Positions 1 to 52,338 of a DNA stretch of 52,338 nt are shown here, in pieces. A program made the translations under genes and the position numbers. Numbering within the stretch: position 1 is the stretch's first letter; each line of letters starts with the position of its first letter. The notes under the pieces are model-generated. The model saw only the letters and a list, made by a program, of their open reading frames with translations, did no database searches and had not been told where the DNA came from. The stretch lies in the IMG/VR virus record IMGVR_UViG_3300006638_000005, positions 1 to 52,338 of that record; one strand, 5' to 3'. Source of the DNA: a virus.

Positions 1-1234
1 GTATCTCTGTTACCCACTCGGGCGCGTCGAACCCGACCGACAGGTGCATGTAGTCTTTGTTCTGCATCGGGCGCGCGCCGACATACGACAGATTCAGCGG
101 GAACGGAGCGCCTGCAGGCGGCGTCGGGTCGCCGGGCCAGTTGGTCGCGACGATATCCTGCATGGCGCCGCCCGTAACGGAAGGCGTGAACGTGAATTTG
201 ATACTGCTGCCTGCGAGTGTCGCGGTAGCCACGTGGTTGCCGACGGTCCAGCAGCGGAAGCTCGGGATGCCGCTTATGGAGTTAGTCGCCGCCCATGTAC
301 CGGCAGTGACGGCGCGAAACGAATAAGACCCGTCCGGGCCGGACGTTACGCTTGTGACGCGCACGTACTCGCCGACCGTCGAGTTGTAAAGCAGCATATT
401 GCGCGCTATGCCAGGTACAGGCACGGACGGGACAATGGTACACGCGCCTGAGGTGCCCGCATCGTAAGCGATGGCGGCGATAGTGAACCCGGTAACAGGC
501 TGGAACGCCTGCTCTATGACGACTTCTTCGGAGTCGATCTCGACGAGCGACCCCTGCGTCATCCAGGCGTTAAAGGAGCTGGACGGGTATACGCAGCACA
601 TGCCGGTAGTGCCGGAGTCGTACAGGACAGCGGTAGCGGTAGTGCCCGACGGCACGCGGGTTACAACGGACGCGGCGCTTGTGGTGCCGCCCGCCGAGCT
701 GCCGCCCGACCAGTAGCCGGAAGTGTCTTTGCCGTCTTCGACTATGGAGTAGAGCGGCTTGATGCGGACAGCGGACGGTTCCTGTACAGGTGACGCGATC
801 CCGATGTTGCGCGTGGTGCCGTCCGTTTTGTAGGCGCGCTGCTTCAAGGAATCGTACGCATAAAGAGACGATTCAGGCGACTGGGCCGGGCGGTACGGTA
901 CGAATGCGAGCGGGTTACCGCTGAAGCCGGTGTCCAGTTGCGTCAGTGCGCCGCCCACGCCCGAGTAAAGTTTGGTGCCCGATCCGACAAACCGCGAGAA
1001 GGCCGCGGCTGCTTCGGGCACCAGGTCGTTAAGACGAACGACCGAATGGACCGGGAGGCCCGAAACGGTAGTGGCGAGAGCGGCGGGGCAGGGACGTAGA
1101 GAGAGTGCGCCGGTCAGGAGGTCGGGTTGCAGGTTCAGCAGAAGCGAGCATTTGTCGGCAGGGAGTAAGTCGGGCGGGTGATGGAGGTCCATACCGCTGA
1201 TCGCGAGCTTACCGGGGATTCGCTGGAACGCCAT
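1..1234 (-). CDS. Partial structural protein, possible tail/DNA-stabilisation protein
   Basis: The reading frame stays open from an ATG at 1234 through about 411 codons to the window edge, so its C-terminus is missing. It starts MAFQRIPGKLAISGMDL and includes the stretch FVGSGTKLYSGVGGALTQL, then Ser/Thr/Gly-rich beta-type sequence. It begins 6 bases after the stop of the 1241-2617 gene and is the last visible gene of the late operon. An N-terminus that moves straight into short beta segments resembles P22 gp10-like packaged-DNA stabilisation proteins. That is only a pattern resemblance; the exact role is unknown. Confidence 0.6.
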   Translation of the reverse strand, partial: MAFQRIPGKLAISGMDLHHPPDLLPADKCSLLLNLQPDLLTGALSLRPCPAALATTVSGLPVHSVVRLNDLVPEAAAAFSRFVGSGTKLYSGVGGALTQLDTGFSGNPLAFVPYRPAQSPESSLYAYDSLKQRAYKTDGTTRNIGIASPVQEPSAVRIKPLYSIVEDGKDTSGYWSGGSSAGGTTSAASVVTRVPSGTTATAVLYDSGTTGMCCVYPSSSFNAWMTQGSLVEIDSEEVVIEQAFQPVTGFTIAAIAYDAGTSGACTIVPSVPVPGIARNMLLYNSTVGEYVRVTSVTSGPDGSYSFRAVTAGTWAATNSISGIPSFRCWTVGNHVATATLAGSSIKFTFTPSVTGGAMQDIVATNWPGDPTPPAGAPFPLNLSYVGARPMQNKDYMHLSVGFDAPEWVTEI

Positions 1235-1240
1235 GTCAGC

Positions 1241-2617
1241 TTACATTCTAACGACTTCGATACCGCTGCGCGATGCGTTCTGCTCCATCCGGTCGCGCCA
1301 GAAGCTTACGGCGCTCAGTCTGCTGTTCTGAGCCTTAGCCGACGCGATCAGGTTCTGGTACTGGCGCGTCGTACCCTCAAATTCGGCCCCGCCCATCTGG
1401 AACGACGCGATATGCTGCGCGTAGTCGAGCACCGGGTCCAGTTGGTCGCGCGACACCTGAATCCAGGTAGCCGCACCGGTCGGGTCCGCGACACCCGGTA
1501 CAGGCGCGTTCGCTACGCTCCACAGCACCACAGGGTAGTTGTTGCCGGGGTTGCCGCCCGCAGTGCCGTCGTCAGGTACCTGACCAATACACGCAAGATG
1601 CCGCCCGGCCATGCCGACAAACGATGGTTGCCCGGTCGTCTGCTGCCAGTCCGGCTGGTAAAAGTCCATGTCGAACACGGAGCCGACGCCGCAACTATAC
1701 CCAGCGATCTCCGCTGTGAGCACGGACGGGTACAGACGCGCGATCTGCACGTACTCCTGATAACGCTGCTCCGCGTAGGCGGCGCGTGCGTAGTCGCGCG
1801 ACGGGCCGTCCGTGCCGCATAAGTCAGCTATAACGCCCCACTTGACAGCGGCGGACACGTCGTCGGAGATCCCGAGCACGACCGGCGCCTGCGGGTTCAG
1901 GCTGACCTGCGGCCCGGCCTGTACCGTGATCAGGTCGAGCGTGTAATCGTTGGCTGGCGGCGGGTCCAACCTGATCTGGAGCGGCGGCGTCCCGAACACA
2001 CTGTACGTAAGCGGCTGCTGCGGCGTGAAGCCGCCACCGGGGTCGTAAGCCTGATTGCCCCATTCGTCCATGCGGCCAAGAGGGTACGCGGGTAAGGGTG
2101 GTGACGCGCCGGCTACAGGCAGTGGCATGTAAGCGCAACGGCGCACGTCGGTGACGGCATCGGGTACCGTCACGAGCGGTTCGGGAGGATCGGACCCGTT
2201 GATTGTAGTCTGTACAACGTGACGCCCGGATTCGCCGATAAACCGGTTCAGACGGTTCTGGAGCGACACCTGCAATTGCGCGAACGTGAACTGGCCGGTA
2301 CCGATCCACCCGGACCCGGTGCCGGTAAGCGGCGGTTCGAGCAGCGCCGCGAGTACGTTTTGCGCTACTTCGACATCAGTCGCAACGTCAAGTAGAGTAG
2401 CAGAAGCAAGGCCAAGCGGGTAGTAGACGACATTGGGGCGTGTGTTAAAGGTGACTTTGGCTTTGAAGGAACCGGTTAAGGCCTGGAAGAGACGAACGGA
2501 TTCGACGACACAGTTCAGGAGTTGCGAGGGTTGGTTGAAGTAGACGAGTCCGGAGTCCTGCAAACGTCCGGCAAGTGCGGAGGCGGCACCCGCGAAGGTC
2601 GTATATGCGTACGGCAC
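1241..2617 (-). CDS. Hypothetical structural (neck/tail-associated) protein, 458 aa
   Basis: A long ORF in the capsid-to-tail part of the late operon. It opens MPYAYTTFAGAASALAGRL; a helical N-terminal half is followed by Pro/Gly-rich beta sequence and a helical C-terminus (QYQNLIASAKAQNSRLSAV). No catalytic motif or membrane segment is seen. Its position after the capsid and adaptor-like genes and its codon use support a virion protein, perhaps a second head-tail adaptor or tail component. I do not recognise the family. Confidence 0.6.
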   Translation of the reverse strand: MPYAYTTFAGAASALAGRLQDSGLVYFNQPSQLLNCVVESVRLFQALTGSFKAKVTFNTRPNVVYYPLGLASATLLDVATDVEVAQNVLAALLEPPLTGTGSGWIGTGQFTFAQLQVSLQNRLNRFIGESGRHVVQTTINGSDPPEPLVTVPDAVTDVRRCAYMPLPVAGASPPLPAYPLGRMDEWGNQAYDPGGGFTPQQPLTYSVFGTPPLQIRLDPPPANDYTLDLITVQAGPQVSLNPQAPVVLGISDDVSAAVKWGVIADLCGTDGPSRDYARAAYAEQRYQEYVQIARLYPSVLTAEIAGYSCGVGSVFDMDFYQPDWQQTTGQPSFVGMAGRHLACIGQVPDDGTAGGNPGNNYPVVLWSVANAPVPGVADPTGAATWIQVSRDQLDPVLDYAQHIASFQMGGAEFEGTTRQYQNLIASAKAQNSRLSAVSFWRDRMEQNASRSGIEVVRM

Positions 2618-2629
2618 CGCCTATCCTGT

Positions 2630-2833
2630 TTAAAAGGGCTTGATTACCTTACCACCGGTCTGCGCGGACCTGACACGCGCGGCACCGGTCTTGATGTCAC
2701 CGCGCATCGTGTTCGCGGCAATCGCAGGCTTCAGGTTCACCTTCATGCCCTTGTGCGAGTTCTCGGAAGCGGCCATGGGGGACCGGAGACCACCAAAGGT
2801 GCTGCTGCCGCCGTTCTTTGCGATTTGAGGCAT
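2630..2833 (-). CDS. Small Gly/Lys-rich protein, paralogue of 2959-3153
   Basis: A 67-aa basic protein starting MPQIAKNGGSSTFGGLRSP. Its N-terminus matches the 64-aa protein two genes upstream (MPRITKKGGAGMIGGVRSP) in the pattern MPxIxKxGGxxxxGGxRSPMAxS, so the two are paralogues. A clear AAGGAG ribosome binding site lies just before the ATG. It has no membrane segment or Cys motif. The function is unknown; a minor structural or DNA-interacting role is a guess from basicity and operon position. Confidence 0.6.
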   Translation of the reverse strand: MPQIAKNGGSSTFGGLRSPMAASENSHKGMKVNLKPAIAANTMRGDIKTGAARVRSAQTGGKVIKPF

Positions 2834-2842
2834 ATAGTCTCC

Positions 2843-2959
2843 TTAAAGATTACCGGTCAACCACAAGATAGGGATGGCTATTGCCATTGTAACGGCAACG
2901 GCAGCAGGTACAACAACGACAAATTCCAGTATCAATTCTTTAAACTCTTCCCAGTCCAT
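2843..2959 (-). CDS. 38-aa single-pass membrane protein
   Basis: A short gene starting MDWEEFKELILEFVVVV. An acidic N-terminus leads into one long hydrophobic segment (about residues 12-35). The site AAAGGAG precedes the ATG, and the start overlaps the stop of the upstream gene as TAATG, indicating translational coupling. It lies exactly between the two paralogous Gly/Lys-rich genes. It could be a small holin-like or virion membrane-interacting peptide; no family is recognised. Confidence 0.5.
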   Translation of the reverse strand: MDWEEFKELILEFVVVVPAAVAVTMAIAIPILWLTGNL

Positions 2960-3153
2960 TACACGTTCTCCTTTGCAGGGCGCGGCGACTTGATCGTGCT
3001 GCCCGACGCCGCCGACTTGTGGCTGGTCGCGTTGTCGATGCCGCGACGGTACATGTCGGTCCTGGACCCTACCAGACCGTGACCGGACGTTGCCATGGGG
3101 GACCGGACGCCGCCGATCATACCCGCGCCACCCTTCTTTGTGATTCGAGGCAT
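2959..3153 (-). CDS. Small Gly/Lys-rich protein, paralogue of 2630-2833
   Basis: A 64-aa basic protein starting MPRITKKGGAGMIGGVRSP, sharing its N-terminal 22-residue pattern with the 67-aa protein at 2630-2833. The C-terminus is Ser/Lys-rich (KSAASGSTIKSPRPAKENV). The stop codon TAA overlaps the ATG of the 38-aa membrane protein by one base. This is probably a duplicated minor virion or assembly protein of unknown function. Confidence 0.55.
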   Translation of the reverse strand: MPRITKKGGAGMIGGVRSPMATSGHGLVGSRTDMYRRGIDNATSHKSAASGSTIKSPRPAKENV

Positions 3154-3184
3154 GAGTGATAAATGCTCCTTTCGATACTATACA

Positions 3185-4261
3185 CTACACTGGCGGCAGG
3201 ATCGAACTGAGATCGTGCGATTGCAGGAACTCGCCGCCCAGCGGAAAGCTGTACCCGCCGTTATAAACAAAAGGCTTCGGACTCGGCATGATCTCGTCGT
3301 CTTCCTTAATGCACTGGATCAGAGACAGCTTCCGCTCGCGCTCCATCTCGCCGCAATACTGTACCCAGTTGACACCCGACAGGTCCTTGAACCGCGTCGC
3401 GTTCGCCATCGCCCACTGGCCGGCGAACACCTTTGCCTGAAACGTGACAGCGTCGTCGAGCGCATACGACACTTGAGGCAGTTGCGTCGTCATGGTCAGG
3501 AGCGGACCTTTCGACACGTAGTTCGCCTGATACGTCGCCGGGTTCACCGGGTTCGGATACAGCTCGTACACGGGCTGCCCGAGCGAGTTGTGACCGTAGT
3601 ACGCCAGAATATACGCGTCACCCTGACCGCCGCGCTGCGGATCGATACGATTCAGCTCCTCCTGTGAGAAGTAGAGTTGCTTGCCGGTTATCGCGTACCC
3701 GTCGATCAGGTTCACGAGCGACAGGTAACGAGCAAACTGGCCGTCGTTGCCTGTTGACGTGACAGGTAAGAAAGGTGCCGCATAGTAGCACTTCAGCACC
3801 TGATAGTTGGCTCCGGTCGCCGACTGTTGCCCGTATGGCGCGTCGATGGTCATATTGCCCGCACCGTCCCACGCGACGATAGTGTAGTTCGGGCCTACAG
3901 GCGCGCTCAGACCGGTCGAGGACGTGCCGAGCCTGATCTGGTAGCCGACGCCAAGGACAGGTGACGCGAGCGGCGGGTTACCGAATGCAACCGTGTTAAG
4001 CGCGGCGGTCGCGGCTGCGTTCATTACAACCGCCGTGCTGTTGAAGGTGACGCTACAGGTACCGACGCTGATTACGGCGGGTACAAAAATCTGCCCGTTG
4101 CTTATGATCTGCCACGACCACATACGGTAGTCGTTGATGCGCTTCCAGGCGCGGTTGATAAGGCGTCCGGCCTGCGGGTCAGGTAAGGAAGCGATCTCGC
4201 CGGTCAGTTCCTTATAGAGCTGCTGGAACGTCAGGAGCGACCAGGAAGAAGTTTCAGCCAT
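3185..4261 (-). CDS. Putative head-tail adaptor/connector protein, 358 aa
   Basis: The N-terminal ~60 residues are helical (LYKELTGEIASLPDPQAGRL, then INRAWKRINDYRMWSWQI). They are followed by a beta segment of the kind ISVGTCSVTFNST, a layout typical of phage head-to-tail adaptor proteins that dock on the portal ring. The rest alternates beta sequence with a helical domain near residues 270-325. It sits downstream of the capsid genes in the late operon. No strong ribosome binding site is seen before the ATG. The adaptor role is inferred from architecture and order only. Confidence 0.5.
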   Translation of the reverse strand: MAETSSWSLLTFQQLYKELTGEIASLPDPQAGRLINRAWKRINDYRMWSWQIISNGQIFVPAVISVGTCSVTFNSTAVVMNAAATAALNTVAFGNPPLASPVLGVGYQIRLGTSSTGLSAPVGPNYTIVAWDGAGNMTIDAPYGQQSATGANYQVLKCYYAAPFLPVTSTGNDGQFARYLSLVNLIDGYAITGKQLYFSQEELNRIDPQRGGQGDAYILAYYGHNSLGQPVYELYPNPVNPATYQANYVSKGPLLTMTTQLPQVSYALDDAVTFQAKVFAGQWAMANATRFKDLSGVNWVQYCGEMERERKLSLIQCIKEDDEIMPSPKPFVYNGGYSFPLGGEFLQSHDLSSILPPV

Positions 4262-4276
4262 GGAGGCCGCCGCCGC

Positions 4277-4663
4277 TTAAGTGGCGAATCCGAAACAGAG
4301 CAGCCGAACCACTTCACCGGAAAGGTTGACAGCCGCCGCTACTTCAGCGCCGGTAGCCGCTACCGACCAGCGCAGAATCCATGTCTGGTTACCTGAACCC
4401 TGTGCGTATGCGCCAGCTTGAAACGCATCGACAGTGTAGGTGCCGCTGGTAGAGCCCGCAACGGATATGATCCCTTCGGGTGTGGTGCCAGGGCCGAGCT
4501 GTAACGTGATACCGGTCAGCGCCTGACCGCCCGTGGGAGCAGCAGGAGCGGCGCTGTTGACTACTTGCGTGTAACTGGCGGGTCCGGCGACTTCCACCAA
4601 TGTGTAAGGCCGGTCTCCCCACGCACCGTTACGCGGGGAATCGGCGAATTGTGTCAGTGCCAT
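4277..4663 (-). CDS. Hypothetical virion protein, 128 aa
   Basis: A short Ala/Gly/Thr-rich protein (MALTQFADSPRNGAWGDRP) predicted to be mostly beta, with no Cys cluster, membrane segment or catalytic motif. It lies between two structural genes with short gaps. A capsid decoration or head-completion role is possible, but the family is not recognised. Confidence 0.55.
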   Translation of the reverse strand: MALTQFADSPRNGAWGDRPYTLVEVAGPASYTQVVNSAAPAAPTGGQALTGITLQLGPGTTPEGIISVAGSTSGTYTVDAFQAGAYAQGSGNQTWILRWSVAATGAEVAAAVNLSGEVVRLLCFGFAT

Positions 4664-4669
4664 AGTCGT

Positions 4670-5347
4670 TTACGCTCCAGGATAATACTGCGGCCCGCCG
4701 ATACCAAGGAACACAGGCGAGATCGCGCCGACAACAGGAGGCCGATACCATGCGCGGCCAAGGACCTGCTTCAGGATACCGGCAGTAATCGTGTCCTGAG
4801 ACGCCGCGCTATCCGCGTAGATACCAGGTGTCGCGTCTACGTACACGAGGTCGGCCACTTGCGGCGAGAAGTTGTTGAGCGCACCGGACTTGAATTTGAC
4901 TTCGGCAATACCGGCAATCTGAAAGAACCAGTAGTTGCCTTTGGCCGTGTTCGCAAGCGCGATACCGAGGATCTGTCCCTGCGGCGCAGTGGTGCCGTCT
5001 GGTGTGATCCAGAAGTTTCCGCCCTGAAGGTCGCCGACGCCGGGAACCGCGAATCCAACCTGACCCTGCACGAACGCAGCGGCGGTAGAGTTCGGGTACG
5101 CCTGAAGATACTGGTAGTCGCCTGCGAACAGCAGCGGCCCGTTAATCGGGTCCGATAGTGCAGCAGCCTGAACTTCCCCCAGCGTCAGGATGCCGCCGAC
5201 CATGCCGCCATACGACTGCACGATGGAACCGGACACCTGCGACGTGGACACGAGCACGCCGGGCGCGGGGTCGCCCGCGTAACTTGCCGTGTTCAGGTAA
5301 CGCTGCGTGATAATTGGAGACTGATAAGCGCCTTTGTATGCCGGCAT
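4670..5347 (-). CDS. Hypothetical virion protein, possible capsid decoration, 225 aa
   Basis: The gene immediately after the major capsid protein, with an AAGGAG site before its ATG. The sequence (MPAYKGAYQSPIITQRYLN) is rich in Gly, Ala and beta-branched residues and has no membrane or catalytic signature. Position next to the capsid gene, size and composition suggest a head decoration or fibre protein. This is inference from context. Confidence 0.55.
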   Translation of the reverse strand: MPAYKGAYQSPIITQRYLNTASYAGDPAPGVLVSTSQVSGSIVQSYGGMVGGILTLGEVQAAALSDPINGPLLFAGDYQYLQAYPNSTAAAFVQGQVGFAVPGVGDLQGGNFWITPDGTTAPQGQILGIALANTAKGNYWFFQIAGIAEVKFKSGALNNFSPQVADLVYVDATPGIYADSAASQDTITAGILKQVLGRAWYRPPVVGAISPVFLGIGGPQYYPGA

Positions 5348-5372
5348 AAGTAAACTCCTTCGTTACCTGTTT

Positions 5373-6566
5373 TTAGCTGCCCCAACCGTATCCCTGAACT
5401 CCGGTCCACGGCGCCACGTCTTCCACGTTCACCGCGGCCTTCAATTGGCTCGCGACGCGTGTGTTGTCCGGGGCGCGTATGAAGTCGGTAGGCATGAAGC
5501 CGAACTCCGACGACGCGCTCAACCTGAAGGCGATCCGCGACATGTTGAACATGCAGCCGACTTCGCCGACCGTGATGTTCGTATTGACCGGGAAGTTGCT
5601 CAACGTAGTCGGCGGCGTCACAAACGTTCCGGTCAGGTTGCTGCCGCCCGGATTGTTGGTCTTGCCGTACGCCGTAAAGCTGCTGGGGAAGTAGTCGTCC
5701 ACCATCACGATTAAGTTCTTGAACCGGAACCCCATCGCGCCGAAGAACGGGTCGCGAACCGACGAACCCTCTTGTCCAAATCGCTGCTGCTGCTGAATGC
5801 GGTTCTCGACGAAGTTGTTGAGCGGCTTGTTCATCGTGAACAGGTCGGGCTCGTCCTGGCCGCGTTTGGCTGTGATGTACATCGCGTTGATCTGCGCGTA
5901 CTGGATCGTGCCGACCGCGCCGGATGTCTGTCCGCCCCAGTAAGTGTTGCCGTTCAGGGCCGCGCCGATAGCGCCGTTCCGTTGAGCGGTGCCGTACGTG
6001 GTATACACGTTGCCGTCGTAGCTGGGGTCCACGCCGTTGTTCAGGAACTCGACCCAGCCATTCATGTTGATGGTGCGCGGCGCGATCTGACCGTTCTGTT
6101 GCAGGTCGAGCGCCATGATCGTGGACATGGTGAGGTAAGCGTTAGCCATGTCCGTTTCGAGCAGCGAGAAGACCGCGAGGTCGCCGGTGTTAAGGACCGA
6201 AATGTCTTCAAGGTACTCGATAACCATCACGACGTAGTAGCGAGGGTCGAACACGTTTGAGCTGATGGTCAGTGGCTTCGTCAGGTTAAACCCGCCGATG
6301 CCCTTGGCGTAAGCGCCGCCGTTCAGCGGCCCGTATAGTTGCAGGTTGCGCATGAATGCGCCGCCTTCGAACGGGACGAGACACTTGGAGCGCAGGTGAG
6401 CCTGGAAGACGGAGGACAGGAAAAATTCGTCCTCAATAGCATCCTGATTGACCTCGGGAAGCGTGGTCTCGTTAATCGGGTCCAGGAGCGGATCGGCGGC
6501 ACCGCGAATGGTCCCGTGGACCGCGAGCCACGCGATCAGTTGTTCATGTGTATAACGCGTCCGCAT
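5373..6566 (-). CDS. Major capsid protein
   Basis: A 397-aa protein beginning MRTRYTHEQLIAWLAVHGT, with an AGGAG site 8 bases before the chosen ATG; a TTG codon directly upstream is a less likely start. It follows the scaffold-like gene, as in many tailed phages. Features typical of HK97-fold coat proteins include an early helical arm (INETTLPEVNQDAIEDEFFL), a long central helical region and a C-terminal beta region ending in GFMPTDFIRAPDNTRVASQL. It forms the icosahedral shell. The call rests on size, order and overall character rather than a diagnostic motif. Confidence 0.8.
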   Translation of the reverse strand: MRTRYTHEQLIAWLAVHGTIRGAADPLLDPINETTLPEVNQDAIEDEFFLSSVFQAHLRSKCLVPFEGGAFMRNLQLYGPLNGGAYAKGIGGFNLTKPLTISSNVFDPRYYVVMVIEYLEDISVLNTGDLAVFSLLETDMANAYLTMSTIMALDLQQNGQIAPRTINMNGWVEFLNNGVDPSYDGNVYTTYGTAQRNGAIGAALNGNTYWGGQTSGAVGTIQYAQINAMYITAKRGQDEPDLFTMNKPLNNFVENRIQQQQRFGQEGSSVRDPFFGAMGFRFKNLIVMVDDYFPSSFTAYGKTNNPGGSNLTGTFVTPPTTLSNFPVNTNITVGEVGCMFNMSRIAFRLSASSEFGFMPTDFIRAPDNTRVASQLKAAVNVEDVAPWTGVQGYGWGS

Positions 6567-6578
6567 CAATAGTCTCCT

Positions 6579-7616
6579 TTAAGCTGCTTTTGTACCGCGC
6601 GATGCAAGGAACTTCGCCGCCGCCCGCTGCGCCCCGGTCGGGCCGCGATCACCGGTCTGCCTGACATGCTCACCCGGCTTGACACTCAAACTCGGGACCC
6701 CGCCGTGATCCGCAATAGCGGGCTTCTGCGGGTCCATGTCGAAAGTGCGGAACTGTGTTTTGAAAGCGCCGCTGATGCCGGGTCCGGTACCAAGGTCGGG
6801 TTGGTCGCGCTGACCGGTGACAACGTTGAGCGCGTCTTTCGAGCGCTTCTCCGCGTCCACCTTTTCGCGTTCCGACTCCCATCCGGCCTTCATAGCTTCG
6901 TCGCGCTTCTTCATGCGCAGGCCGGTGTCGCCGACAATCTCATACTTCTTTTCCCACACGTCGCGCAGCGACCCTTCGCCGGCGCGCGCCGACTTCAAGA
7001 TATCCTGCTGTTCGGCGAACGTCAGGTTCTTGCCGGTCAACTCGAAGTGTTCGCGTCCAATGTCGTTCCAGATAATAGGGAGCGACGCCATGGAGCCGAG
7101 TTCGGGGATCAGGGTCTTCGTAAACTTCTCTTCGACCTCTTTGGTGATGTCGGCGCGAAGAGTGGCGAGGCGTGTTTCGAGATCGTCGGTCGAGTCCACA
7201 ACCTTGCCTTTCTTGGCTGTCTCGATCAGGTCGGACATACCGGGCAGGTCGTCGTCGGTCAGCTCGTACTTTTCCTTGAGGATCGTGAACAGTTCCTTGG
7301 CGCGCGCGGTCGAGACCCGGTGCGTCGCAAGGTCTTTCATGATCTGCGCCTTTTCGGTGTCGGCGGCCTGAAGCTGCGTGCGGGTGGCGGCGAGTTGCTT
7401 TTCGAGGTCGGCGGATTTGGTACCAAGCTCTTTCTCTTTCGCGCTCAACGCCTGCGTTTTTTGCGTGTAATCGGCGGTGCGCGTGAAACCGCCAACGAAC
7501 CGGGTGGCCAGCGCCTCGTTCTTCGCGTACCGATCGCGCAGGAAGGTTGCCATTTCCGCGTCGTCGCCCGCCGCTTCCGCGATACAGCTTTCGAGAAGTG
7601 CCTTGTCTATTGCCAT
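6579..7616 (-). CDS. Putative capsid scaffolding protein
   Basis: A 345-aa highly charged protein with a long coiled coil (about residues 50-110, including TQKTQALSAKEKELGTKSAD and DLEKQLAATRTQLQAADTEK), helical sequence through the middle and a basic C-terminus (GAQRAAAKFLASRGTKAA). This composition and its place directly upstream of the major capsid gene are typical of internal scaffolds that guide procapsid assembly. It has an AAAGGA site before the ATG. No protease motif is seen. Confidence 0.7.
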   Translation of the reverse strand: MAIDKALLESCIAEAAGDDAEMATFLRDRYAKNEALATRFVGGFTRTADYTQKTQALSAKEKELGTKSADLEKQLAATRTQLQAADTEKAQIMKDLATHRVSTARAKELFTILKEKYELTDDDLPGMSDLIETAKKGKVVDSTDDLETRLATLRADITKEVEEKFTKTLIPELGSMASLPIIWNDIGREHFELTGKNLTFAEQQDILKSARAGEGSLRDVWEKKYEIVGDTGLRMKKRDEAMKAGWESEREKVDAEKRSKDALNVVTGQRDQPDLGTGPGISGAFKTQFRTFDMDPQKPAIADHGGVPSLSVKPGEHVRQTGDRGPTGAQRAAAKFLASRGTKAA

Positions 7617-7743
7617 TGTGTTTTCCTTTCAGTCGCCCGGATCGTACCCGGTCGGTTGCTGAGTAGTGCAAATGCAAAGAAATGTTGTGCCCCGCCGCCT
7701 GCGTTTCCGGATTGTCGCGTTCGCTTATCCATACAGTCGCCTG

Positions 7744-8112
7744 TCACGCTAAAGTGTTGGGCTTCGGCGGTTCGGCCATGCCGGGGCTGGACACAATCGA
7801 CCTTTGTGCGCTGCGGATCGCTTCCGACGCGGCCCGTAAGGCTTTGGATGCCGTGGGGTAAGACTGCCCCATTTCGAGAAGCTGCGCTTCTATCGCCCGG
7901 AGCCCCTGAATGTCACCTTTGAGCTTCGCGTCGGCGGGGCTGGCGCCGTTACCGCCAGGTTGTCCGCCCTCCGCGCCCGAGCTGTCGGGAGAACCGCTGC
8001 CGGGAATACGTCCCGACGAGTTGGACCCGTCATCCTGCCCTTGAGCGGATGGAGCGTTCATGCCCGCGAGCATCGAGGGGGAGGCCGAAGCGGGAGAGTT
8101 GAGTTCAGGCAT
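7744..8112 (-). CDS. Hypothetical protein with disordered N-terminus, 122 aa
   Basis: The first ~55 residues are Ser/Gly/Pro-rich and probably disordered; the rest is a helical segment (LRAIEAQLLEMGQSYPTASK). It is the first sizeable gene after the terminator and tiny basic ORFs, upstream of the scaffold-like gene. There is no clear ribosome binding site, and a promoter candidate places the transcript start only ~11 bases from the ATG. A head-assembly cofactor is possible; the family is unknown. Confidence 0.5.
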   Translation of the reverse strand: MPELNSPASASPSMLAGMNAPSAQGQDDGSNSSGRIPGSGSPDSSGAEGGQPGGNGASPADAKLKGDIQGLRAIEAQLLEMGQSYPTASKALRAASEAIRSAQRSIVSSPGMAEPPKPNTLA

Positions 8113-8129
8113 CGCAAGTAAACGTTGAC

Positions 8130-8158
8130 GTTATACAAAGGGCCAGAGTTAAAGTTAA
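8130..8158 (-). promoter_or_regulatory. Sigma70-like promoter candidate for the capsid operon
   Basis: Reading the minus strand, TTAACT (8158-8153) and TATAAC (8135-8130) are separated by 17 bases and match the -35/-10 consensus at 4/6 and 5/6 positions. It lies downstream of a strong minus-strand terminator and just upstream of the 8112 gene, where a new transcript would be needed for capsid expression. Confidence 0.35.
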
Positions 8159-8218
8159 GGCTGAGCGTGATGGAGTCGAATCACCACGTCCAGCCTTGTC
8201 CCGAAGCGGCAGACAATA

Positions 8219-8263
8219 CTACCGCTTCTTCATTCGGCGCATGCCACGGCGTTTCTTTGCCAT
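8219..8263 (-). CDS. Tiny Arg/Lys-rich ORF, 14 aa
   Basis: An ATG-to-TAG frame encoding MAKKRRGMRRMKKR, almost entirely basic. It follows another tiny basic ORF by 15 bases. It lacks a convincing ribosome binding site, so translation would depend on coupling. Such peptides could bind DNA or RNA, but chance cannot be ruled out at this length. Confidence 0.25.
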   Translation of the reverse strand: MAKKRRGMRRMKKR

Positions 8264-8278
8264 AACGATGCGACGCAG

Positions 8279-8341
8279 TTACCGCTTTTTGTGGCGCTTG
8301 CGCCCGCCGCGTTTGTTCGCGACGAATCGTTCGGTAAACAT
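8279..8341 (-). CDS. Tiny Arg/Lys-rich ORF, 20 aa
   Basis: Encodes MFTERFVANKRGGRKRHKKR. The site GGAAGGAG lies 8 bases before the ATG, much better than expected by chance, which argues that it is translated. The C-terminal half is nearly all basic. It is the first possible gene after the terminator at 8438-8478. Function is unknown; a virion nucleic-acid-binding peptide is one possibility. Confidence 0.35.
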   Translation of the reverse strand: MFTERFVANKRGGRKRHKKR

Positions 8342-8437
8342 TGCGTCTACTCCTTCCCCGACCGTCCCGGATTGGAGTCCGGCTATCGGTACTAAGATAC
8401 GGGCGGCCACTTTAGCCTTAAACGCGCCCTGAAACGC

Positions 8438-8478
8438 AAAAAGGCCCGGCAACAGAGGGTGAGGTCTGTTGCCGGGCC
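8438..8478 (-). terminator. Intrinsic terminator
   Basis: A perfect 14-bp stem (GGCCCGGCAACAGA paired with its complement at 8443-8456 and 8465-8478) with an 8-base loop. On the minus strand it is followed at once by five U residues (8442-8438). It lies after the 8590-8946 gene and should stop transcription of the adhesin-like unit before the capsid unit. On the plus strand the T-tract is weaker. Confidence 0.85.
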
Positions 8479-8589
8479 TTCAGCTTTTCGAATCCGGAGG
8501 AATCCGAAGCGTCCGGGGAACGTCTCGTGCCGCGATGAACGTCCTTCAGAGAAGAGAATACAGGTAGAGTGGCAGAATGTCAAATAATA

Positions 8590-8946
8590 CTATTGGTATT
8601 CGATATGGAAAGTGCCGCCGCCAACCATCAGCACCTGAAGGTCGCCGACAGGCGAATGAGCGCCGGGGAAGCCGGAACGGTAGGTTCTGGAGGACCCGCC
8701 CGCCGGGAGATTATAACCATAATTGGTGCTGGACAGCGCACCACCCAGTGCGCTCTGCCGCCCTACGTACAGCGCGCCGGAAGCATCCGATTGCAGGTTG
8801 ACTTCATATCCGGCCCCTGCTGCGTTATGGTCCAGTTGCGCCTGTACGAGCGCCAGGAGTTGATGCGGTAAGGAGTCGGACAACGTGATTGTACCGGCTA
8901 CATAGCCGGAAGGCATAAGAGGAAAGCCGGTTGCAGATGCGCCCAT
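8590..8946 (-). CDS. Hypothetical virion-associated protein, 118 aa
   Basis: A small Gly/Ser-rich beta-type protein (MGASATGFPLMPSGYVAGTI) ending in GGGTFHIEYQ. It is the last gene before the intrinsic terminator and follows the two exported or adhesin-like genes. There is no signal peptide, Cys motif or catalytic signature. It may be a tail or adhesion accessory protein; the family is not recognised. Confidence 0.5.
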   Translation of the reverse strand: MGASATGFPLMPSGYVAGTITLSDSLPHQLLALVQAQLDHNAAGAGYEVNLQSDASGALYVGRQSALGGALSSTNYGYNLPAGGSSRTYRSGFPGAHSPVGDLQVLMVGGGTFHIEYQ

Positions 8947-8997
8947 GCCGATATACTACACCAAGAGGCCGTAACTATGTGCGGCCCGGCCAGAGCG

Positions 8998-9477
8998 TCA
9001 TGGCGCGGCTGGAGCGACCACAGGCGCGGCTGGAGCGACCGGTGGCACAAACCCCGCGAGCTGCGCGGGCGTCTGAAAGATAAACAGTATGTACGACACC
9101 GGCGGCGTCGGAGGTACCGGATTTGTGCAACACGTAGTCTCCGGCCAATACTGCCCCTGCGCGGCACCGGCCATGATCGAGGCGAGTCTGGGGATGCACT
9201 GCGGGCAGGCGTTTGTCGTTGCGGTGACATCCGCGTTTTGCGTGGTCAGCGTCGCAATGGTGTTATTGGCCGCCGTAAGTTGAGTTGTCAACGTCGCATT
9301 CTGGCTGGTCAGCGTTGCATTCTGGGCGTTCTGGGAAATTCCCTGGGCTTGCAGCGCTGCGATAGTTGCAGCATCCGTAGTGGCGTCGGCCACAACCTTT
9401 TGGGCGTCAGGTACGGTCGTGGACTGGGCGAAAAGGAAGAAACAGGAGAACAACAGTAAAGCGAATGTATTTTTCAT
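8998..9477 (-). CDS. Exported protein with signal peptide and coiled coil, 159 aa
   Basis: The chosen ATG at 9477 overlaps the stop of the 9474-13022 gene as ATGA. The product begins with a typical Sec signal (MKNTFALLLFSCFFLFAQS; cleavage likely after the Ala near residue 17). A heptad-like region rich in QNATLTSQNATLTTQL repeats follows, then a Cys pair and a Pro/Ala-rich tail. Coiled-coil repeats suggest trimerisation. Signal peptides are unusual on phage structural genes; it may instead be an exported host-surface modifier. Confidence 0.6.
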   Translation of the reverse strand: MKNTFALLLFSCFFLFAQSTTVPDAQKVVADATTDAATIAALQAQGISQNAQNATLTSQNATLTTQLTAANNTIATLTTQNADVTATTNACPQCIPRLASIMAGAAQGQYWPETTCCTNPVPPTPPVSYILFIFQTPAQLAGFVPPVAPAAPVVAPAAP

Positions 9478-12400
9478 TGAATCCCCGTCATGGCACCGCC
9501 GCTTACCGCCCCGAATCCACAGCACCCCAAAGGTCCGGTGGTCGAACTTGCCGTCGCATAAGTCGGGTTTGTCGGGCGGAAACCGTACCTGATCCATGTA
9601 AGCGCCCCGGTAATCAGAGATGGGTAGCTGGCCGGGTTGTTTGCGAGGAACAAAGCCAGTACCCCGGAACCAGCCGATCCGGGGTAGCCTTGCGATGTCG
9701 CCCATGTGTTGATGTTTCGCGTGGTCTGGACGAAATCGGGGTTGCTCGTGATCGAGTGGCTGTCGACCGTGCCTGTCGAGTTGCACTCATTAACCGCCGT
9801 GCCGTTTGTCGTTGATGGGTTACATCCCGAGTTCCCGCTGGCGAAAGAGCTGCTGGTCGCCATCTTATAGAGTCCGTTGTAATCGATGCCGGAAGCTTTG
9901 ACTGTGTTCGCCGTGACGGTGGACTGGTAATCCGCGATCGCCGCGCTGTTGACTCCGACCGAGTAGGAATTCGTGCTGTCCGGGGCCGCTTCCTGGTAAT
10001 TGATGTTTCCTGTGTAGGACACAAGGGCCTGATTCGTCGGGCAAAGTGACACCGTAGGAGGGTGGCAATCCCAGTACCCGCCCGCTCCTACCGACGCCAC
10101 ACCGCTGCCTGTCGAAACAAACGTGCTATTGGCAATGCTCTTGACCGACGTGGCCGAACTGGTTCCGACACTAATGGCGCCGGTACATGCCTGAACGCCT
10201 GTTACAGGAGAAGGAAGAGCGAGAAATCCGGTGATGGTGATACTGGGGGTGTAGCCGCTCGTGGTATTCAGATCCTCAAAGCAGTGCGCTTCCGCAACAG
10301 CATAGTCGGCCTCGAAAATCCCATTTGCAAATGTAAGGTTAACGCCGTTGCTCAACGCACCTGACATCTTGTCATTGGCGGCTGAGGATTCCAGAAGAAA
10401 GTTGGAGGCCGACCCTCCCCACGAAGCCACAAATGCAGGGAGCCCGTTGTCGATGATGATGAAATTGGTCGCGCTGGCCCATTTATAGGTCGAGGCGATT
10501 GTGCCTCCGAATATAAGTTGATTTCCGAGAACGTAATTGGTCAAAGTGCAGCCGTTCGCTACATCGTTGCGTCCAATCCCCACATCTGAATAAAACTCCT
10601 CCATGTCGCAGACCGTTCCGCCCGTATAAGCGCCGGAAGCCATATAGGGCGATATGGAAACCGACCCGAGGCTGTTTGAGTACTGAACGTTAAAGCGTTT
10701 GAAATATGTGCTGGCAACAGCCATCTGCCCGGCAGGAGCCTCGCCGCCGGTGAAGTTGAACGTCGAATACTCAATGTCGCTCCGGTCTTCGAGAATCGAG
10801 CCTCCCAAATTGTTCAGCAGGTAAACAGGGGCGCATGAAACGCTCGCGCTCCCGCAATGATCCGCCTTCAAACCAAAGAGCACAAGACTGACACTCGAAT
10901 AGGTAGAGTTCGGATTATCAATCACACCGTTCGCGCCTGTATTATTCGTGCTCGACCAGATCGAAGGCGTCGCCCCGGCTGCGTTGGGCCATACCTGTGA
11001 GTTGGCCTCGGCTGTCAGCATCACATACCCGGAGTGCGTGCCGAGAGATGCGCTGGCCGTGCAGCTCGTAGCCGACGCGCAACTGTTGATCGTCACCGCA
11101 GCACCTCCGATGTTCGACGCGAAGGGTGTGCTGGTAACCGTAAATTGCCGGCCGCTCTTCCACGTTATTGCAGTTCCCAGCGTGTCCACGTCCGAGGTGT
11201 CCACTCCCGCCGTAATGAAGTTGTACCCATTGCTGTTTGTCCCGAACGGACCCGTGTTGACCGTCCCGTTGCAGGTGTCCTGGATGATCGTTGCCCCATT
11301 CGAAATCTGAAAGATTGGCGGGTATGCGGTCGTGTTCGACGCTCCAGCCATCTGTGGGTTGCCCTGCAAATGAATTGTCGATCCAGGGTCCGCAATAACC
11401 GCTCCCTCGTTGGCGATTATCAGATCGGCGTTTGTTGCGGAACCCGGACAACTTCCGATAACGGCGGTGTAGCCGCCTGTAATGTGGATCGTGCTGTTCG
11501 CCGGGACTGTAGCGGAATCGCCACTGGCGGGAATCCCGACTGCGCCCCAGCTTGCCGCGCTGTTCCATACATTGTAGCCGGACGATCCGGTATACGCCAC
11601 GGGGGTTACCTTGGTAACCACATCGTTGGACGGCGCGGTGATCGTCACCCCGGTCATAGGCTGAAGAGTGAGAATAAAGCTCCCGATGAGCGCCGGGGTA
11701 TAAGTAAAGGTGAAACTCGATGCGCCGGTACACGGAACCCCTACCACCGACGTGCCCGGACTTCCGAGCGATGGGGTAAAGGTACCTCCATTCAGCCATC
11801 CGTTTCCGGTCGTGGAGTCGCTCAGGTAGCAGGTAGAGGGAAAGTTCCCCGGGCTGATTGATACCGTGCAGGCGCTGGAAGCCCCTCCCCCGAGGCTCTG
11901 TGTTGTGGGGCAACCGGAAAACGTGATCGCCGGTTGCGATGGGCTGAATGCCCCTATTGCAGGCGCGGATGACTGGTTGGCGTATTCGGTGTTGATCCAG
12001 TCCGCGGACCGGAGTGCGTTTGAAATGCGGAACTCGTCTATCCGGCCTGTGAAGAAACCGCCGTTCGCTAATTCCTGGCCAATCGTCAGCGGCGTCGGGA
12101 TACTGGCGACTACCGTTCCCGTATGAGTACCTATCGATACGCCGTTGGCATACAGCGTTGTCGTGCCGGTGCTCGTCCAGGTGAGGTCATAGCGCACCCA
12201 GGTATTCTGTGGCCATGTCAGCGCGGTAGAAGCCACCACTACGCGATGGTCACCGCTTACTGACCATCCGGCATAAAAGTTGCCGTCCGAATATTTCTGG
12301 AAGGAAAACTCCCCGGCGCTGGATTGTCCGAAAAGGAACATGTCAGAGCCGTCGTTGTAGGCCGTGCCGGGATACGCCCACAAACTCACCGTGCCGTTTG

Positions 12401-13022
12401 TGTAAGAAAGATTACTCAGAGGCGTCGCCACGTATTGAGTGCTGGCGCTCACGAATCCGACGGCACCGTCTAATTTACCGGCGACCGCCGTCGTGAGGGT
12501 ATTAGTCGCGTTGTTCGCGTTCGCCGAGAAATCCAGATAGCTCGCCGTGGTGCCGTTCGGGAAATGATAAGCCACCTGCGTGTACGTGTCGAACTCGGCC
12601 CCCGCCGCACCGCCCTGATATGTGCTGATTGCCGCGTTGCCTATGCAGACGGTGATGGATACGCTCGCGCCGGTCGTCAGACTCGGGACCATTACCCAGC
12701 CGTTCAGCGTGCCGGCCGCGGCACTGTAGGTTTCGATGCCCCACGTGTATCCGCCCGCCTGCGTCGCACACGTTGCATCGCTGGTGAGGATCAGGTCAGT
12801 AGGTACTACAACTCCGACACGCGTTACCGTGTTGTAAATTTCTCCGCCGTTGGCCGTTGTTTTAAGCTTCGCATCGGAAGCCGAGAACGCCAGGGTAATG
12901 TTCGTATCGGTGGTCGCGCCGGAAGCCGCGGGGAAGGTGAGCGTGGCCACGCTGGTATATGCCTTGATCGCGCTTGGCAGCAGGCATATAACCGATATTC
13001 CGATAAGTTTCTTTATCGACAT
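9474..13022 (-). CDS. Large LamG-domain adhesin-like protein with signal peptide, 1182 aa
   Basis: Starts MSIKKLIGISVICLLPSAIKA, a clear signal peptide. Residues ~20-145 resemble the DUF2341-type beta domain often found before LamG domains. Residues ~150-345 look like a concanavalin/LamG fold (WPQNTWVRYDLTWTSTGTTT, then GRIDEFRISNALRSADWINT). A short Ig-like segment follows, then a long Ser/Thr/Gly-rich region that could form a beta helix. A carbohydrate-binding receptor-recognition fibre is plausible, but the export signal points to a secreted or surface role. It overlaps the next gene by 4 bases. Confidence 0.65.
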   Translation of the reverse strand: MSIKKLIGISVICLLPSAIKAYTSVATLTFPAASGATTDTNITLAFSASDAKLKTTANGGEIYNTVTRVGVVVPTDLILTSDATCATQAGGYTWGIETYSAAAGTLNGWVMVPSLTTGASVSITVCIGNAAISTYQGGAAGAEFDTYTQVAYHFPNGTTASYLDFSANANNATNTLTTAVAGKLDGAVGFVSASTQYVATPLSNLSYTNGTVSLWAYPGTAYNDGSDMFLFGQSSAGEFSFQKYSDGNFYAGWSVSGDHRVVVASTALTWPQNTWVRYDLTWTSTGTTTLYANGVSIGTHTGTVVASIPTPLTIGQELANGGFFTGRIDEFRISNALRSADWINTEYANQSSAPAIGAFSPSQPAITFSGCPTTQSLGGGASSACTVSISPGNFPSTCYLSDSTTGNGWLNGGTFTPSLGSPGTSVVGVPCTGASSFTFTYTPALIGSFILTLQPMTGVTITAPSNDVVTKVTPVAYTGSSGYNVWNSAASWGAVGIPASGDSATVPANSTIHITGGYTAVIGSCPGSATNADLIIANEGAVIADPGSTIHLQGNPQMAGASNTTAYPPIFQISNGATIIQDTCNGTVNTGPFGTNSNGYNFITAGVDTSDVDTLGTAITWKSGRQFTVTSTPFASNIGGAAVTINSCASATSCTASASLGTHSGYVMLTAEANSQVWPNAAGATPSIWSSTNNTGANGVIDNPNSTYSSVSLVLFGLKADHCGSASVSCAPVYLLNNLGGSILEDRSDIEYSTFNFTGGEAPAGQMAVASTYFKRFNVQYSNSLGSVSISPYMASGAYTGGTVCDMEEFYSDVGIGRNDVANGCTLTNYVLGNQLIFGGTIASTYKWASATNFIIIDNGLPAFVASWGGSASNFLLESSAANDKMSGALSNGVNLTFANGIFEADYAVAEAHCFEDLNTTSGYTPSITITGFLALPSPVTGVQACTGAISVGTSSATSVKSIANSTFVSTGSGVASVGAGGYWDCHPPTVSLCPTNQALVSYTGNINYQEAAPDSTNSYSVGVNSAAIADYQSTVTANTVKASGIDYNGLYKMATSSSFASGNSGCNPSTTNGTAVNECNSTGTVDSHSITSNPDFVQTTRNINTWATSQGYPGSAGSGVLALFLANNPASYPSLITGALTWIRYGFRPTNPTYATASSTTGPLGCCGFGAVSGGAMTGIQ

Positions 13023-13447
13023 GTCAAAACCGCCGTGATCGTGGAAACCGTACCCGATACGGCAGTCACGGTCATGACGATCATGTCGTTCGTGGCAACC
13101 GCCGTAGTCGTAAAGTCAGTAACGGTGGAGGACGTAATCGCCGTCCCGCTGGCTATCGACAGCCCAACCGTGCTGATGAGATTCGATATCGTGGGAACCG
13201 CCGTCCCGGTTGCCACTTTCCAGAACTTGACAGTGATCGTACCGGAGTCTCCCGAAGCCATCGCGAGCTGGTAGCCCCGAATCGTACAAGAAGCTACCAC
13301 GGGGAGTGTCGGGCTGATTGAGGAAGTCGTCAATGAGCCGCCAGGCCCACCGGCCACAAGAACCAGACCGCGAGCGGATGGGATGTTAATCTGAGCCGAC
13401 GCCGCGCCCGCCAACAGCGCCGCAAAAGCCAGCAACTTAAATGTCAT
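13013..13447 (-). CDS. Exported beta-rich protein with signal peptide, 144 aa
   Basis: The ATG at 13447 (MTFKLLAFAALLAGAASAQ) has an AAGGA site 11 bases upstream and gives a textbook Sec signal with an Ala-x-Ala cleavage site. An upstream TTG in the same frame would add eight basic residues and is less likely. The mature part is Thr/Ser/Val-rich beta sequence with two Cys. It overlaps the start of the LamG gene by 10 bases, so the three exported proteins are translated together. Family not recognised. Confidence 0.55.
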   Translation of the reverse strand: MTFKLLAFAALLAGAASAQINIPSARGLVLVAGGPGGSLTTSSISPTLPVVASCTIRGYQLAMASGDSGTITVKFWKVATGTAVPTISNLISTVGLSIASGTAITSSTVTDFTTTAVATNDMIVMTVTAVSGTVSTITAVLTCR

Positions 13448-13697
13448 TGGGCCTGGTTTCCTTCTTATCAACCCAGTTCATGTCCATTGCGCGCCCCTTA
13501 TGGAAGTTTACTTCGAGCTTCCCTGTGTAGCTTAACCGGTCGATTGTAGCGAGTACATCGGACATGGAGGAAGCGGGCAGGCGGACTTCGGTGACGACGC
13601 GGGCGGCGACGGATGCGCCGGTCAGGTGCGACAGGGACGACCCGTTAAGCAACGGCTTACCGGGATTTCGCGCGTCCTTTCCGTTTACGTCCGCCAC
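13437..13697 (-). CDS. Hypothetical protein, 86 aa
   Basis: GTG start at 13697 with a GGAAGG site a few bases upstream. The C-terminal half (YTGKLEVNFHKGRAMDMNWV) resembles small DUF2292-type proteins; this is a weak similarity judged by eye. The gene overlaps its upstream neighbour by 41 bases and its downstream neighbour by 11 bases in other frames. Confidence 0.5.
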   Translation of the reverse strand: MADVNGKDARNPGKPLLNGSSLSHLTGASVAARVVTEVRLPASSMSDVLATIDRLSYTGKLEVNFHKGRAMDMNWVDKKETRPNDI

Positions 13698-13830
13698 CCT
13701 TGCCTTCCTTTCGCTTCTCGGACAACATGATAGCGACAGCCTGTTTGCGATTCTTTACCTTCGGCCCCTTCTTCGAGCCGGACCGCAACTTACCGGATTT
13801 GAACTCGTGCATTACCTCACTTGACGGCAT
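13657..13830 (-). CDS. DUF6496-like small basic protein, 57 aa
   Basis: Encodes MPSSEVMHEFKSGKLRSGSK, then KGPKVKNRKQAVAIMLSEKR and a Gly/Lys/Arg-rich tail. The MHEFKxGxLxSGSKxGPxVKxRKQAxAIxLSE pattern matches the DUF6496 family of small basic proteins found in phages and bacteria. Function of the family is unknown. It follows the portal gene and overlaps the 86-aa gene. The basic character would suit nucleic-acid binding. Confidence 0.7.
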   Translation of the reverse strand: MPSSEVMHEFKSGKLRSGSKKGPKVKNRKQAVAIMLSEKRKEGKGGGRKRKGRAKSR

Positions 13831-13844
13831 AACTGTGTGCTACC

Positions 13845-16049
13845 TCAATGCGCCGATGTCCTCACGGTGCTGTCGCCGCCTGGCTTCTGCTCCAGTTTAG
13901 GTGCGCGCGAGAACGTTTCCGGGCGGCCACGATTACCACCCTTGCCCTTGCCGCCGCCGCCCTGACCCTGTAGTGCGCCCTGCACACGCGCCTGGATCTC
14001 AAGCTGCGCGATCCATTTCTCTATCTCATTTCGCGCCTCTCTCATACCGCCTGTTTCAGGGTCCGGCACCATGCAAGGCCCGAAATTCTTGATGTCGAAG
14101 GTTTCGGCGAGCGTCCACCAGGACAGCGGGAACTGCACCTTCATGAGCTGGAGCATGAACAGCTTGCGGGTAGTCGAGTTGAACTCGTTCAGCGAGTAAG
14201 GCGTGACTTCGAAGTTGAAGTTACCTTTGTGCCACCGGGCACGCTCGAACTGCGCGACAGCCATAGGTTGCAGGTAGTTGTTGGTACCCTGTTCCTGACG
14301 CCACATGCCTTCCGGGTCCTGCGTCATGTCGAGCGTGACAACTTTGCCGTCGGAGTCTTTCATGCGTGTAAGCGGCACGAGCGTTCCGGGCTCGAAGTCG
14401 AAGTCTTCCTCGGTTACGCCGTCCGGCCCGAGCATCTGCATACGGCGCGCGGCGGTCGCGAACTGGAACCAGTCGGACTTCCACATTTCGCCGAGGTCCC
14501 GGATCGCCGCTTCCATGTTGCGCGACTCGTCTTTCACAAGCGGACCCATTGCTTCAAGCAGTTTCTCCGTGCTGTCGCCGGCCGGCGTCTGGCGGGCGCG
14601 CGCCAAAGCCGTTACATCGGCCACGCCCATCTGCTCTTTCATCATTGCAGGGAGGATCTTGGCCGCGACTTCGGCTATGGCGGGGTCCACGCGGTACCAG
14701 TCGCGCGGCAGCATCGGAACGAACTGACCAGCGGCGTTGTTGAGCGTCATGTCGAGACCGACGCGCAGACCAGGCATACGCGGGTTAGTGGTCTGAAGCA
14801 TGGACTGTGCGCTGCTGCCACGGTCGTAGAACGCAGACGGGTTCAGCGACAGGTTCATCTGGTCGCCGAGACCGCGCCATAGTTCTATCGCGAGCTTCTC
14901 CAGAGACTGCCCGTAGCGCGTGACCGGCATACCAAGGAAGTTCCACGCCTGATCGTCACAGCGCATCTGGACACATGGCACCATGCCGTCCCAGCGGTAG
15001 CTCGACTGGTGCTCGGGCGCGGGGTTAACGATACAGGAGTCCGTCGCGATAATCAGGCGCCGGTTCGGGTACAGCATGCAGTCTTCGCGGTGCGCCGTTC
15101 GCTTCTCAGGGCGGCCACCCTGTAAGACTCGGCCGGTTTCTATTTCCTGACCGACAAACGGTACCGTGTAGGACCACGACGTACCCCAGATACCGTCCGG
15201 CCCCATTATCTGACGCGGCGACCCGGTTTCGTTCACCGAGTCGTCGTCCACGTAAATGTAGTACACGTCCACGGTGTCCCAGGTGGAGGCTTCTTCGGGT
15301 TGCCGCGCGCCTTGGCCGAAACGCTTCAGAACGGCTGAAGCGAACTTGACAGCCTGCGCGATCACCATGCCCTTACCGAGAGTATTGACGCGGTTAGCCT
15401 TAATGTTGTCGCGCTGCAGCGGGAACATACGCCAGACCTGGTGGATCGGCATTTTCTTGCGCATAGCGACCGCGTAGGCGGTCTGGATTTGCAGGTCGGG
15501 TGCGAGCCCGAGCGGGAGTACGTCCAAAGGTCCGTAAGCGTCCCAGACGATGTCGCCTTTGCGCCTGTACTTGGGGTCGTAGCGCGGCCCAAGGTAGCCT
15601 GTGCCGGTAGCGCAGGCGTACTGCCACGCGGCACGCACGCGACGGTCGGCGAACGTCATATTCTGCCACGCCATGAAACCTTTGTTCAGGATCTGGTTCT
15701 GTTCGCGGTAGATTTCCGAGGACTTGAAGGAAGGGATGATACGGAGGTTCGTTTGCGCGGCTACGATCTCACGGTAGTTGCGGACCGTACTCTCAGTCTT
15801 GACGCTGCTGAGAGACTGCACGTCGGTGACGGCGAAGTCGCCGTTTATGATGTCGAATCCGTCAGGAATGTATTTGTAGGCGGGTTGCAGGCGGAGGTAA
15901 GAGCGCGCGTCGGACAGCATCTGCTGCGACCACGCGAAGATTTCATCGGGGGAACAAGGCAGCCATTCCTGACGGGAGTGGTTGAGTTCGAATGGAGCCG
16001 GGCACAGGTAGGCGGTGTCGATAGGCGAGTGTCCGGGGTGACGGTTCAC
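13845..16049 (-). CDS. Portal protein
   Basis: A 734-aa protein, close to the size of P22 gp1. It shows a long helical N-terminus, a central clip/stem-like region (SLEKLAIELWRGLGDQMNLS) and a Gln/Gly-rich, basic C-terminal tail. The dodecameric portal sits at one capsid vertex, takes DNA from the terminase and anchors the neck. The start is a GTG at 16049 because the frame closes just upstream and no nearby ATG fits. The call rests on size, composition and gene order. Confidence 0.75.
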   Translation of the reverse strand: MNRHPGHSPIDTAYLCPAPFELNHSRQEWLPCSPDEIFAWSQQMLSDARSYLRLQPAYKYIPDGFDIINGDFAVTDVQSLSSVKTESTVRNYREIVAAQTNLRIIPSFKSSEIYREQNQILNKGFMAWQNMTFADRRVRAAWQYACATGTGYLGPRYDPKYRRKGDIVWDAYGPLDVLPLGLAPDLQIQTAYAVAMRKKMPIHQVWRMFPLQRDNIKANRVNTLGKGMVIAQAVKFASAVLKRFGQGARQPEEASTWDTVDVYYIYVDDDSVNETGSPRQIMGPDGIWGTSWSYTVPFVGQEIETGRVLQGGRPEKRTAHREDCMLYPNRRLIIATDSCIVNPAPEHQSSYRWDGMVPCVQMRCDDQAWNFLGMPVTRYGQSLEKLAIELWRGLGDQMNLSLNPSAFYDRGSSAQSMLQTTNPRMPGLRVGLDMTLNNAAGQFVPMLPRDWYRVDPAIAEVAAKILPAMMKEQMGVADVTALARARQTPAGDSTEKLLEAMGPLVKDESRNMEAAIRDLGEMWKSDWFQFATAARRMQMLGPDGVTEEDFDFEPGTLVPLTRMKDSDGKVVTLDMTQDPEGMWRQEQGTNNYLQPMAVAQFERARWHKGNFNFEVTPYSLNEFNSTTRKLFMLQLMKVQFPLSWWTLAETFDIKNFGPCMVPDPETGGMREARNEIEKWIAQLEIQARVQGALQGQGGGGKGKGGNRGRPETFSRAPKLEQKPGGDSTVRTSAH

Positions 16050-16063
16050 AGGACTAGTCTAAC

Positions 16064-16183
16064 TTAAGACTCGTACTTTCGCTCTCCGCACTGAAGGCAA
16101 ACGCTGAAGACACGCCCGTCATCATCGCGTATTCGCAAATAATCGAAATGGTGCTCATGGTTTATCTCTGGTGCCGCATCCAT
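16064..16183 (-). CDS. 39-aa Cys-pair mini-protein
   Basis: Encodes MDAAPEINHEHHFDYLRIRD and ends CLQCGERKYES. It carries an N-terminal His cluster (HEHH) and one CxxC, which could share a single metal ion. It fills the gap between the 281-aa gene and the portal. The function is unknown, but codon use fits its neighbours. Confidence 0.45.
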   Translation of the reverse strand: MDAAPEINHEHHFDYLRIRDDDGRVFSVCLQCGERKYES

Positions 16184-16188
16184 AATAA

Positions 16189-17034
16189 CTACTTCGCCCG
16201 CTGACTTTTCCATCCCGTATCCTCCGCGCAGAAGTCCTGCATATTACCCTGGTTGAACTCAATCAACTGAGCATGAAAGTTGGCGTTCAGCGCCTTCCCG
16301 TACCGTTCCGCCGACTTCCGGTCGCTCCGGGCGCGCATAAGTTGCCGCAGCCCCAGGTACCGGCTGGACTGGCTGAAACGCGCGTTCACGTCGTCGCGGA
16401 CCTTCTTGCGCTGTTCCGCAAAATACTCGCGATGCGTCTCCCGGCGCGCGCTCATCAGGTTCGTCTCCCAGCCGCTGATCTCTTTCTGGACACGGTTGTA
16501 CGAATGTATGTCGGTCAGCTCTATCCGCTTCATGCCCGGTTCGGTCGGTTCGTTGTTGCGCCCCGGTATGTAGTATCGGTTCAGGCCGCGCGCGAGCTGA
16601 TCGACAGTGTAGTTAGCGCGCTCATAGATCACGAGCGGTTCGAACCGGCGCGCGTTCAGCGGGACGCCTTCGCCGGGTAAAGTGACGCGTCGCAACGCAG
16701 GCGCGGTGCAGGTGGTCAGGTTGCCTTCCGCGTCTTCGAGCGCGCTGCCGCAGACCTTGGCGTAGGGTAAGTTACGTGGGTTCTGCCGGTACTCTTCGTG
16801 TTCACCGGCGCAGTGCAGGCAGCGATACACGGCGGTGCGCTGGAAGGTAGTGGAGTGCGTGTCGTAGTCCATTGCCCAGACAGGTAAGGTGTCGAGCGCA
16901 GCGTGGAACAAGCCGGCGTGCTCGTGTACCGGCTGCGCGACCCCGGCGTCGTCCAGCACCTGAATGACACGGACGGGCGCGGTAGCGACCGGCGACAGCG
17001 CGTTCAGGACTTCAGTCGTGGTTGCGGTTGGCAT
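16189..17034 (-). CDS. Hypothetical protein, 281 aa
   Basis: The ATG at 17034 (MPTATTTEVLNALSPVATA) is chosen over an upstream GTG because the extra 44 codons overlap a convincing 52-aa gene in another frame. A Cys/His cluster lies in the N-terminal half (CLHCAGEHEEY, then a further Cys pair), which may bind zinc, and a long charged helical region at residues ~180-265. Located just upstream of the portal gene. Family not recognised. Confidence 0.55.
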   Translation of the reverse strand: MPTATTTEVLNALSPVATAPVRVIQVLDDAGVAQPVHEHAGLFHAALDTLPVWAMDYDTHSTTFQRTAVYRCLHCAGEHEEYRQNPRNLPYAKVCGSALEDAEGNLTTCTAPALRRVTLPGEGVPLNARRFEPLVIYERANYTVDQLARGLNRYYIPGRNNEPTEPGMKRIELTDIHSYNRVQKEISGWETNLMSARRETHREYFAEQRKKVRDDVNARFSQSSRYLGLRQLMRARSDRKSAERYGKALNANFHAQLIEFNQGNMQDFCAEDTGWKSQRAK

Positions 17035-17162
17035 AGTCTCTTCATTAAAGCATCGGCGGTCAGGACGGCGCAGTCGGCAAGGTGCTCCGGGTCGATATTG
17101 TCCGGGTTCGCTTTCTGCAACAGTACAATAAGCAAATCGCGCGCCAGTTCGTCTCTGTTCAT
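17004..17162 (-). CDS. Hypothetical helical protein, 52 aa
   Basis: Encodes MNRDELARDLLIVLLQKANP and continues as a compact, soluble, mostly helical protein. It overlaps the KTSC gene by 4 bases at its start and the 281-aa gene by 31 bases at its end. GGAG lies just before the ATG. Well-formed amino acid composition argues that it is real. Function unknown. Confidence 0.5.
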   Translation of the reverse strand: MNRDELARDLLIVLLQKANPDNIDPEHLADCAVLTADALMKRLCQPQPRLKS

Positions 17163-17425
17163 CCACGTCTCCTGAACGTATTAGTGCTCCGGCGACCGCT
17201 CTTTGTGGTGCCGGATACCATCCTGACCTCCGGGTAGTTGTCTCTGATCTTATCGTGAAAGTACGAACCCGGCGATCCGGTCTGGAACAGGGTGTCGGCT
17301 ACGGTCTGCGGGACGCGGGTATAGGTGTAGACGGCGCCGTTTACAAACTGGATCGCAAGGGTCTGCGCTTCAGGGTCGTAGTCGGCGCCGTTCAAATGAC
17401 GGGACTGGAGGCCACGCCATGCCAC
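17159..17425 (-). CDS. KTSC-domain protein
   Basis: An 88-aa protein in which residues ~8-65 match the KTSC domain: YDPEAQTLAIQFVNGAVYTY, a short linker VPQTVADTLFQTGSPGSYFH, then the IRDNYP end. KTSC domains occur alone or next to lysyl-tRNA synthetase-like proteins; their role is unknown and they are frequent in phages. Here it sits between lysis-region and portal-region genes. The C-terminus is basic (RRSTNTFRRRG). Confidence 0.8.
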   Translation of the reverse strand: MAWRGLQSRHLNGADYDPEAQTLAIQFVNGAVYTYTRVPQTVADTLFQTGSPGSYFHDKIRDNYPEVRMVSGTTKSGRRSTNTFRRRG

Positions 17426-17430
17426 GACGG

Positions 17431-17850
17431 TTACGCCGCGGGTGCCACGGTAGCCGCATTCTCAAGGACGCCGATAACGCTCTGTACCTTGGTTGCGGCG
17501 ACACCTACGGCAGCCTGCACCTGCGCGTTCTTGACGCCGATGTCGCCGCTGGTCACAAGCGAAGTAACAACACCGGCTAGATTGGCTGCGTGCGCGGACA
17601 AGTCTGTCGCGGTGGATTCCACCGTAACGCCTTTTTGAACGATACCGATGGCGTCCTGCACCTTGGCGATCTCCGCGACCACCGGAGCCGCGTCGGCGGG
17701 CGACAATGTAATAGCCGCGACCGATGCGGCAACACCGGCGGCGGCGGCGGCTTCGGTAAGGCCAGTCTGGATAGCGCCGCCGTTTTTGGTGAAAAAGTTG
17801 TGCAAAACAGTTCCTATCGAGTGGAAGAAACCACTAATTGAAAAACTCAT
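17431..17850 (-). CDS. Ala/Val-rich protein, possibly lysis- or membrane-associated, 139 aa
   Basis: Begins MSFSISGFFHSIGTVLHNFF, an amphipathic aromatic N-terminus, then an Ala-rich weakly hydrophobic segment (AAAAAGVAASVAAITL) and long Ala/Val helices. It follows the holin-like gene by 5 bases. It could associate with membranes or form helical bundles. No recognised domain. Confidence 0.5.
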   Translation of the reverse strand: MSFSISGFFHSIGTVLHNFFTKNGGAIQTGLTEAAAAAGVAASVAAITLSPADAAPVVAEIAKVQDAIGIVQKGVTVESTATDLSAHAANLAGVVTSLVTSGDIGVKNAQVQAAVGVAATKVQSVIGVLENAATVAPAA

Positions 17851-17855
17851 GGCGT

Positions 17856-18107
17856 TTACGTACCTGCTTTCTTCGCCGCCGCGGCGGCGCTTAAGTTAGC
17901 TGCGATGCTCGATTCCTGAACTTCGACCCCGGTGGAATGCGTAGTCGAATCTTTAGCCGCGAAGCCGATCCCGGCCATACCGCCGGCCATAACGTACTTG
18001 GCAACTTCTCCAACCCAGGGCCACCTGGAAAATAACATCGGCGAGAAGAGGACGAACCCGGCAACCGCCGTTATCACGCCGAACAGATTGGTTTTCCAGT
18101 TCTTCAT
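17856..18107 (-). CDS. Holin-like membrane protein, 83 aa
   Basis: Two hydrophobic segments, NLFGVITAVAGFVLFSPMLF (about residues 7-26) and YVMAGGMAGIGFAA (about 38-51), follow a short charged start (MKNWKT). The tail is soluble and ends in Lys. Size, topology and proximity to the lysozyme gene fit a class II-type holin. Its start overlaps the stop of the 93-aa gene (ATGA). Confidence 0.55.
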   Translation of the reverse strand: MKNWKTNLFGVITAVAGFVLFSPMLFSRWPWVGEVAKYVMAGGMAGIGFAAKDSTTHSTGVEVQESSIAANLSAAAAAKKAGT

Positions 18108-18385
18108 AAGGCTTTGCGCGGTCCTATAAGTTGCGGCAGATTGATACGGTCGAGTATACCGTGGATCGCATCTTCAGCCTGCTTTATGGCTTCCGTGCGC
18201 TCCGCCGTAACGTCGGCGAGCGCGCCACCTGCAACGGTGTTCAGCTCGGTGGTGGCGTCGGAGACGATCTGTTTAAAGGTCGTTTGCAGTTCGGCGAGCT
18301 GCGACGCAATAAAGTCTTTCAGGCCGGGAATCTGCGCCGCGAACTCGTCCGCCGCCGCTTTACCTACCTGATCGCCGATAGCCAT
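18104..18385 (-). CDS. Helical protein in lysis region, 93 aa
   Basis: A soluble helical protein (MAIGDQVGKAAADEFAAQIP; DFIASQLAELQTTFKQIV) without membrane segment or signal. It lies directly between lysozyme and the holin-like gene with no gaps, so it is probably co-expressed with lysis functions. Repeated hydrophobic spacing suggests a coiled coil. No recognised family. Confidence 0.5.
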   Translation of the reverse strand: MAIGDQVGKAAADEFAAQIPGLKDFIASQLAELQTTFKQIVSDATTELNTVAGGALADVTAERTEAIKQAEDAIHGILDRINLPQLIGPRKAL

Positions 18386-18838
18386 TTAAGATGCCACTCC
18401 CGTTCTGAGACGCGCGGCGATGTCATGTCCGCGCTGTTTGACCTGATCGATCCACGGATGCGTGTTTTCAAGTTCGGCGGCGGCGCCGAACCAGGAGCCG
18501 GATGCGGCAAGACCGATAAAGTGAGGCCAGTGAATGAAACCGGGAACGTTGTAATAAAGGTCGATCAGCGCATTCTGACGTACCGGGTCCAGCGTTGTGA
18601 ACCACGGCAGCGCGGCAGTCAGCACGTCCGTCGCTTTCTTTTCCCTGAAGTGCAGACAGAAGTCGCGTTCCTCCGGGTAAAAGAACTCCGCGTTCGTACC
18701 GATGCCGAACGTAGGATGACCCTTGAGTGTGTACCCTGGTACGATACGAGAGCCCGTGGCATCGTCGTACAAATAAAGCTTGTCACCTTCGTCGTTAACG
18801 AGTTCGGCATCGAGCGCGGACTGTTGTGTATCGTCCAT
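18386..18838 (-). CDS. GH24-type lysozyme (endolysin)
   Basis: 150 aa. The catalytic region reads LVNDEGDKLYLYDDATG followed by HPTFGIGTN, matching the Glu-8-Asp...Thr layout of T4-type lysozymes: Glu17, Asp26 and Thr43 are the likely equivalents of T4 Glu11, Asp20 and Thr26. The enzyme hydrolyses the N-acetylmuramic acid to N-acetylglucosamine bond in peptidoglycan. There is no signal peptide, so release should depend on a holin. The loop between Asp and Thr is longer than in T4. Confidence 0.85.
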   Translation of the reverse strand: MDDTQQSALDAELVNDEGDKLYLYDDATGSRIVPGYTLKGHPTFGIGTNAEFFYPEERDFCLHFREKKATDVLTAALPWFTTLDPVRQNALIDLYYNVPGFIHWPHFIGLAASGSWFGAAAELENTHPWIDQVKQRGHDIAARLRTGVAS

Positions 18839-18847
18839 TCAACGCGC

Positions 18848-19069
18848 CTATTTACCTTTGACCGCCGCTTTGATCTTTTTGCCGGTCGCCTTAGCCGTAG
18901 TCTTAGGGTGACGCACGGCCTTTACGATAGCGTCCGCGTTGACAACTATGGTCGTGACGGCGGCGACGTTGGCAACACTTGCCTTTATGGCAAACAAGGG
19001 AACCGAACACAGAAACATAAACAGGAACAGGAGCGCCGGGACCGTAATATGTTTCACGAAACGTTTCAC
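18848..19069 (-). CDS. Exported or membrane-anchored basic protein, 73 aa
   Basis: GTG start at 19069. The product begins MKRFVKHITVPALLFLFMFL, a strong hydrophobic signal or anchor, then a short Val/Ala stretch and a Lys-rich tail (KATGKKIKAAVKGK). It is next to the lysozyme gene and could be a spanin- or holin-like lysis protein. Two copies of a 12-bp repeat span its start. Family not recognised. Confidence 0.5.
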   Translation of the reverse strand: MKRFVKHITVPALLFLFMFLCSVPLFAIKASVANVAAVTTIVVNADAIVKAVRHPKTTAKATGKKIKAAVKGK

Positions 19070-19074
19070 GAAAC
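19051..19074. repeat. Tandem 12-bp repeat GTTTCACGAAAC x2
   Basis: GTTTCACGAAAC occurs twice back to back (19051-19062 and 19063-19074). Each unit is a near-dyad (GTTTC..GAAAC). GTTTCACG is also the left half of the bacterial parS consensus (TGTTTCACGTGAAACA), but the full palindrome is absent. The copies span the GTG start of the 73-aa gene, so they also encode its first residues. Confidence 0.6.
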
Positions 19075-19111
19075 CGATTATAGACTTGTCAGGTACGAAA
19101 CGTCAATGCCG

Positions 19112-19318
19112 TCAACCGCGGCGCGGGAACGAAAACGACGGCGCGGACCCGGACCACGACAGCAGCCAGCCGACCAGGATCAGGACCGCGATCACCACGA
19201 GCACGATGTACACGATACGCCGGATAGGGTCGGGGATGCCGGGGATCTGGGACAGGACCCAGAAGATCAGGCCGACGATGATGAGAAACGCGAGGATGGT
19301 AATGGCTGTGCTAATCAT
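19112..19318 (-). CDS. Small two-segment membrane protein, 68 aa
   Basis: Two hydrophobic helices, ISTAITILAFLIIVGLIFWV and IVYIVLVVIAVLILVGWLLS, are joined by a Pro-rich turn (PGIPDPIRR), and a short basic tail follows. This resembles the Thivi_2564-type small membrane proteins also seen in phage lysis cassettes. A holin or antiholin role is likely from topology and the nearby lysozyme. Confidence 0.6.
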   Translation of the reverse strand: MISTAITILAFLIIVGLIFWVLSQIPGIPDPIRRIVYIVLVVIAVLILVGWLLSWSGSAPSFSFPRRG

Positions 19319-19341
19319 GCCTTGATGGTACCTCAGACTGA

Positions 19342-19806
19342 TTATCTAAAAGCCGCAGTATTACTCCAGGCAGACTTGGCCGAAAGGACAAACAGCGCAG
19401 CCTCTTTAATGCCGATATCGTTCCAGCGATTTATAATTGCCGTCACTTCGCCCATTGCGGAAACCGCCTTAGCAAGCGCTTCATCCATCGGGGTAGTCTG
19501 GTATACGTCGTTCGGCTGAATACTGATGCTCCATACATACCGGTCTAGCCTGACTTCTTTTTGGAATGTTGTACAAAATAGGCCGAAGTCTGCCAGCTCA
19601 TGTGCTAAGACAAATTTTGCCATACTCTCAATGCGACCATCGGAGCTATGTTCGAACCAGACAATAGGGCGGCGATGTCCGTGCCCGCAGCATGAGGACT
19701 CGGTGACGAAACCGGCGGCGTTGAGCGCATCGCACAGCGGAACAATCTCAATATCCAAAGGCTCTTCATACGACGGATCAAAGCGAACTGTTTGCCAATC
19801 GGCCAT
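19342..19806 (-). CDS. Hypothetical protein with Cys/His motif, 154 aa
   Basis: A conserved-looking segment ALNAAGFVTESSCCGHGHRR resembles small phage/bacterial proteins with an SCCGHG motif whose role is unknown. A good ribosome binding site (GGAGGG) precedes the ATG. It follows the terminase large subunit gene and precedes the lysis genes. It has no membrane segment. Confidence 0.6.
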   Translation of the reverse strand: MADWQTVRFDPSYEEPLDIEIVPLCDALNAAGFVTESSCCGHGHRRPIVWFEHSSDGRIESMAKFVLAHELADFGLFCTTFQKEVRLDRYVWSISIQPNDVYQTTPMDEALAKAVSAMGEVTAIINRWNDIGIKEAALFVLSAKSAWSNTAAFR

Positions 19807-19840
19807 TTAACCCTCCACTGTACTCACGTATATAATTCCC

Positions 19841-22207
19841 CTATTTGACCGGGTCCCCTGTGATCCCGGTCGGCACTTCCTGCGCCCCGTACGCCCACTG
19901 CGCGTACTGGCGCTCGCGGCGCGGCTGCTGCATTTGCTTCCCGTCCGCCCCGAGCAGCAGCGACTGGTCGTATGAGGCGTGCGCCGGGTTGCGGCCGCTA
20001 TACGCCATTATCTTGCTGGCGCGCCAGTAGTTCACGTCCCACGAGTAGAAGCTCTTGAGCACGAACCCGAGCGCCATGATCCGGTCGTCTTTGCCGCCGT
20101 ACCCGGCGCGGAGCTGCTGCTCCAGCTCGTCGCCTTCCAGACTCTGCATCTCTTTTACGAAGAACGGCGAACAGATTTCCACTTCTCCGTCGCGCAGCGC
20201 CTTCACGATCATCTCGATCATGGCGGCGCGGAAGTAAAAGTTCGTGAACACGCCCATCTTCTGAGCTTTAGAGAGGTCCGGGCGCCGGTCGTCTATCTTC
20301 CGGTCGTTCCACATGTGAAAGTTCGTCCAGTTCATCAGGCGCAGGATATTCTGGACCACATCGCCTTTGCCCTTGCACTCGATGCACATGCGCGGCTGCT
20401 GCGTCTGGCCGTGGCGGCCCTTGACGCTGTACCATGTACCTATGGCTAACAGGAACGGCCACACGTCGAGCGCGCTCAAATGACCACTGGCGAATTCGAG
20501 AACTTGTTTTGTGGGACCTTCCAGCGAGTATTTCCTTACTCCTTCGATACACGTACTGTCTTTGTCTATACCATCGCCGGTGTCACAACCGAACCCATAT
20601 TCGAAGCCTTCAATGGGCGGCTCCCAAACGTAGAGCTTATCGACGGAACCCTTCTTACTGTCACTTTCGAGACTCCAACCACCAAAGCGTAGCGGCACGA
20701 GTTCGAAGGGTATCCTGACCCCGCCGCCGGCGTCCGCGTCTATGCGGATCGGAGGCAGGTCGTGGTTGATTAAGATGTCGGACGGCTGAATACGAGCGGG
20801 CACAAACTCCAGAGGACCACGGAGGCCAAAGACACCCCAAAGAGGCTGACTATGAGTGTTAGTACGATAAAAGTTAATTGTATCCACGTCAAAGACCGTG
20901 ATGTTCGAGGACTGGAACGCTTCATCGTCATTGGCGGGCATCTCCTGAAAGAACTTGTTGAGTTTGTTCTCGGCCATGTAGCGTCCGCGCTCACACTGGT
21001 AAAACCAGAGTTGTTCGAGCGACAGATGCCAGTTGGAACCCATGTGCTTTGCAAGGTACGGCGTGGAGCGCACGTACTCTTCAGCCATCTTTGCGTGATT
21101 AGTCACCCAGTCCGGGATGTTGGAAGTATAGTCGTCCGGTACCGGGCTGCGTTTAATATCGGCTTCTTTGGGATACAAGCCGCCCGTGAACCACGGGAAA
21201 AACGCGGGGCGCAGCTTTCCTTTTCGTAAAGGCCACTCGGACTTGGCCGTTTCCCACTTGCGGTGCCACTCGTTGTTGATGCCCTCGGCGGTACCTTCAA
21301 GCGCAAGGAAGCTGCGCGGCGAAGAGTGCATGGCGCGGAGCAGCGATGAGTCCACGAGGTTTTCGAGATTGTCGAACTCTGCGACCTCCGACAGATGAGC
21401 CACGTTCGGGGAGTCTCCACGGGCCATGCCGGTAGACTGCTGCCCGTGCTCCATCGTGATCGCGGACCCATTAAAGAACTCCAGCAGCTTTCCGGCCTGA
21501 TCCACTTTGCCTAACTTGCCGGGCTGTGAACTTCCCGGCTGCATCCAGTAGGGCATTCGCACAAGCACGAAGGAAATAAGCTTGAACAGCTTCAAGGTTT
21601 TCTTGTCGGTTGAGCTTGCCAAGTAGGCGTTTATGTTCGAGTCGAATACGACTCTGTGCAGCAGAATCAAGGTAATAATACGCGAGATGCCAAGCTGCCG
21701 CGCCTTCAGAATAATCAGGAAGATCGCGATCTCGTCGTCCTCCATTTCCGCGATCAGGTCGAGGAATATCTTTTGCGACTGCCATAGTTCCATCCTTACG
21801 GTGCGGTTGTCGGTGTCCTTGATCCAGACGGCGCGTTCGACCCAGTACCAGAACGACATTGCGCACATAACGCGCTGCCTGTGAATCCAGTCACGCTCTT
21901 CCTCGGTAAGTGTGTCCTGCCAGCCAAGCAGGGCGCGACCATGCTGGTCATACACAGTGCGGCCGTCAGGTGTAACGCGGCGCGTCGGCAATAACCTGCC
22001 TGACTCCGGGTCCTTCTCCACCAGCGTATCCAGATGCGATACGGCGCGCGCAAATTCAAGACGCGATACTTCTTCCAGCTTCTTGCCCTTATTAGCGGGA
22101 TGAGCCAGCCAAAGGTCGGTGTCTCTCGTTATAATCCTGCTGCAATACAAGGCTGTCTCCGTCGTATAATAAACAAACGGGACACGGCAGCGTTGACACG
22201 CCGCCAT
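19841..22207 (-). CDS. terL: Terminase large subunit
   Basis: A 788-aa DNA-packaging motor. The ATPase half shows a Walker A-like motif KARQLGIS (168-175) and a Walker B-type strand VAHLSEVAEF (269-278). The nuclease half contains GFGCDTGDGIDKDST, the acidic start of the RNase H-like fold. It would cut concatemeric DNA and pump it through the portal. The N-terminus is longer than usual and starts with a Cys pair (MAACQRC). An AGGGG sequence precedes the ATG. It is divergent from the adjacent HNH gene. Confidence 0.85.
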   Translation of the reverse strand: MAACQRCRVPFVYYTTETALYCSRIITRDTDLWLAHPANKGKKLEEVSRLEFARAVSHLDTLVEKDPESGRLLPTRRVTPDGRTVYDQHGRALLGWQDTLTEEERDWIHRQRVMCAMSFWYWVERAVWIKDTDNRTVRMELWQSQKIFLDLIAEMEDDEIAIFLIILKARQLGISRIITLILLHRVVFDSNINAYLASSTDKKTLKLFKLISFVLVRMPYWMQPGSSQPGKLGKVDQAGKLLEFFNGSAITMEHGQQSTGMARGDSPNVAHLSEVAEFDNLENLVDSSLLRAMHSSPRSFLALEGTAEGINNEWHRKWETAKSEWPLRKGKLRPAFFPWFTGGLYPKEADIKRSPVPDDYTSNIPDWVTNHAKMAEEYVRSTPYLAKHMGSNWHLSLEQLWFYQCERGRYMAENKLNKFFQEMPANDDEAFQSSNITVFDVDTINFYRTNTHSQPLWGVFGLRGPLEFVPARIQPSDILINHDLPPIRIDADAGGGVRIPFELVPLRFGGWSLESDSKKGSVDKLYVWEPPIEGFEYGFGCDTGDGIDKDSTCIEGVRKYSLEGPTKQVLEFASGHLSALDVWPFLLAIGTWYSVKGRHGQTQQPRMCIECKGKGDVVQNILRLMNWTNFHMWNDRKIDDRRPDLSKAQKMGVFTNFYFRAAMIEMIVKALRDGEVEICSPFFVKEMQSLEGDELEQQLRAGYGGKDDRIMALGFVLKSFYSWDVNYWRASKIMAYSGRNPAHASYDQSLLLGADGKQMQQPRRERQYAQWAYGAQEVPTGITGDPVK

Positions 22208-22239
22208 GCCCCTGACCGCTGCGATCTCAGGAGGATCAC

Positions 22240-22689
22240 ATGGCTCAAATCATCGTACCTTGCTTTCAATGCGGCGTCGAACTCAGACGCTACCCGTACA
22301 GGCTTCGCAAACGCACCAGACAGTTCTGCTCCAACGAGTGCGCCGCTCTCTACAACCAGGGTCCAAGCAACCCAAAATGGAAAGGACGCGACGAAGACGA
22401 CAAGCGCATTTACGATGTGTTCAACGCGATGCACCAGCGATGCGGAAATTTGAAGGACGCAAGTTATAAAAATTACGGCGCGAGAAGCATTTACGTTTGC
22501 GTTGAATGGTCGCGTAAAAAGTTCGACGCCTTCCTCGCATGGTCCAAATGTAACGGGTACAAACAGGGGCTGACGATAGACCGCATCGACAACGACGGAC
22601 CCTACAGCCCCGGCAACTGCCGCTGGACTACACGTAGTGTCAACAACAGCAACACAAGGCGTAGTGCTCATTATGCGGCCAGCAGATAG
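22240..22689 (+). CDS. HNH homing-type endonuclease
   Basis: 149 aa. The N-terminal Cys pairs (CFQCG and CSNEC) form a treble-clef-like zinc finger. The body has MHQRCGNLKDASYKNYGARS, then GLTIDRIDNDGPYSPGNCRW and TRSVNNSNTRR, a pattern typical of HNH endonucleases that spread between phage genomes. It is the only plus-strand gene in the late arm, starts 33 bases from the terminase start and overlaps the next minus-strand gene by 19 bases. A strong AGGAGG-like site precedes its ATG. Probably a freestanding mobile endonuclease. Confidence 0.85.
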   Translation: MAQIIVPCFQCGVELRRYPYRLRKRTRQFCSNECAALYNQGPSNPKWKGRDEDDKRIYDVFNAMHQRCGNLKDASYKNYGARSIYVCVEWSRKKFDAFLAWSKCNGYKQGLTIDRIDNDGPYSPGNCRWTTRSVNNSNTRRSAHYAASR

Positions 22690-22898
22690 TGCGGCGGGCG
22701 CGACGCTTCAGGCAACCGGTCCCATGCTTCCCTGCATTCATCGGCCAGGTACGGCACAGTGAGGTACGCGGCCTTCTGGTCTTCGGTGAGCGGCGCGGGG
22801 TACCCGGATGCCGCGAACATGGAGAGTTCGAGGTAAGCAAGTACGGCGTCGCGGTGCGACGAAACCAAATCAATCAATTCGGTATTCTGATGCGGCAT
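22671..22898 (-). CDS. Hypothetical protein, 75 aa
   Basis: A soluble helical protein (MPHQNTELIDLVSSHRDAVL) located between the terminase large and small-like genes, overlapping its upstream neighbour by 25 bases and the end of the HNH gene by 19 bases. No motif or family is recognised. Codon use matches the late operon. Confidence 0.5.
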   Translation of the reverse strand: MPHQNTELIDLVSSHRDAVLAYLELSMFAASGYPAPLTEDQKAAYLTVPYLADECREAWDRLPEASRPPHYLLAA

Positions 22899-23086
22899 TC
22901 AAATTCCCCGACAGGCACATACAGCACATATATACCGTCGAATTCAATACGAAGCCCGTCGCGACCGGCATCATAGTGCGCATCAGTCACTTTAGCGCCA
23001 ATCCTTTCCTTAAGCCAGTTGCATAGCGCCGTATCCGCCTGCTCTTTAGCAGCCGTTTTACCGTCCGCAATGGTGTCTTTATTCAT
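22874..23086 (-). CDS. Hypothetical protein, 70 aa
   Basis: The ATG at 23086 (MNKDTIADGKTAAKEQADTA) overlaps the end of the terminase small-like gene by 8 bases. The C-terminal half is beta (GLRIEFDGIYVLYVPVGEFE). A longer frame upstream exists but overlaps the 307-aa gene and has poor composition. Function unknown. Confidence 0.5.
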   Translation of the reverse strand: MNKDTIADGKTAAKEQADTALCNWLKERIGAKVTDAHYDAGRDGLRIEFDGIYVLYVPVGEFECRIRIPN

Positions 23087-24002
23087 CGTCTTCCTCGCTT
23101 TCCGCATCGTTATCGTCGTCGTCGGGCTCATCCACCAACGCTTCCGCCCGCGCCCCTGTCGGCGCGTCCTGACGCTGCATAATGGCGGACAGGTCCACGA
23201 TTTCCTGATCCATGGACTTGAGACCCGATGCGTTGACAGGCGACGACTCCGAGCGAGACCCGGCCAGAGCGACAGCGCCGCTCGACGCAACGGGCACGTT
23301 ATAGATCGTGGTGCCCGCGCCGCGTCCGCCAACGCCCGGCGTCTGAACCAGCCCGGCCTGACGCGAGAACAGCTCGGCGTGCTTGATGTTGTCGGCGGAA
23401 GCCATCGCGAACTCGGCGGTCTTCTCGACTACACGGTCTTTCATGAACGACAGGACCAGCGAGGTTTTGGCGCTCGACTCGACCCAGGCCTGCCGGGTGA
23501 CCCAGGCTATCAGGTCGGCGGCGGGCACATTCGACAACTCACAGAGTTGCTCAGGCACGTGCGACTGCTGCTCTTTACGGGGTAACGACTGCCAGATACG
23601 GACGTACCGTTCCGCATCCTTATTGCCCGTGCGGGCTTCGGCGTCCACGTAAGCGATGTAGTTGCGCCATGTAGGCTCTACAAAACGAAAGGCGGCGGCT
23701 AAAGGTGGACGGACGCCTGCGACGGCGGGTTCATGGATGCATTCCAGATCCTGTACAGGCGGCGGCGGCATAACGGGGCGCGGGTTCTGAGTTTCGATAT
23801 TCACAACGTTGCCCTGTAGTCGCCGCGAACCACCCTTTCGGGTGCCTCGCGGCTTCGCCGCTACCGCTTCAGGTTTAAAGCGCTGCCCCTTGCCGGACGT
23901 TCGCTTCGGCGCGGGCGAGTTTGAACGCGTCGCGGACGATCTGCTCGGCTTCTTCTTCGGTGCGGCCTTCCGCTTCGGCGGCGCGGTAGTTTCCTTCTTC
24001 AT
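23079..24002 (-). CDS. Putative terminase small-subunit-like DNA-binding protein, 307 aa
   Basis: A Lys/Arg/Pro-rich N-terminus (~60 residues), a central helical domain (residues ~100-225; PEQLCELSNVPAADLIAWVT could hold a helix-turn-helix) and a very acidic tail (DEPDDDDNDAESEEDDE). This layout and its place upstream of terL fit a small terminase that recognises packaging sites. The first 128 bases overlap the 153-aa gene in another frame, so a later start (e.g. GTG near NVVNIETQNP) is possible. Confidence 0.5.
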   Translation of the reverse strand: MKKETTAPPKRKAAPKKKPSRSSATRSNSPAPKRTSGKGQRFKPEAVAAKPRGTRKGGSRRLQGNVVNIETQNPRPVMPPPPVQDLECIHEPAVAGVRPPLAAAFRFVEPTWRNYIAYVDAEARTGNKDAERYVRIWQSLPRKEQQSHVPEQLCELSNVPAADLIAWVTRQAWVESSAKTSLVLSFMKDRVVEKTAEFAMASADNIKHAELFSRQAGLVQTPGVGGRGAGTTIYNVPVASSGAVALAGSRSESSPVNASGLKSMDQEIVDLSAIMQRQDAPTGARAEALVDEPDDDDNDAESEEDDE

Positions 24003-24336
24003 CCTGTACCTGCTCCATATGTGGCCGCATCAGGTCGTACTTCATCTGCATGATGGTGGTCTGGAAGTCGCGAGACCACGGGGCGACACCAAGAGAAATC
24101 GCGAACGCGGCGTCGCGGGACTGGCGCTGCTGGTACTCTTCACCCGATTCGGCGAATGTGAAACCAGTATCGGGCGGCGCGGATGTTGTCACGACTGAAG
24201 GCAGAGGTGGTGCTATCGGCAGTTCGACGACGCCACCAGCAACGCCCGACTCCAGCGCCAGCACCGTCGCCAGCCGTTCGAACGTGTCCGCTACACGGTC
24301 GAGACGCTTCAACAACTGCTCCTGAAACTCTTTCAT
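23875..24336 (-). CDS. Hypothetical helical protein, 153 aa
   Basis: The N-terminal helix is coiled-coil-like (MKEFQEQLLKRLDRVADTFE). A Pro-rich linker and a charged C-terminal helix (GRTEEEAEQIVRDAFKLARA) follow. The last 128 bases overlap the start of the terminase small-like gene. Both frames have reasonable composition. Its role is unknown; it may belong to the packaging set. Confidence 0.5.
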   Translation of the reverse strand: MKEFQEQLLKRLDRVADTFERLATVLALESGVAGGVVELPIAPPLPSVVTTSAPPDTGFTFAESGEEYQQRQSRDAAFAISLGVAPWSRDFQTTIMQMKYDLMRPHMEQVQDEEGNYRAAEAEGRTEEEAEQIVRDAFKLARAEANVRQGAAL

Positions 24337-24352
24337 ACCCGTATGCGCCTTC

Positions 24353-24901
24353 TTACTTACGCTCGGTTACCGGCTTGACAGACGGTGCCTTCGCTTCAGA
24401 TGGCGGCGCTGTCGCCAGCGCTTCAAGCGATTCCACACGAGCGGTCAGCGCAGCAAATTCATTTTGAAGCGCGGACCTGAACTCGCGCTGCAACCCAAGT
24501 TGAGCCGCCATCACGCGTGTAACATCCGCTTCAAGATCCAGCATTGCGGCGGGCGAAAACAGCACCTGACCTATATTGCTCTGTAGCACATACTGCTCGC
24601 GCCCCTGCTGCGTGTCGCGCGTCCCGAGGTCCCGGATCGCGTAACCATGCACGAATGCGTTACCGGCGCTCGCGTCCCAGACCAGGGCGTCGATCTCGCC
24701 CTTCGGATCATACTGCGCAAGGACTACGGCGGGCGCGAAGTACTCCTGCTGGTTGGGCGAGCGCGAATGCGCGGCCATGCGCAACAGGATCAGGGTGCCG
24801 GTTTCGAGAGTCTGCGGCGGCTCAAGCGAAGGGCGCGTATGCTGATGTTCAGGCGGCAGCGTCTCAAGCACAGCGGAACCCATCTTGTCATACGTGTTCA
24901 T
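24353..24901 (-). CDS. Hypothetical protein, 182 aa
   Basis: A mixed alpha/beta protein (MNTYDKMGSAVLETLPPEHQ) with a C-terminal coiled-coil-like helix (FRSALQNEFAALTARVESLE) and a basic Pro/Lys tail. It is part of the first genes of the late operon, 16 bases upstream of the 153-aa gene. No recognised family. Confidence 0.5.
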   Translation of the reverse strand: MNTYDKMGSAVLETLPPEHQHTRPSLEPPQTLETGTLILLRMAAHSRSPNQQEYFAPAVVLAQYDPKGEIDALVWDASAGNAFVHGYAIRDLGTRDTQQGREQYVLQSNIGQVLFSPAAMLDLEADVTRVMAAQLGLQREFRSALQNEFAALTARVESLEALATAPPSEAKAPSVKPVTERK

Positions 24902-24961
24902 AAGAGTGTATTCGTTCCTTTCAAGTTCAAAATTATTGTAGCAAAAAATTACGCGAAAAAA

Positions 24962-25855
24962 TTACGATCCCCTGTGGCCGTTGCCGAACGACAGGCGCGG
25001 GCGCCCGTCCGTGTAAAGGCCACCCGCACCCCGGCCTGGACGCATCAGGCCACGCGGGCCCGCGTCCAGGACGCCGTTAACACTCTCGTACGCCTGACCT
25101 TTCTGGTCGCCCAGCGTCTTCGCGCTCGATACGTGCGTCCCTGCCGACACGCTGATCCCGGCGTGCTGCACCGCCTGACCATCCATGCGAACCTCGATGG
25201 ACCCGTTGTCCACGGCAATATGCTGATGCGCGGGCGTATGGTCCACGGTCTCGGTCGAGAACACATAGCCTTCGGCCACGTCGCCGCGGCGGCCACCGGT
25301 ACTGTCCTGCGCGGGTGTCGCCGTAAAGACACGCTTCGCTTCCGCCTGTACGTCCGCGTCCACGTTCGGGATGTCGGCCAGAAACATGTGAGACCCGGTG
25401 TCGCGCGATCCGTAGCCGGGGCGCGGCACCGCGAGACCGTGCTGTTCACGCACCTGGTCGGGTGGCAGGCCGCCGGGCATAGGGGCGGCGTTCACTGTAG
25501 CCGTGAAGTCGTGCTCTGTGTGTTTCAAACCGACCTCGCGGTCGCCTTGAAACGTGCCGCGCGCCGCGTCCGGTATGTCATTGCGCAGCGATACAGCCCC
25601 GTTAATGTCTATGTGGTCCGGCGGCGACGCGACAGGCACGGTGCCGCCCACGTACATATCGACGCCTATATGCACCTGAAGGTCGAACACGGCCATCGGC
25701 AGCGTCAGGTGCGGCTGCAGCAGATAATGACCGCGCAGCAGTTGCCGGAACCAGTCAACCAGTATCTCGGTCGCCTCGCGCCCGTTCAGGTCGTTATAAG
25801 GAAGGGACGCGGGCATGCGCTGCGGCAGGGACGGGCGTGAGCCGGAAGGTGTCAT
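24962..25855 (-). CDS. Hypothetical protein, 297 aa
   Basis: Starts MTPSGSRPSLPQRMPASLPY. It contains beta-rich sequence with many His/Asp residues (PAHQHIAVDNGSIEVRMDGQ) and a Gly/Arg-rich C-terminus. The ATG overlaps the stop of the 59-aa gene as ATGA. No membrane segment and no family I recognise. Confidence 0.5.
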   Translation of the reverse strand: MTPSGSRPSLPQRMPASLPYNDLNGREATEILVDWFRQLLRGHYLLQPHLTLPMAVFDLQVHIGVDMYVGGTVPVASPPDHIDINGAVSLRNDIPDAARGTFQGDREVGLKHTEHDFTATVNAAPMPGGLPPDQVREQHGLAVPRPGYGSRDTGSHMFLADIPNVDADVQAEAKRVFTATPAQDSTGGRRGDVAEGYVFSTETVDHTPAHQHIAVDNGSIEVRMDGQAVQHAGISVSAGTHVSSAKTLGDQKGQAYESVNGVLDAGPRGLMRPGRGAGGLYTDGRPRLSFGNGHRGS

Positions 25856-26031
25856 ACGCCGATAATACCAGCCTTAAAGGCGACGGCGATCAGGGCGGAC
25901 CAGCCAAATAGCGCCAGCAGGAACCAGAACCAGGCCCAGCCGCACAGCGCGTCACGCTCGCAGACGACCCGGCGGAACTGGGATTCGAGGTAACAGTCTG
26001 CCTTAATGTAAGGCTCCCGAAGATTGTGCAT
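25852..26031 (-). CDS. Single-pass membrane protein, 59 aa; first gene of late operon
   Basis: The ATG at 26031 (MHNLREPYIKADCYLESQFR) has an AGGAG site 8 bases upstream and is preferred over a GTG 48 bases earlier. The C-terminal half is hydrophobic (FWFLLALFGWSALIAVAF). It is the first gene downstream of the leftward promoter at 26126-26155, with a leader of about 88 bases. Function unknown. Confidence 0.55.
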   Translation of the reverse strand: MHNLREPYIKADCYLESQFRRVVCERDALCGWAWFWFLLALFGWSALIAVAFKAGIIGV

Positions 26032-26125
26032 AAATGCGCTCCTGTATGCTCGCAACGCCGCTTCCAGCGTGTTACACACGCTTCGCGCGGGCCTTGCTCG
26101 CGGTCGGCGTCAGCCAACAGGTACG

Positions 26126-26155
26126 AATGTACCCTGTACAAAGCGGGTGTGTCAA
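26126..26155 (-). promoter_or_regulatory. Leftward promoter candidate for the late operon
   Basis: Minus strand: perfect TTGACA (26155-26150), 18 bases, then TACATT (26131-26126, 4/6). It overlaps the rightward promoter candidate and a GGTAC-GAAT-GTACC dyad (26120-26133) that covers its -10, a natural repressor position. Confidence 0.5.
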
Positions 26156-26164
26156 GTCTAAAAT
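26135..26164 (+). promoter_or_regulatory. Rightward promoter candidate, possibly leaderless
   Basis: Plus strand: TGTACA (26135-26140, 4/6), 18 bases, then TAAAAT (26159-26164, 5/6). Transcription would start about 6-7 bases later, at or next to the ATG at 26171, so the mRNA may be leaderless. It overlaps the leftward promoter, so the two probably interfere. Confidence 0.4.
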
Positions 26165-26170
26165 AGTGTC

Positions 26171-26302
26171 ATGCGCAGACGTTCAAACAGGAAACGTTCG
26201 GTTAAATGGAAGCGGCCACTCATGGCGCGTCTCAGAAAGAAGGGATTGCTGGCTGCAATGCCAGTGAAATGGCTTGAGTTTATAGCGTCACTTCGTAAAT
26301 GA
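26171..26302 (+). CDS. Small strongly basic protein, 43 aa
   Basis: Encodes MRRRSNRKRSVKWKRPLMAR and continues basic (LRKKGLLAAMPVKWLEFIAS). Its stop overlaps the next ATG as ATGA, and a promoter candidate lies immediately upstream, so it would be the first product of the rightward operon. It could bind nucleic acid or host factors early in infection; no family is recognised. Confidence 0.45.
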   Translation: MRRRSNRKRSVKWKRPLMARLRKKGLLAAMPVKWLEFIASLRK

Positions 26303-27312
26303 ACCCCTACCCCGAACGTATCGCGGAGCTTCACGCGCATCTCGCCGCCGTCTGGTCGCAGCGTGACACCGAGGCTACTGAAGTCCTGCTCGCGGCGCTG
26401 CTGCCTGCGTCACTAACCCGGATGCGCCGTCCGTGGATCGTTCTGGAAACCGATTACCTGTCGCGCGACACGTCGAACGCGTGGTTCAGCTTAGGCATGC
26501 CCGAATACGTACATGCGCGGTCGCTCGCGGTGCCCAGGTCCGTGCGCGCCCGCGACTGCCGCCAGTGGTCGGACAATGTGCTCGCCGAAGACCCGTTCGA
26601 CCAGCCGGGCGTGTTCGTCGATGCCGAGTGGCGGACGTTGCCCAACAAGTCGAAAAGCGTCACGGCCATAGCCAGCTACTATGCGCTGCTGGCGCGGTCG
26701 GTACATCTGAGGGTGGCGCAGCCAAAGAGCGACATCGGCGTGCGGACCATGAACGCGCGGGAGTCGGACAGGCTGGAGCTGGCGCGGCTGGCGCGACGGG
26801 TACTGGATTCGCAACACCGTTCCCCTGTAGCTCACAGCACGCCCTCGGGCGTCCTGCTCGCGGGTCGCGCCGTCACAGTGCCGCAGTCGCTCTATTACTG
26901 GTGCGAACTACTGCAAAAGCTCGCGCCCGTGCAGTGCGACTGGGAGTGTCTGACCGGGTCGTTCGCTGCTGTCGCGCACGGGATCGCGACGCTCTATAAC
27001 GACGGCCGCGCGCCGGACTGGTCCGCTGCAGAACGCGTGTTGCGCGACACCATACCATACGCGACTACACGTCTCATACTGGAGTCGTCGCACGGGCCGG
27101 TCGCGGCGCGTATGGCTCATATACAGTCGGGTGGCGTTATCGGCAGCGGCGAACGCGTGACGGTAGAGCTTAAGCGGCTCGAACAGGAAGGTGTACTGAC
27201 AAAGCGGCGTGGCCACCATAAGGTACTGGCCGGCGCGGTCGCGGAAAGGTATAAGGTCGCGCACCGGGACTGGGTGACGCTGCTCGACAGGAACGAAAGG
27301 ATACTGGTGTAA
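26299..27312 (+). CDS. Hypothetical protein with winged-helix-like C-terminus, 337 aa
   Basis: Starts MNPYPERIAELHAHLAAVWS. Mostly helical and Arg-rich. The C-terminal region (GSGERVTVELKRLEQEGVLT, then KRRGHHKVLAGA) looks like a winged helix in which a recognition helix precedes a beta wing, so DNA binding is likely. It is translationally coupled to the basic 43-aa gene and lies beside the divergent promoters, so a regulatory role is possible. No enzymatic motif seen. Confidence 0.55.
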   Translation: MNPYPERIAELHAHLAAVWSQRDTEATEVLLAALLPASLTRMRRPWIVLETDYLSRDTSNAWFSLGMPEYVHARSLAVPRSVRARDCRQWSDNVLAEDPFDQPGVFVDAEWRTLPNKSKSVTAIASYYALLARSVHLRVAQPKSDIGVRTMNARESDRLELARLARRVLDSQHRSPVAHSTPSGVLLAGRAVTVPQSLYYWCELLQKLAPVQCDWECLTGSFAAVAHGIATLYNDGRAPDWSAAERVLRDTIPYATTRLILESSHGPVAARMAHIQSGGVIGSGERVTVELKRLEQEGVLTKRRGHHKVLAGAVAERYKVAHRDWVTLLDRNERILV

Positions 27313-27315
27313 ACG

Positions 27316-27396
27316 ATGGACATTGGATGGGGAACCCTGATCGGCGTACTGTTGTATCTTGCGTTGAACTGGCGCGGAACGGATAACCGCAGATAG
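27316..27396 (+). CDS. Tiny membrane peptide ORF, 26 aa
   Basis: Encodes MDIGWGTLIGVLLYLALNWR plus a short charged tail: one hydrophobic segment of ~15 residues. It starts 3 bases after the preceding stop and could be translated by reinitiation, though no good ribosome binding site is seen. Confidence 0.3.
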   Translation: MDIGWGTLIGVLLYLALNWRGTDNRR

Positions 27397-27511
27397 TTGT
27401 CACTGCTGTAAGCGTCGTCCACGCTTTCGCGTGGTACGCCGCGTATCACGATGTCGCGGAGCAAGTCGAAACGCCGCGCGTCACGGAGCAAGTCCAAAGG
27501 AGTTAGTCGAA

Positions 27512-27850
27512 ATGTCGGTCATCAAAGAAGTACAGAAGCTCTGGGGCACGGAGCTGTGGCACCACAACAACACGGACTACTGCATGAAGACGCTGGTGCT
27601 GCATCACGGCGCCCAGTCGTCGCTGCACTACCATAAGGTGAAACGCGAGACGTTTCTCGTAACGGACGGATCGGTGCTGTTGTCGTACGGCTGCGCGTCC
27701 TGGATCATGCAGCGGGGCGACAGCGTTACGATAGAGCCCGGCGTCGTGCATCGCTTCCGGGCGCTCTGCTCCGAAGCCACGGTTATAGAAGCCAGCACCA
27801 CGCACAGCGACGACGACGTTGTAAGGCTCGAACCGTCGAAGCTGCTGTAG
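27512..27850 (+). CDS. Cupin-domain protein
   Basis: 112 aa; ATG chosen because AAAGGAG lies upstream. Motif 1 of the cupin barrel is GAQSSLHYHKVKRETFLVTD (His, His, Glu ligands) and motif 2 is GDSVTIEPGVVHRFRA. This type resembles the cupin of mannose-6-phosphate isomerase/sugar-nucleotide proteins and the cupin fused to the dehydratase at 43216-44496. The substrate is unknown, but nucleotide-sugar metabolism is likely by comparison. Two short hairpins or repeats lie in the leader (27419-27434 and the doubled CGGAGCAAGTC). Confidence 0.75.
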   Translation: MSVIKEVQKLWGTELWHHNNTDYCMKTLVLHHGAQSSLHYHKVKRETFLVTDGSVLLSYGCASWIMQRGDSVTIEPGVVHRFRALCSEATVIEASTTHSDDDVVRLEPSKLL

Positions 27851-28642
27851 CCTATAGGCTTGCTCCACGCGCAGGGCGTGCAGCGCGCCGGTCAGCGCCC
27901 ACGGCGACACACAACCAACGCGGTAAAATCAAATTGAACTCAAAAAATCAAATATAGTTTTTGGCTTGTAAAAGTCAGGTACGCGGGCGCGGAGGCAGCG
28001 CGCAATCGGCGGCCGCAACCCCTACACTAAGGCGTGGCGCACCTGTAGATACAGGCGTCCGGCGCACACACTACAGGCGTCGCATGCCGATAAGAGACGT
28101 TATCGTGAGTGTGGATACGTGCGTGTCACACCCTATATGCGTCGTCTGAGCTGTCGCTCAGTACGCCGCGCGTCGCTACAGGCACGCGCACGGAGCTGCG
28201 CACGTGCACGAGGCACTATGCGTCGCGGGCTTGGCAGGTCGAGGGCACCGGCCGCTATCGTGCCACACGTATCAACATATCCTGATGCGACGATACGAGC
28301 GCACGTTCCCTCACCCATGCGGCTATAGACAGCTATAAACCACACTTATACCACCATAAGCCACGCTCATGAGCTTATACACGTATAAATAACTCTTATA
28401 CATGCACGCAACTGGCTTTGTTTGCTTACATATGTACGTACGTCTCTACTGTCTCGCGTGCTCCGCACGCTCACCAGGGCGATCCGTCCGTGTGTCGCGA
28501 CCACGTGCCGCTATGCCACACCGTCACTCATACATTAAAGTCTGTTAATACACGTGATAACACGCAAATTAATACTTGACTTGCTACACCCAATATGAGA
28601 CCGTATGAGTGTACCTATACGGTACTAGGAGTCGATATAGTC
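27851..28642. other. ~790-bp non-coding region with AT-rich repeat tract
   Basis: No convincing gene is seen on either strand. It holds TACAGGCGTC twice (28050 and 28072 areas), a 6-bp hairpin CTGAGC-TGTC-GCTCAG (28146-28161), an AT-rich tract with repeated CTTATAC (near 28346, 28373, 28395), the 10-bp palindrome GCTCATGAGC (28365-28374) and a dyad GTACC-TATAC-GGTAC (28611-28625) just before the next gene. These suit a regulatory region or replication origin. Confidence 0.5.
28375..28388. repeat. Inverted repeat TTATAC-AC-GTATAA in AT-rich tract
   Basis: A perfect 6-bp inverted repeat with a 2-base centre inside a tract with further TTATAC/GCTATA copies at 28320-28400. It could be part of an iteron-like array or a protein-binding site. 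Confidence 0.4.
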
Positions 28643-29803
28643 ATGAGTACCGAATGGCATGAACGTGAACGCGCGCGTTTCGACGATGGTACGTACAAAC
28701 CAATCCCGGTAGCACTCAGCTACCCCGCTGAACACTTTGTACACCTGAGTGTCACTGAGACCGAGATCGACACTGTAGCTTATACACCGTCTGACGAGTA
28801 CGGCGCGCGCGACCGTCAGGTGAGACTCAAGTTTGGCCGATACCTGCATAAGACGTTTACTGACCTGACCGACGCGGAGATACAGTCGTACGTTATCGAG
28901 CTGAAGTCCGCGTTGTCTATTGAGTTGTCTGCGCCAACGCTGCATTTCGCAACGGACCGCGCGACCATTAACGATATCTTCGAGACTCGCATGTACGCTT
29001 GCGGCAGCACATACAAGAGCTGCATGCACGGCACGTTCGACGGCGACACCGTCAGGCCATACCACGTTTATGCCGATTCACCTGATGTCCAGGTAGCTTA
29101 CGTCATAGCAAACGGCAACATCAGATCCAGGTCGGTCGTCAGTGTCAAAGATAAGATCTGGGTGCGCGCGTACTCAGTCGCGGACGGAGACAATGACGCG
29201 GACTGCGGAGCGCTCAAGCAATTGCTTAAGGACGCAGGCTACTCGAAAGGCGATCTGTGCGGCAATCGCCTGACGAAGCTGGACACTGGCGACGTGATGC
29301 TGCCTTATGTCGATAATGCAGGTGCGATGGTACGCGACAACGGTGAGTACTGGACCGTTGTAGCCGACGAAGACGAAGCAGACTATACGTGTGACCGCAC
29401 GGATGGTACTGCAAGATCCGTTAACAGGTGCGAAGATTGCGGCAACCGACGTAACGACTGCGAGTGTTACGTGTGTGAGTGCTGCAATGAACGCTCGCCG
29501 GACGGGTGCGAAGAGTGCAGCATATGCGAAGAGTGCAGCCGTTGCACTCAGCATGACGGCTGCAACTGTAACAGGTGCTCCGAATGTAACGAGATAATTA
29601 TGAGACCGCGTCACAGATATATAACGTCATGCAATTGCGACCGATGCTCCGAATGCGGCGAATTAGACGACGAGTGCAACTGTGACAAGTGCGACGAATG
29701 CGGATGCCTGGAAACGGATTGTGAGTGCGAAGACGAGTCGGAAGAGTCGGAAGACGAGACCGAGACTGTTACGGTAGCTGTCGCGGACGAAGAGGCTGCA
29801 TGA
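28643..29803 (+). CDS. Cys-repeat protein (six zinc-knuckle-like units)
   Basis: 386 aa from an ATG preceded by AGGAG 12 bases upstream; an ATG at 28595 is less likely because no ribosome site precedes it. Residues ~1-245 form a mixed domain (SCMHGTFDGDTVRPYHVYAD; MLPYVDNAGAMVRDNGEYWT) of a type I associate with uncharacterised phage proteins. The last ~120 residues contain about six tandem units near (S/D)ECxxxxDxCxCxxC, e.g. SECGELDDECNCDKC, then an acidic Glu/Asp tail. The array probably binds several zinc ions. The stop overlaps the peptidase start (ATGA). Confidence 0.65.
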   Translation: MSTEWHERERARFDDGTYKPIPVALSYPAEHFVHLSVTETEIDTVAYTPSDEYGARDRQVRLKFGRYLHKTFTDLTDAEIQSYVIELKSALSIELSAPTLHFATDRATINDIFETRMYACGSTYKSCMHGTFDGDTVRPYHVYADSPDVQVAYVIANGNIRSRSVVSVKDKIWVRAYSVADGDNDADCGALKQLLKDAGYSKGDLCGNRLTKLDTGDVMLPYVDNAGAMVRDNGEYWTVVADEDEADYTCDRTDGTARSVNRCEDCGNRRNDCECYVCECCNERSPDGCEECSICEECSRCTQHDGCNCNRCSECNEIIMRPRHRYITSCNCDRCSECGELDDECNCDKCDECGCLETDCECEDESEESEDETETVTVAVADEEAA

Positions 29804-30651
29804 AAACGAGAATGCCAGGCAACGAAGTAAAGCGTATCCGCGAAATGCTGTCTTACAGGCGGCCTGCACGGTCCAAAACTGAGTCGGAATTTATATCCCG
29901 GTACATCGATAACGTGCCTGACATATACCAGGACGAGTATGGCAATCGTTTGCTGCTTGAGTCTGACAGCAAGGTCATAATATCGTGCCATACCGACTCG
30001 GTACACCATATACCAGGTAAGCAGGTGCTTAACGTGTCGCATCAAAACATTATGTCGCTGCATAAGCACGAGCACGTGTCAAATTGTCTCGGAGCTGACG
30101 ACGCGGCCGGCGTTTACGCCGCATTACGAATGATAGAGGCCGGCGTCAAAGTGAATTACATATTTCATCGCGACGAAGAGTCGGGTGGACGCGGTAGTGC
30201 TTGGCTTGCACAAGAGTATAGCGAATGGTTAAGTACTTTCGACATTTGCCTCGCACTGGACCGACGCGGCACTAACGACGTAATCGTTTCCCAAAGCTGG
30301 GGTATGTCCGCATCCGAAGAGTTTTCCAAAGGTCTCGCGTTGCAGCTCGGTATGGAGCACAAAGCGGCAGACGGTATCTTTACAGATTCCGCAAACTACG
30401 TTGATCTGATACCGGAGTGCTCAAACCTGAGTATTGGCTACCAGCACGAGCATACGACGCGCGAAACGCTTGACTTGAACTATCTGGAACGGGTCATAGG
30501 CGCGCTGGTATCGGTCGATTGGACTAAGGTGCCGGTAGCGCGTGAACCAGGTCAGGAATGGCCTGAAATAGAGTTTGAAGACGAAAGGGAGTTACGCGAC
30601 GCAGATGTGCCGGATTGGTTGTACAGCGGGAAATGGAGCAGGACGCAGTAA
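29800..30651 (+). CDS. M20/M28-type zinc metallopeptidase
   Basis: 283 aa. Metal and catalytic residues appear in family order: HTD (His64, Asp66), GADDAAGV (Asp100 or Asp101 bridging), DEES (Glu126/Glu127 base), LALDRRGTND (Asp154) and GYQHEH (His216 or His218). Such enzymes remove amino acids or cleave small peptides using two zinc ions. Length is short for M20 enzymes, which often carry an extra dimerisation domain. It is translationally coupled to the Cys-repeat gene. Substrate unknown. Confidence 0.75.
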   Translation: MKTRMPGNEVKRIREMLSYRRPARSKTESEFISRYIDNVPDIYQDEYGNRLLLESDSKVIISCHTDSVHHIPGKQVLNVSHQNIMSLHKHEHVSNCLGADDAAGVYAALRMIEAGVKVNYIFHRDEESGGRGSAWLAQEYSEWLSTFDICLALDRRGTNDVIVSQSWGMSASEEFSKGLALQLGMEHKAADGIFTDSANYVDLIPECSNLSIGYQHEHTTRETLDLNYLERVIGALVSVDWTKVPVAREPGQEWPEIEFEDERELRDADVPDWLYSGKWSRTQ

Positions 30652-30680
30652 CACTACGAATTAAGTCTCTCTGACAGTGT

Positions 30681-30699
30681 GGGACCCTCTCAGGGTCCC
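30681..30699. other. Perfect hairpin GGGACCC-TCTCA-GGGTCCC
   Basis: A 7-bp GC-rich stem with a 5-base loop in the 123-bp gap after the peptidase gene. It lacks a T-tract, so it is not a classic intrinsic terminator on either strand. It could slow transcription, stabilise mRNA ends or bind a protein. Confidence 0.4.
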
Positions 30700-30774
30700 G
30701 GTACGGAATGGCGCCCCATGCTCACGACGCGTGTAATGTACGCGACGTGAATCTTGCGCCCGAGAGTCGAAACG

Positions 30775-31134
30775 ATGGCAATAACAATTACACGCGATTT
30801 CGCGCTTGCTGACAGATACCTTTACGATTTCAAGGTGCTGACAATATCAAAAGGCTGGGCGCAACTAGATACGCGACAGGACGCCGGTTATTTTGGTCAG
30901 TGGATCAACCCGACACGTCGCGAAATCTTCTGTTACTGCGAAGGGGACACGATACTGACTCGTTGCGATACGGACGCGGAGCTAGTAGCGGAACTGGAAC
31001 GAATCGAAACTTGGAACCGCGAGCAAGGATACGACGATTTCAGAATAGGGAAGCCTATCGCTATCGATCCGGGCTTCAGTGATGATCTGAAAGCAGCGTG
31101 TAATGCGGCCGGTCTAGCTGTATGGTTGCATTAG
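30775..31134 (+). CDS. Hypothetical protein, 119 aa
   Basis: The ATG gives MAITITRDFALADRYLYDFK; an upstream in-frame start adds only seven residues. The body is alpha/beta with an acidic helix (CDTDAELVAELERIETWNRE). Its end overlaps the integrase N-part by 13 bases. No motif or family is recognised. Confidence 0.5.
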   Translation: MAITITRDFALADRYLYDFKVLTISKGWAQLDTRQDAGYFGQWINPTRREIFCYCEGDTILTRCDTDAELVAELERIETWNREQGYDDFRIGKPIAIDPGFSDDLKAACNAAGLAVWLH

Positions 31135-31730
31135 CGCTTGCAACCGCGCGCGACTCGCTCGAATCGCGCGCGGTCGAATCCTGCCTTACATCGCTCGCGC
31201 CGGCGTCGCGTCGCGTCTATGCGGCTCGCATCCGAGACTACCTTGCATGGTCGCGTGGCTCTCCGCTGGACCGCGAACACGTCCAGCGTTACATGCGCGC
31301 GCTCGAACTACAAGCGGCGTCAGCACAAGTCCGAAACCAGGCTTTAGCGGCACTAAAGAAACTGGCCGGCGAAGCCGCGGAGCTGGCCTGGATAGAACAA
31401 TCCGCGGCGGCGCAAATAGGGCGCATCAAGGCGCGCCGCATCACAGGTATCAGGTCGGGCAAGTGGCTGACGCGCGATCAGGCACAACGGTTGCTCGCGG
31501 CGCCAGACCGCACAACGGTACAGGGCAGGCGTGACAGCGTGGTACTTGCGTTGCTGTTAGGGTGCGGCCTAAGGCGCGACGAAGCTGTAAGGCTGACATC
31601 GGCACAATGTATCGCGATGGACGGGCGCATGGTGCTGCGGAATGTCGAGGGTAAGGGCGGGCGCATCAGGTCCGTCAGCGTGCCCGGGTGGGCACAAACG
31701 ACAATCGAAAACTGGATAAAGGAGCTATAA
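31122..31730 (+). CDS. int: Tyrosine recombinase, N-terminal part (split integrase)
   Basis: 202 aa. Residues ~20-85 form the core-binding SAM-like domain (RRVYAARIRDYLAWSRGSPL). The catalytic domain then begins and carries the first Arg (ALLLGCGLRRDEAVRLTSAQ) and the beta-hairpin Lys (NVEGKGGRIRSVSVPG). The frame ends at NWIKEL-TAA, before the HxxR/Tyr half, which is encoded 310 bases downstream at 32043-32360. Together they hold a complete integrase. Whether two polypeptides assemble or RNA is processed is unknown. Confidence 0.75.
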   Translation: MVALALATARDSLESRAVESCLTSLAPASRRVYAARIRDYLAWSRGSPLDREHVQRYMRALELQAASAQVRNQALAALKKLAGEAAELAWIEQSAAAQIGRIKARRITGIRSGKWLTRDQAQRLLAAPDRTTVQGRRDSVVLALLLGCGLRRDEAVRLTSAQCIAMDGRMVLRNVEGKGGRIRSVSVPGWAQTTIENWIKEL

Positions 31731-31739
31731 GGATACGAC

Positions 31740-31943
31740 ATGAAAAATAGAACAAGCGCGACGGCCAGACGTAATGACCGGATACGTGATGAGCACGAAG
31801 CCAAGCTTGCACGCGGTTACGATCCGGCTGAACCGTGGAGCGATTACGCGTTGGATCAGGCGGCATGGCGCATATCCATCGGTACCGGGACGCAGGCGGA
31901 CAAAGATGCACTGGCACACCAGAGGGCCGAGGTGTCCAAATGA
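31740..31943 (+). CDS. Small protein inside the split integrase, 67 aa
   Basis: Starts MKNRTSATARRNDRIRDEHE with AAGGA upstream. A hydrophilic helical protein, in the same frame as both integrase halves but separated from them by stop codons. It overlaps the next small ORF as ATGA. It lies where the integrase gene is interrupted. No recognised family. Confidence 0.5.
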   Translation: MKNRTSATARRNDRIRDEHEAKLARGYDPAEPWSDYALDQAAWRISIGTGTQADKDALAHQRAEVSK

Positions 31944-32074
31944 CATCACCTCCATTTGCGGATCGGAATGCACAAACCGTAAAACGCCTGGTGCAAACAG
32001 GTGACGCGGAAATGGCTGGATTACAAGCAAAGTTACTCGTACATGACTGGCGGGTGGCTCTTGGCGAGATATAG
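31940..32074 (+). CDS. Small protein inside the split integrase, 44 aa
   Basis: Encodes MTSPPFADRNAQTVKRLVQT and a second helix (GLQAKLLVHDWRVALGEI). It is coupled to the 67-aa gene by ATGA and ends within the start region of the integrase C-part, which could be translated by reinitiation. Function unknown. Confidence 0.45.
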   Translation: MTSPPFADRNAQTVKRLVQTGDAEMAGLQAKLLVHDWRVALGEI

Positions 32075-32360
32075 CCTGGTACTGCGCGCCGTCCGACGCG
32101 ACGGCTCCATCAACGGTTCCCTCAGCTCGTCCGCCGTGCGCGACATCGTGCGGCGGTACGGGCGCGCTATTGGCGTGCCTGATCTCGCGCCGCATGACCT
32201 GAGACGGACAATGGCTAAACTTTCTCGCGAAGGTGGCGCGCCGATGGAAACGATCCAGAAGACGTTAGGTCACGCGAGCCTGCGGACGACTGAAATTTAC
32301 ACGGCCACTGGTGAAGAGGCGAACGCCGGCGACTTTCTGCGACTGGAAGGAGCGAAATGA
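32043..32360 (+). CDS. int: Tyrosine recombinase, C-terminal part (split integrase)
   Basis: 105 aa from ATG 32043 (a GTG at 32001 is the alternative). Homology begins around LVLRAVRRDGSINGSLSSSA and includes HDLR (HxxR), LGHAS (His) and EIYTAT (nucleophilic Tyr). With the N-part it supplies all six catalytic positions. It lacks a clear ribosome binding site and overlaps the 44-aa gene. The stop overlaps the next ATG. Confidence 0.7.
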   Translation: MTGGWLLARYSLVLRAVRRDGSINGSLSSSAVRDIVRRYGRAIGVPDLAPHDLRRTMAKLSREGGAPMETIQKTLGHASLRTTEIYTATGEEANAGDFLRLEGAK

Positions 32361-32578
32361 ACGAGTATTACACCGAATACCTGAAAACACACGGCACGCC
32401 CGCCGAGCTACGCGAGATCCTCGGTACAGGCTGGGGTATCTGCCGCCCGACACAGCGTAATCTGGAAAGGTACGCACGCTGCATCACCAAAAAGCAATAC
32501 GACGAGGCGAACCGGCTCGCGGTTGCGCGTCGTGTTGTAGCGTGTACATCGCGTCAAGTCAGTAGTCCGCTTCCCTGA
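32357..32578 (+). CDS. Hypothetical protein, 73 aa
   Basis: Starts MNEYYTEYLKTHGTPAELRE, coupled by ATGA to the integrase C-part. A hydrophilic helical protein whose last ~20 bases overlap the end of the opposing gene 32559-33416. No motif is recognised. It may be the last gene of the integrase operon. Confidence 0.5.
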   Translation: MNEYYTEYLKTHGTPAELREILGTGWGICRPTQRNLERYARCITKKQYDEANRLAVARRVVACTSRQVSSPLP

Positions 32579-33416
32579 ACTCGTCTTCGTGCGGCAGCTC
32601 CCGTTCCTGAACATCGTCCAATGGAGCTGCCGTTGTTGCCGTTTGTTCCGGCACAACTTCACCATAAAACAGCGCATGCATTTTCTCTTTGGTTTTAGCT
32701 CGTTTCTCGCGATCCTTGCGCCTGAACCCCGTAATCTTGCTGACGTGCGCATCCTCAAGCGCTTTGAACTCAGGCGAGTCCGGCAGCCCCATGAACGCAA
32801 TGATCGTGCCAAACTTGTCCCGCACAACGTCGCGCTTCGGGTTCGCGTAGTAAGGCACAAGGTTCTCGGGGTCGCCGCGATCCAGCTTCGGCAGTATACG
32901 CGTAACGGTCACTTCCAAGTCCGAGTGCCAGTGGTAATCTTCGTCAACGTAGTAGCGCGGCCTGAAGTTAGGGCAGTTCTCCGCGGCCAGCTTTCGCAGC
33001 AGCCGCGCAGGCTGGTCGCCTCCGGGCATTGTGAACGTCGCGGCACAACATTCGCACAGGTAAATCCACTGTTGCGTCGTCTCATCGCGGCACAATATCT
33101 GGAGCGCGCGACCATGCAGCACTTCGGGACCATCGGGGTCGTTTACGCGCTTCAGTCTGTTGCCCATCGGGCTGTAGAACCGCATTCCGGTCGCGTCAAC
33201 AGCGTTTGAGCGTAGTCGGCGAGCACAACCACAGCTATATCTACTCTTGTAGTAGGCTTGCGGGTAGGCCAGCACTACCTCGGTGCCGCAGTCGCAAACA
33301 CATACGATATCGCTCCACGATCCCGGTCTGGCTTGGCGCACAATTGTAAATAGAGTTCCGGTTAAACGCTGTTTCTCACTGAAAACATTACTGTTAGCTG
33401 CCATAATTGACATCAT
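32559..33416 (-). CDS. Cys-cluster protein, candidate regulator, 285 aa
   Basis: Starts MMSIMAANSNVFSEKQRLTG. It has two Cys-rich modules: VCVCDCGTEVV with SCGCAR (residues ~38-66), like the C-x-CG/SCGC zinc modules seen in phage HNH-associated proteins, and LCECC with a later Cys (~119-150). The C-terminal third is charged (FRRKDREKRAKTKEKMHALF). It is the only minus-strand gene in the right arm and is transcribed from one side of the 32-bp inverted repeat. No HNH residues or helix-turn-helix are clear; a DNA-binding regulator is inferred from context. Confidence 0.55.
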   Translation of the reverse strand: MMSIMAANSNVFSEKQRLTGTLFTIVRQARPGSWSDIVCVCDCGTEVVLAYPQAYYKSRYSCGCARRLRSNAVDATGMRFYSPMGNRLKRVNDPDGPEVLHGRALQILCRDETTQQWIYLCECCAATFTMPGGDQPARLLRKLAAENCPNFRPRYYVDEDYHWHSDLEVTVTRILPKLDRGDPENLVPYYANPKRDVVRDKFGTIIAFMGLPDSPEFKALEDAHVSKITGFRRKDREKRAKTKEKMHALFYGEVVPEQTATTAAPLDDVQERELPHEDEFREADY

Positions 33417-33421
33417 AACAT

Positions 33422-33541
33422 TATATTTAATTATATTGTAGCGCTAAGGTACCTCCGTTCACGCGCGGGCGCATTTTAAAAAGCTCTTTGGCGCGCATAC
33501 GTGAGAGACGGTACCTTAGCGCTACAATATAATTAAATATA
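33422..33541. promoter_or_regulatory. 32-bp perfect inverted repeat with outward promoters
   Basis: Arms 33422-33453 and 33510-33541 are exact reverse complements, separated by 56 bp. Each arm contains GGTACC, AGCGCT and a consensus TATAAT -10 element facing outward (33528-33533 on plus; 33435-33430 on minus). Matching -35 elements are weak, suggesting activator or repressor control. The arms drive the minus gene at 33416 and the plus gene at 33576. The spacer is GC-rich with a T4A5 core. Confidence 0.75.
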
Positions 33542-33575
33542 GATTGATGTTATTCTTGTAGCAGGTACAAACACA

Positions 33576-33791
33576 ATGTCTCCGCAAAGGCAACCACACC
33601 CGAATCCACACTACCCGGAGTTCGTGCCCGGATACCGTATTCCCGGCACATACCTGACCGTGCGCTTTGTATTCGGCACTTGTCTTATGTCGGTGCAGTG
33701 CGATTGCGGCTGGTGGATCGCGATCAGTTGCCGTATAGCGGCAGGAAAGAATTGTCCGAAGCACTGCAACATGTGCAGGGCTCGGGATTGA
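33576..33791 (+). CDS. Cys-rich small protein, 71 aa
   Basis: Starts MSPQRQPHPNPHYPEFVPGY. The C-terminal half contains a Cys/His set (CDCGWW, then CPKHCNMC) able to bind zinc, with a pattern resembling the CDCG module of the divergently transcribed 285-aa protein. It is the first gene rightward of the inverted repeat. A regulatory role is possible. Confidence 0.5.
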   Translation: MSPQRQPHPNPHYPEFVPGYRIPGTYLTVRFVFGTCLMSVQCDCGWWIAISCRIAAGKNCPKHCNMCRARD

Positions 33792-33800
33792 TTTTGATTC

Positions 33801-33830
33801 TTGACTTGACAGGTCCGATACACGTATCCT
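33801..33830 (+). promoter_or_regulatory. Promoter candidate for Cro-like gene, possibly leaderless
   Basis: TTGACT (33801-33806, 5/6), 18 bases, then TATCCT (33825-33830, 4/6). The expected start is 7-8 bases downstream at the ATG at 33838, with no ribosome binding site, as also seen at 26171. Confidence 0.4.
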
Positions 33831-33837
33831 GAGACGG

Positions 33838-34206
33838 ATGCCCGTGTCAGTACCGCCAAAGCCGCAGCCGCAACCGCCTGTCGCGCCGGTCCCGAGCGCC
33901 ATAGTGCCGCGCCGCGGCGTTAAGGCCGGGAGGCGCCCGAACGCCTACCCGGAGCTTGACTACCAGGTAGTGAGCGCCGCATTAGACGTGCATCCCACCT
34001 GGCTCGGTCGCGTCCTGAACGGGCGGTTCAGGCCGTCGATGCAGATGGCGAGTAAACTGGCCGCGTACATGGGCTGGACTTTAGATCAGGTGAACGCGTT
34101 CTACAAACCGAAACAGAAAGTAACGAAGCAAAAAGGGAAGGTAACAAATGCCGCGAGTCGAAACAATCGTTCTACCAGCAACAGCAAACGAAAACGTAAA
34201 GGCTGA
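33838..34206 (+). CDS. Cro/C1-type helix-turn-helix protein, 122 aa
   Basis: A Pro-rich N-terminus is followed by an XRE-type domain (LDYQVVSAALDVHPTWLGRV, LNGRFRPSMQMASKLAAYMG) and a Lys-rich tail (KQKGKVTNAASRNNRSTSNS). The tail overlaps the ParB-like gene by 59 bases. It probably binds operators in the nearby control regions as a Cro-like or repressor protein. Confidence 0.7.
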   Translation: MPVSVPPKPQPQPPVAPVPSAIVPRRGVKAGRRPNAYPELDYQVVSAALDVHPTWLGRVLNGRFRPSMQMASKLAAYMGWTLDQVNAFYKPKQKVTKQKGKVTNAASRNNRSTSNSKRKRKG

Positions 34207-35347
34207 AAGCGTTTACGCCGGTACCGTGTTGCGTATACCGGCGTCGAAGCTGGTGTCGCGCACGAACGCGCGTCCCGGCGACGCGCCCGCCGACGAGCAT
34301 AGGCGCATCGAATCGCTTGCGGCGTCGATGCGCGCAACCGGTCAGATCATGCCGCTCGTGGTGGATCGCGGCGGCGCGGACGAATGGTTCGTGGTGGCGG
34401 GCACGCGCAGGCTGGCGGCGGCGCGCACAATTGACGAACATTACATGCTCGACTGCATCGTGCGGCGCGACGGGACAGATGCGTTGCAGGTCGCCATACA
34501 CGAGAACACGCGGCGTCGCGGCTACAACGCGCTCCAGTACGCGCACCTGATCGCGGCGGTGCGGGCGGAGAAACACTTTACGGGCACAAAAGAGATCGCG
34601 TCATACATGGGCTGCTCGCGGGCTCAGATCAAGCAGCACGAGCGGTTACTGGCGAAACCGGAAAGCATGAACGACGCAGCGTATAAGCTGCTGCTCGCGG
34701 ACCTGACCGGTAGAAACATGCGTGCGGACGCCGCATTCTACGCGCTGACGCACGTGGAACCCGAGCGGACAGGCGAAGTGCTCGAACGGGCGGCTCAAAT
34801 AGCGCGGGAGGAAACTGCCGCCAAGCCGCCACGGAAGCAAAAGCAGACTGTTACCCACGCCAAACCGTCACCGACGACGCCAGCGCCGCAGGAATCGCAG
34901 CAATCGACATCTGAGAGCGAGCCTGAACCTGCCAAAACTACTACCGAAACGCCCGTTGTCCAGAAACGGCACGTGGAACGCGCCGCAAAGGAAGCGAAGG
35001 CCGTGCGTAAGAACGCGCCGAAAGCCCGCGGCCGCGCCGCCGTATCCACTGCCGCCGGTATCACGCGCACGTTGCCGGATCTGCGCAAACTGTTCGACAC
35101 TTTACGCGGTACCTTGTACCCGGACCCGATGCGCGCGTTCATATCGAAAGTGAACTGCTGGTGGTCGGGCGACTGCACCGATAAAGAAGTGATACAGCAA
35201 TGGTCGCAACTGGCAATGCTGGTCGAAGACGGTCTGAAGCATTCGCGACCAACAAATACTGTTAACCGCAAGGCAGCGGCCGATACAAAGCGTATCGCTC
35301 GTCAATCAGGTGTCGGAAGCGGTCGTCGCGGCATGATCAGGACTTAA
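34148..35347 (+). CDS. ParB/Spo0J-like protein, 399 aa
   Basis: The N-terminal domain matches ParB-type CTPase/nuclease domains: RRIESLAASMRATGQIMPLV, AGTRRLAAART, IHENTRRRGYNALQYA. Then comes a helix-turn-helix region (TKEIASYMGCSRAQIKQHER), a long Pro/Thr/Lys linker and a C-terminal helical domain. Such proteins bind centromere-like sites or nick DNA; in phages they may serve partition or gene regulation. No parA gene is seen in this window. The site AAGGGAAGG precedes the ATG. Confidence 0.8.
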   Translation: MPRVETIVLPATANENVKAESVYAGTVLRIPASKLVSRTNARPGDAPADEHRRIESLAASMRATGQIMPLVVDRGGADEWFVVAGTRRLAAARTIDEHYMLDCIVRRDGTDALQVAIHENTRRRGYNALQYAHLIAAVRAEKHFTGTKEIASYMGCSRAQIKQHERLLAKPESMNDAAYKLLLADLTGRNMRADAAFYALTHVEPERTGEVLERAAQIAREETAAKPPRKQKQTVTHAKPSPTTPAPQESQQSTSESEPEPAKTTTETPVVQKRHVERAAKEAKAVRKNAPKARGRAAVSTAAGITRTLPDLRKLFDTLRGTLYPDPMRAFISKVNCWWSGDCTDKEVIQQWSQLAMLVEDGLKHSRPTNTVNRKAAADTKRIARQSGVGSGRRGMIRT

Positions 35348-35396
35348 GTGTCGCAAATTGACCTTACCGTAACATTCCGATAACCTCTTTAACATT

Positions 35397-36710
35397 GTGT
35401 ACAGGGATGCCGCGCCCGCAACACGACCGTCCGGTACTGTCGCTACGCTCAAGCCTTACGAGGTCGAGCGTCCACGCCCGTTCCTGGTCTCCAGCACGCG
35501 CTCGCCGCTTGCGTCGCCACAGACGCCAGTCCATAGACTCGCCGCTGCCGTGCAGCAACTCTTATACTTTCCCGACCCCGGCCCTCTCTACGCCGTATGC
35601 GGCACCGTATGCGCCAACGTCATGCGCGGCTACCCGACGTGGCTCATGCTGATAGGGCCGCCTGAATCCGGCAAGACGGAACTCCTGAAGCAACTCGTTG
35701 GCTTACAGGGCATTAAGGAATGTGGCGACTTATCGGGTAAGGCGGCGCTCATGTCCGGCACGTCTCTCAAGGAACACGCCGCCGACTCTACAGGCGGGCT
35801 CCTGATGGACATGCCGTTATCCGAGCGTGAGAACGGAGTCCGCCGCGGCCTGCTCGTAATGCTGGACTTTGCCCGTACCGTACTGGCCGGCGACCCCGGT
35901 GCCGCGCGCTCCACTATGGGAGCTATCGGTATGTTGCACGATCAGCACTGGCAGCGCGAATTAGGCACGGACGGCGGACGTACTATTGAGTTCAAGGGCC
36001 GCGTCGGTTTCATTGCCGCCTGTACCGACATGATCGACCACCCGGACCACCAGCAAACTAATGCCGAGATGGGCGAGCGATGCCTGTATTACCGGTACCC
36101 TGTATCGGACGGGTATCACGAGATAAACGCTACCCTGGACTCGCCGGACGGTACCGACAAAAGCAAACAACTGCATGAACTGTTCGGCAAATTCTGGGCG
36201 GAACTGGAGTGGCCTGATGCGTGGGACGACGCGGAAGAACCACGGCGGCTGACGGACAAGGAACGTAAAACGGTCGCGGCGCTGGCGCAGTTCGCCGCGC
36301 GGGCGCGGTCGGGTGTGCAGCGCGACAAGTACAAACGCGAAGAGGTGCAGGGTGTTAGCAGGGCGGCGCTGGGACCAAGGCTGGCTAACTCGCTCGCGCA
36401 GTTGTTACGCGGAATGGAACGCGCCGGGTGTACAGAAGCGGAACGGCATCGCGTCGTGGCGCAATGCGCTCTTGATTCGATCCCCGGTATCAGGGCCGCC
36501 GTAATAGACCTGATACGGAAGCTGCCGAGCACCACGACGGAGGTGGCGCGCAGCATCCGGGTGAGCCCGAGCGCGGCGAAACGTACCCTGGAGGACTTGA
36601 GGCTGCACGGGCTGGCCGACTGTACCCAGGGCGACGGGAACGGGAGCTGGCGTCTAAGTGATGTAGCACGTAGTCTCATGAAGGCCGGGTGGGGCGATCT
36701 TGAGGACTGA
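35397..36710 (+). CDS. AAA/P-loop ATPase with winged-helix C-terminus, 437 aa
   Basis: GTG start at 35397. Walker A is GPPESGKT (residues 87-94). The C-terminal ~70 residues form a winged helix (TEVARSIRVSPSAAKRTLED). The fold resembles phage replication ATPases and helicase loaders that remodel DNA complexes. It lies between the ParB-like and helicase genes. The exact role is inferred. No strong ribosome site precedes the start. Confidence 0.65.
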   Translation: MYRDAAPATRPSGTVATLKPYEVERPRPFLVSSTRSPLASPQTPVHRLAAAVQQLLYFPDPGPLYAVCGTVCANVMRGYPTWLMLIGPPESGKTELLKQLVGLQGIKECGDLSGKAALMSGTSLKEHAADSTGGLLMDMPLSERENGVRRGLLVMLDFARTVLAGDPGAARSTMGAIGMLHDQHWQRELGTDGGRTIEFKGRVGFIAACTDMIDHPDHQQTNAEMGERCLYYRYPVSDGYHEINATLDSPDGTDKSKQLHELFGKFWAELEWPDAWDDAEEPRRLTDKERKTVAALAQFAARARSGVQRDKYKREEVQGVSRAALGPRLANSLAQLLRGMERAGCTEAERHRVVAQCALDSIPGIRAAVIDLIRKLPSTTTEVARSIRVSPSAAKRTLEDLRLHGLADCTQGDGNGSWRLSDVARSLMKAGWGDLED

Positions 36711-36730
36711 AATAACTTTTCACGTTGCCG

Positions 36731-36759
36731 TTGACAATTTGGACTTTATACGTTAAGAA
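36731..36759 (+). promoter_or_regulatory. Promoter candidate before helicase gene
   Basis: Perfect TTGACA (36731-36736), 17 bases, then TAAGAA (36754-36759, 3/6). The region is AT-rich compared with its surroundings, and the helicase ATG follows 13 bases later. The weak -10 lowers confidence. Confidence 0.35.
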
Positions 36760-36772
36760 TAGAAGTGCCGCG

Positions 36773-38344
36773 ATGAGTGAGTCGATCTTCAGCAGTATCA
36801 GCCCCGCCGACCTGTCGTTACCTGCGCGCTTCGACCGGTTCCGTCAGACGCAGCGCGAAGCTCTCGACTGGTTCCAGTCGTCCGACAGCGCCGTGATGGC
36901 GGCGCAGCTTCCAACCGGGTCCGGCAAAACCCTGTTCGCCGCTGCCGCTGCCGCGCTGACAGGCGGCAAAGCAACCTACCTGGTCGCGACAAAAGCGTTA
37001 CAGGCTCAAGTCCTGCGCGACTTCGAAGTATCAGGTATGCGCGACATCCGGGGCCGCGCCAATTACGAATGTAACTCGTACAAAAACTGCGACGACGGGT
37101 TCGACAACGATTGCAGCCGCGCTCAAACAGATGCGTGCCCGTACACGCGCGCCGTCACCGCCGCCCAACTATCGCCGCTGCCCGAGACCAACTACGCTTA
37201 CTGGCTGTACTCGCAGGGTGTCAGGAACAAGGCGTTCGAGGGCACACAGCTTCTTATATGCGACGAAGCGCATAACATTGAAAGTCAGTTGAGCGGATTC
37301 GCAAGCGTAAAGTTGTATGCGAAGGAGCTTAAGAAGCTGGATTGCCCTTACGACGGTGGATCGTCGCTGGACTCATCCGGTGTTGTAAATGAAGAGTCGG
37401 ATGAGTGGAAGCGGTGGGCAATTGATTCCGCCGCCGTGTATGCGAGCAAGGGCGACATCGATAACCTGTCCGATGACGACAAAGACTTGTTGGACAGGCT
37501 GCGTCGTATTACTCGTATGCACGCCAACTGGGTCTGGCAGTTCGACGACCGGGGACACGTCACCTTTGAACCGATACGCCTGTCCGGGTTCACGCAGCGC
37601 CTGTTCGCGGGTGTCCCGCGCGTCCTGCTTATGTCGGCGTCGCTGTCCGAGTTCACGCTTAAGCTCCTGTTACCGCCGGACCTCGCGTACGAGTACCGCG
37701 CCTGGCCGCCTGTGTTCCCGCAGGACCATGCGCCCGTCTACCACATACCGACCGTTAAACTTAACTGGAAGAGTACAGATGAAGACTACAGAAAAGTCAT
37801 TGACGCGGCGGATAGAATTATTGATGATCGAAGAGATAGGAAAACTATCGTCCACTCGGTCAGTTACGCTCGCACCAAACGAGCCATTCAGCATTCGCGT
37901 CACGCTGACAGATTCATCTGGAACGAGGACAGCGCATCGCTTGGACGTTGTCTGGAACGGTTCAGAACCGCCGGCCCTGGTGCCGTCCTTGTAACGCCGT
38001 CCGTAGAGGAAGGATTCGACTTCGCCGGTACCCAGTGTGAAGTCCAGATCGTCCTCAAGTTCCCGTTCCCGAACGAAACGCAGCGCGTCGTAAAAGAACG
38101 CTGCGCCCAGATACCAGGGTATCGTCTCCATTACGCCGCGCAAAAGATAGTGCAGATGCGCGGCAGACCTATCCGGTCTTACTACGACCGTGCCGAAATG
38201 TTTGTGCTCGACAATGCAGTCAAACAACTCAGCGGTCCCGAAGGTCGTTCCTATCTTCCATCGGGTTTCAGGATCTTCACTGTCGCCTCAGTCCCTAAAG
38301 CGCCGCCGAAGATCGATCCAGCAACCATCAGAGAGGAAAGTTAA
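36773..38344 (+). CDS. DinG/XPD-like superfamily 2 helicase
   Basis: 523 aa from ATG 36773. Walker A LPTGSGKT (46-53), Walker B DEAH (164-167) and between them four Cys (100, 106, 114, 122; e.g. YECNSYKNC and CPY) as in iron-sulphur helicases of the XPD/DinG group. C-terminal motifs include LLMSASL, TPSVEEGFDF and QMRGRPIRS (arginine finger). It should unwind DNA 5' to 3' in replication or recombination. Confidence 0.85.
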   Translation: MSESIFSSISPADLSLPARFDRFRQTQREALDWFQSSDSAVMAAQLPTGSGKTLFAAAAAALTGGKATYLVATKALQAQVLRDFEVSGMRDIRGRANYECNSYKNCDDGFDNDCSRAQTDACPYTRAVTAAQLSPLPETNYAYWLYSQGVRNKAFEGTQLLICDEAHNIESQLSGFASVKLYAKELKKLDCPYDGGSSLDSSGVVNEESDEWKRWAIDSAAVYASKGDIDNLSDDDKDLLDRLRRITRMHANWVWQFDDRGHVTFEPIRLSGFTQRLFAGVPRVLLMSASLSEFTLKLLLPPDLAYEYRAWPPVFPQDHAPVYHIPTVKLNWKSTDEDYRKVIDAADRIIDDRRDRKTIVHSVSYARTKRAIQHSRHADRFIWNEDSASLGRCLERFRTAGPGAVLVTPSVEEGFDFAGTQCEVQIVLKFPFPNETQRVVKERCAQIPGYRLHYAAQKIVQMRGRPIRSYYDRAEMFVLDNAVKQLSGPEGRSYLPSGFRIFTVASVPKAPPKIDPATIREES

Positions 38345-38349
38345 CATCG

Positions 38350-39315
38350 ATGCCAAAAGTATCCAGTGCGCCGGAAGACGCATATAAATTTAAAGGTTCG
38401 TTCGAGGAAGGCTGGGGGGTTGTCACGTCGGCATGCGCCATCGTGTACCAGTTCCCGCCACAAAAGGAAGCGTCGGAAGGTCGTCAGGCCGGTCATCAGG
38501 ACCCGCCCGGACTATTCGCGCAACTGAGTATTCAACGCTACTCGGATGGCGAAGGCAACAAGGCCGCGGCAGCCGAAGAAGAAGTGCTGTTATCCATCGC
38601 GGGCGCCGACAAGATGGACGGACAGCTCAACGCGGTCCATCCCGGAAAGTACGAAGACGGCAACCCGGAGTCGGATGCAACAGATATGGGCGGGTCGCTG
38701 GGCGCAACGGGCGACACCTTGTTCGCGCTCGCCGACGGGTACCAGATCAACGACAATGTCAAGTGGATGCGGTTCTGCGCGTCGCTCGTTGAGAAAGGGT
38801 TCAAGCCCGCGATCCTGAAGCGTACCTACTTTCCCGACATGGTAGGTCTGTATGCGTTCTTCAAGAACGTCACCAAAAAGATGGGGAACTACGACAGCAA
38901 GCTGTTCGTTGTGGACAAGATCGTGCGGTTCCCGTACGAAAAGAGCGCCGGTGCGGCCGGCGACGCGGCGAAGGGGAAGGGCGCTGCCGCGAAACCCGCT
39001 GCTGCCGGTAAGCCTGCCGCCGCCGCTGCACCCGCTGCGACCGCATCCTCATCTGCCGGTACATTCGACGCCGACGAAATCGTCATGGCGGTCCTGACCG
39101 AAACGCTCGCGCCCGCAAAGACCGGACAGACCCTGAAAGACCTGAAGAAAGTCAGGCTGGAGTCGCTTATGGCGCTCAACAAACACAAGCCCGCCGTGGA
39201 CGCGGCCAACAAAAAAGCGGTCATGGACGCAATGACCGAGACCAGGTTACAGGAGATCGGCGAAGCTACCGGCGTGTTCGCGGTAGCCGACGACGGCTCC
39301 GTGACGTTTGCATAG
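38350..39315 (+). CDS. Hypothetical replication-module protein, 321 aa
   Basis: Starts MPKVSSAPEDAYKFKGSFEE. A compact N-terminal domain (~195 aa, with GVVTSACAIVYQFPP and DNVKWMRFCASLVEKGFKPA) is joined by an Ala/Lys/Pro-rich linker (~40 aa) to a helical C-terminal domain. It lies between helicase and nuclease genes, so ssDNA binding or a replication accessory role is possible. No diagnostic motif is seen. Confidence 0.55.
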   Translation: MPKVSSAPEDAYKFKGSFEEGWGVVTSACAIVYQFPPQKEASEGRQAGHQDPPGLFAQLSIQRYSDGEGNKAAAAEEEVLLSIAGADKMDGQLNAVHPGKYEDGNPESDATDMGGSLGATGDTLFALADGYQINDNVKWMRFCASLVEKGFKPAILKRTYFPDMVGLYAFFKNVTKKMGNYDSKLFVVDKIVRFPYEKSAGAAGDAAKGKGAAAKPAAAGKPAAAAAPAATASSSAGTFDADEIVMAVLTETLAPAKTGQTLKDLKKVRLESLMALNKHKPAVDAANKKAVMDAMTETRLQEIGEATGVFAVADDGSVTFA

Positions 39316-39354
39316 GGCGTAGCGACAGGACTTCATCAGGCACCTGTAAACTCT

Positions 39355-39972
39355 ATGCCTACACTCATCTCAGAGACCGACGTGAAGCTGGAGCGCGGCG
39401 ATTTGCTTCGTCGCGTGCCCTTGCCTCGCGCGGTCTCTGCGGATGGGTTCCTGATCGAACCGCCGCGCGCGCCGGGCCTGCACCTGTCCGGGCTGCTGCG
39501 GTACGTGGCGCAAAAAAGTAAGATCACGGCGTACATTAACGACGTAGCCGAAGAAGACCTGCCGATACGCTGGATGCTCGGGCGGGTATTCGAAGAGTTC
39601 GCGGCGTCGCTGTTCCCCGATATGGTCTGGCAGCCGTATGAGTGCCAGTCGCCGTTGATTATGAACTGCGACGGGATCAACGCAGGCGAAAACAACATAA
39701 TTACGATTCGCGAGTTCAAGTTCAACCGCGCGAAGAAATATACGGGCGCGGACCTGCTGAAAAAGAAGACCGTCTGGATGTGGCAGGGCATGGGGTACTG
39801 CCTCGGGTACGGCGCGACGCGCGTCCAGTGGGAAGTCATGTCTGTAATGGAGTGGCCGGACCCGTTGTGGACACAGTATCTGGTCGAGTTCAGCGAAAAG
39901 GAGCTGGAAGGAATGCAGCGCATGATCGACAGCAACAGGGCGGGCGCGATAGAAAGCGGATTCGCAGAGTGA
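39355..39972 (+). CDS. PD-(D/E)XK nuclease
   Basis: 205 aa with a RecB/Cas4-like core: GRVFEEFAA (helix before the active site), CDGIN (Asp106) and REFKF (Glu120, Lys122) on adjacent strands. These coordinate magnesium and cut DNA. The neighbours (helicase, Sak4-like ATPase) suggest recombination or end processing. It has no clear iron-sulphur Cys set. Confidence 0.7.
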   Translation: MPTLISETDVKLERGDLLRRVPLPRAVSADGFLIEPPRAPGLHLSGLLRYVAQKSKITAYINDVAEEDLPIRWMLGRVFEEFAASLFPDMVWQPYECQSPLIMNCDGINAGENNIITIREFKFNRAKKYTGADLLKKKTVWMWQGMGYCLGYGATRVQWEVMSVMEWPDPLWTQYLVEFSEKELEGMQRMIDSNRAGAIESGFAE

Positions 39973-39990
39973 AAGGGTACAGCGAATGAA
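39973..39990 (+). repeat. 18-bp repeated translation-start region, copy 1
   Basis: AAGGGTACAGCGAATGAA is identical to 40145-40162. In both copies it carries the AAGGG ribosome binding site and the ATG of a small gene. This suggests duplication of an expression signal. Confidence 0.7.
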
Positions 39991-40132
39991 GATTTACGCC
40001 GATAAGAAAACAATACCGGAAGATCTGCCGTTAAAAGTGGACGTAGTTTGTGTGGACTGCGGAAAGGTACATGCACTTTCCAACTGCGCTACCGGCCAGC
40101 GCTGTATACGCTGCGGTGGACATTGTAAGTGA
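39986..40132 (+). CDS. Zinc-ribbon mini-protein, 48 aa
   Basis: Encodes MKIYADKKTIPEDLPLKVDV and then CVDCGKVH with CIRCGGHC, a two-knuckle zinc ribbon. Its start lies in the 18-bp repeat. It is in the recombination module, but its partner is unknown. Confidence 0.6.
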   Translation: MKIYADKKTIPEDLPLKVDVVCVDCGKVHALSNCATGQRCIRCGGHCK

Positions 40133-40144
40133 AGACCACCGCGG

Positions 40145-40162
40145 AAGGGTACAGCGAATGAA
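40145..40162 (+). repeat. 18-bp repeated translation-start region, copy 2
   Basis: Second copy of AAGGGTACAGCGAATGAA, placing the same ribosome binding site and ATG before the 51-aa gene. Confidence 0.7.
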
Positions 40163-40313
40163 ACTAAATCTTAATGCAGAGGAAGTTCAACTTGTATACG
40201 ACTGTGTAAAGTCGCGCGCTTTGGAAGCGCTGGAAAAACAGGAAAGCGAAGCTGAATTCGACAGGCTTGACGCTTTACGGGAAAAACTCAGTTATAGAGT
40301 GGAGCGAAAGTGA
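40158..40313 (+). CDS. Hypothetical helical protein, 51 aa
   Basis: Encodes MKLNLNAEEVQLVYDCVKSR followed by a charged helix (ALEALEKQESEAEFDRLDAL). The stop overlaps the GTG start of the Sak4-like gene, so they are coupled. No recognised family. Confidence 0.55.
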   Translation: MKLNLNAEEVQLVYDCVKSRALEALEKQESEAEFDRLDALREKLSYRVERK

Positions 40314-41113
40314 AAACCACCACCGTCACACAGGACAAGCGTGTTGAGTTCGAAGTGCTGACTCCCGGCGCTCCCGACAAGCTATTCATCGGCGTGTTCG
40401 GACGCGCCGGTACGGGTAAAACGCGCCTGATGGCGACAGCGCCGGGGCTCGGCGTGATCCCGTTGCAGCGTAAGACGCGCCCGACTATCGAACAGGTGCA
40501 GCGCGAACTCTACCCGGATCGCAAAATCTACTGGCCTAAGAACGCCGACGAGTTCTACAAGTACAAAAACCCGATGGCTATGTCCCTGATGGACCTGGCC
40601 GAGTCGAAGGCGTTCTATCGCGAGTTAGTCGATAAGGTCAAGTACGCCTGCTGGTCGCTTCTGGACATGCCCGAGGTCCAGACAATAGGGATCGACAGCG
40701 GCTACACCCTGTACCAGATGATTGTCGCCGCACATTACGGACGTAGCAGCAGGTTCAGCGCGGAGAAGACCGCATGGGAGCCGCCGAACACCGAAATGCG
40801 TACCCTGCTCGAATCGCTGCAACGTAAACACATTGTGTTCACGACCGAGTCGAAGGAAGCTTACAACAACAAGGTGGCGCTCGGGTTCGATGAGCCCAGT
40901 GGTTATAAGCAACTCGGGTATGAAACCAATGCGCTCGTGGAGACGCATTACAGCGTCGCGGAAGGCTTCTGGCTCGATGTCCGCATGTCGCAGGACCGGG
41001 CCGCGCTGATGGGCGAGGAAGGACAGCGTCTGCTTATGGGCGAGTTGGTCGAATTCAAGCATCTGGCCGCCGCCCTACGGCCTGAAACCAGTTACGAAGA
41101 TTGGGAGAGTTGA
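40310..41113 (+). CDS. Sak4-like RecA-type ATPase
   Basis: 267 aa from GTG 40310. Walker A GRAGTGKT (31-38); a Walker B strand TIGIDSGYTL; the size and fold fit the AAA_24/Sak4 single-strand annealing group used in phage recombination. Co-location with a PD-(D/E)XK nuclease supports this. Confidence 0.7.
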   Translation: MKTTTVTQDKRVEFEVLTPGAPDKLFIGVFGRAGTGKTRLMATAPGLGVIPLQRKTRPTIEQVQRELYPDRKIYWPKNADEFYKYKNPMAMSLMDLAESKAFYRELVDKVKYACWSLLDMPEVQTIGIDSGYTLYQMIVAAHYGRSSRFSAEKTAWEPPNTEMRTLLESLQRKHIVFTTESKEAYNNKVALGFDEPSGYKQLGYETNALVETHYSVAEGFWLDVRMSQDRAALMGEEGQRLLMGELVEFKHLAAALRPETSYEDWES

Positions 41114-41116
41114 CAT

Positions 41117-41317
41117 ATGGCACGCAAGGAACAGGTCACGTGTGACGTTTGCGGCGCGCAGAAGCAAGTCAGCAACCATTGGTTTGTAGCGACGCCGTAT
41201 AAAGGCGGCCTGTTCGTGCAACGCGCAGGTGGTGACCTGATGTCAACGGAAGGTATTGTAGACCTGTGCGGAGAAGGATGCGTTCTTAAGAAAGTAGCGG
41301 AGTTTACAAGTAAATGA
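41117..41317 (+). CDS. Zinc-binding mini-protein, 66 aa
   Basis: Starts MARKEQVTCDVCGAQKQVSN with a later CGEGC, giving two Cys pairs for one zinc. It follows the Sak4-like gene by 3 bases and overlaps the glycosyltransferase gene. Function unknown. Confidence 0.55.
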   Translation: MARKEQVTCDVCGAQKQVSNHWFVATPYKGGLFVQRAGGDLMSTEGIVDLCGEGCVLKKVAEFTSK

Positions 41318-42597
41318 CACGAACGGACACGGCAAGACTCAAAGACGAACAGTATCTGGAGCGGTTAAGCGCCGCCATCAACCTGCGCCGACAGGGTTAT
41401 TACCCGGAAGCTCTGAAGGTGGCGCGCGACCTCGTGAAGCTGCGTCCTGAAGAATCGTCGGTCTGGCATACGCTCGGGCAGATCGCCACGTCCACGGGCG
41501 ACTGGCAGGCCGCGCTCGACTGTTTCGGTAATGCCTTACGTTTGCTCGTGGAACACGGCACCGTTTCGACGCATGCGAATCAGTATCAGGCTACGGCGCT
41601 CGGGTACGCGCAGAGTCTGATGCGATTCGGCAGGTTCGGCGAGGCGATGCAGTGCTGGGAGGTTGGCAGGCTGAATGTGAGCTGGAGCCCATGGCCGGCG
41701 ACGAAGTACTGGGATGGCGAATATACCGCCGTGTCAGGAACGCCGAACTCGCTGCTCGTGCAGTGCGAAGGCGGCTACGGCGACGTGTTCATATTCATGC
41801 GGTGGCTGCCGTTGCTGAAGAATCAGTTACTCATCAGGCGCGTCGGCCTTATGATATTCGCGCCCCTGGCCGACTTCTGTGACTGGACCGCCCTGGGAGT
41901 CGATGAAGTCTACAAGGTAGGGCTCGACAAGATCCCGTTCGGGCGCTGGGAGTATAGCTGCTCGATCATGAGCATGCCCGCGGTGTTCGGCGCGCAAGGG
42001 TGGGACGACATACCGGAACCCGGCATATTAGATCCGGGTACTGGCTGCTTTTGGGCAGGGTTGCAGCGTTCGTCGCAACGTGCCGCTGGCCCGTTCAGGC
42101 TTGGCTTCTGCTGGCGCGCCGAAGAGAACTCGTCGCCGATCCGTACCAAGAGCCTGCCGGTCGAAACGGCGAACGATGTCGTGTACCAACTTGAGCAGAA
42201 TCTGTCCAGGTTGGTAACCAGTTTTGAGATTTACTCACTGTCGCCGGAACGCAAAGACTTGTACAACACCGACTCGTTCGAGCATCCTGAAGGCGTCGCG
42301 CTCGAATTCGAGCGCATGCGCGAGTGGCGCGACACGGCGGCGTACCTGTGCAGTATGGACTTCGTACTGACGGTCGATACCGCTGTCGCGCATCTGTGCG
42401 GGCTGCTCGGTGTCCCGGCGCTGGTGCTGGTGCCAAAAGGCGGGTGCTGGCGCTGGCAGACTACGGACGTTACAAAGTCGGTATGGTATGAGTCGCTGAC
42501 CTTGTACCGGCAGCCTGTCGCGCTCGAATGGGATGCAGCAGACATCGTTAAGACTTTGCTTGAAAGGATCGAACCGTTACATGCCGCAAACGCCTGA
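41314..42597 (+). CDS. TPR-glycosyltransferase
   Basis: 427 aa. The N-terminal ~100 residues are TPR-like repeats (GYYPEALKVARDLVKLRPEE; GDWQAALDCFGNALRL). The C-terminal half is GT-B-like: the end has DTAVAHLCGLLGVPALVLVP and WRWQ followed by LTLYRQP, matching TPR-containing glycosyltransferases. It likely transfers sugar to a protein or glycan. It opens the sugar-modification island. Confidence 0.75.
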   Translation: MTRTDTARLKDEQYLERLSAAINLRRQGYYPEALKVARDLVKLRPEESSVWHTLGQIATSTGDWQAALDCFGNALRLLVEHGTVSTHANQYQATALGYAQSLMRFGRFGEAMQCWEVGRLNVSWSPWPATKYWDGEYTAVSGTPNSLLVQCEGGYGDVFIFMRWLPLLKNQLLIRRVGLMIFAPLADFCDWTALGVDEVYKVGLDKIPFGRWEYSCSIMSMPAVFGAQGWDDIPEPGILDPGTGCFWAGLQRSSQRAAGPFRLGFCWRAEENSSPIRTKSLPVETANDVVYQLEQNLSRLVTSFEIYSLSPERKDLYNTDSFEHPEGVALEFERMREWRDTAAYLCSMDFVLTVDTAVAHLCGLLGVPALVLVPKGGCWRWQTTDVTKSVWYESLTLYRQPVALEWDAADIVKTLLERIEPLHAANA

Positions 42598-43219
42598 ACT
42601 TTACAAGACCGTCCCGAGTGAATGGTCGGATTTCTTCCCTATTTACGACGAGGCCGTTCGTACCGCCCCGCGCGGCTCTATCCTCATAGAGGTCGGGTCT
42701 TTCTGGGGCAAGAGCGTTATTTACCTCGCCGAAGCCGCCAAACTCGCCGACAAAGACCTGCGCGTCTACTGTATCGACATATGGGCCGCGAACCCTTCCA
42801 ACAACCCCGGCATGTTCGACCCGGAGCATGGCGCGAAAGGCCACATTGAACCCGTGATCCACGCGCAGCACCACGACTCGCTGTTCGAAACCTTCGCTTA
42901 CTTCGTGGACAAGACACGATTGTCGCCGGACCCGTTAAGGATCATGCGTATGGACTCGCTCGAAGCCGCCACTATGTTCAGGGGCATCGAAGCCGCGGGC
43001 GGCGACATCCACTTTCTGTTTCTGGACGACGACCACGAGTACGCGCACCTGAAGCGAGAACTCGAAGCGTGGGAGCCCATCATGGGCAAAGACAGCATCA
43101 TCGCCGGCCACGACGTTACCGAGGAGTTTCATGGCGTCGAGGAAGCCGTGCGTGAGTACTTTGGCGAAGGCAATTACAAAGTGGAGTGCGGGCGCTCCTG
43201 GGTGGTGAGGCTGAAATGA
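42581..43219 (+). CDS. Class I SAM-dependent methyltransferase (TylF/Methyltransf_24-like)
   Basis: 212 aa from ATG 42581. Motif I is ILIEVGSFWGKSVIYLAEAA; later acidic motif IDIW and FLFLDDDHEYAHLKRELEAW fit the O-methyltransferases acting on sugars or small molecules. It is paralogous to the gene at 45371-46144 (same IEVG/DADHEY layout). Confidence 0.75.
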   Translation: MPQTPELYKTVPSEWSDFFPIYDEAVRTAPRGSILIEVGSFWGKSVIYLAEAAKLADKDLRVYCIDIWAANPSNNPGMFDPEHGAKGHIEPVIHAQHHDSLFETFAYFVDKTRLSPDPLRIMRMDSLEAATMFRGIEAAGGDIHFLFLDDDHEYAHLKRELEAWEPIMGKDSIIAGHDVTEEFHGVEEAVREYFGEGNYKVECGRSWVVRLK

Positions 43220-44496
43220 AAGCTCTTATAACCGGTATCACAGGCCAGGACGGGTCGTACCTCGCCGAACTCCTGCTCTCAAAAGGCTACGAGGTTCATG
43301 GCATCGTCCGTCGTATCTCGCAGCCTAACCTGTCGAATATCGACGCGATCCACGACAATCCGTCACTGACGCTGCACACAGGCGACATGACGGACGGGTC
43401 CAGCCTGTTTCGTATCGTCGAGCACGTCCAGCCCGACGAAATCTACAACCTGGCCGCCATGTCGCAGGTACGCGATTCCTACGACCACCCGGAAGTGACG
43501 CAGGACATCAACGCGGGCGGGTTGCTCCGTATTATGGAGAGCTGCCGAACGCTCGGACTGCGTGCAAAAATATACCAGGCGTGTTCTTCAGAAATGTTCG
43601 GGCGTGTACAGGAGACCCCACAGACCGAGACCACGCCGTTCTATCCGCGTTCGCCGTATGGCGCGTCCAAGATCGCGGCGTTTAACCTGGCCCGCGTATG
43701 GCGCGAAGCCTATGGAACGCGCGTCTACTGCGGCATACTCTTTAACCACGAGAGCCCACGCCGAGGCTCCGCGTTCCTGAGCCGCAAGGTTTGTATCGCT
43801 GTGGCTGAGATCGCCACAGGTCGCCGCGACAAGCTGGTGCTCGGGAACCTGTCAGCGAAACGAGACTGGGGCTACGCGCCCGAGTACGTGGAGTGGATCT
43901 GGCGCATAATGCAGTACCTGGTTCCTGACGACTTTGTGATCGCGACGGGAGAGACACATTCGGTGAAAGAGTTCGTCGCGGCCGCGTTCCTGTGCGCGGG
44001 CATACCGGACTGGCGGCGTTACGTGGAGTACGACCGCGACCTGACCCGGCCCGCCGAAGTGGACCTGTTATGCGGCGATGCGTCCAAAAGCAGACGCGTT
44101 CTCGGGTTCGAACCGAAGGTAAAGTTCGCGGAGCTGGTGAAGATCATGGTTGACGCCGAACTTCGAAAGTTGTCGCCGTTATCGGTGCCGTCGGGCCATA
44201 GCGACGACCGCCGCTACCTGTATACGTTTCCCGAAGCGAAGCTGATAACGGTAAAACAGGATTGCACGCTGGGCGCGCATTACCACAAACGAAAGACCGA
44301 GTTGTTCATGCTGTCCGAAGGCTGCGGCACGCTGGTGCTGGAAGCTGAAGAGATCCTGATGGAGATCGGAAAAATATACACCGTCAATCCAGGCACGCTG
44401 CACACTTTCAAGCTGCAGGCGGGCAGCGTACTTGTCGGACTCAACAGCACCGTATACGACCCGTCCGACGACTACAAAGTGGAGTTTACAAAATGA
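43216..44496 (+). CDS. gmd: GDP-mannose 4,6-dehydratase fused to a cupin domain
   Basis: 426 aa. Residues ~1-320: Rossmann GITGQDG (7-13), SSEMFG with Ser/Glu catalytic residues (~124-126), Tyr148-x3-Lys152 (YGASK) and FNHESPRRG, all typical of Gmd, which makes GDP-4-keto-6-deoxymannose using NADP. Residues ~325-426: a cupin barrel (GAHYHKRKTELFMLSEGCGT; NPGTLHTF). The fusion could couple dehydration to an epimerase or isomerase-like step. Start overlaps the methyltransferase stop (ATGA). Confidence 0.85.
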   Translation: MKALITGITGQDGSYLAELLLSKGYEVHGIVRRISQPNLSNIDAIHDNPSLTLHTGDMTDGSSLFRIVEHVQPDEIYNLAAMSQVRDSYDHPEVTQDINAGGLLRIMESCRTLGLRAKIYQACSSEMFGRVQETPQTETTPFYPRSPYGASKIAAFNLARVWREAYGTRVYCGILFNHESPRRGSAFLSRKVCIAVAEIATGRRDKLVLGNLSAKRDWGYAPEYVEWIWRIMQYLVPDDFVIATGETHSVKEFVAAAFLCAGIPDWRRYVEYDRDLTRPAEVDLLCGDASKSRRVLGFEPKVKFAELVKIMVDAELRKLSPLSVPSGHSDDRRYLYTFPEAKLITVKQDCTLGAHYHKRKTELFMLSEGCGTLVLEAEEILMEIGKIYTVNPGTLHTFKLQAGSVLVGLNSTVYDPSDDYKVEFTK

Positions 44497-45371
44497 ACGT
44501 CGTTACCGTCAACCTGTTTAAACGCCCGTTCCACGCGCGCTTGTGCCTTGAAGCGCTGTCACGTGCGCAGCGCTGGTCGGCGACAGCGGAGTCACGGGGC
44601 TGGGCCGGCGTTATAGCCGTGTGCCTCGCGGCGAACGCATTCGAACACCCGCACGTAATAGCCGAAGCGGAAGGCGTCGTCGCGCGCAACCCGGACGTGC
44701 CGTTCGAGTTCTGGCACGCGTCGCACACGCCCAGTAACCCGCACGCCATGAGCAAATGGATGCTCGACAGGGCGTTCGCGGCGGGCGCGGACATGGCATT
44801 GTATGTGGAAGACGACGCGGTAATGGCGCCGGATGCGTTCCTGATGTGCGAGTGGACGCGCAACGCCGCTAACGGCCTGTTTGCCGGTCCTGCCGGGTTA
44901 CAGCATGACGTGCCTATACTCGGCTGCTGCCTGTATCACGAAACCATTCCGGCGCAGTACATAGCCGAAGGACGCCCTGAAGGCCCGGACGCGCGCCTGC
45001 TCCATATGTCCAATGGGCTTAATACGTGCGGCGGTACCGCGTTCCTGCGCGACCCGTACCTGCACTATCTGCAGAAGAACTGGAACTGCAAGACGCTTGA
45101 GCCTAAAGGGTTTGACTACTCCGCGCATTACCTGATGTATGTGAACAGCCTTTTCATGGTGTGGCCGGACCTGTCACGGTCGCATAACACCGGGTATGAG
45201 CTGGGCTCTATATCGCAGCCGAACTGGGCGCAGTATTTTGGCAAGTCCATCTGGACGCATACACCACAGGCGGCGCGCGACTGGCGCGAGTTCAGGATGG
45301 ATGGCGCGGTGCCGCGGCGTCATATGGAACCGTGGATGGAAGCGGAGCTGCGAAAGGACGGGTTGCTCTAA
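44493..45371 (+). CDS. Glycosyltransferase-like protein (GT-A), 292 aa
   Basis: Starts MNVVTVNLFKRPFHARLCLE, the strand-helix start of a GT-A fold; YVEDDAVMAPDAF carries the DxD-like acidic motif binding nucleotide sugar via a metal ion. It overlaps Gmd by 4 bases. The acceptor is unknown. Confidence 0.65.
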   Translation: MNVVTVNLFKRPFHARLCLEALSRAQRWSATAESRGWAGVIAVCLAANAFEHPHVIAEAEGVVARNPDVPFEFWHASHTPSNPHAMSKWMLDRAFAAGADMALYVEDDAVMAPDAFLMCEWTRNAANGLFAGPAGLQHDVPILGCCLYHETIPAQYIAEGRPEGPDARLLHMSNGLNTCGGTAFLRDPYLHYLQKNWNCKTLEPKGFDYSAHYLMYVNSLFMVWPDLSRSHNTGYELGSISQPNWAQYFGKSIWTHTPQAARDWREFRMDGAVPRRHMEPWMEAELRKDGLL

Positions 45372-46144
45372 TGGAAATCATCGACTATCTCGGATCGCCT
45401 CTCAAACTCGACACAGGTGGCCGCGTCACATGGCGCGACGTGCCCGGCTGGATGGACTTTTTCGACCTGTACGATGAGGTCGCCATGACGACGCCGCCTT
45501 ACTCAACCATCGTTGAAGTCGGCGTCTGCTTCGGCAAGTCGCTCCTGTATCTCGCGCAGAAGATACGCGAATCGGGCAAGGACATTAAGCTGGTCGCCGT
45601 GGACGGCTGGCGCGACTATCCCGGTCACAAGTTCATTTACGACCCGGAGGACTCCGACGCCAACGTCGCGGCTGTCAGCGACCTGTCCAAAGCGGAACAG
45701 GATGCCTACGCTTATGCGCGTAAGTTCGGCGGCACCTATCAGGCGTTCATGTACAACCTGCGCTCGTCCGGGTTCGCCGACATGGTGCAGGTGGTCAGGA
45801 GCGACAGCGCCGCCGCCGCGTCCATGTTCACGGAAGCGCCGCCATACTTTGTCTTTATAGACGCGGACCACGAGTACGCGCCCGTCAAGGCTGACATCGA
45901 CGCATGGTGGGCCACAGGACCCGAGTGGATGGCCGGGCACGACTACAATCGCGGCAGCGACATAAACTTCCCCGGCGTCTGGCAGGCGGTACACGAAAAG
46001 TGGGGTGAGCGTAACGTCGGGTGGCGCAACCACACGTGCTGGACGGTGCGGCGCAGTCATCTGGAGCGGCCCGACGCGCTATACAGGCTGTCGCCGCCCG
46101 TACAGGAGTCGATGACGGCACGAGAGTACGCGGAGCGCCCCTGA
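45371..46144 (+). CDS. Class I SAM-dependent methyltransferase, second copy
   Basis: 257 aa, ATG overlapping the previous stop (TAATG). Motif I IVEVGVCFGKSLLYLAQKI; VAVDGW; FVFIDADHEYAPVKADIDAW and MAGHDYN match the Methyltransf_24-type pattern and the first methyltransferase of the island. Likely methylates a sugar. Confidence 0.75.
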   Translation: MEIIDYLGSPLKLDTGGRVTWRDVPGWMDFFDLYDEVAMTTPPYSTIVEVGVCFGKSLLYLAQKIRESGKDIKLVAVDGWRDYPGHKFIYDPEDSDANVAAVSDLSKAEQDAYAYARKFGGTYQAFMYNLRSSGFADMVQVVRSDSAAAASMFTEAPPYFVFIDADHEYAPVKADIDAWWATGPEWMAGHDYNRGSDINFPGVWQAVHEKWGERNVGWRNHTCWTVRRSHLERPDALYRLSPPVQESMTAREYAERP

Positions 46145-46145
46145 C

Positions 46146-46865
46146 ATGAGCGCCCCCGCACCGATCAATACCATCACGATCTGCGCGTACAACCGGCCCG
46201 ACTACCTGCAACAGGTACTGGAGTCGCTGCACGTCGCCTTGCGCCTGTGCCCCGAGTTCAAGGTGGAACGTATCTTCATCGGCGTAGACGACGGCGGTCT
46301 GACTAACCCGATAGAGTTTGACGGTTACAACCTCGAAGTAGTCTACTGGCCCGAACACCTTGGCGTCACGGAGCACCCGCGACGGCTGCTCCAGTACGTG
46401 TTCATAGAGCGCGGCAGCAGCTTCAATCTGCATCTCGAAGACGACACCGTGCTCGCGCCCGACGCGATACGCCTTGTTGAATGGTTTCGTACTCTCATGC
46501 CGGACCCGTCCCATATCCTGTCGCTGCACTCGCGCAGCCTGTCGCCCGGCTGCGACACGAAAGGTGTGATTACGCGCCCGGACTTCGGCGTCTGGGGCTG
46601 GGCCACTACGAGCTACGCGGCACGCAAGTACATCCTGCCCTGGTGGAACCACAGGCGCACGGAACCTTTAGGGTGGGATCATTCGCTGACCGACGTAGTG
46701 CGGAAATATAAGCTTAAAGTACTGTCACCGGCACTGTCGCGCGTCGCCAACATCGGTCGCGAAGGCGGCGCGCATCAGACGCCGGAAGGCTGGGACCTTG
46801 AAATGGAAGGGCTCGTATGCGCCGGGCCGGACCAGATGCAGGAGATTGGAGACTTTCATCTATGA
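46146..46865 (+). CDS. GT2-like glycosyltransferase, 239 aa
   Basis: INTITICAYNRPDYLQQVLE is a classic GT2 opening, followed by VDDGG and LHLEDDTVLAPDAI (metal/nucleotide-sugar site). The rest includes FGVWGWATTSY and a helical end. It closes the glycan island and is coupled to the next gene (ATGA). Confidence 0.75.
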   Translation: MSAPAPINTITICAYNRPDYLQQVLESLHVALRLCPEFKVERIFIGVDDGGLTNPIEFDGYNLEVVYWPEHLGVTEHPRRLLQYVFIERGSSFNLHLEDDTVLAPDAIRLVEWFRTLMPDPSHILSLHSRSLSPGCDTKGVITRPDFGVWGWATTSYAARKYILPWWNHRRTEPLGWDHSLTDVVRKYKLKVLSPALSRVANIGREGGAHQTPEGWDLEMEGLVCAGPDQMQEIGDFHL

Positions 46866-47176
46866 AAGGCCAGAAGCAACGTTTCACTCAAGCCCAGTTC
46901 GATCAGGCGCTCATAGACCAGATCGAGCACGCGCGCAACATCAACCTGCCTGTAAACGCGCTGTCGTCGGCGGCGACCTTCACGGCGCTGGTCGGGCTGA
47001 GGTTGTTCGGCAAAGACTGTAAGCGGTCTGCCGGACTGACTAAGACGTTAGGCGACCTGATCGCGGAAGCTAAAGCGGAACGGGCGCAGGAAGAGATCGC
47101 ACGAGAGAGCACGAGTAGTCTGGCGCTGCCACGCAACCGGATCGTGGTGCCGGGCGATCCGCGCAACCGGAATTGA
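46862..47176 (+). CDS. Hypothetical protein, 104 aa
   Basis: Starts MKGQKQRFTQAQFDQALIDQ. A helical, basic protein with a charged helix (GDLIAEAKAERAQEEIARES) and a Pro/Arg C-terminus. It sits between the glycan island and an HNH gene. No motif recognised. Confidence 0.5.
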   Translation: MKGQKQRFTQAQFDQALIDQIEHARNINLPVNALSSAATFTALVGLRLFGKDCKRSAGLTKTLGDLIAEAKAERAQEEIARESTSSLALPRNRIVVPGDPRNRN

Positions 47177-47203
47177 TTCCATGTCGCTTTTAGTCGACGA
47201 CTT

Positions 47204-47725
47204 ATGAACAACCCTGCTTTGGACGCAGCTATACGTGGTATGTCGCAGCAGGAGATAGATCGCTTCTGGTCATACGTTTACATTTGTACTGACAGTGAGT
47301 GTTGGCCGTGGTTGGGTGGTACCAGAAACGGTTACGGTGCCTTTAGTCTTGGAACCAGAGCAGAGCGAAAAACAGTTAAAGCCAATAGGGTAGCTGCGTT
47401 TCTGATTCACGGCATACCGGAAGATCCGAAAGCAGAAGCACTGCATACTTGCGACAACCCTCCCTGTTGTAATGGCTTTCATCTGTTTTGGGGTACGCAA
47501 AGCCTTAATATGTGGGATGCTGCTGCAAAAGGCAGGCACAGCGCACAGGTGCATCCCGAGACGCGACAAGGGGAAAGACACGCACGCGCCAAACTTGTAG
47601 AAGCAGATATCGTAGTCATCAGGTCCAGCAGTCTTACGCAATATGAACTATCTCTTGTATATGGTGTGGCACTTAGCACCATAGGACACATCCGAACTAA
47701 CCGTACGTGGAGACATTTGCTGTGA
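47204..47725 (+). CDS. HNH homing endonuclease (HNH_3-like)
   Basis: 173 aa. Core: KANRVAAFLIHGIPEDPKAE, LHTCDNPPCCN and HLFWGTQSLNMWDAAAKGR, the HNH_3 signature with zinc-binding Cys. The C-terminal helix-turn-helix (LTQYELSLVYGVALSTIGHI) probably reads DNA. The gene has more A/T-rich codons than its neighbours, suggesting recent arrival. Its stop overlaps the ERCC4 start (GTGA). Confidence 0.85.
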   Translation: MNNPALDAAIRGMSQQEIDRFWSYVYICTDSECWPWLGGTRNGYGAFSLGTRAERKTVKANRVAAFLIHGIPEDPKAEALHTCDNPPCCNGFHLFWGTQSLNMWDAAAKGRHSAQVHPETRQGERHARAKLVEADIVVIRSSSLTQYELSLVYGVALSTIGHIRTNRTWRHLL

Positions 47726-48501
47726 GTATCCTTTGCGACGACCGCGAGGACTCCCTGCTTGTGCAGCACCTTGAAACCTTCGGCCTGCCTCTGTCTGTAT
47801 GCCGCCTCGACTTCGGCGACTTAGCCATCGAGTCCTGTGACGGACGCCTGATCGGGTACGAGCGCAAACGCCTGTCCGACCTTATAAACTCGATGCAGGA
47901 CAGGCGACTCAGTGGTCATCAGCTCCGCGGCATGTACAGCTTATACGACCGTGTCGAACTCGTAGTGGAAGGCGTATGGCGCCCCGGCGAGGGCGGCGAG
48001 ATCATGGTACCGAACGGGCGCACGGGCACGTGGACTACTTACTATAACCACGCAAGGTCAGGGATCTCGTTCAGGCAGGTGGACTCGTACCTATACTCGC
48101 AGTACGAGTGCGGCGGCGTCGCGGTGTGGCGCACCGGCAGCGTGCAGGAAACGGCGCACCTGTACGCAAGCCGCTGGCACTGGTGGAGAAAGGCTTATCA
48201 CCTGCACAAGTCGCATGACGTGCTGTTTGCGAACGAGCCGAGCGCGCAGCGGCGCGGGGCGGTGACGCTGCACCAGGGCGCACCTAATATAGTGACGCTG
48301 CTCGCGGCGCAGTTACCGGGGCTGGACGCAAAAGCGTGGGACGTAGGAAAGCACTTCGCGTCGGCGTATGACATGGTGAATGCGACTGTCGCGGAGTGGC
48401 GACGCGTCGAATGGACCGATCGCAGCGGAAACGTCAAGCACTTCGGGAAAGAGACGGCCGCTGAGATCGTAAGGTCGCTGAGAGGGTTGAAGCCGGAATG
48501 A
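47722..48501 (+). CDS. ERCC4-domain nuclease (XPF/MUS81-type)
   Basis: 259 aa from GTG 47722 with GGAG 9 bases upstream; an upstream GTG is the alternative. N-terminus SILCDDREDS, then DFGDLAIE and the ERK-x3-D active site (GYERKRLSDL). The C-terminal part may include a helix-hairpin-helix. It would cut branched or flap DNA during replication or recombination. Confidence 0.75.
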   Translation: MSILCDDREDSLLVQHLETFGLPLSVCRLDFGDLAIESCDGRLIGYERKRLSDLINSMQDRRLSGHQLRGMYSLYDRVELVVEGVWRPGEGGEIMVPNGRTGTWTTYYNHARSGISFRQVDSYLYSQYECGGVAVWRTGSVQETAHLYASRWHWWRKAYHLHKSHDVLFANEPSAQRRGAVTLHQGAPNIVTLLAAQLPGLDAKAWDVGKHFASAYDMVNATVAEWRRVEWTDRSGNVKHFGKETAAEIVRSLRGLKPE

Positions 48502-48833
48502 GAGACCACGAACTGTACGTCGCCGACTGCATCGACTGCCATAAGCCAGTCGAGTCGCGCACGCTGCCCGTACCGTTGCGCTGCACACGCTGCCGGACGG
48601 CGCTCGACGATAGCCTTAAGCCTACGGTCCTTAACCCTTTCGACCCGGACCAGATGGAAACGGCTGGCATCAGTGAACTGGGCCGCATGAACAAAGGCCA
48701 GTTGCGACGGTTGTCGGGTCCGCTGCTTGTAACGGAAGGCAAAGAGAAAGAGCGGCGTATCGCTATAGTCATGACTTTCGAACTGTACATGAAGATCCAG
48801 AAGGCAATTACAGATGTTCACAAATCCTTGTGA
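48498..48833 (+). CDS. Zinc-ribbon protein, 111 aa
   Basis: Starts MRDHELYVADCIDCHKPVES with a later CTRC, a CxxC...CxxC zinc ribbon. The C-terminal half is helical. Coupled to the nuclease gene (ATGA) and overlapping the UDG/exonuclease gene. Function unknown, probably replication-linked. Confidence 0.55.
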   Translation: MRDHELYVADCIDCHKPVESRTLPVPLRCTRCRTALDDSLKPTVLNPFDPDQMETAGISELGRMNKGQLRRLSGPLLVTEGKEKERRIAIVMTFELYMKIQKAITDVHKSL

Positions 48834-50202
48834 AACCTGCCCTCGCAAACACCGTGCGATAGGCGGCAATGGCCCGCAGCCCGCACGCGTACTCGCTATC
48901 GCGGAACGTCCGGGTCCGCGCGAGAACGAACGCGGCGAGGTACTGGTGGGACCGACCGGGCAGGAGTGGGACGAACTCTACTTGCCGCTCGCCGGGCTCA
49001 ACAGGTCCGAGATCCGGGTCTGTAATACGGTTATGTGCTGGGCCGACTCGAACAAGACACCGACCGACAAAGAGATTCAGGCTTGTGCGCCGTGTCACGT
49101 GCCCGACGAGATCGAGCGTACGAACCCGGACGTAATCGTGCTCATGGGCGCGACGGCCTGTGCGCTCGTGCCGGGTATCAGGCTTGACTACCAGCATGGA
49201 ATACCTCAATCGACCGCGAAGGTAGGTGACCTGTTCGGTTGGCACGGTTACTTGATTCCTATGTACCATCCGAGCATCGGCCTGCACGAGTCGCGCTTTA
49301 TGACTGTCGCAATGGAAGATTGGGAAGGGCTGAAGGACATCATAGGCGAAGACCACTTCGACGACGACCCGGAACCGGAACCCGTCAGTTACTCTGTATG
49401 GACGCCGCGCCATTCGTGGCTGTCCGGCGAGTACCCTGTAGGCATTGATACTGAGTCGCATGCGGGCGTTCCCTGGAGCGTACAGGTGTCCGGTATGCCG
49501 CGACACGGCGTGCTGTATATGGTTAGCGACAGCGCGGCAATGAAGCACTTGCGACTAATGCTGCCGAGTCAGCATAATATCGTGTTCCACCACGCTGCGC
49601 ACGACCTTGAAGAACTTCGCAAGGTGGGTATCGATATCGCGCCCGACCGGTACCGCGACACCATGCAGGAAGCCTTTCACCTGGGCAACCTGCCGCAAGG
49701 TCTTAAGGCGCTCACATACCGCCTGTTCCGGCACACTATGACATCGTATGAAGAAACGGTGCGCCCGGCCAGTGTCAGGGCGTTGCTCGAATGGATAACC
49801 GAAGCCTACCAGATCGCCGTGCTCGACCTGACGTACGTGTCGCAGCGGTTCAGCCCGAAAACAGGCAAGCGACTGAAGGACGAGACCACCAAGAGCGACC
49901 TGGAGTCGCTGTTGACGCGCCTGTTGCGGCTCACAACGGAAATGTCGGAGTACGACCCGTGGGGGTCTGAAGAGGAACCAAGGCTCAATGCGTTCTGGCG
50001 CGAGCCTGTAAACGAATGGATAGTGCAGCATGTTGAATCGCGTATCGGAACTTACCCCCTGGCAGGAATCGCTAATTGCTCAATGGACGAGGCAGTACGG
50101 TACGCAGTCGGTGACGCCGATTGGACGGGTAGGTGTGCTGTTGAGCTTGCCAGGAGGCGACAGGGAGCTTTCCAGATTTATGAAGGAGACAAAGATGCCT
50201 AA
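48814..50202 (+). CDS. Uracil-DNA glycosylase / 3'-5' exonuclease fusion
   Basis: 462 aa. Residues ~1-175 resemble family 4/5 uracil-DNA glycosylase: CETC, motif A (AERPGPRENERGEVLVGPTG), later Cys at 75, 91 and 94 for an iron-sulphur cluster, and HPS (152-154). Residues ~195-462 hold a DnaQ/PolA-type exonuclease: Exo I IDTE (Asp212, Glu214), Exo II near FHHAAHD (Asp264), Exo III YAVGD (Tyr430, Asp434). It would remove uracil and proofread for the separate polymerase at 50341-51807. Confidence 0.75.
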   Translation: MFTNPCETCPRKHRAIGGNGPQPARVLAIAERPGPRENERGEVLVGPTGQEWDELYLPLAGLNRSEIRVCNTVMCWADSNKTPTDKEIQACAPCHVPDEIERTNPDVIVLMGATACALVPGIRLDYQHGIPQSTAKVGDLFGWHGYLIPMYHPSIGLHESRFMTVAMEDWEGLKDIIGEDHFDDDPEPEPVSYSVWTPRHSWLSGEYPVGIDTESHAGVPWSVQVSGMPRHGVLYMVSDSAAMKHLRLMLPSQHNIVFHHAAHDLEELRKVGIDIAPDRYRDTMQEAFHLGNLPQGLKALTYRLFRHTMTSYEETVRPASVRALLEWITEAYQIAVLDLTYVSQRFSPKTGKRLKDETTKSDLESLLTRLLRLTTEMSEYDPWGSEEEPRLNAFWREPVNEWIVQHVESRIGTYPLAGIANCSMDEAVRYAVGDADWTGRCAVELARRRQGAFQIYEGDKDA

Positions 50203-50341
50203 ACCACCCGAAAGACACTGCTATTCATGCGTCAGGTGTTTGCCTGACGACCCCAAAGAAGTATGGTGGGGTGAATCCGGGCAGCCCTACTGCTCCGAAG
50301 ACTGCATGAACGACAACGATGATGCACCGGAAGAAGACTGA
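50195..50341 (+). CDS. Zinc-binding mini-protein, 48 aa
   Basis: ATG 50195 with GGAG upstream. Encodes MPKPPERHCYSCVRCLPDDP and CSEDC, giving several Cys for a zinc site. It lies between the exonuclease and polymerase genes, overlapping the first by 8 bases and touching the second. It may bridge or regulate the two. Confidence 0.6.
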   Translation: MPKPPERHCYSCVRCLPDDPKEVWWGESGQPYCSEDCMNDNDDAPEED

Positions 50342-51807
50342 TGGCGCTATACGGCGGCATCGAGCTTCCTAACAAACCGGATTTGGAGAACGTCCGCAAG
50401 CTGGACCTGATGATACTCGGCCAGCTTAACCGGATGTCGCGTTACGGGATCGCCGTGGACGTGCCCTACCTTCAAGAACTTGGGAGCCAGTTCGCCGTTG
50501 AAATGAAGGAACTGCAATATAGCATAGCCAGCTATATTCCGACCGACGCACTGGATCGTTTCAGCGCGGCGGCGGCATCCGTCGAAGAAGAAGAAGGGTC
50601 CGCGCAGATAAACGCCGGGTCCGCCGAACAGATACGTACGTTGCTGTTCGACTTGTTGGACGTTGGGCGCGACCAGAAACTGAAGACTACAGGCACGGGA
50701 GCGATCTCGACAGGCAAAAAGAACCTGGACACGCTACGGTCGGTTAAAGACGCGCATCCCGTGATCCCGCTCATCATGCAGTACCGGGAACGGTCTAAGC
50801 TGAAGTCGGCGTTCTGCGACGCCTTACCAATGAAGGCGCGGCACCATCCGGCAGGAGCGTGTTGCCCGGTATGTGAATTGCCGCATGTAGAGAGTACAAA
50901 CAGGCTGCACACTACATTTACGACGACACGCGCGATCACCGGGCGCCTCAGCAGTAAACAGCCTAACCTCCAGCAGATAAGCGTCAGGACAAAATTAGGA
51001 CGCCGCATCAGAGCCGCTTTTCTGGCTTCACCCGGTACCCGTCTTGTCTCAGTGGACTTTTCGCAAATGGAACTACGCGACCTTGCGCATCTTGCGAACG
51101 CTCGATCCATGCTCTCTATTTACGAGGCGGGCGGCGATATTCATAAAAATACGGCAATGAAGTCGTTTGGCATAACGGACCCTGAACAGGTAGACCAGTA
51201 TATGCATCGGCTTCCAGCTAAGACAGTCAACTTTGCGATCACCAACGGTACAACAAAAAAAGGACTGTACGCGCAGCTTATAGGGTCTTATTGGCTTGCC
51301 GGGATAAAGCCACCCGACTGGCTCACAGAAGACTGGTGCGATGACTTTATACGGTCGTGGCACGTTACATACGACGAGGTTCAGCCTTACTTCGACATAA
51401 CTTATTACAGGGCGCGAAGGTATGGTTTCTGTTGGAACCCGTGGGGCCGCGTCAGGTATATCCCGCAAGTCAAAAGCAGCTTACCGTGGAAAGTACACGA
51501 AGGACTTAGAGAAGCGCAGAATTTCGCGGTAACGTCATCGAATGCAGAGCAAACGAAGCTCGCAATGGCGGAATGCGAAGACTTTTATACGCAAATGCGC
51601 GAATCAGGCATATGGTGCGAGGGGCTTTTGAGTATACATGACCAGGTAATTGCGGAAGTGGAAGAAGACTATGCGGACCTGGTCGGAGCCGAGATGGTAC
51701 GCATATTCGAAGGCGTCATGGACGACCGCGAGACGGGCGAGCGACTTTGGCGTTGCCCTATTAAGAGCGACTGTGAAATTCTGGAACGCTGGAAAGCAAA
51801 GGACTGA
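50341..51807 (+). CDS. Family A DNA polymerase (polymerase domain only)
   Basis: 488 aa. Motif A SVDFSQMELR (catalytic Asp239); motif B RLPAKTVNFAITNG (Arg290, Lys294, Phe298); motif C SIHDQV (Asp434). The first ~150 residues are too short for an exonuclease domain, which lies on the 48814 gene instead. Unusual points: Asn302 replaces the usual Tyr of motif B, and Gln435 replaces the Glu of HDE in motif C. A short Cys-rich insert (ACCPVCELPH) precedes the TGRLSS motif. It probably replicates phage DNA. Confidence 0.85.
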   Translation: MALYGGIELPNKPDLENVRKLDLMILGQLNRMSRYGIAVDVPYLQELGSQFAVEMKELQYSIASYIPTDALDRFSAAAASVEEEEGSAQINAGSAEQIRTLLFDLLDVGRDQKLKTTGTGAISTGKKNLDTLRSVKDAHPVIPLIMQYRERSKLKSAFCDALPMKARHHPAGACCPVCELPHVESTNRLHTTFTTTRAITGRLSSKQPNLQQISVRTKLGRRIRAAFLASPGTRLVSVDFSQMELRDLAHLANARSMLSIYEAGGDIHKNTAMKSFGITDPEQVDQYMHRLPAKTVNFAITNGTTKKGLYAQLIGSYWLAGIKPPDWLTEDWCDDFIRSWHVTYDEVQPYFDITYYRARRYGFCWNPWGRVRYIPQVKSSLPWKVHEGLREAQNFAVTSSNAEQTKLAMAECEDFYTQMRESGIWCEGLLSIHDQVIAEVEEDYADLVGAEMVRIFEGVMDDRETGERLWRCPIKSDCEILERWKAKD

Positions 51808-51808
51808 A

Positions 51809-51976
51809 ATGGACCAGAAAATGATAGTCGAATTCGGCGTGGAAGTAACGCCTAACCAATTGAAAGGTATCATCAACTTCCTGCGGCAGCGCAAGATTCC
51901 GTTCTATGAGGAACCGCCGCGCAAAGACCCGTACCGGACGCTGGATGAACTTGAAGCGGATTGCGAGGGAAAGTAA
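51809..51976 (+). CDS. Hypothetical protein, 55 aa
   Basis: Starts MDQKMIVEFGVEVTPNQLKG; a small alpha/beta protein with a charged C-terminus. It begins directly after the polymerase stop. No family is recognised. Confidence 0.5.
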   Translation: MDQKMIVEFGVEVTPNQLKGIINFLRQRKIPFYEEPPRKDPYRTLDELEADCEGK

Positions 51977-52338
51977 ATGGCCGAAGAAAAGAAACGTATG
52001 ATAAGCGCAGGCAACTCGAAACTGCCGCAGGCATCCGAGATCCCCGACGAGGACACCTTTCAGGAGGTACGGAAGCTGCTGAAGAAAGCGATATCGCTGC
52101 GCTCCGCGATCTCTGAAAAGGAAGACGAATTATCGGGCATAAAGGAACGTCTGCAAGCGGTCTGCGAGGCGTTCAATATGAAAGGCTTCCGGCAGGGTCT
52201 CGCCGGGTTCCAGTACGACGGGTTCGTGACGCGCAAGTCACTTTCGAAAGAAGCGCTGCTGGCGGCCGGCGTCGCGGCGCAGACCATAGAAGACTGCTAC
52301 CTGGAAGGTAAGCCGTTCGTGAGCGCCAAGATCATAGC
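51977..52338 (+). CDS. Partial hypothetical protein, open at window end
   Basis: ATG 51977 directly follows the previous stop; at least 120 codons run to the window edge. MAEEKKRMISAGNSKLPQAS leads into a charged helical region (AISLRSAISEKEDELSGIKE), suggesting a coiled coil. The C-terminus is missing, so no function can be assigned. Confidence 0.5.
   Translation, partial: MAEEKKRMISAGNSKLPQASEIPDEDTFQEVRKLLKKAISLRSAISEKEDELSGIKERLQAVCEAFNMKGFRQGLAGFQYDGFVTRKSLSKEALLAAGVAAQTIEDCYLEGKPFVSAKII

Follow-up and report, generated by a model that had tools for sequence, protein, structure and literature searches.

Results

An integrase gene in two pieces

The window, that is, the whole stretch of DNA analysed here, is a phage record of 52,338 bp. 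It carries, as two ORFs on one strand, the halves of a tyrosine recombinase, an enzyme that breaks and rejoins DNA at defined sites; between the halves lie two small ORFs, to which we refer, together with the genes found at this place in other phages, as cargo. The features of the locus are as follows:

31122–31730, plus strand: N half of a tyrosine recombinase, ORF of 202 aa (PF00589 positions 1–84, E 2e-9)
31719–31724 and 31729–31733, plus strand: Shine-Dalgarno-like AAGGAG and AAGGA at the end of the N half, upstream of ORF1, read from the sequence
31740–31943, plus strand: cargo ORF1, 67 aa, no known family
31940–32074, plus strand: cargo ORF2, 44 aa, no known family
32061–32360, plus strand: C half of a tyrosine recombinase, 99 aa from the putative start TTG 32061 (PF00589 positions 103–168, E 1.3e-12)

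Each half scores above the Pfam cut-off for Phage_integrase and matches a different part of the profile. The N half comprises a SAM-like DNA-binding domain, recognised by a weak match to its N-terminal region, and the first half of the catalytic domain with the Arg (in GLRR) and the Lys (in GKGG), and the C half carries the HxxR box (HDLR), the His (LGH) and the catalytic Tyr. The window residues align with R173, H289, R292, W315 (His in the window) and Y324 of Cre; the catalytic Lys was assigned from the invariant GK motif, the automatic alignment having failed to put Cre K201 there. The first-pass annotation had described an integrase in two same-strand ORFs with all six catalytic residues kept, and two small ORFs with translation signals between them. 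Both recombinase ORFs are real, and the gap of 312–330 nt holds ORF1, preceded by the Shine-Dalgarno-like motifs, and ORF2, the start of which overlaps the stop of ORF1 (ATGA). The C half lacks a strong Shine-Dalgarno motif and has three candidate starts, GTG 32001 (that of the ORF list), ATG 32043 and TTG 32061; judged by the length and overlap of relatives, TTG 32061 fits best as the predicted, not the certain, start.

Just 5' of the N half, an ORF at 30775–31134 matches only positions 195–305 of the 305-aa phrog_24512 (E 2e-32), and this gene may also be a truncated or split form.

The same layout with other cargo in related phages

Relatives were found by pattern-based scans of viral contigs, and the order N half, cargo, C half was present in five more phage contigs:

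L003: N half 3555–4193, cargo of 261 aa, C half 4947–5237
L030: N half 4113–4769, cargo of 82 aa, C half 4989–5273
L034: N half 6283–6918, cargo of three ORFs, C half 7989–8273
L038: N half 616–1272, cargo of 190 aa with Ala-rich repeats, C half 1828–2130
L016: N half 38–739, cargo of 66 aa, C half 940–1179

The recurrence of the split arrangement across six contigs is far beyond chance. Throughout the six split phages, the halves lie within phage contigs in the same orientation, 200–1070 bp apart, and every record has a single N half and a single C half. No second Phage_integrase (PF00589) match was found in these records; some of the genomes are possibly incomplete, and there an intact recombinase may lie beyond the contig. 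In L044, the N half stops at the equivalent position, an ORF that overlaps it comes next, and the contig ends before any C half; a scan of viral contigs for a relative of L044 that would reveal its C half found none. The record L080 was considered as a further split phage and rejected, as it carries two separate whole integrases. A sequencing error that restores a single frame, which the first-pass annotation had named as a reason to abandon the split, is excluded by the six contigs with their differing cargo and by the L034 junction, which is identical in two samples.

The cargo varies between phages in sequence and length (200–1070 nt). The window ORFs and the L003 cargo ORF showed no similarity to other cargo ORFs among the loci with which they were compared, and ORF1 of the window had no homologue in any of the related records. 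Only two repeat-rich cargo ORFs have PHROG matches, and known families are otherwise nearly absent: searches for a cargo function in Pfam, PHROG, PADLOC and the phage collection gave no match besides weak or repeat-family ones, and none of the cargo ORFs that were checked for a homing endonuclease matched an endonuclease entry in Pfam, PHROG or PADLOC. The single-sequence model of the L003 cargo is uninformative (mean pLDDT 33.5). The G+C content of the cargo is below that of the halves in five of the six split phages.

The PHROG families 7269, 25190 and 23271, which match the C half, are only 67–109 positions long, so that phage databases already contain stand-alone C-terminal integrase fragments, which may mask other split recombinases.

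Conservation and selection on both halves

The residues by which the family is recognised, namely Arg, Lys, His-x-x-Arg, His/Trp and Tyr, are distributed across the two halves in every split phage, with Arg, Lys, His, Arg, His and Tyr all present in each of the six N and C pairs, and the joined halves align to whole integrases with no conserved catalytic column missing. The C halves are 58–70% identical among the split phages (66–68% between the window and L003, L030, L034 and L038), and the N half of the window is 48–61% identical to those of L003 and L030. The dN/dS of the C half is about 0.15–0.25 where computable, with synonymous sites near saturation, and the ratio of C to N divergence is 0.72 in split pairs versus 0.94 in intact pairs, indicating no relaxation on the C half. 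By these measures, purifying selection acts on both halves. The first-pass annotation had taken retention of the catalytic residues as an argument against simple decay and free decay of the C part as a counter-sign; no such decay was seen, and among the split phages it is the C half that is conserved more strongly than its N partner.

Position of the break and translation signals

The breaks fall within the catalytic domain, in the linker between the helix that follows the beta-hairpin and the helix that precedes the HxxR box. Aligned to P1 Cre, the break lies just before Lys244/Asn245 in five phages and just after it in L016. Cre split by engineering at K244/N245, which has activity comparable to the wild type without dimerising tags (PMC5633763), likewise consists of two chains with the break in this same linker; unlike the phage locus it is man-made, the natural breaks lying a few residues to either side and having other genes between the halves. 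In a read-through model of the window locus, both halves fold confidently (most blocks above 83), and the model matches the structures of IntI, Cre, XerA and XerH. This model, which joins the halves artificially and was built from an alignment that included whole homologues, shows predicted halves that are compatible with one fold and is no proof of assembly.

In each of the six split phages, the C half starts −15 to +4 nt from the final base of the stop codon of the cargo (with TTG 32061 taken for the window), and GGAG/AGGA-type motifs are found in the N-half tail before the cargo start, in the split relatives as well. This spacing and these motifs suggest a single operon with translational coupling. 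No terminator-like site was found on the plus strand within the locus.

Lineage and probable history of the fission

The nine records belong to a single phage lineage. A DNA polymerase is common to all of them, at 45–74% identity to that of the window, and a terminase is present in six records including the window, the other five being 52–77% identical and three short contigs giving no match. The polymerase of the window appears as two ORFs, 48814–50202 (glycosylase/exonuclease-like, by eye) and 50341–51807 (polymerase domain, phrog_17), and a separate polymerase ORF is common to all nine related records.

By polymerase and terminase, the nearest relative of the window is L032, the integrase of which is a single uninterrupted ORF. 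The integrase of L042 is also whole, in a record with a second integrase, and the gene is unbroken in nine more distant relatives. The comparison with intact integrases of relatives that had been suggested in the first-pass annotation thus finds the unbroken state in L032 and L042. These single-chain integrases and those of Acidobacteria and Deinococcus plasmids are of the same family, have the same catalytic residues and are the nearest sequence relatives of the split enzyme, from which they differ in being one uninterrupted polypeptide.

In the polymerase tree, L032 falls within a clade with five split phages (support 100/99), and L016 is placed just outside it at 98/96; the integrase tree groups L032 with all six split phages (92/91). 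Support within the clade is modest, and an integrase tree constrained to one split clade was not rejected (AU p 0.10). Scans of genome contigs found no bacterial relatives. The ancestral linker (AAGIxDG-like) is kept in L032 and in the N half of L016 and is lost in the other five split phages. The simplest reading of these sequences would be at least two fissions, one in L016 and one in the group of five, and later turnover of the cargo at an existing gap; L044 may represent a third fission. Because the N halves of the split phages are only 39–61% identical, the fission is old, and the recent insertion of a small module proposed at first pass does not hold for the break itself; it does capture the behaviour of the cargo, which varies between phages and appears recent in L034.

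In L034, an exact 62-bp direct repeat occupies 6841–6902 and 7512–7573, its copies 671 bp apart. The first copy is the last 62 bp of the N half before its tail, and the second, inside the cargo region, runs to a stop codon that overlaps the start of an apparently older cargo ORF. L039, from another sample, is identical to L034 over 765 bp across the junction, repeat included. The repeat suggests a second, recent gain of cargo at the split point, that is, turnover.

Discussion

We consider it likely, with good confidence, that the locus encodes a functional tyrosine recombinase made of two polypeptides, which arose by gene fission and would be translated from one operon. The conservation of both halves in six or more environmental phages makes it very probable that the enzyme acts as a complex of two chains; among the options raised at first pass, the two-polypeptide recombinase is the one favoured by the conserved split and by selection on both halves in six phages. 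In our model, an ancestral single-chain integrase gene would have been broken in the linker before the HxxR-box helix, and unrelated small genes would have lodged in the gap. One operon would supply both halves, their translation being coupled through the cargo ORFs, and the two would assemble non-covalently into a normal Cre/Xer-like protomer. We infer co-translation, assembly and recombination activity from the sequences, and reassembly into an active enzyme is suggested by conservation and by the split-Cre precedent.

Decay of the locus to a pseudogene, whereby an insertion disrupted the integrase and left the halves as remnants, is very unlikely: the gene is interrupted and has no known activity, but in six widely diverged phages the halves remain conserved and their catalytic residues intact, dN/dS is far below 1, and the C half retains a start of its own beside the cargo stop. 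We give slightly less credence still to RNA splicing, in which a group I, group II or new intron would restore a single reading frame, an option that the first-pass annotation had also listed. The N and C halves share a frame in the window, L003, L030 and L038, as splicing would have it, but they are in differing frames in L034 and L016. No conserved ribozyme core of a group I or II intron was recognised with Rfam, which gave no match at its gathering score for the window or for seven loci and none up to E 5 for the insert of the window, in agreement with the first-pass remark that no clear group I core was visible. Moreover, the RNA stability of the insert is ordinary (z −1.84), the cargo sequences and lengths differ, as does the split position in L016, and five phages have lost residues of the ancestral linker, which an intron would have left in place.

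Programmed excision of the cargo from the DNA, in the style of SSV-type suicidal integrases or developmental elements, would also rebuild a whole gene and strikes us as no more credible than splicing. The exact 62-bp repeat of L034 does flank part of the cargo, but recombination between its copies still leaves the gene split; no repeats of at least 12 nt bound the cargo in the other split phages, and the short microhomologies by which an open frame could be restored are not the same from phage to phage and would produce abnormal linkers. Archaeal suicidal integrases of the SSV, pTN3 and pT26-2 type do occur naturally as int(N) and int(C) gene halves, the gene being split when the element integrates at an att site within it; the halves come to lie one at each end of the provirus and are considered inactive (PMC8371274). 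The phage halves, in contrast, are 200–1070 bp apart in one operon and conserved, and assignment to the SSV type was rejected since they do not mark the opposite ends of an integrated element. Least probable of all are separate non-recombinase roles for the two halves, such as that of a DNA-binding regulator for the N half: its predicted DNA-binding domain could bind alone, but the catalytic residues, unneeded for non-catalytic roles, are invariant in all six pairs.

For a two-polypeptide recombinase born of gene fission, the nearest precedent by analogy would be the genes-in-pieces enzymes such as the ribonucleotide reductase of Aeh1. Phage enzymes of this kind are NrdA of Aeromonas phage Aeh1 (split by mobE), the T4 topoisomerase gp39/gp60 (mobA) and the phage 25 DNA polymerase gp43A/43B (PMC2988022). 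As in these cases, inserted DNA divides the gene of a conserved phage enzyme into two ORFs, with no sign of splicing; each piece is an ORF with a start of its own, no intron family was recognised, and the stop–start overlap between cargo and enzyme suggests translational coupling. The pieces of the known enzymes stay functional (PMC2988022), as those of the split integrase probably do. The integrase belongs to another enzyme class, its fission probably occurred more than once within the lineage, and its cargo differs from phage to phage and has no recognisable homing endonuclease, which sets it apart from the Aeh1 subtype and not from genes-in-pieces in general. More tentatively, we speculate that the recombinase is obligately two-chain, that the fission point is a lasting docking site for changing cargo, and that translation of the C half is coupled to the cargo, tuning recombinase assembly and hence the integration decision; we regard this fuller scenario as possible but rather doubtful.

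Our search of the open-access literature yielded no account of a tyrosine recombinase that occurs naturally as two polypeptides; subscription papers were mostly outside this search. Engineers already split Cre in this linker as a tool, and the phage enzyme, if active, would be a ready-made split recombinase. Its activity would also suggest that homing endonucleases are not needed for a phage to have one of its key enzymes divided, and would be a warning that integrases annotated as 'broken' in phages may in fact be whole enzymes. With its uninterrupted gene, the sister phage L032 allows a direct side-by-side test.

Finally, we note several features around the integrase. A partial repeat (31002–31035 and 31703–31739) was considered as an att core and rejected, nothing comparable being present in the relatives. 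A minus-strand gene at 32559–33416 has CxCG...SCGC cysteine motifs and a weak HNH-family match; its counterpart adjoins the integrase in L003, L030, L034 and L032 and is repeated in L032. Directly upstream of this gene, about 1.1 kb past the integrase, lies a large inverted repeat (33422–33541) with 51-nt arms and a DNA fold z of −8.96, the sole one of such size in the window, which may be an att site, an origin or an operator. Inverted repeats of other sequence are found at the equivalent place in L003 (6153–6290), L034 (9179–9333) and L032 (9750–9862).
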